Shown: positions 1-20,915 of the stretch, in pieces
How positions within the stretch are numbered: the stretch's first letter is position 1
How the letters are laid out: each line of letters begins with the position of its first letter
Source: a virus
Length of the DNA stretch: 20,915 bases
Reading direction: 5' to 3' (one strand)
Virus record (IMG/VR): IMGVR_UViG_3300009184_000268
Span: 1 to 20,915 of that record
The notes under the pieces: model-generated
Told to the model about the DNA's origin: nothing
Databases searched by the model: none
The model's input: only the letters and a program-made list of their open reading frames with translations
Made by a program: the position numbers and the translations under genes

Positions 1-38
1 ACTTCAGCGTTTTCCAACACTTCGGGGTTATCGCTCAT
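1..38 (-). CDS. Start of an unidentified gene, cut by window edge
   Basis: An ATG at 38-36 on the minus strand opens a frame that runs off the left edge after 12 codons (MSDNPEVLENAE). A purine-rich stretch with AAGGAAG lies just upstream and is a plausible ribosome binding site. The start overlaps the last codons of the preceding gene by 11 nt, as is usual in this operon. Its position after portal and two small genes suggests a virion-assembly gene such as a scaffold or coat protein, but 12 residues cannot show this. Confidence 0.5.
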   Translation of the reverse strand, partial: MSDNPEVLENAE

Positions 39-219
39 CTTCTTCATCTTCCTTTAACATTTTGTTAATGAGATCGAGGGTTTCCTGCAATCCCAAGTTT
101 GTGCCGACCGTGCGTTGGTACGTCTCCCATGACGCGACATTTCCAGCCGCTAAGGAAGAAGCTATATTAGCTTGACGCGCCTTAATTGCGCCGATCAGAT
201 CACCCAAATTGAATATCAT
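28..219 (-). CDS. Small phage protein downstream of portal, unknown function
   Basis: A 63-residue acidic-tailed protein. It is mostly predicted helix: an N-terminal stretch with hydrophobic spacing (MIFNLGDLIGAIKARQANIA), a middle rich in small residues, and an EDEEDER end. Its ATG shares one base with the stop of the upstream 51-residue gene (TAATG), so translation is probably coupled, and its end overlaps the next start. It has no signal peptide or membrane segment. Position in the head-gene block suggests a role in morphogenesis, but I do not recognise a family. Confidence 0.75.
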   Translation of the reverse strand: MIFNLGDLIGAIKARQANIASSLAAGNVASWETYQRTVGTNLGLQETLDLINKMLKEDEEDER

Positions 220-374
220 TATTTCTTCTTAGCTTGCGATAGTGCGCCTCCTTGTTTTTTGGCTGGCGCTGTGTTGCCAGAGGGCTTCAAAGACGTGCCA
301 TCAAGCTTCTCGCCGGCGGCAATACGCTTGTGCATGGGCACGGCTTCGTTGTGGTAAGGGTTAGATGTAGCCAT
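219..374 (-). CDS. Very small basic protein between portal and the 63-residue gene
   Basis: The frame from ATG 374-372 to TAA 221-219 encodes 51 residues, starting MATSNPYHNEAVPMHKR and ending in a lysine-rich tail (QGGALSQAKKK). It starts inside the end of the portal gene (14-nt overlap), with AGGAG about 6 nt upstream, and its stop shares a base with the next ATG. These two junctions are the main evidence that it is real. The GGAL near the C-terminus resembles the GG[AV]V linkers of the two giant proteins upstream. Function unknown. Confidence 0.7.
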   Translation of the reverse strand: MATSNPYHNEAVPMHKRIAAGEKLDGTSLKPSGNTAPAKKQGGALSQAKKK

Positions 375-2919
375 TTCGATCTCCTAGGGTTTGTTGTGCT
401 TCTTTTTGAAGCTCCAGTGCAGTTTGAGCCTGCTCGTTTTGCAATTTAGCCGCATCTCGCGTCAGTTTTGCAGATTCAATACGTTCTTTGGTCAGGTTGT
501 CAGCAGAATTGGTCGACATCTTGACGCTATCTGACTGTTGTTGCTTAGCCATCTCCATTTGCATCCGTGCGGCGTCCGCTTGACCCTCTTGCATGAGGCG
601 TTTGTCTGCCAATTGAAGGTCGGCTTGGTCTTTTGCGGCACGGCGCTGGGTCTCTGCCATGCTTGTCTGCATAAGAACCTGCGCTTCGGGTGGCAAAGGC
701 GGTTGTTGCTTGCCCTGTTGCATCATTTGCATCATCTGTTGGATGACAGGCATGACGCCCTTGAACGCTTTCTCGCTGTCCATAGCAACGTGCTGAGATG
801 CCAATGCGTATATCTTGTCAATCTCGGCTGTGAACTTGGGATTAGCGTAGTCAGCTTGTTGTTTGCCAGTGGACTTGGTCACATAACCGTTCATGCGCTT
901 CAAGTACCACAGGGTGATGTGCTGTTTGACGTGCTCCATCATCTGTGGGATGAAGGCTGGCGCGATCATAGGGTTTGCACCAAAAGCTGGATCCTTGGCA
1001 AAGTCCAAGTGACCCTGAATATGAGACAAGTGGTCTTGATCAATGAAGGCAAAACCCATTTGTCCAAGAGCCATAGCGACGTTCTCGTCTGCGACTGGGC
1101 GCTCTTCGGGGTTGGGGACGTCTCTCATGATCTCATTGACGCCGGGCACCTTGATCTGCTTTAAGAACCGCTCCACCACAACTTTGCGATTGAACAGATC
1201 TGGGTTCTTTTCCATCAAAGCCATCACCGCTTGGCTCTGCGCCATACGCTGGGTCTCAGAGAAGATGTGCGGATCAGATACTGGGATCACGTCTGTGTTA
1301 GATGCGAAGTCTTCTTTGCTAATCTCAAGGTCAGCGACCACTTCACCCTTGCGTTGCTCGTCTATGTACCAACGATTCAGACGTCCAAGGATCTTCAAAA
1401 CGCGACCTTGTGACTCGTGCAGGCGTGCGTGAATAGCGGAAAACACCGCGGCGCCCTGCTCGATCAGAGCTTGAGTGGTTCCAACTGGGGTGTTGGAGTT
1501 TACGTCAGCAATCTTTTCCTCAGCGGTGGTCACGACACCCTTAGCCGCACTGTCTAACCAGCCCAAAAGCGAGAATAGGACGGGTGAGGGTGGGTTAAAA
1601 GGCATAGGCATGGCAATCTTGCGGATGTCGTCCACACCGGGCATTCCCTCAATCTCACAAACCTGCGTCACATCTACCTGTTGGGACTGACCCGAGATCT
1701 TCGCTCCCTTGAGCTTAAGCATGGTTGCCGCGTTGTTGATATGGGCAGAGTCCAGCAAAGCGCGCAGAGAGCCTGTAAGAGCCGCTGACAGCCCTCCAAT
1801 GAGCTGTGGCAGACCAATAGCGTACGCACCGCGCCATGGGATGAACTTAAACTCAACCAGCCAATCAAGCTTGGTCATGGTCTCATCGCCCTCTTCCCAG
1901 TTACGGTAAAGACCAACGCACTCATTCTCGTGCTCGTCAACCATCAGGATGTAGGGGGCTGACTCACCATCTGTCAGTGGGTCATCTTCCAGCTCGAGCC
2001 ATGTGTAGATGTGGTAGACCTTACGAAGTCCGTCTTCGTTGTCCTCAAACTTACGACCTTCAATCTTGTTGTTTGCCTTTTCAGAGTGGGTTTCCTCTGG
2101 TTCAGCAGACACGCGAATCAGGTCGATGTCGCGGTACGAGCCTGAGCGGATGCGGTTCTTGAACTCCCACTCGGTCAGGGTTTGCATCTCAGTGACGCGC
2201 TGAGCTGTATAAAAGTTAGCCGCGGCAAAGGGTAGCAGGATATTGTCGATGGGCATGAACTCAGCACAAGGACGCTTCTTTTTCTCGTCGTACCAAAGCT
2301 TCATGTACTGTGAGCCACCCAATGGGAGCTGAGTCAGAAGCTGTTCCTGCTCGTCTCGGAACTCTTCGATCTGCTCAGTCAACTGCCAGTTCATGAAGTC
2401 GCGCTTGCGCTCGGCTTTCTCAATCTTCTCCTCGTTAACCTTGCCCAAGATCTTTGTGCGGGTTGGGCCGTCAGGTGGGAACATTTCCTTGATAGCGCGA
2501 GAGGCGAAGTCTACGCAGGCTTCAGCCATGACAGGGTGAACAACCTTGCTGGCACCCATGAAGGTAGCACCGCCGGGGGCATCATTGCCCATGCCCGTAC
2601 GGCGCAAACCCTCTTCGTACTTCTTATCGCGCTCTTCACGAGACTTCTTGTCGTTCTCGACCAAGTCCATGTAGCGCAGAGCAATCTTGTTCAGGTCATA
2701 GGGGTCGAGCACGTCAGACAAGTTTTGATAGAAGTCCTCGTCCTCCATGGGCCCCTTGGTTGGCATACGCACAATGGCAGAACCGTCAGGTAGCTCCTCG
2801 ATCTCTTGGTCGTCATCAGGCATTTCAAACTCCATGCCTTCGTCAGCATTAACCTGCTGGTCTTTTAACCCATCGATAAAACGACCCGCATTAGCGTCTT
2901 GTGGGAATTGTGTCGCCAT
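361..2919 (-). CDS. Portal protein (P22/podovirus-like head-tail connector)
   Basis: An 852-residue protein. Portal proteins form the dodecameric ring at the capsid vertex through which TerL pumps DNA. The N-terminal 60 residues are acidic. The middle (about 90-600) has the alternating beta and helix pattern of large portal proteins, with a GLPQLIGGLSAALTGSLRALLDSAHI segment near 370 that fits the core helices. The last about 120 residues are Gln/Met/Ala-rich and strongly helical (repeated MQMMQQGK, MQMEMAKQQQ), as in the C-terminal barrel of P22-type portals. It lies downstream of terS, terL and the two giant genes. Only 3 nt separate it from the 934-residue gene, and AAGGAA lies at the proper distance from the ATG. 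The length is above typical siphovirus portals (400-550) and close to P22 gp1. The family call is from remembered resemblance. Confidence 0.85.
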   Translation of the reverse strand: MATQFPQDANAGRFIDGLKDQQVNADEGMEFEMPDDDQEIEELPDGSAIVRMPTKGPMEDEDFYQNLSDVLDPYDLNKIALRYMDLVENDKKSREERDKKYEEGLRRTGMGNDAPGGATFMGASKVVHPVMAEACVDFASRAIKEMFPPDGPTRTKILGKVNEEKIEKAERKRDFMNWQLTEQIEEFRDEQEQLLTQLPLGGSQYMKLWYDEKKKRPCAEFMPIDNILLPFAAANFYTAQRVTEMQTLTEWEFKNRIRSGSYRDIDLIRVSAEPEETHSEKANNKIEGRKFEDNEDGLRKVYHIYTWLELEDDPLTDGESAPYILMVDEHENECVGLYRNWEEGDETMTKLDWLVEFKFIPWRGAYAIGLPQLIGGLSAALTGSLRALLDSAHINNAATMLKLKGAKISGQSQQVDVTQVCEIEGMPGVDDIRKIAMPMPFNPPSPVLFSLLGWLDSAAKGVVTTAEEKIADVNSNTPVGTTQALIEQGAAVFSAIHARLHESQGRVLKILGRLNRWYIDEQRKGEVVADLEISKEDFASNTDVIPVSDPHIFSETQRMAQSQAVMALMEKNPDLFNRKVVVERFLKQIKVPGVNEIMRDVPNPEERPVADENVAMALGQMGFAFIDQDHLSHIQGHLDFAKDPAFGANPMIAPAFIPQMMEHVKQHITLWYLKRMNGYVTKSTGKQQADYANPKFTAEIDKIYALASQHVAMDSEKAFKGVMPVIQQMMQMMQQGKQQPPLPPEAQVLMQTSMAETQRRAAKDQADLQLADKRLMQEGQADAARMQMEMAKQQQSDSVKMSTNSADNLTKERIESAKLTRDAAKLQNEQAQTALELQKEAQQTLGDRNGYI

Positions 2920-2922
2920 AGC

Positions 2923-5727
2923 TTATTTCCTTTTGAGCTTCTTGTTGCTCAGTTCCATGAACATAGTATCGCGGTTATCAGTCATCTTAACTTTACCACT
3001 AACCGACTTTTTAACTTGAGGTTTAACTGCTCCACCTTTGGCGTAGATGTCAGGCAAAATAATTGATGATCTTTTTGCCTTCTTTTGCGTGAAGTTATCA
3101 AAATATTCTTCAGGAGTGACCATGTTGCCAGTCATCTCCAACTCTTGTTTGAGTGCGTCGATGTACTCTTCTTGTGATCTACGTGGGAATGGCTCACGCA
3201 ACTCAGCTCTTGGCATCAACTGTACAAGACCAGACTTCTCGCCTTTGTCCACCATGACGCGATTGCGGTGACGACCCTCGTGCCCAGATATAAAAGGCAT
3301 CAAAGGCAAGCCCTGTTCTTTTTTGTTGATTAAAAGAAAGGGTACATCATTGAAAGCGCCAACATTTGGCAAGTAGTCTTTCATGTAATCTGGATAAGCC
3401 AATCGCTCACCGCTGGTGGTGTAACGTGTTGAGTTCTCATCCATAAAGCGAGCATCAAGAGGTACTGCATACTTCTCAAAGTCGGCTGGGTTCATGCTCA
3501 TCAAGGCTCTAGCGTTGTCGCCAGTAAACGCTTCTTTAAGCGCTTTTTCCTTGTACAGCCTCTCAAGGTTAGGGATCTCATCAGCGGCACGTTCTAGTCG
3601 CCTTGAGCCGTAGTCACCCTTCTCCTGCTGAACAATCTTCCTAAGCTCAGTCAGTGCGCTAGGCTTCATAATCATTGGGGCTTTAGCCGCCATGCGCTTA
3701 ATCTCAGCCTCAATCTCAGCGTTGGTCAGGGAGTTAGGGGCAACGTCGGCAAGGTATCTGTTCTGATCCCTAGCAATCAAAGCTTTGACAGCCTCAGCTC
3801 TAGGCGCCATCTCTTCACGCATCTTAGCCAGCTTGGCAAGCTGTGCCTGCTTTACTGCTGACTTAACAACGCCACCAGTAGCTAAGCCAGTCTCTTCTTC
3901 AGGCTCAAGCATCTGAGAAGCCGCACCAGCGCCAGCAGTTGGGATGCCAACCTGTTGGTACAGGGGTAAGCCCTTCTGCTTAATGGAGTCACGCATAGGT
4001 TGCGTAATGGGAAAGTAGTGAACGTCTGACAGTTGTGTGTTGCCAAAGCCTTGTAGGATCTTGCCGTAGTCACTAGCCTGTTCTGCGTTCATGTCAGGCA
4101 AAGTATTAGGATTGAGATTGAACTTCTTCTCCATAGCTTCAGGCGTAGCCGCAACCTGACGCATTTGAACCTGAGCGCCGTAGTCTTTACCGTAGCTGTT
4201 CAGATAATCGGTCAGCATCTTGTCGTAGAAACCTTCCATGCCTTCCTTGCGGGGTAGGGACGTACCTTCTGCTTCTGTCTGCATACGATCCCAAATGCGG
4301 TTTGTAAGCTTATTGACCTGCTCTGGGTTGTTTTCACGATTCAGTACTGTGTTAACAATTCGGTGCAGGTCTTCTTTAGACTTGACTGGGTCACCGCTTC
4401 GCTCAAGCAGGATGCCGCGGTCACGAGCAATCTCTTCAAGGTCTCGACCTTCATGGCGTCCGCCAGTCTGCTCTTTGGCTCCAACGATCCAACCGTCATC
4501 GCTCTTCTTCCAATCAATGCGTTCACTACCATAGCGCTTAAAGTGCTCAGAACCGGGCGTGATTGCTATGCCGTCATAGCCCTTATCAGCCGCATAGTTC
4601 AGCAAGCGCTTCATTGCCAGCTCGTGCCAGTTCTTTTTGAATGGCGCGTCAGGAACAACGCCAGTCAACTTGCCTTCTTGGGCAATTGTTTCAGCATGAT
4701 GTTTTCCGTAACCAAGCGTATCTACAGAGCCATCCTGCCACTTCACCCCGTAGGTGTTGTCGCCAAGAGGTATAGCCTCGCCAGTCATACGCATTGGGTT
4801 TTCCTCAGATGCGTAACCTTTTTTTCGACCAGCTTGATGCCAATCAGACTGAATCTCTTCGACTTGCAAGACCTTTCTTGGCGGAACCTTGCGTTCACCC
4901 TGAGCCATAGTCACGTTGTTGCGAATGCTTTCAGGCAAAGTCTCAACATACGCCTGCAACTGTTCAGGGGTATCAAACATATCTGATCGTCTGCCAGACG
5001 TATTGTTGACAACGTAAAAGCCCTTCTGTGGGGGCTGGGCAATCAACCTATCCTGCACACGCATGTGAGCTAACACGTTGGGATCATCCCAATGACCAGA
5101 TGAGTAGTTGGATGCGGCTGTTTGCTTCTTTGCCTGAAGTTCTGCCATCTCTTTAATTTGCGCAGGGGTCAAGTCGCCACGTCGTTGTTCTGCCTCTAGC
5201 ATCAACAAACGATGAAAATCTTTTTCTGTATAGGACTGCGGTAACTTGAGCAGGATTTCGCGGTAGTTGCTACCACCTTTGCTTACGTAATCGGAATCGT
5301 TGTACTTTACGGCGTCAGCATCAATTTCATCATTCCATTGACGCATTACGTCTCTTGGAACTTCACTGTAACGATCATACCCATAGATTTCCATCTTATC
5401 GTCGATCAATGCTTTGCGAGCATCATCATCCAGATCTTCAAGCACACGCTCTTGAACCCTTGGTGGTGGGTTGTCAGCTAGGACTTGCTGAGCCTCTTCC
5501 TTAGTTATCTTGCCCTTGGCTTTAAATGCCTGCTCGAGCTTACGGTCGGCGATCTCCGCCTTCTTGACGCCGGGTTGCTTGAGCACTTCCGTCAAGAACT
5601 CTATGCCCGTACCCTTGGGGCGCTTTAAATTGGACAGCGCCTCATCCACAGCGGAGTAGAAGGGTGCGGCTTTCTTGACTGTCTCACCAGCCTTGCCAGC
5701 TTTAGTCAGTGCTCCTATGAGGCTCAT
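2923..5727 (-). CDS. Giant modular protein with EIQSDWHQ polyvalent-protein module
   Basis: A 934-residue protein. I recognise segments common in large polyvalent proteins of phages and conjugative elements. These are a GVKKAEI...KGKITKEE segment (about 50-85), then EIQSDWHQ at 291-298, VPDAPF at 358-363, a helix ending GYDGIAI (383-389), and HYFPITQPMRD (570-579). A glycine linker (TGGVVK, 617-622) separates this from a charged helical region (about 625-740) and a last module with SGHEGRHR (814-821). The C-terminus has KGGAV (897-901) and a basic tail with GKV...N-R-DTM-F-MEL. No catalytic function is established. I infer a virion protein, possibly delivered with the DNA. Its ATG overlaps the stop of the 1267-residue gene (ATGA). 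No signal peptide or membrane helix. Confidence 0.8.
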   Translation of the reverse strand: MSLIGALTKAGKAGETVKKAAPFYSAVDEALSNLKRPKGTGIEFLTEVLKQPGVKKAEIADRKLEQAFKAKGKITKEEAQQVLADNPPPRVQERVLEDLDDDARKALIDDKMEIYGYDRYSEVPRDVMRQWNDEIDADAVKYNDSDYVSKGGSNYREILLKLPQSYTEKDFHRLLMLEAEQRRGDLTPAQIKEMAELQAKKQTAASNYSSGHWDDPNVLAHMRVQDRLIAQPPQKGFYVVNNTSGRRSDMFDTPEQLQAYVETLPESIRNNVTMAQGERKVPPRKVLQVEEIQSDWHQAGRKKGYASEENPMRMTGEAIPLGDNTYGVKWQDGSVDTLGYGKHHAETIAQEGKLTGVVPDAPFKKNWHELAMKRLLNYAADKGYDGIAITPGSEHFKRYGSERIDWKKSDDGWIVGAKEQTGGRHEGRDLEEIARDRGILLERSGDPVKSKEDLHRIVNTVLNRENNPEQVNKLTNRIWDRMQTEAEGTSLPRKEGMEGFYDKMLTDYLNSYGKDYGAQVQMRQVAATPEAMEKKFNLNPNTLPDMNAEQASDYGKILQGFGNTQLSDVHYFPITQPMRDSIKQKGLPLYQQVGIPTAGAGAASQMLEPEEETGLATGGVVKSAVKQAQLAKLAKMREEMAPRAEAVKALIARDQNRYLADVAPNSLTNAEIEAEIKRMAAKAPMIMKPSALTELRKIVQQEKGDYGSRRLERAADEIPNLERLYKEKALKEAFTGDNARALMSMNPADFEKYAVPLDARFMDENSTRYTTSGERLAYPDYMKDYLPNVGAFNDVPFLLINKKEQGLPLMPFISGHEGRHRNRVMVDKGEKSGLVQLMPRAELREPFPRRSQEEYIDALKQELEMTGNMVTPEEYFDNFTQKKAKRSSIILPDIYAKGGAVKPQVKKSVSGKVKMTDNRDTMFMELSNKKLKRK

Positions 5728-8700
5728 AGTGGTCTCTCTTCAAGGATTAAGTCGTCGCCAGTTACTTCACCGCCTTCGGCTTTGTGGACAGCTCCACCCT
5801 TCTTCTGACCCGTGTACTTCTTGATCATCTCTTGGTACTGCTTGATCTCGTCAATCATTTGCTGGTCAATGACTTGGCGTGGGCCAATCATCTTCAAGGA
5901 GCCAAACTCATGAGGCGCTTGCTTGGGGTTCTCGCGGATGGCTTTGACGGTGTCAGGAAAAGACAACTCGTAGGGGATGGGGTACTTGGAGGAGCCCATA
6001 AACTCGCCCGGTATGTCATGCGAGTAAGTTGGGTGCTCAGACAATCCAAGCTGTGTCACCTCTGGGCGCATACGTCCAATAGACTTACCAGTTACGCCAG
6101 TCTCAAGGTCGCGCAAATCAGGCTCGGTGATAGCGTGGCGAACATCAATACCGCTTGGCAAACCATGCTTCTCGGTTACTGTTGGCATCTGCATCAAAGC
6201 GTTAAAGTGCTTGCGCAGTTCTGGGTCGATGGAAAAATGCAGGTAGGCTTCGCTTGGGTTCTCAATGCCGGGGAACGCTGGAAAAACCCTTTGGAAGCGC
6301 TCCTTGTTCTTGGTGTAGGGATAACCCTCGCGCACCAAGTTGTTAAAGCTCTCAATCTGACCCTTGCTCATCTTGGCTGGGTTGATGGCTGAAAGGTTAG
6401 CGTCAGCGTAGTGCTGGGCGTAATTGATGGACTCGGGGCCCATCATGATGTACTTGCCAAGCACAGGCATGTCGTACTGCTTACCAGCTTCACGAGCTAA
6501 GTTCTGCACACGGTTAGCGGCTCCTAAGCCTGAAGCCCAGAACTCTTCGTCACGACCTAAGCCGTAGAGGGGGCCGCCGTGCTGAGGCGATGGACTGTCC
6601 AATGGGACGCCATTTAATCCATGCAAGGTTTGACCAGAGATGGTGGGGTCACCTGCAATCCCGATCATGACCTGATCCTTAAGGTCTTCAACGTCAACCG
6701 TCTTAGGCAACGGACGTTCAGCGCCTGTTGGACGGATGTCGTGCACCATTTGCTTTTCTTTGGCAAACTGCTTCTGCGTCTTGCCAGCAACCGATTGAGT
6801 TCCAGCATCGCCACGGACAAACTCACCAAGCATCTGCGGAGCCATGCGTCTGGCAATAGCATCAATTTCAGCGGCAGTCTTTGGGACGGCTCTAACTAGC
6901 TTGGCAATAGCACCACCGCCAGCCATCTTCTGGTTGCCTAGCTCCATCATCATGGTGTCTGGGTTGTTGGAGATGGAGACCTTGCCACCACGCTTCATGC
7001 CCTTTGGTTTGTTTAGCTCGTTAAGCAATAGATCGTCGTACTCTTGTTTTGTTAGGTAAGGACTATCAATACCAGTCATATCCCAGCCAGCTTTCCTGAC
7101 GTCGTCAGCACGTATTAAATCTGTGTTGCTGAAGTCTCGGACGTCAGTCCAGTTGCCGCTTCTCACAAAGTCTTGCACATACGGGGTGTACTCAGCAATA
7201 GGCTTGACATTTCCTTTACCCTTGATCTGGCGAATCTCAGCAGGTAGTGGCCCCAAGATTTCATTAGCCGCCATCTGGAAGGCGTCCATTCTTTCAATGT
7301 TTGAATTGTTCTTGAAAAGATCTTGAGCGCGACTCAATATGGCTTGCTTTTGTTCTTCTGTTGGACGTGGGAATCCTTCGTCAAAGTTGCGATTGTATTC
7401 AAAAGTTTCTGGCAGTTCTTTGCTGGCGCCCTTGAAGCTATAGCCGATTGGGTGTGCACCACTGGCGACTTCAATGGTGGCGTGTGGTGCACCTCTTGAA
7501 TCAACCAACGAGTAAATCTTGGCTCTTCCGCTCTTGATAGCTTCCCATCCGCCTAAACCATAAGATGGGCTCCCTTCATCACCCGAGCCTTTCACCCACT
7601 CAGGGTGTTTTTTAGATGGTTCGTAGCCTTTGACGGAGTGACCCATGGCCTCAGACTCAGCGGCAAAGTTGCCGGGCTTGTTGAGCTGAACCCACTTGTA
7701 CCCATCTGGGTATTCTTTGTAGACAGGCAAGTCGGCACGAGCCGATGCACGATCGACATTCATCTTCTTAGCAAGATCCAAGTTGTACTCTTGCGTACGC
7801 TTTACGGCTTGCTCTACGCTCAGCTTGTTAAGTTGTTCAGGGCGCAGTCGTTCAGCGGCTAAGTCTTGACGCAACACATCCATGACGTGCTCAAAGCCCA
7901 AGTCACCCATGTAACCCGAGTACATCTTTGTCTCAGGGTCAAGCTTGGCAACAAAGGGATTGTCCATAGAAGCAAACTTGGGGAAACTACGGTCTTGATC
8001 TAACAGTCTCAAGTAGTTGCTGTCCACCTTTTGCAACTCGTCCAACATGCCAACAGCTTCGGCTTTTGTATTTCTTGGCATACTGGTCATCAGCGCCGCA
8101 ATATCTTTTTCTTGCAATCCCTTGCTTCTTAAAAGATCACCCCACTCTTTATTTAATTTTTGATAAACAACAAATTGTTCTTGAAGTGCTTGGTCAATCC
8201 TTGGTTGAAGATCCATTGCCCCTTGGATGTCGCCAGCCCTTGTGACCTTGACAGCCTCGTCAGCTTGGTGTTCCCACTTCCTTGATGGGTCAGTGGTTCC
8301 TAAGCCTTCTGCTGGGTAGCCAGCCTTCACGCGCTCTTCTTTGATGTAGGACTTAGGGTCAAGCGTAATGTTTTGCAACATCTCCGATGGAAGGTGCGAG
8401 ATGTTCTGCATTGCTATGTCGCGGTCGTCTCTTGCCTGCACAAACATGGTGTCCGCTTGGCGCTTCATGTTTGCCTGCTTGCGTGGGTCAAGCTCTGCCT
8501 CAGCGCGTTGTGCCATTTTTGTGGCTCGCTCTTGATCTTTGGCAAACTTAGACTCGATGTTGGCATAGTTCTTCTCGATCATGAGGCGAACAGGATCTTC
8601 AGGGGAAGCCAACTGTCCTTTGAAGTAACCCATCAATGCATTGTCAGCCCACTTATCGAGAGCCGCCTCGCCTTTGGCTAATTCAAGTTGGTACAGAACT

Positions 8701-9527
8701 CGGTCAATTTGATCTTGGTTCAATGTTGGATCGTTGAGCAACTCTTCATGATGAGGGATGCGTTGAGCGGGGGTCTCACCAGCAAACGGCGGAGTCTTAA
8801 AGCGCCAAGCATCGCCCTCGGGGACGTGAATGTTAGGGCCACTCATCCAATTAGCCTTGTTCGATGGCTTCATTACGTTGGACTGCGTATTGGCACCCAT
8901 CGCCATGACCATCTCACGAGGTAGACCACCACGCTCTAAGGCGCCACGAACGACGGGCTCCATGCCACGCTCTAGCGCCATGCCAGCCTTCTCTACACCC
9001 TTGCCTGCGGTTCTCATAGCTTGGGATGTGGCAGGGCCTGTCAGGTACTGCAAAGCCACAGCCTCTGGCAACATTGGTGGGATCTTGTATTCGGTCTCGA
9101 GCTTCTCAAGGAAGTCGCCAATGTCACCAGCGTACTCATACGCCGTAGGTTGTGTAGGCTGATACATGCGCTCTTGCATGAACTTGTCAGCCGCCTCGTC
9201 GCCTTTAAAGATGCGCGTGGGCAAGGAGTTGACGGCTTGAGTCAGGGCTGAACCCATGAGCCTGCCAGTCTGCAATGTGCCAGCTACCTTCTCGAGTGGG
9301 GATCTGTCAGCCTGTTGCTGGCGCTTTAAGTCAGCTTGACGCTGAGCCATGCGTCTACCCATCTCAAGGTTAGCTTGGGTGGGAACGCTTAAGTCAACGT
9401 CGCCGTACTGGGGCAAATCCATCGCTCTTGGATCTTCAATAAAGGCTGGTGGCTGAGCCGATCTGAAGTTCTTAGCTATGTTTTGCCCAACTCGTGGGTA
9501 GAACGCTGGTGTGTTTTCGTCAGCCAT
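5724..9527 (-). CDS. Giant modular protein with PcfJ-like region
   Basis: A 1267-residue protein, the largest here. Residues 1-580 are mostly charged helix and likely coiled coil. About 590-800 resembles PcfJ-like regions of polyvalent proteins: MGHSVKGY (628-635), then RAKIYSLVDSRGAPHATIEV, then QIKGKGN (767-773) and YVQDFVRSG. In the PcfJ-like sequences I remember, the first motif is usually H-C-V, but here it is HSV. A linker at 846-872 (RGGKV...DTMMMEL...AGGG) leads to a C-terminal module with HGGPLYG (983-989) and LSEHPTYSHDIPG (near 1161-1175). The tail is KKGGAVHKAEGGEV. It lies between the glycosyltransferase after terL and the 934-residue gene, with which it overlaps by ATGA. Likely a virion or ejected protein; the biochemical role is unknown. 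Confidence 0.8.
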   Translation of the reverse strand: MADENTPAFYPRVGQNIAKNFRSAQPPAFIEDPRAMDLPQYGDVDLSVPTQANLEMGRRMAQRQADLKRQQQADRSPLEKVAGTLQTGRLMGSALTQAVNSLPTRIFKGDEAADKFMQERMYQPTQPTAYEYAGDIGDFLEKLETEYKIPPMLPEAVALQYLTGPATSQAMRTAGKGVEKAGMALERGMEPVVRGALERGGLPREMVMAMGANTQSNVMKPSNKANWMSGPNIHVPEGDAWRFKTPPFAGETPAQRIPHHEELLNDPTLNQDQIDRVLYQLELAKGEAALDKWADNALMGYFKGQLASPEDPVRLMIEKNYANIESKFAKDQERATKMAQRAEAELDPRKQANMKRQADTMFVQARDDRDIAMQNISHLPSEMLQNITLDPKSYIKEERVKAGYPAEGLGTTDPSRKWEHQADEAVKVTRAGDIQGAMDLQPRIDQALQEQFVVYQKLNKEWGDLLRSKGLQEKDIAALMTSMPRNTKAEAVGMLDELQKVDSNYLRLLDQDRSFPKFASMDNPFVAKLDPETKMYSGYMGDLGFEHVMDVLRQDLAAERLRPEQLNKLSVEQAVKRTQEYNLDLAKKMNVDRASARADLPVYKEYPDGYKWVQLNKPGNFAAESEAMGHSVKGYEPSKKHPEWVKGSGDEGSPSYGLGGWEAIKSGRAKIYSLVDSRGAPHATIEVASGAHPIGYSFKGASKELPETFEYNRNFDEGFPRPTEEQKQAILSRAQDLFKNNSNIERMDAFQMAANEILGPLPAEIRQIKGKGNVKPIAEYTPYVQDFVRSGNWTDVRDFSNTDLIRADDVRKAGWDMTGIDSPYLTKQEYDDLLLNELNKPKGMKRGGKVSISNNPDTMMMELGNQKMAGGGAIAKLVRAVPKTAAEIDAIARRMAPQMLGEFVRGDAGTQSVAGKTQKQFAKEKQMVHDIRPTGAERPLPKTVDVEDLKDQVMIGIAGDPTISGQTLHGLNGVPLDSPSPQHGGPLYGLGRDEEFWASGLGAANRVQNLAREAGKQYDMPVLGKYIMMGPESINYAQHYADANLSAINPAKMSKGQIESFNNLVREGYPYTKNKERFQRVFPAFPGIENPSEAYLHFSIDPELRKHFNALMQMPTVTEKHGLPSGIDVRHAITEPDLRDLETGVTGKSIGRMRPEVTQLGLSEHPTYSHDIPGEFMGSSKYPIPYELSFPDTVKAIRENPKQAPHEFGSLKMIGPRQVIDQQMIDEIKQYQEMIKKYTGQKKGGAVHKAEGGEVTGDDLILEERPL

Positions 9528-9530
9528 GGC

Positions 9531-9590
9531 TTATCCCGCTGAGTTGCTGTTGTCCCAATGATACCTTGGGTGTTGGAGTTCGTCCATCAT
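9531..9590 (-). CDS. Possible 19-residue mini-gene between glycosyltransferase and giant gene
   Basis: The 59-nt gap between two genes is filled by a frame coding MMDELQHPRYHWDNSNSAG. Its ATG overlaps the glycosyltransferase stop as ATGA (9587-9590), and its TAA ends 3 nt before the ATG of the 1267-residue gene. The fit at both ends is the only support. The upstream ribosome binding site is weak (GGATCAG). It could simply couple translation across the gap. Confidence 0.35.
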   Translation of the reverse strand: MMDELQHPRYHWDNSNSAG

Positions 9591-10321
9591 AGATCTGATC
9601 CAATCAGCCTACGAACCAACTCATTGTTCCTGCTGTCCATCTCAGCTAACCACCTGTACCCGCTCCCGCCATCCACGTTAGGCTTGGCTTCAGGGGGGGG
9701 CGTCTCATTCATGGCGTGGTACGAGCTTGCCCACAGGTTCAGGTAGTTCACGGTCACAGCCTTGTTGCTGGCGCTGTTCAGTCCTGCCTCACGTATGCGC
9801 TTGCCAAAGATCCTGTCACCTATGTTGGAGAACTCTTTAGGCATCAGGTTCCACGTTGGGAGCATGGGGAAAGCTCCACGCAGAAAAAAGAAACAGCTCG
9901 TGTCGATCAGTGAGCTGTCGTCTGGCATGTTCAGGACAGTCATGTCAGGGCGAACGAACCTACGCCTAGCTACCACGTAGTCGCAGTTGACTGGTGAGCC
10001 GTAGTTCCCTATCGCTGTGGTCAGGCACTCCTCGGTGTGGTTAGGGTCGAGCCAGTTGTCAGCATCGAGGAACCCAATAGCATCGTACCCTTCACTGACC
10101 GCAAGCTGAGCACCGATCCCTCGAGGGGTGTTTCCGTAGTCGCCGTGGGACTTGCCAAGTGGGATGTGCCTTGCCACCCTGCTGGCGATCCAGTCCTGTG
10201 GGTGCCCATCGCTGATGAGGAAGTGGTCAGCCTTGATGGTTTGAGCCTCCACGCTTTGGATGCACCGCTCCATGACCTGTGGCTCTTCCTTGAAGTAGGG
10301 GGTGATGTAGGCGACTCTCAT
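9587..10321 (-). CDS. Glycosyltransferase, GT-A fold (GT2-like), next to TerL
   Basis: A 244-residue protein with features of family 2 glycosyltransferases. It has an N-terminal strand (RVAYITPYF), a helix with CIQSVEAQT, LISDG at 35-39, and the metal and nucleotide-sugar binding DADNW at 86-90 preceded by GFL. Such enzymes transfer a sugar from a nucleotide-sugar donor. The acceptor is unknown; host surface polysaccharide, virion protein and modified DNA bases are all possible. Its start overlaps the TerL stop (ATGA, 10318-10321), so it is co-translated with packaging genes. No membrane helix is visible, so it should be soluble. One of three unrelated-looking glycosyltransferases in the window. 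Confidence 0.82.
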   Translation of the reverse strand: MRVAYITPYFKEEPQVMERCIQSVEAQTIKADHFLISDGHPQDWIASRVARHIPLGKSHGDYGNTPRGIGAQLAVSEGYDAIGFLDADNWLDPNHTEECLTTAIGNYGSPVNCDYVVARRRFVRPDMTVLNMPDDSSLIDTSCFFFLRGAFPMLPTWNLMPKEFSNIGDRIFGKRIREAGLNSASNKAVTVNYLNLWASSYHAMNETPPPEAKPNVDGGSGYRWLAEMDSRNNELVRRLIGSDL

Positions 10322-11754
10322 GCGGCGTACGGGTTCTCAAGCTTCTTAGCCATACCGCTGTCAAGGTAGTCGTCCATGTCGTAGTCGTCCCGTGGGGCGC
10401 CATCAATATCCAGCCAGCCAGCGTCACGTAGGAACCGCAAGCCTTGGGTGCAGGCGTCCACGAAGTCGTCGTGCGTCGAGTCAGGGAAGGAGCAGATCTG
10501 GCTGACCATGCCCTCAGCCCAGTCCTTGACGTAGCCTCTCCTAACGCCGCTCTCAGGGATCCATACACGCCCAGCGGCAATGATGTTGGAGACAATGTTC
10601 AAGCGTTGAATCTTGTCAGCCCGACCGGGGTTGTACGCCCGTACAGGCAGGTGCGCACGTTGCAAGTCTTGTATCAAAGCTATACCCGAGGACTTGTCCT
10701 CCACGAGTATCAGGTCTATGCGCTTCTTGTCCTTGCCCTCGCCGTAGACCACGTCGTACTCCTCGATCACCTTGGGGCGCAGGTCTGGGTACTGGAGCCT
10801 ATCCTGCCAACAGTCAATCACCATGGCGGACATTGCGCCATCGAGGGGCTTGAAGATCCCAAACGTGATGGAGGCTGTCGGATCGTTGACAGTCTTCTCC
10901 GAGCTGGCGCAGTCGTAGCTTTGCAGGATGTACTCGAACTTTGGAAACTCCTTGTTTGGCGCCCACAGCTTGAACATCTCGCGCTTAACGATGCCTGACT
11001 CTTCAGGATCGATCAGCTCTGCATGGATCTCCTGCCTTCCAATTTTGGTTCCCTCATAGGACAGGATCTGCTTCTTGAAGCTTGCAGACAGGTTAGCGAG
11101 ATTGACGTAGGTAGATGCCGTCGTGAGCGCTACGTCGTTACCTTCACGCCCTACAAGCTCTACGATCAGGTCTTTGGGACGTGGGGTAGTTGTGGCAATG
11201 ATCTGGGTTCTGCCGTCCTCCTTCTTGAGACGCACGGCAAACTGGATGTTGTACCAAGCTTCGTCGAGGTAGTCCCAAGCGGCAAGCTCATCTAGCCATG
11301 CGCCATGATACTGACCACCACGGAAACGATCAGGCTCTGAGGCTGATATACCTTTGATCAGGCTCCCATTGATCAGCACGATCTCGTGCAGGGCTTTGTT
11401 GTAGTCCCTGATCAGGATCGGCGGGATCACAGCAATGAGTCCTGACTCTCCCTCAAAGCAAGTCGCCCTGACATCCATTGATGTGGGAGCGGACACGAGC
11501 CAACGGGTGTTGGGGTTCTGCCATGCCCAGTACCATAACTGTTCAGCCGCGGTGCGGGTCTTGCCGGCGCCTCGACCAGCCAGCATGAGCCAAATAGACC
11601 AATACGTGCCTTGGGGTGTCTTTTGATGATTGAAGGCGCCTGAGAGCCATGCAGAGCGCTTGGCGTAGGCTATGCCGTGGTAGGGGCCCAGCTTGCGTCG
11701 GATCTCTGGATCAGCAAAGATGTCCAGAACTTCCTGATCAACAACCTCGCTCAT
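10318..11754 (-). CDS. terL: Terminase large subunit
   Basis: A 478-residue protein, normal length for TerL. It is the ATP-driven DNA-packaging motor with a C-terminal headful or end-cutting nuclease. The ATPase domain has Walker A GRGAGKT (60-66), Walker B AWLDEL (152-157; catalytic E156) and a coupling motif TTTPRP (188-193). The RNase H-like nuclease carries the expected acidic residues: D281 in SYDCASS, E352/D353 in LVEDKSSG, and D429/D430 in HDDFVDA. All key residues are intact, so the protein should be active. The start overlaps the stop of terS (ATGA, 11751-11754) and the stop overlaps the next glycosyltransferase. Confidence 0.96.
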   Translation of the reverse strand: MSEVVDQEVLDIFADPEIRRKLGPYHGIAYAKRSAWLSGAFNHQKTPQGTYWSIWLMLAGRGAGKTRTAAEQLWYWAWQNPNTRWLVSAPTSMDVRATCFEGESGLIAVIPPILIRDYNKALHEIVLINGSLIKGISASEPDRFRGGQYHGAWLDELAAWDYLDEAWYNIQFAVRLKKEDGRTQIIATTTPRPKDLIVELVGREGNDVALTTASTYVNLANLSASFKKQILSYEGTKIGRQEIHAELIDPEESGIVKREMFKLWAPNKEFPKFEYILQSYDCASSEKTVNDPTASITFGIFKPLDGAMSAMVIDCWQDRLQYPDLRPKVIEEYDVVYGEGKDKKRIDLILVEDKSSGIALIQDLQRAHLPVRAYNPGRADKIQRLNIVSNIIAAGRVWIPESGVRRGYVKDWAEGMVSQICSFPDSTHDDFVDACTQGLRFLRDAGWLDIDGAPRDDYDMDDYLDSGMAKKLENPYAA

Positions 11755-12323
11755 TCAGCAATCCTGATCAGCTCAAGGCGCTTGATCGCTACGTCCATGA
11801 CGTTCTTGACCTCAGCATCAATGATCATCGGATCGATCTTCTCCTCAGCCGCCCTGTACTCGCCATACTTCTTAGGGTTGAACTTAGCCAGTAACTTGAG
11901 GCGAGTCTCGATCTGAAGCTTGCGGTGACCAAGCATGTCCTCCTCCGTCACGGTCACGCTGTCCTCGCCCTCCTTGCCGCCAGCGGTGAAAACCTTCTTC
12001 TTGCCCATCTGAATGTTGTCAGAGATGTACAAGCATTCCTCAGCAAGAGCGTCGTAGCCTATGTCACGCGCATGTGCGATGGCTGTGGATAACTCTTGAT
12101 CCCTCCACATCCAATCGTATACCGTCCTCCATGCAGGAAACCCTTCGTTCTCTCTGCATATCTGTCTTAGTGGTATTCCGTCACTCAGTTGTTCACAGAT
12201 ACGCCTTGCTATCTCTGGTGTGTACTTGGTTGGTCTGCCTGTTTTGGCAACCTCTTTTGTTTGCGGCTTACCTGTCACATCGGCGACTTTGTCGCTGGAA
12301 AGATCTTTTGGTTTCTTTGCCAT
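11751..12323 (-). CDS. terS: Terminase small subunit
   Basis: A 190-residue protein. TerS binds the packaging site and hands DNA to TerL. It has a basic N-terminal leader, then GRPTKYTPEIARRICEQL with a helix-turn-helix (about 36-75, including PLRQICRENEGFPAWRTVYDWM). A helical segment (AHARDIGYDALAEECLYISD, about 83-102) and a HRKLQIETRLKLLAKFNPKKYG oligomerisation or TerL-contact segment (133-153) follow. This order is standard for the GRPTKYTPE-type TerS family. AAAGGAG lies 7 nt before the ATG. It starts after a 56-nt gap, one of the few gaps in the leftward series. Confidence 0.93.
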   Translation of the reverse strand: MAKKPKDLSSDKVADVTGKPQTKEVAKTGRPTKYTPEIARRICEQLSDGIPLRQICRENEGFPAWRTVYDWMWRDQELSTAIAHARDIGYDALAEECLYISDNIQMGKKKVFTAGGKEGEDSVTVTEEDMLGHRKLQIETRLKLLAKFNPKKYGEYRAAEEKIDPMIIDAEVKNVMDVAIKRLELIRIAE

Positions 12324-12335
12324 TACTGAACTCCT

Positions 12336-12350
12336 TTAACGCAAAGTTTA
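12336..12350 (-). promoter_or_regulatory. Operator-like inverted repeat upstream of terS (weak copy)
   Basis: On the minus strand TAAAC-TTTGC-GTTAA lies just before the terS ribosome binding site. It matches the inverted repeat found at the other promoters in this window with one mismatch. The -10 position is poor here (TAAAGG), so this is either an operator without a good promoter or a chance match. Confidence 0.3.
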
Positions 12351-12379
12351 ACGGATCTTTTCGTATGTGTGCAACATCC

Positions 12380-12589
12380 TTACTTCAATCCCTTCATGAT
12401 CCTTCGATCCATGTCCTTGATGGTGAGTTTGAATTCTCTGTTTTGTGCGTCAAGTTTTGCGACTTTGTTGTTCGCGTGTTTCAGCTTTGACTCCAGCTCC
12501 TGCACCTGCGTCTGTAGCTCTGTGATGGCTTTGTTTGCCAGCTCAGGGTTCTCGCTGATCCAGTCAGCTTCCCAAATCTGTTCTGTCAT
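12380..12589 (-). CDS. Small coiled-coil protein upstream of terS
   Basis: A 69-residue protein: a short acidic N-terminus (MTEQIWEADWISENPELAN), then a continuous heptad-like coiled coil (AITELQTQVQELESKL and beyond, about 20-60), ending in basic residues. The ATG overlaps the stop of the preceding glycosyltransferase gene (ATGA, 12586-12589). Function unknown. Small coiled-coil proteins beside terminases can be packaging accessories, but nothing here shows that. Confidence 0.75.
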   Translation of the reverse strand: MTEQIWEADWISENPELANKAITELQTQVQELESKLKHANNKVAKLDAQNREFKLTIKDMDRRIMKGLK

Positions 12590-13269
12590 TCGCTCTTCCC
12601 CAATATCCCATCAAGGACTGTTTTGGCATACTTCATTTGGTAATCGCCTGAGTACTTTTTTACTCCAAAATGAGTGCATGTGTGCCGTATGTCTACGTAG
12701 ATCTTTAGCCCCTCGTCCGTGAGCTTCTTACAGATCTGCACATCTTCTGAGATCATTCCGCCATTGATGATCTGAATGTCGCAGATCAATCGTTTGTCTT
12801 TTCCATCATAGTACGGCGTACCCTTGTCCCACAAGATCTTCATAGCCTTGCGTGAGAGCTTCAAGAACCCAGTCCCAATGCACTCTACCTCTAACAACTT
12901 GGTGTCTGGGCTCCATTTGTGTTTGGCGGGATCTTCTGGGCGTATGTTGTACCGCTCCTCCTCTGTCTTCATGACAACAGGCAAACCCACAATGTCCACG
13001 TCGTGGTCAATCACATCAAAGAACGCATCCGCCGTGAACCCTTGATCCGCGTCAATGAACACAATCTCGTCAAAGCCGTTGTCGTAGGCATCACAGAACA
13101 AATTGCTTCGGGCTTTTTGCAGAAGCGCCTCACCCATCCAGAAGTACAGATTCATGTGCAGGTCAGGACGTTCTACAGCCGCCCTCTGAAACAGAACAGC
13201 CATGCTGATGCTGAAGTCACACACAACCTTACCGTCATAGGCTGGGCACAGTATTGCCACTCGTTTCAT
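12586..13269 (-). CDS. Glycosyltransferase, GT-A fold, upstream of terS
   Basis: I place the start at 13269 (MKRVAILCPAYDG), giving 227 residues. It overlaps the preceding stop as ATGA, and the 52 in-frame residues upstream are arginine-rich shadow sequence. Motifs are an N-terminal Rossmann-like strand (RVAILCPA), FIDADQGF with the DxD at 73-75, IGTGFLKLSR (131-140), and ISEDVQIC (173-180), where the acidic pair is placed like the catalytic base of GT-A enzymes. H200 near the end may help bind metal. It differs clearly from the enzyme at 9587. The sugar and acceptor are unknown. It lies among small unknown genes just before the terminase genes. Confidence 0.8.
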   Translation of the reverse strand: MKRVAILCPAYDGKVVCDFSISMAVLFQRAAVERPDLHMNLYFWMGEALLQKARSNLFCDAYDNGFDEIVFIDADQGFTADAFFDVIDHDVDIVGLPVVMKTEEERYNIRPEDPAKHKWSPDTKLLEVECIGTGFLKLSRKAMKILWDKGTPYYDGKDKRLICDIQIINGGMISEDVQICKKLTDEGLKIYVDIRHTCTHFGVKKYSGDYQMKYAKTVLDGILGKSE

Positions 13270-13466
13270 TTCTTGAGTCCTCGCACGTAAGCGGCGAAGC
13301 TTGATGTTGTATCCCCACCGTTCTTCATCTTGTCGAACTCGAGCGCTACCTCTTCCAAGGTGTCGTTCCTGATCTTGTTTGTGATGGGGTCGAGCTGGCG
13401 TTGGATCATCTGCCTTTTGCGCCAACCAAGCGCCTTTTCCCAGATATTAAGCTCTGCTTCACTCAT
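13266..13466 (-). CDS. Small hypothetical protein
   Basis: A 66-residue protein, mainly helical and charged, beginning MSEAELNIWEKALGWRKRQ with a basic C-terminus (YVRGLKK). Both ends overlap neighbours by ATGA (13463-13466 and 13266-13269), which is the best evidence that it is translated. I do not recognise the family. Confidence 0.72.
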   Translation of the reverse strand: MSEAELNIWEKALGWRKRQMIQRQLDPITNKIRNDTLEEVALEFDKMKNGGDTTSSFAAYVRGLKK

Positions 13467-13627
13467 GAGTTCTTCTCCAACAGGGCGGTTTCAATCTTCT
13501 TTGCCCACTCGAGCACCATGATCATGTTCCAGTTGGAACTTTCAGCAGTTACGCCTAAAGCCTTCTGAATCTCCTCGTCTGTGAGGCTCTTCCAAGGGCG
13601 AATGTAGTCTTGAATATCGTCATCCAT
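13463..13627 (-). CDS. Small hypothetical protein with DY-RPW-LTDEEI motif
   Basis: 54 residues from ATG 13627: MDDDIQDYIRPWKSLTDEEI. I prefer this start over one 16 codons upstream because AAGGA sits 8 nt before it and the overlap with the upstream gene falls to 8 nt. The DxQDYxRPWxxLTDEEI opening resembles small phage proteins I have seen in early or middle regions, whose function is unknown. The rest is helical (NMIMVLEWAKKIETALLEK). Confidence 0.7.
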   Translation of the reverse strand: MDDDIQDYIRPWKSLTDEEIQKALGVTAESSNWNMIMVLEWAKKIETALLEKNS

Positions 13628-13862
13628 TGCTTTTTCCTTCAGGTCTTGGGCAGTCAGTTGGGGGGATAACGACACACCAGACGGCTTTGTACTGCCCTCT
13701 TGGTGCCACTTCCCATCGGTCTATGTACACGTCAGGCATGGCTTTCAATACCTTCCTGACGTTGCTCTTTGGTCTGTTTAGCAATTCAGACAATTCCTCT
13801 AAGGTCATGCCATCAGGTATTCCGCGGAGCGTAACCCGTATGCTCTTGATCACAGACAGCAT
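13620..13862 (-). CDS. Small winged-helix-like DNA-binding protein
   Basis: 80 residues. SIRVTLRGIPDGMTLEELSELLNRPKSNVRKVLKAMPDVYI (7-47) has the pattern of a helix-turn-helix: a helix (TLEELSELL), a turn with N-R-P, and a recognition helix (SNVRKVLKAM). A strand pair follows (YIDRWEVAPRGQYKAVWCVV), as in a wing. It probably binds DNA as a regulator or helper; the target is unknown. Its ATG shares one base with the stop upstream (TAATG), and its end overlaps the next gene by 8 nt. Confidence 0.72.
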   Translation of the reverse strand: MLSVIKSIRVTLRGIPDGMTLEELSELLNRPKSNVRKVLKAMPDVYIDRWEVAPRGQYKAVWCVVIPPTDCPRPEGKSNG

Positions 13863-14041
13863 TAAGAAGCCCCTTTATCGGGCGTTTGAGCCGTTTTCTG
13901 GTCGCGTTGAGGGTCAAGGTGCTTGAGGAGCTGTTGAAGGTTTATAGGGGCTATTTTCTCGAGGCGCCTAATTTCGGTCAAAACGCAGTCCACACCTGCG
14001 TTGAAACCTTTGACGTACGGGCTCATGTTGGTCTCGCTCAT
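13862..14041 (-). CDS. Small hypothetical protein, 59 residues
   Basis: The frame runs from ATG 14041-14039 to TAA 13864-13862: MSETNMSPYVKGFNAGVDCV, then a helix LTEIRRLEKIAPINLQQLLKHL and a polar tail. It fills exactly the space between two neighbours, with an ATGA overlap at its start and TAATG at its end. Function unknown. Confidence 0.7.
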   Translation of the reverse strand: MSETNMSPYVKGFNAGVDCVLTEIRRLEKIAPINLQQLLKHLDPQRDQKTAQTPDKGAS

Positions 14042-14286
14042 GCTAACTCCTCCCGCTTTGCTTTGGCTCTTAATCTCAATGTTTCTTTAAGACAGGAAGC
14101 CGCCTCTTCGCTTGTCAGAATGCCACGAGTTTCAAGCTGGGATATCCCTGCCTTGAGGTGAGACATCGCGCAATTGGCTGGGTTGTCCCAGATGCGTTGC
14201 ATGTTGTCTAACAGTTGATCTTCTGACAGGAAGTTCCATACGTAGTTTGCAGGGACTACACGACCCCATGTGACGCTGTCGTACAT
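14038..14286 (-). CDS. Small hypothetical protein, 82 residues
   Basis: I choose ATG at 14286, which shares one base with the upstream stop (TGATG) and has AGAGGTGG 5-6 nt before it. A TTG one codon earlier is the alternative. The sequence begins MYDSVTWGRVVPANYVWNFL and contains two helical stretches, the second strongly basic and acidic (EEAASCLKETLRLRAKAKREE). No family recognised. It belongs to the tightly coupled run from 14474 to 12380. Confidence 0.72.
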   Translation of the reverse strand: MYDSVTWGRVVPANYVWNFLSEDQLLDNMQRIWDNPANCAMSHLKAGISQLETRGILTSEEAASCLKETLRLRAKAKREELA

Positions 14287-14474
14287 CAAGCCACCTCTTT
14301 TGCGAGTACGAGTTGCAAGTTGGCCAGCAGTTGCTCAGCCTCAGCACGGGTCAAGATGACGTGCATACTGGCACGGCGACCTTGCAGGGAAAGCCAAATG
14401 CTTTCGTCGTACTGGTCGACACCCACACGGGCGCCGTCCTTTGTTTGAATTGATGTTTCAATTTCGTTTGTCAT
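14286..14474 (-). CDS. Small hypothetical protein, 62 residues
   Basis: 62 residues with a beta-rich front (IETSIQTKDGARVGVDQYDE, IWLSLQG) and a helical end (LTRAEAEQLLANLQLVLAKEV). It is the first gene after the terminator-like hairpin at 14494-14507. No good promoter of its own is visible in the 38-nt gap, so expression may depend on read-through. Function unknown. Confidence 0.7.
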   Translation of the reverse strand: MTNEIETSIQTKDGARVGVDQYDESIWLSLQGRRASMHVILTRAEAEQLLANLQLVLAKEVA

Positions 14475-14493
14475 GATGGTTCTTTCTAGTAAA

Positions 14494-14507
14494 GCCCCCG
14501 AGGGGGC
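14494..14507 (-). terminator. Probable intrinsic terminator after the 155-residue gene
   Basis: On the minus strand GCCCCC-TC-GGGGGC, with a working stem of about 5 GC pairs and a 4-nt loop, is followed by TTTACT. It begins 5 nt after the stop of the gene at 14513. The T-tract is short, so termination may be partial, allowing some read-through into the genes at 14474 and below. Confidence 0.6.
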
Positions 14508-14512
14508 GAATT

Positions 14513-14980
14513 TTAAGCGTCGTCGAGCATGAGTTGGTTACGGGAGATAGCGTCGTATTTGGCGATGCGCTGTCCTTCTTCATCAATCTCGTTAATTTGA
14601 TTGCGAATGGCGCTCAAACGACGACCAGCGCAGGCACAAGGCTCATAGCTGAGAACTACGCCATTGTTGTAGGCGGCATGGTATTCTTTTTTCAGGGCGC
14701 GGTAAGCGGTTTCTGCTTTGTCCTCGAGGGCGCACAGCTCGTCCATGGTGAGCTTTTGCAAAGGGTAGCTTGACTGATTGGCAACGCGCAGGATGCCAGT
14801 GTGACCAGTGCCCTTCAAGAACTTGACCATGTCAGCAAGCAAAGCCTGCTTGGAGTCAGCGTAGAACTCGATGGGAGTGTTTTGCAACTCAACAACATTG
14901 GTGTTAATGAAGATGCCTTCGATTTCACCAGTGAAACAACGGTCGTCTTGGTAGACGTAAGCTTTGTAAATTTTTGCCAT
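14513..14980 (-). CDS. Hypothetical protein, 155 residues, with its own promoter and terminator
   Basis: Start at 14980 (MAKIYKAYVYQDDRCFTGEI), chosen because AAGGAA lies 7 nt upstream; a start 5 codons earlier would contain that site. The N-terminal 75 residues look beta-rich (YKAYVYQDD, GEIEGIFINTNVVEL, IEFYADS). The remainder is helical, with a CACAG cluster near 117-121. It is a one-gene transcription unit between promoter A and the hairpin at 14494. The strong, specially built promoter suggests it is made in quantity or early. I do not recognise the family. Confidence 0.78.
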   Translation of the reverse strand: MAKIYKAYVYQDDRCFTGEIEGIFINTNVVELQNTPIEFYADSKQALLADMVKFLKGTGHTGILRVANQSSYPLQKLTMDELCALEDKAETAYRALKKEYHAAYNNGVVLSYEPCACAGRRLSAIRNQINEIDEEGQRIAKYDAISRNQLMLDDA

Positions 14981-15000
14981 TTTGATTTCCTTCAAGTAAC

Positions 15001-15049
15001 CGCCTGATTGGCGTGAATGAATTGTAACACTAAATTAAAACGGGTTGGG
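15001..15049 (-). promoter_or_regulatory. Promoter A with 5'-terminal hairpin leader
   Basis: Minus strand: extended -10 TGT-TACAAT (hexamer 15026-15021), then 7 nt (TCATTCA), then the hairpin CGCC-AATCA-GGCG (15013-15001), GGTTAC and AAGGAA before the ATG at 14980. Transcription should start at or next to the first base of the hairpin. An imperfect inverted repeat (TTAAT-N5-GTTAC, 15038-15024) overlaps the -10. Upstream CCCAACCCG matches promoter B. There is no good -35 box. Confidence 0.68.
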
Positions 15050-15069
15050 GTAGGTGCTTTCCCTACCCC
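15047..15069 (-). terminator. Terminator-like hairpin after the 130-residue gene
   Basis: A perfect 8-bp stem (GGGGTAGG / CCTACCCC) with a 7-nt loop lies 5 nt after the stop at 15075. On the minus strand it is followed by AACCCGTTTT, and on the plus strand by TTGTTTTAT, so it could act in either direction. It slightly overlaps the upstream edge of promoter A. Confidence 0.55.
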
Positions 15070-15074
15070 TTGTT

Positions 15075-15467
15075 TTATACCTTTGCCCAGTATCCGTAGA
15101 CCATCTTGTGTGATGGGTTACCAATGTCGTTTGGTACACCGTCAATGACAGCCACCAAGTGATGCGCCTGCCTTGCAATCACTACGCCCTTTGGCATATC
15201 TGCGCAACGTGCCTTGCGTCCCTCAAACTTTGGGGCTGACATCCAAACCCAACCATGCTGTTGTAAGAAGGGGATATAAACCTTTTTGCTAAGACCATTA
15301 CGAGCAGATTTTTCGTTGCCGTAATCTTTGTTAGCTTGAGCCAATAGTTTGTAAGTGGCTTTGTAGTCAAGGTTCATTGCAATGCAGATTGATCGAACTA
15401 CGCAGTCACCTGCTTTACCTTTAAAGCCAGCCGCCGAGCGGCCTCCGTCGTTGTATTGATAGGTCAT
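15075..15467 (-). CDS. Small phage protein, papain/C39-like fold suspected
   Basis: 130 residues. It resembles a phage family beginning Y-x-Y-N-D-G-G-R-x-x-A-G-F-K-G-x-x-G-D-C-V. I see a Cys at the start of a helix (GDCVVRSICIAM, C22), a later QAHHLVAVIDG (H102/H103 before a strand) and ND at 113-114. This Cys-His-Asp/Asn order fits papain-like or bacteriocin-peptidase-like folds. The activity is inference; annotations I remember are mostly hypothetical. AAGGAGA precedes the ATG, and the gene follows the 104-residue gene by 11 nt, so both are transcribed from promoter B. Confidence 0.8.
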   Translation of the reverse strand: MTYQYNDGGRSAAGFKGKAGDCVVRSICIAMNLDYKATYKLLAQANKDYGNEKSARNGLSKKVYIPFLQQHGWVWMSAPKFEGRKARCADMPKGVVIARQAHHLVAVIDGVPNDIGNPSHKMVYGYWAKV

Positions 15468-15478
15468 TGTCGTTCTCC

Positions 15479-15793
15479 TTACTTAGCTGGAGAAACGCGG
15501 ATGTCAGCACGACCTTCTTTGCGGAAGGTAGCCAAGACGTCGTCGGTGATGCCGTAGGACACGCAAAGCTTTTTGTAGTCAACGGTGCCAGAGACTTCGA
15601 TGAGCTTGACAGACACGCTGTGCAGTTCGCCCTTGTGCTCGCCTTCGCCGTACTTGTTGGCTATGGCTTCTTTCATTGCCTTGACTTGCTCAGCCAATGC
15701 TTTGGCTTGTTGGTCGAGCACGTAGAGTGCGTCGATGTCAGAAGTGATTGTGGAGATCAGAGCTTCTGTCTGGATCAATGTTGCTGTAGTCAT
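15479..15793 (-). CDS. Hypothetical protein, 104 residues, first gene of promoter B unit
   Basis: The N-terminal two-thirds is helical, with coiled-coil spacing (LDQQAKALAEQVKAMKEAIANKYG). A compact C-terminal part follows (HSVSVKLIEVSGTVDYKKL, then DDVLATFRKEGRADIRVSPAK). The helix-plus-small-beta layout is reminiscent of phage proteins linked to recombination or nuclease modulation, but I cannot name a family. It is transcribed from promoter B, with the 130-residue gene 11 nt downstream. Confidence 0.78.
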   Translation of the reverse strand: MTTATLIQTEALISTITSDIDALYVLDQQAKALAEQVKAMKEAIANKYGEGEHKGELHSVSVKLIEVSGTVDYKKLCVSYGITDDVLATFRKEGRADIRVSPAK

Positions 15794-15814
15794 GATGTTT
15801 GTCTTTCAGGTAAC

Positions 15815-15886
15815 CTGCTTATTGCAGTGAATGCATCTTAACATCAAGTTAAAGCGGTTTGGGAATCTTTTTATAAATATTTTTAC
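15815..15886 (-). promoter_or_regulatory. Promoter B with 5'-terminal hairpin leader and AT-rich upstream element
   Basis: Minus strand: extended -10 TGT-TAAGAT (hexamer 15840-15835), 7 nt (GCATTCA), hairpin CTGC-AATAA-GCAG (15827-15815), then GGTTACCTGAAAG before the ATG at 15793. A perfect inverted repeat TTAAC-N5-GTTAA (15852-15838) overlaps the -10. CCCAAACCG upstream matches promoter A. An A/T tract (15866-15886) falls at about -40 to -60, the usual place of an UP element. Confidence 0.7.
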
Positions 15887-15897
15887 TAGGACAAACC

Positions 15898-16551
15898 CTA
15901 ACCCTTATTTGTACCTGCAATGTGAGCCGTGGATGAGTCCCAGCCTATATGCCTTACGTAGCCATCCTGCTTCGTGGTGATTGCCGCTCTGTAGCCCTTG
16001 CGCATGTAGTACGTACTCGAGGCGGCTTCCCCATCAATCAGCTTGTAGTTTTTGAGCCTACGTAAGCTTGGGTTCCACGTAAAGCCGTGCCACCTGCTAG
16101 CGTAGCCCAGCGTCAGCAAGGGGAAGGGTAGCTCTTGAATAAGCTCCAGCGGATGACCGTTGGTGTCGTTATGGGCCCTGAGCCATACGGTGATGATCCA
16201 TGAGTAGCCTTGCAAGATAGGCAGGGACTCCTCGATAAATCCGCCGGCGTAAAACTCCCAGTCGTCCTCCATGTGGAAGACGTACTTGGTTGTGACGTGA
16301 GAGTACGCCAAATTGATTGACTTGACCTGCCCTATGTTTCTCTCGTTGGCAAGGATCAGGAACTCTGGTGGCTCGTGGATCTTGAACTGGTCAACCATGC
16401 GCTTAATGATGGCGTAAGCGTTCACGTAGCCCGAGTCGTCAATGACTATAAACTTTTCAATCGCATAGGTGTTGAACTTAAAAAACGAGCGCAAAGTCTT
16501 CTCAAGCAAGTCAAACCTGCCGCATGACGTAAGAACGCAAGTTACTTGCAT
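15898..16551 (-). CDS. Glycosyltransferase family 2-like
   Basis: 217 residues. It has an N-terminal strand (QVTCVLTSCGR), a helix LLEKTLRSFF, IVIDDSG (35-41, nucleotide binding), NERNIGQVKSINLAYSH, and YVFHMEDDWEF (90-100) holding the DxD-type acidic cluster. This is a classic GT2 layout. The C-terminal half, rich in Trp and Tyr, would bind the acceptor. It begins 10 nt inside the HNH gene and ends just before the promoter B island, closing the replication-side operon. Sugar and target unknown. Confidence 0.85.
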   Translation of the reverse strand: MQVTCVLTSCGRFDLLEKTLRSFFKFNTYAIEKFIVIDDSGYVNAYAIIKRMVDQFKIHEPPEFLILANERNIGQVKSINLAYSHVTTKYVFHMEDDWEFYAGGFIEESLPILQGYSWIITVWLRAHNDTNGHPLELIQELPFPLLTLGYASRWHGFTWNPSLRRLKNYKLIDGEAASSTYYMRKGYRAAITTKQDGYVRHIGWDSSTAHIAGTNKG

Positions 16552-16805
16552 TCCATTATTCTTTTGACGGTGATGTTTAGAGCATCAATCTCTTCCATCT
16601 TGGCGATGGCCCACGCCCTGCGCTCACCGTGCCAGCCCATCTTGCTCCCTTGGTGGCAGGACTTGCATAGAGCCACGACGGTGTACTGCCTATGCTGTTT
16701 GACGTGGTGCGCGTCGCTTGGCCCCTCTTGGTCGCACACCGAGCAGGGAAGCTCCTTAACGCGCCTTACGTAGTCTTTTTCCTTGGCGGTTAGGGTGTTG
16801 TTCAC
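16542..16805 (-). CDS. HNH/Ref-like zinc-binding putative nuclease
   Basis: The start is GTG at 16805, overlapping the previous stop as GTGA; a start at 16889 would add unrelated sequence. The 87 residues begin MNNTLTAKEKDYVRRVKELP. They contain C21-x2-C24, D31-A-H33-H34, H38 and C47-x2-C50-H51, a treble-clef pattern like HNH nucleases and the phage P1 Ref family (RecA-dependent nuclease). Cys residues would hold zinc and the His-His pair would be catalytic. Its position after RusA suits a recombination or DNA-processing role. Nuclease activity is inferred. Confidence 0.78.
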   Translation of the reverse strand: MNNTLTAKEKDYVRRVKELPCSVCDQEGPSDAHHVKQHRQYTVVALCKSCHQGSKMGWHGERRAWAIAKMEEIDALNITVKRIMECK

Positions 16806-17152
16806 AAGGTGGCCTTCTCGACGTAGCGGTTGCTGGCCTCCATAGAGCGCCATACAGCAATTCTTTCCTGACAGGCTATGAGGAGCCATCTAAGGCGCTC
16901 GCGCTCCTGTACGGCTTGTCTGAGGGCTTGTAGGTGCTCTTTGTAGCGTGGGGAGGCGTAGGCTTCTCGCTCCTGCATGGCGGCGGTCTTGTACTCACCG
17001 TTGCCATGGGCTTCAGCGTTTTTCATTTCCTCTGCCTTGATGGTCTTCCTCAGCTCTTCCATAAACACCTTTGTTGCCTCTGCCTCTGCATATTTGGCTG
17101 AGTTGGCAATCATAAAATCGACTGCTTCGTTGGGGTCAATAAGTTTACTCAT
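16802..17152 (-). CDS. Conserved small phage protein, helical, between RusA and HNH genes
   Basis: 116 residues, nearly all helix. The first half is charged (EAVDFMIANSAKYAEAEATK, EELRKTIKAEEMK). The second half has AYASPRYKEHLQALRQAVQE, then RLRWLLIACQERIAVWRSMEASNR, which I recall as a conserved phage signature of unknown function. ATGA overlap with RusA at its start and GTGA overlap with the HNH gene at its end tie it to the recombination cluster. Confidence 0.8.
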   Translation of the reverse strand: MSKLIDPNEAVDFMIANSAKYAEAEATKVFMEELRKTIKAEEMKNAEAHGNGEYKTAAMQEREAYASPRYKEHLQALRQAVQERERLRWLLIACQERIAVWRSMEASNRYVEKATL

Positions 17153-17577
17153 GTCATCTCCTCAAGTTCTACGATAAGTCTTCCCGGCTTCTTGCCCTCA
17201 ACCCTGTAAATCTGAATGGGTTGAAACAATTGGTCATTCACGAACAGCGCATTAGCCAACCCGTCTAGGGCGCCCTTAGCCGCGGCTAAACAGTTGTCTG
17301 CGTCACGCTTACGCTTGTCTGGCATGTCAAAGGTTATGGTCAGCTTAATTTGTCCGCCATGATGCTTCCACCCCTTGATCTGGTGCTTTGCCAACCACGT
17401 GCTGGCTTCTCGGTAGTCGGATCGAATCTTGTAAAGCTTGCCCCAATGAGTGCCTTTAGCTCGGTTCGGGAACAGCTCCGCCGGCGGGAAGTCTAGCTCG
17501 ACGCGCAGTACGCTCGTTTTGCATTCGTTGGACGAGGTCGTCACAAGCGGCTTGTCCTCTGCGTTTAACAATTTCAT
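17149..17577 (-). CDS. rusA: RusA-family Holliday junction resolvase
   Basis: 142 residues. RusA cuts four-way DNA junctions as a dimer and helps phages resolve recombination or replication intermediates. The motif PDKRKRDADNCLAAAKGALDGL (86-107) holds the two key aspartates (D92 and D94) of the RusA signature, and FVND (112-115) provides the third acidic position. LDFPPAELFPNRAKGTHWG (28-46) is the usual N-terminal element. The start is secure: AAGGAG is 6 nt before the ATG. The first about 20 residues are longer than usual and share their DNA with another frame (17456-17677). Confidence 0.9.
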   Translation of the reverse strand: MKLLNAEDKPLVTTSSNECKTSVLRVELDFPPAELFPNRAKGTHWGKLYKIRSDYREASTWLAKHQIKGWKHHGGQIKLTITFDMPDKRKRDADNCLAAAKGALDGLANALFVNDQLFQPIQIYRVEGKKPGRLIVELEEMT

Positions 17578-17677
17578 TCTTTACTCCTTGCCACCATAAT
17601 TGCGCGCTGGCGGAGCCTCGCTCGATAGCCTTCTTCTCGTACCGACTCATCCATTCTCGAGCTTCGCACTGTCTCAT
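17456..17677 (-). CDS. Small CEAR-type phage protein, overlapping both neighbours in a third frame
   Basis: 73 residues from ATG 17677: MRQCEAREWMSRYEKKAIER, then WWQGVKNEIVKRRGQAACDDLVQRM. The RQCEAR opening followed by V-x(4)-KRRG-x-A-x(3)-L matches a small phage protein family I remember from phages of Burkholderiales. That resemblance is why I keep it although it overlaps the 72-residue gene by about 100 nt and RusA by 122 nt. AGGAG lies 12 nt upstream, somewhat far. Function unknown. Confidence 0.55.
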   Translation of the reverse strand: MRQCEAREWMSRYEKKAIERGSASAQLWWQGVKNEIVKRRGQAACDDLVQRMQNERTARRARLPAGGAVPEPS

Positions 17678-17792
17678 GTGTTCCAAAGTCTCCTGTGAGA
17701 TTAAGACATTCGAGGGTGCAAGTCTCGGAGTAGGCATGACCAAACCCACCGCGGATCTCGTCAAGGATTTTTTGGGCGTCACTTTTTGTCAT
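17574..17792 (-). CDS. Small hypothetical protein with LTGD motif
   Basis: 72 residues: MTKSDAQKILDEIRGGFGHA, then CTLECLNLTGDFG and an arginine-rich second half. The helix plus C-L-x-L-T-G-D is like small phage proteins of unknown role. ATGA overlaps at both ends (17789-17792 and 17574-17577) support it, and its last codons include the RusA ribosome binding site. The second half runs over the 17456-17677 frame, so it may be constrained mainly by that gene. Confidence 0.62.
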   Translation of the reverse strand: MTKSDAQKILDEIRGGFGHAYSETCTLECLNLTGDFGTHETVRSSRMDESVREEGYRARLRQRAIMVARSKE

Positions 17793-18205
17793 GCCTTCCT
17801 CTTTGCTAGTCCAGCACGAATAGCCAGCTCATTGCGCAGGCGGTACTCGTACTTTGTTTTTCGGATCTTCTCATGCTCGTTTGGCTGTAGCTCAGGGTAG
17901 TTATCAAACAAGGCGGCAAACTCTTGCCACTTGGGCGGGTAACCACCTGTGTTGGCGCCCCAAGAGATCATGTCGATCTTCATGACCTCGGTGATCGCAA
18001 GGCGAATCGCCTCTGCGTCTCGCAGGGCTTCTGTGACGCGAGGCCACTCCTCCGAGGGCGCCTGATGGTGGTAGGCACAGACCCAGCGTCCTCCAGTGGA
18101 GATACCGCCAGCCATTGGGCAACCATTGGCAAAGCAGTCAAGGGTGTTAGGGCCGTCATCGACAGCTTCGTGTTTGGTGAATTTTGTAAAGTTTTTCAGT
18201 GCCAT
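17789..18205 (-). CDS. Small phage protein with N-terminal zinc-binding motif
   Basis: 138 residues. CFANGCPMAGGIS (24-36) and WVCAYHH (41-47) give C24, C29, C43 and H46/H47, a short zinc-knuckle pattern seen in phage proteins near replication genes. The rest is helical, with PRVTEALRDAEAIRLAITEV and a basic tail. AGGGAA precedes the ATG, which is 2 nt after the replication gene stop. It probably binds nucleic acid or a replication partner; no activity is known to me. Confidence 0.78.
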   Translation of the reverse strand: MALKNFTKFTKHEAVDDGPNTLDCFANGCPMAGGISTGGRWVCAYHHQAPSEEWPRVTEALRDAEAIRLAITEVMKIDMISWGANTGGYPPKWQEFAALFDNYPELQPNEHEKIRKTKYEYRLRNELAIRAGLAKRKA

Positions 18206-18207
18206 GA

Positions 18208-18981
18208 TTATTCCCTGTGGTATTTGCCTTCAATGATTTTCGTAAAGTTCATGGGTTTGATGACCCACTCAAGGTCAGCCAAGAACGGCGGCTTGTCCTT
18301 TTGTTGTTTTTTGCCAATCAAAAACTTGGAGCTTCCGATGTGTTCAAAGAACTTCTTCCACCAAGCCAGCATGTCAGCGTGGGTGACGGCTCCGTCTTTG
18401 GACAAGTCCAGCGCAACCTCCCTCCACCTTTGTCTCAGGTAGCCAGCACGAGTGTCGTTCCAGATCTCGACAGCAGGGAGGTTTGGCAAGGTCTCGTGAT
18501 ACAGAGCCAAGATGCCTTTGTGGTCACATCCGGGTAACTTCACCTTCGGTTTTTCCTCGGGTTCGCCTGTTGGCGGACGAACAGTATCTTTAGATACTGT
18601 AAATTGGTTCTTGTTTATTGTTTCTTGTTTATTGTTTGGTTGAACGTCCGTTGAACGGGCGCTACTCCGACGTTCAGCGGATGCTTTACCAGCGCGTGAT
18701 GCTTGCTGAATTTTGGAGTGAAAATGCTTAATTTCCTTGTCCGCACGATCATTGACCCAACCCTCGTCGCCAAGCTGAAAAAACTCATTGAGCACGTCTT
18801 GGACAACCTGAACCTTCTCTCGCATACCAATCTGCTTGGCAACGACCGCTGAATCGACGTTCAACGGGCGTTCGTGAAGATAGTACATGTCGAGCAAGCG
18901 ACGATAAGCCAAGTCCTCGTCTAAATCGAGGTGGCGGGTGTGACTGGCGTAGTCACCAATGTTGAATTGATAGTAGTGCAT
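18208..18981 (-). CDS. DUF1376-type phage replication protein
   Basis: 257 residues from ATG 18981 (MHYYQFNIGDYASHTRHLDL). A TTG 8 codons upstream is less likely. The N-terminal about 95 residues match DUF1376: DLDEDLAYRRLLDMYYLHE, then LNEFFQLGDEGWVNDRADKEI. A low-complexity linker (about 100-140) follows. The C-terminal domain (ILALYHETLPNLPAVEIWND, LRQRWREVALDL, AWWKKFFEHIG, PPFLADLEWVIKPMNFTKII) is the usual partner in phage replication-initiation proteins. It probably binds the origin and recruits host replication factors, like lambda O. It follows the Cro-like gene, and its linker-coding DNA carries repeats that may be the origin. Confidence 0.85.
   Translation of the reverse strand: MHYYQFNIGDYASHTRHLDLDEDLAYRRLLDMYYLHERPLNVDSAVVAKQIGMREKVQVVQDVLNEFFQLGDEGWVNDRADKEIKHFHSKIQQASRAGKASAERRSSARSTDVQPNNKQETINKNQFTVSKDTVRPPTGEPEEKPKVKLPGCDHKGILALYHETLPNLPAVEIWNDTRAGYLRQRWREVALDLSKDGAVTHADMLAWWKKFFEHIGSSKFLIGKKQQKDKPPFLADLEWVIKPMNFTKIIEGKYHRE
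18581..18678. repeat. Dyad, tandem repeat and iteron cluster: candidate replication origin inside the replication gene
   Basis: A perfect 9-bp inverted repeat with a 2-nt centre (ACAGTATCT-TT-AGATACTGT, 18581-18600) is followed by a perfect 14-bp tandem repeat (TTCTTGTTTATTGT twice, 18608-18635). Short repeats come next: GTTGAACGTC at 18639-18648, GTTGAACGGG at 18650-18659 (11-bp spacing) and inverted GCTGAACGTC at 18669-18678. An exact inverted copy of GTTGAACGTC lies at 18856-18865. The order of dyad, AT-rich repeat and iterons in the interdomain part of the gene recalls lambda ori in gene O. Confidence 0.5.
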
Positions 18982-19083
18982 ACCGATCCCATTAACACAT
19001 CCCAAAAAGAAACTGCGGCAGGCGGGGATGGATCGCTTTTCGGTACGCTCATGACTTCGTACCTAGCCGTGTTTCAAACCATC

Positions 19084-19287
19084 TTACACGAAGAATAAAT
19101 CTGGGCGCAAGTCTTTTCTTGTGACCAGTCCTTGTGTAGCTTTTTCAATCTTGACCGCCAATGCGGCAGACGCCGTTCTGCGCTCGTGAATCAACAGAGA
19201 CATCCACGTCAAGCTGATGCCCAGATACTCTGCCATCTCACCTCTTGCGCCCAACGGCTCCGTCGAAAAATACTCTTGCAATTTCAT
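19084..19287 (-). CDS. Cro/YdaS-like transcriptional regulator
   Basis: Start at 19287 (MKLQEYFSTEPLGARGEMAE), with AAGGAA about 8 nt upstream; the in-frame extension to 19350 crosses the promoter and is rejected. The 67 residues contain a helix-turn-helix: GARGEMAEYLGISLTWMSLLIHERR (13-37), then ALAVKIEKATQGLVTRKDLRPDLFF. The IEKAT-x-G-x-VTR-x-DLRPD ending is characteristic of the YdaS/Cro family of small phage regulators. It probably binds operators in the divergent region 19288-19426 to control its own promoter and the rightward operon. First gene of the leftward series. Confidence 0.88.
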   Translation of the reverse strand: MKLQEYFSTEPLGARGEMAEYLGISLTWMSLLIHERRTASAALAVKIEKATQGLVTRKDLRPDLFFV

Positions 19288-19308
19288 TATTGTTTTTCCT
19301 TGGCGGCA

Positions 19309-19337
19309 AGTATACATTAACTTTAAATTAAAGATAA
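19309..19337 (-). promoter_or_regulatory. Promoter/operator D of the Cro-like gene
   Basis: A 21-bp dyad with one mismatched pair (19317-19337, core CTTTAA-A-TTAAAG) sits just upstream of a TATACT -10 (minus strand, 19314-19309). It contains TTAAC-TTTAA-ATTAA, the same inverted repeat found at promoters A, B and C. This is a likely autoregulatory operator. There is no leader hairpin at this promoter. Confidence 0.6.
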
Positions 19338-19361
19338 CCCCACGTTTCACTCGGGAATGTA

Positions 19362-19411
19362 TTGTGTTTGTTTTTAACTGCGTGTTAGAATGCTTGCACG
19401 TCGATACGACG
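19362..19411 (+). promoter_or_regulatory. Rightward promoter C with 5'-terminal hairpin leader
   Basis: Extended -10 TGT-TAGAAT (hexamer 19386-19391), 7 nt (GCTTGCA), hairpin CGTCG-ATA-CGACG (19399-19411), then GGTTAAGGAG and the ATG at 19427. The inverted repeat TTAAC-N5-GTTAG (19374-19388) overlaps the -10. TTGTGT at 19362-19367 is a weak -35. The layout and spacings match promoters A and B, although this promoter faces the other way. Confidence 0.7.
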
Positions 19412-19426
19412 GTTAAGGAGAATCAA

Positions 19427-19645
19427 ATGGATAAACATCTTCCCTACACGACCAAGTCTGGTCTTCAAATTGGGTGCAACTACACCCCTCCCCTACGCAA
19501 CTACATGAGTGCTGATGCAGAGCTTCTGCAAATGGCGCTACTCAACATCGAACCTGAGTTTTCTCAGCGCCGCATTGCTGGCTGGGTTGCCTATTTCCTC
19601 TTTCTCATTGCGCTGTACACCGCATTAGTTGTGTGGGAGGTTTGA
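19427..19645 (+). CDS. Small single-pass membrane protein, first gene of rightward operon
   Basis: 72 residues: a polar front (MDKHLPYTTKSGLQIGCNYT, then PPLRNYMSADAELLQMALL) and one hydrophobic segment near the C-terminus (IAGWVAYFLFLIALYTALVVW, about 50-70), so it is probably anchored in the inner membrane with a cytoplasmic N-terminus. AAGGAG lies 6 nt before the ATG. The SG-L-x-IG-x-x-Y-x-PP segment is familiar from small early phage proteins without known function. Expression is from promoter C. Confidence 0.8.
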   Translation: MDKHLPYTTKSGLQIGCNYTPPLRNYMSADAELLQMALLNIEPEFSQRRIAGWVAYFLFLIALYTALVVWEV

Positions 19646-19646
19646 C

Positions 19647-19745
19647 ATGAACGACAAAGAATTCCGCACCATGCGCATTAACGTGATCCTGTTTGCCATA
19701 GGCGCAGTGGTCTTAGCCCTTGACCTTTTTATCTGGAGACCATGA
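19647..19745 (+). CDS. 32-residue single-pass membrane protein
   Basis: The frame MNDKEFRTMRINVILFAIGA continues with a hydrophobic run to about residue 29 and ends IWRP. It is essentially one transmembrane helix with a charged N-terminal tip. GGGAGG is 6 nt upstream, the ATG follows the previous stop by one base, and its stop overlaps the next start (ATGA). Role unknown; tiny early membrane proteins often affect the host or superinfection. Confidence 0.65.
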   Translation: MNDKEFRTMRINVILFAIGAVVLALDLFIWRP

Positions 19746-19921
19746 TGACCCACAAAACTATGGCTGAACTTGAAGCCGAAAGCCCTGAAGGCTTTATCAA
19801 CCCCAAACGTACGCCCCAAGAGTGGGCGGAGCTGGAGGAGCGCAACAAGGCTATGCGTGAGCATGATCGCCTACACACAGCCTTTGCGCCAGAAGAGCCA
19901 GAAGAAGAGGACGAAGAATGA
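19742..19921 (+). CDS. Small acidic protein, 59 residues
   Basis: Starts MMTHKTMAELEAESPEGFIN; the ATG at 19745 is an equally good start by distance from GGAG. The middle is helical (PQEWAELEERNKAMREHDRL) and the C-terminus strongly acidic (PEEPEEEDEE). ATGA overlaps at both ends tie it to its neighbours. An acidic tail of this kind can mimic DNA or bind basic proteins, but nothing more can be said. Confidence 0.7.
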   Translation: MMTHKTMAELEAESPEGFINPKRTPQEWAELEERNKAMREHDRLHTAFAPEEPEEEDEE

Positions 19922-20127
19922 ACTTACAAGACGAACTATGGTTTGACACCAGCAAGGGGCGTATTGGCATCTTGATGGTGCTTGATTGGCACACAGAACA
20001 GCTTCACTACATCATGGGCATAGCCAGTGGCATGAACGAAAACGTAGACATCAACCACATCTACAGTGGTGGAGCAAGGCTTCCTGACTACGTAGGAGCG
20101 CCTTTGTTCTTTGGAGACTGGGAGTGA
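19918..20127 (+). CDS. Small hypothetical protein, 69 residues
   Basis: A compact mixed alpha/beta sequence: MNLQDELWFDTSKGRIGILM, then DWHTEQLHYIMGIASGMNEN and a Gly/Pro-rich end (YSGGARLPDYVGAPLFFGDWE). It overlaps the preceding stop by ATGA. No family recognised. Transcribed with the rightward early operon. Confidence 0.72.
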   Translation: MNLQDELWFDTSKGRIGILMVLDWHTEQLHYIMGIASGMNENVDINHIYSGGARLPDYVGAPLFFGDWE

Positions 20128-20132
20128 TTACC

Positions 20133-20297
20133 ATGGCTACGCACAAAGAATACGAGGAGTGGAAAGCAGACCCTGCGGCTCAGCAGGAATACAAAAAATA
20201 TTTACTTGAGGAAGCATACAAAACCAATCCAAAACTAGACGAATTTATTGAACACTTTACAAACCAATTTGACCAAATTTTTAAGGAAAAATCATGA
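20133..20297 (+). CDS. Small charged helical protein, 54 residues
   Basis: Starts MATHKEYEEWKADPAAQQEY and is almost wholly helical and Lys/Glu/Tyr-rich through LDEFIEHFTNQFDQIFKEKS. GGGAG lies 8 nt upstream, and the stop overlaps the next ATG (20294-20297). This frame is more A/T-rich in its second half than its neighbours. Function unknown. Confidence 0.68.
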   Translation: MATHKEYEEWKADPAAQQEYKKYLLEEAYKTNPKLDEFIEHFTNQFDQIFKEKS

Positions 20298-20915
20298 GCT
20301 TTTTTGTAGAAAACACAGCGCCATCAGGCGACTTTAAACAAGTACCCGCAGGGCTTCACCTTGCACGGTGCTATCGCATCATCGACTTAGGAACCCAGCG
20401 TACTGAGTACGATGGACAAGAGAAGCACCAGCGCAAGATCATGCTTGGTTGGGAGCTCCACGGCAAAGACGACGAAGGCGAAGAGCTAGTCACCGAGCGT
20501 GGTGATCCCCTTGCCATCTTTAAGAACTACACGCTGAGCTGGTCAGAGAAGGCGAACCTTCGCATTGACCTACAGAACTGGCGTAACAAGCCCTTCACAG
20601 ACACGGAGATGAGGCGCTTTGACATCCAGAGCATCCTTGGTGCGTGGTGCATGTTGACGGTGATCCCAAGGCCGGGCAAGAACGGCAAGATGTACTCCAA
20701 CGTCAAGGGTGTAGCCCCTGTTCCGTCGGTCATCAAGTCCGCTGGTCTTCCGCCGGCAATCAACCCTAACCAAGTGTTCCGTATAGCTGAGCCTGACTAC
20801 GAGCTGTTTGAAACCTTTGGTAAGGGGCTCAAGGCGATGATTGAGGAGTCACCTGAGTGGCAGGCTCTCCAAGGCAGAAAAACCGTTCCTACGCCCGTTA
20901 AAGCCCCTCCTAGCG
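20294..20915 (+). CDS. Probable phage single-stranded-DNA-binding-like protein, 3' end missing
   Basis: 207 codons are present before the window ends. The sequence has VPAGLHLARCYRIIDLGTQ, then IMLGWEL, NYTLSWSEKANLRIDLQNWR, FDIQSILGAWCMLTV and YSNVKGVAPVP. This beta-rich pattern matches a phage family found beside recombinases and nucleases, which I believe has an OB-like fold. Binding single-stranded DNA is my inference from that context. The last visible part is Pro/Lys-rich, so the real end is probably near. It is the last visible gene of the rightward operon and overlaps the preceding gene by ATGA. Confidence 0.72.
   Translation, partial: MSFFVENTAPSGDFKQVPAGLHLARCYRIIDLGTQRTEYDGQEKHQRKIMLGWELHGKDDEGEELVTERGDPLAIFKNYTLSWSEKANLRIDLQNWRNKPFTDTEMRRFDIQSILGAWCMLTVIPRPGKNGKMYSNVKGVAPVPSVIKSAGLPPAINPNQVFRIAEPDYELFETFGKGLKAMIEESPEWQALQGRKTVPTPVKAPPS

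Follow-up and report, generated by a model that had tools for sequence, protein, structure and literature searches.

Sequence comparison among relatives indicates that a short hairpin placed directly after the -10 box of phage promoters is not there by chance. A sequence-only reading had described duplicated leftward promoters with such hairpins in a single virus record. The observation is confirmed and is larger than first described, with a third copy in the same record and family-wide occurrence among its relatives. The hairpin, predicted to lie at the 5' end of the mRNA, probably shields the front end of the phage message from decay.

The window comprises the whole of a virus record of 20,915 bases. 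Near-identical DNA was not found in phage records, and an Rfam scan of the window gave no match at the gathering threshold. By its terminase the window belongs to a large phage group, mostly metagenomic and taken to be mainly freshwater. Among named relatives, the uncultured siphovirus MW202545 from Manatee Spring is the nearest, its terminase being 64% identical. The features on which the analysis rests are given below; each predicted +1 is the seventh base past the -10 box and is further suggested by a coupling seen in relatives.

15049-15001, minus strand: promoter copy A
15021..15039, minus strand: core of promoter A, TTTAATTTAGTGTTACAAT, in which the operator-like TTTAAT-N5-GTTA overlaps the extended -10 element TGTTACAAT
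15014, minus strand: predicted +1 (A) of transcript A
15001..15013, minus strand: hairpin A, CGCC-AATCA-GGCG
14988..14993, minus strand: Shine-Dalgarno-like GAAGGA for the gene after promoter A
14513..14980, minus strand: first gene after promoter A, 155 aa, without family match
15863-15815, minus strand: promoter copy B
15835..15853, minus strand: core of promoter B, TTTAACTTGATGTTAAGAT, in which a perfect TTAAC-N5-GTTAA palindrome overlaps the extended -10 element
15828, minus strand: predicted +1 (A) of transcript B
15815..15827, minus strand: hairpin B, CTGC-AATAA-GCAG
15479..15793, minus strand: first gene after promoter B, 104 aa, with a weak phrog_5860 match
19373-19429, plus strand: third, rightward copy C (match scored at 19363)
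19373..19391, plus strand: core of promoter C, TTTAACTGCGTGTTAGAAT
19398, plus strand: predicted +1 (A) of transcript C
19399..19411, plus strand: hairpin C, CGTCG-ATA-CGACG
19427..19645, plus strand: first gene after promoter C
19084..19287, minus strand: YdaS/Cro-like repressor gene (PF15943, E 1.4e-12; phrog_35, transcriptional repressor)
19309..19332, minus strand: leftward repressor promoter with the same operator-like sequence, TTTAATTTAAAGTTAA, and the -10 box TATACT, without a hairpin

Copies A and B lie where they had been reported, both on the minus strand, and are identical at 47 of 62 positions (76%), the identity running through the hairpin and the following GGTTAC-x-TGAA. Copy C is the next-best place in the window (28/47), background places reaching at most 24. 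The -10 boxes are TACAAT, TAAGAT, and TAGAAT in A, B, and C, and each stem begins 7 nt after the last -10 base. Predicted leaders measure 29-35 nt, with about 3 to 7 nt between hairpin and Shine-Dalgarno sequence. Promoters B and A precede small genes of a long leftward unit leading to terminase and portal, and promoter C, divergent from the repressor gene, heads a rightward unit. The stems are short, and whole-leader folds are predicted at -5 to -7.3 kcal/mol. Taken singly, a leader is unremarkable (z about -1 to -1.65), and the case for the hairpin therefore rests on comparison across relatives.

The palindrome that overlaps the -10 box, TTTAAC-N5-GTTAA, lies upstream of the hairpin. The earlier reading had overlooked this palindrome, its connection with the YdaS/Cro-like repressor, and the lack of a hairpin at the promoter of the repressor gene. 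The product of the neighbouring gene belongs to the YdaS family of DNA-binding proteins by its PF15943 score (47.6 bits, cut-off 30), and we infer that this repressor binds the palindrome. In MW202545, whose repressor is 61% identical, both operator halves have changed, to TCTAAC and GTTAGA. A tyrosine integrase was not found in 13 near-full relatives, so the repressor may serve either lysogeny or timing. In three loci (L109, L121, and L136) structured repeats (GTTGGTG...CACCAAC, GGGGACT...AGTCCCC) form a long array in the repressor leader, after the promoter and ahead of the YdaS start; ARAGORN recognized no tRNA and Rfam no family in these arrays. An operator-like TTTAACATTTTGTTAA is also present inside the coding region at the record end (window 53-71, plus strand) and recurs in L084, L089, L093, L098, and L102, where it may reflect coding conservation or a further repressor site.

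Promoters were surveyed in 341 loci of relatives together with the window, gathered through terminase and repressor proteins and including near-full genomes. There is overlap among some of these loci; elements that were identical or nearly so entered the count a single time. The criteria for a promoter were the operator, the -10 box, a Shine-Dalgarno sequence, and a reading frame, and the hairpin was ignored. A hairpin was nevertheless present at offset 7 or 8 after the -10 box in 116 of 147 nonredundant promoters, the repressor's own promoter excluded, as compared with a mean of 4.4 and a maximum of 10 in shuffled sequence, in which kinship is ignored. Offset 7 accounts for 90 sites and offset 8 for 26, with at most five sites at any other offset. 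At the repressor gene's own matching promoter the hairpin was found in none of 15 cases. Another operator-bearing promoter class without hairpin recurs, at L083 5672 (-) in MW202545 and in equivalents in L188, L193, L208, and L338; the gene that follows it in MW202545 has a 2OG-Fe(II) oxygenase annotation. No such element was seen in the 25 kb examined of the 62 kb of Caulobacter phage GB2A, or in short stretches of SfV, BgVeeders33, and PseuP_224.

Across relatives the element has a constant order. The palindrome TTTAAY-N5-GTTA over the extended -10 is followed by 6 or 7 bases, a purine (mostly A), and a hairpin whose stem has 4-6 bp and whose outer pair is almost always C-G. Then comes a short stretch, often GTTTA or GTTAC, before the Shine-Dalgarno sequence and the start codon. 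The second loop base is A in 49 of 59 hairpins of 14 nt, and TTA-like bases 3' of the stem are frequent. These preferences hint at recognition, since a plain shield needs no conserved loop. A pseudoknot between loop and GUU was considered and dropped, as GUU is missing from several leaders. In the branch of MW202545-like phages (L208, L204, L197, and L188), the rightward leaders add a second stem-loop, GTCC-N-GGAC, after the 5' hairpin.

The survey made blind to the hairpin shows without circularity that the pairing exists, and the comparison of stems shows its variety. A set of 116 distinct hairpins includes 24 different 4-bp stems, all of them paired, so that stem bases change together with pairing kept in the relatives as had been noticed for A and B; unpaired stems among relatives would have spoken against the earlier reading, and the stems stay paired through changes on both sides. 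For 17 different stems of equal length, rows selected because they pair, the covariation score is 1.018 against 0.230 +- 0.059 in shuffles that ignore kinship, and it does not exceed 0.294 when the alignment is slid. Double-change cells number 23, against 5.4 in shuffles, and all four pairs vary on both sides. Among the outer four pairs, wobbles read G.U on the mRNA strand in six hairpins and A.C in none, a single A.C entry being an artefact of the register; the fifth pair of one hairpin, in L221, is C.A. Switches of the flanking ends between A-G and G-T, as well as switches of stem type, recur in separate branches.

These patterns bear on two explanations that would make an RNA structure unnecessary. 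Promoter-adjacent palindromes are often operators, as the one overlapping the -10 box here appears to be, and the downstream inverted repeat might likewise be a second DNA operator for a dimeric protein. This is improbable: its half-sites differ among promoters of one genome (in the window, CGCC, CTGC, and CGTCG), whereas the neighbouring operator halves do not, and the exceptions in the outer four pairs, six to none, are G.U on the mRNA strand. Because stems differ within a genome while operator halves stay alike, and the halves of MW202545 change together, the inverted repeat downstream has the character of RNA and the palindrome over the -10 box that of a DNA operator. The similarity of A and B would also fit recent duplication of A, B, and C with the hairpin as an incidental passenger, but 24 different paired stems, and an offset that is fixed across lineages with repressors only about 60% identical, refute this idea for practical purposes.

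The base preceding the stem is A or G, lies 7 or 8 bases past the -10 box, and is usually preceded by C or T. By the usual spacing the A before the stem would be +1, so that the stem would begin at +2. The earlier reading was thus right about the spacing of 7 nt, and its placing of the start at the first base of the hairpin is to be shifted by one base. The bases before and after the stem are coupled, A-G occurring in 130 cases, A-T in 17, G-T in 25, and other combinations in 3, and the mutual information between the predicted +1 and the base after the stem is 0.327 (null 0.009). One step outward, between -1 and the second base after the stem, there is no coupling (0.025, null 0.035). Predicted position 2 is C in 173 of 175. 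The coupling extends to the predicted +1 and not beyond, which makes the structure end at the expected start of transcription; a start further upstream would leave this limit without an evident reason. From the pyrimidine-purine step at -1/+1, the -10 spacing, and the limit of coupling, the stem is predicted to lie within one or two bases of the 5' end. Transcription is accordingly inferred to begin at the purine just before the stem, and the fixed offset from the -10 box and the end of the coupling favour the earlier proposal of a hairpin at the very 5' end of the mRNA.

Promoters for a phage RNA polymerase or a phage sigma factor were considered and rejected, as neither protein was found. 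A PF00940 search that did detect the enzyme in T7, the control, gave no T7-type single-subunit RNA polymerase in 10 relatives, and no sigma factor was found; the host enzyme is therefore expected to transcribe these genes. A terminase scan of genomes matched only one betaproteobacterial MAG contig. One locus (L226, 12291-12408, plus strand) has an Rfam match to the Betaproteobacteria-1 RNA (RF02932, 102.3 bits), which is a hint of betaproteobacterial hosts. Another (L230, 10236-10312, plus strand) has a match to int-alpA RNA (RF02996), barely above threshold, near the YdaS-like gene.

The element may be a host-sigma70 promoter that has an extended -10 (TGnTAnnnT) and an overlapping operator for the YdaS/Cro-like repressor and is followed by a short hairpin, which would form mRNA nucleotides +2 to about +14 and give an end resistant to RppH and RNase E. 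To this full reading, drawn from sequence patterns, we give an even chance. Phage mRNAs would start with no more than a single unpaired base. For RppH, two unpaired 5' bases are required and three are better, and a purine at position 2 is favoured (PMC7144940); through RppH and RNase E, structure at the 5' end is known to have a stabilizing effect on bacterial mRNA (PMC3997798). Given the scarcity of unpaired bases and the C at position 2, protection of the triphosphate end is the first choice; mRNA protection and protein binding were the two functions that the earlier reading had tentatively offered. The almost fully paired end would be a poor substrate for RppH and for 5'-end-dependent RNase E, and phage mRNAs would keep the protected triphosphate and last longer. 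The repressor mRNA, which lacks the hairpin, would decay normally. Against this reading weigh the short predicted stems, the frequent bases in the loop and 3' flank, and the recurring class of operator-bearing promoters without hairpin.

Other roles for an RNA hairpin have been weighed against this protection. The hairpin might be recognized in the nascent RNA by a protein of phage or host, or by RNA polymerase itself, and act in antitermination or timing like nut/boxB or the put sites of HK022. As would be expected of nut or put sites, it marks rightward and leftward operons and spares the repressor, and in HK022 putL follows closely on PL (PMC9378689). Also in favour of a protein or antitermination role are the partial conservation of the loop and of the bases 3' of the stem, and the additional stem-loop in MW202545-type rightward leaders. 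An antitermination site, however, has no need to begin at +2, the stem sequence varies freely even among promoters of one genome, and put consists of about 70 nt with two long stem-loops whereas A, B, and C each have one 13-nt hairpin; we consider such a role conceivable but not probable. Rather unlikely is an action in initiation or translation, by promoting escape or by keeping a short leader open and the ribosome-binding site free. The hairpin does lie within the first 15 transcribed bases and close to the Shine-Dalgarno sequence in A, B, and C, and folding predicts no pairing 3' of the stem in the leaders of B and C. Yet the repressor and other short-leader promoters manage without it, and such a role leaves unexplained a coupling that includes +1 and stops there.

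Two phage systems associated with hairpins offer a first comparison. The T7 gene 10 leader is a phage mRNA starting with a stem-loop; it is a single leader under a T7 RNA polymerase promoter, whereas the promoters described here are of host type and carry a repressor operator. In the N4 virion RNA polymerase promoters the hairpin precedes the start, forms in single-stranded DNA, and requires a giant phage polymerase, whereas the stem here follows the -10 box and the predicted +1 and would be transcribed. The E. coli ompA and papA leaders likewise begin with a stem-loop, which should hamper the access of RppH and RNase E (PMC3997798). These are individual host leaders, while the present module is repeated at several promoters per genome and kept family-wide, its stabilizing effect being predicted. 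The stem variants, the covariation, and the blind survey indicate that selection maintains the pairing, as expected of 5'-terminal stem-loop stabilizers. HK022 putL and putR are, as here, RNA structures of early leaders, with putL directly downstream of PL, and they act on RNA polymerase (PMC9378689); the single hairpin here is also found at mid-genome promoters, and no put-like structure of about 70 nt with two stem-loops is present in A, B, or C.

The SAS/ESAS elements of cluster K mycobacteriophages are also dispersed repeats with inverted repeats before phage genes, and ESAS consists of 17-bp inverted repeats upstream of the 13-bp start-associated sequence GGGATAGGAGCCC (PMC3203893). Their authors found little support for RNA hairpins, as departures break the pairing (PMC3203893), whereas departures here keep it; at A, B, and C the arms are of 4-6 bp and a GGGATAGGAGCCC-type sequence is absent. 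In the YdaS/Cro switch of CP-933P a YdaS-family repressor acts on palindromes at divergent promoters, as is proposed here, with a half-site consensus that differs from the present operator; a 5' hairpin is not described in the available part of that report (PMC8630535). A literature search of partial coverage did not find the same promoter-hairpin element.

Stabilizing 5' stem-loops are known from single leaders, and here a phage family seems to build one into its promoters. More tentatively, and with only a modest chance of being right, the 5' purine, the hairpin closed by C-G, and the following G or U may form a recognized RNA 5'-end signature, a structural cap parting lytic from repressor and host mRNAs. 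If so, phage messages would be kept while host mRNA is degraded, or would be bound by a dedicated phage protein. The limit of the coupling suggests a way to read a transcription start from sequence, and the dozens of natural stem variants constitute a ready-made mutational series. Whether phage mRNAs are protected by structure at their first base becomes testable.
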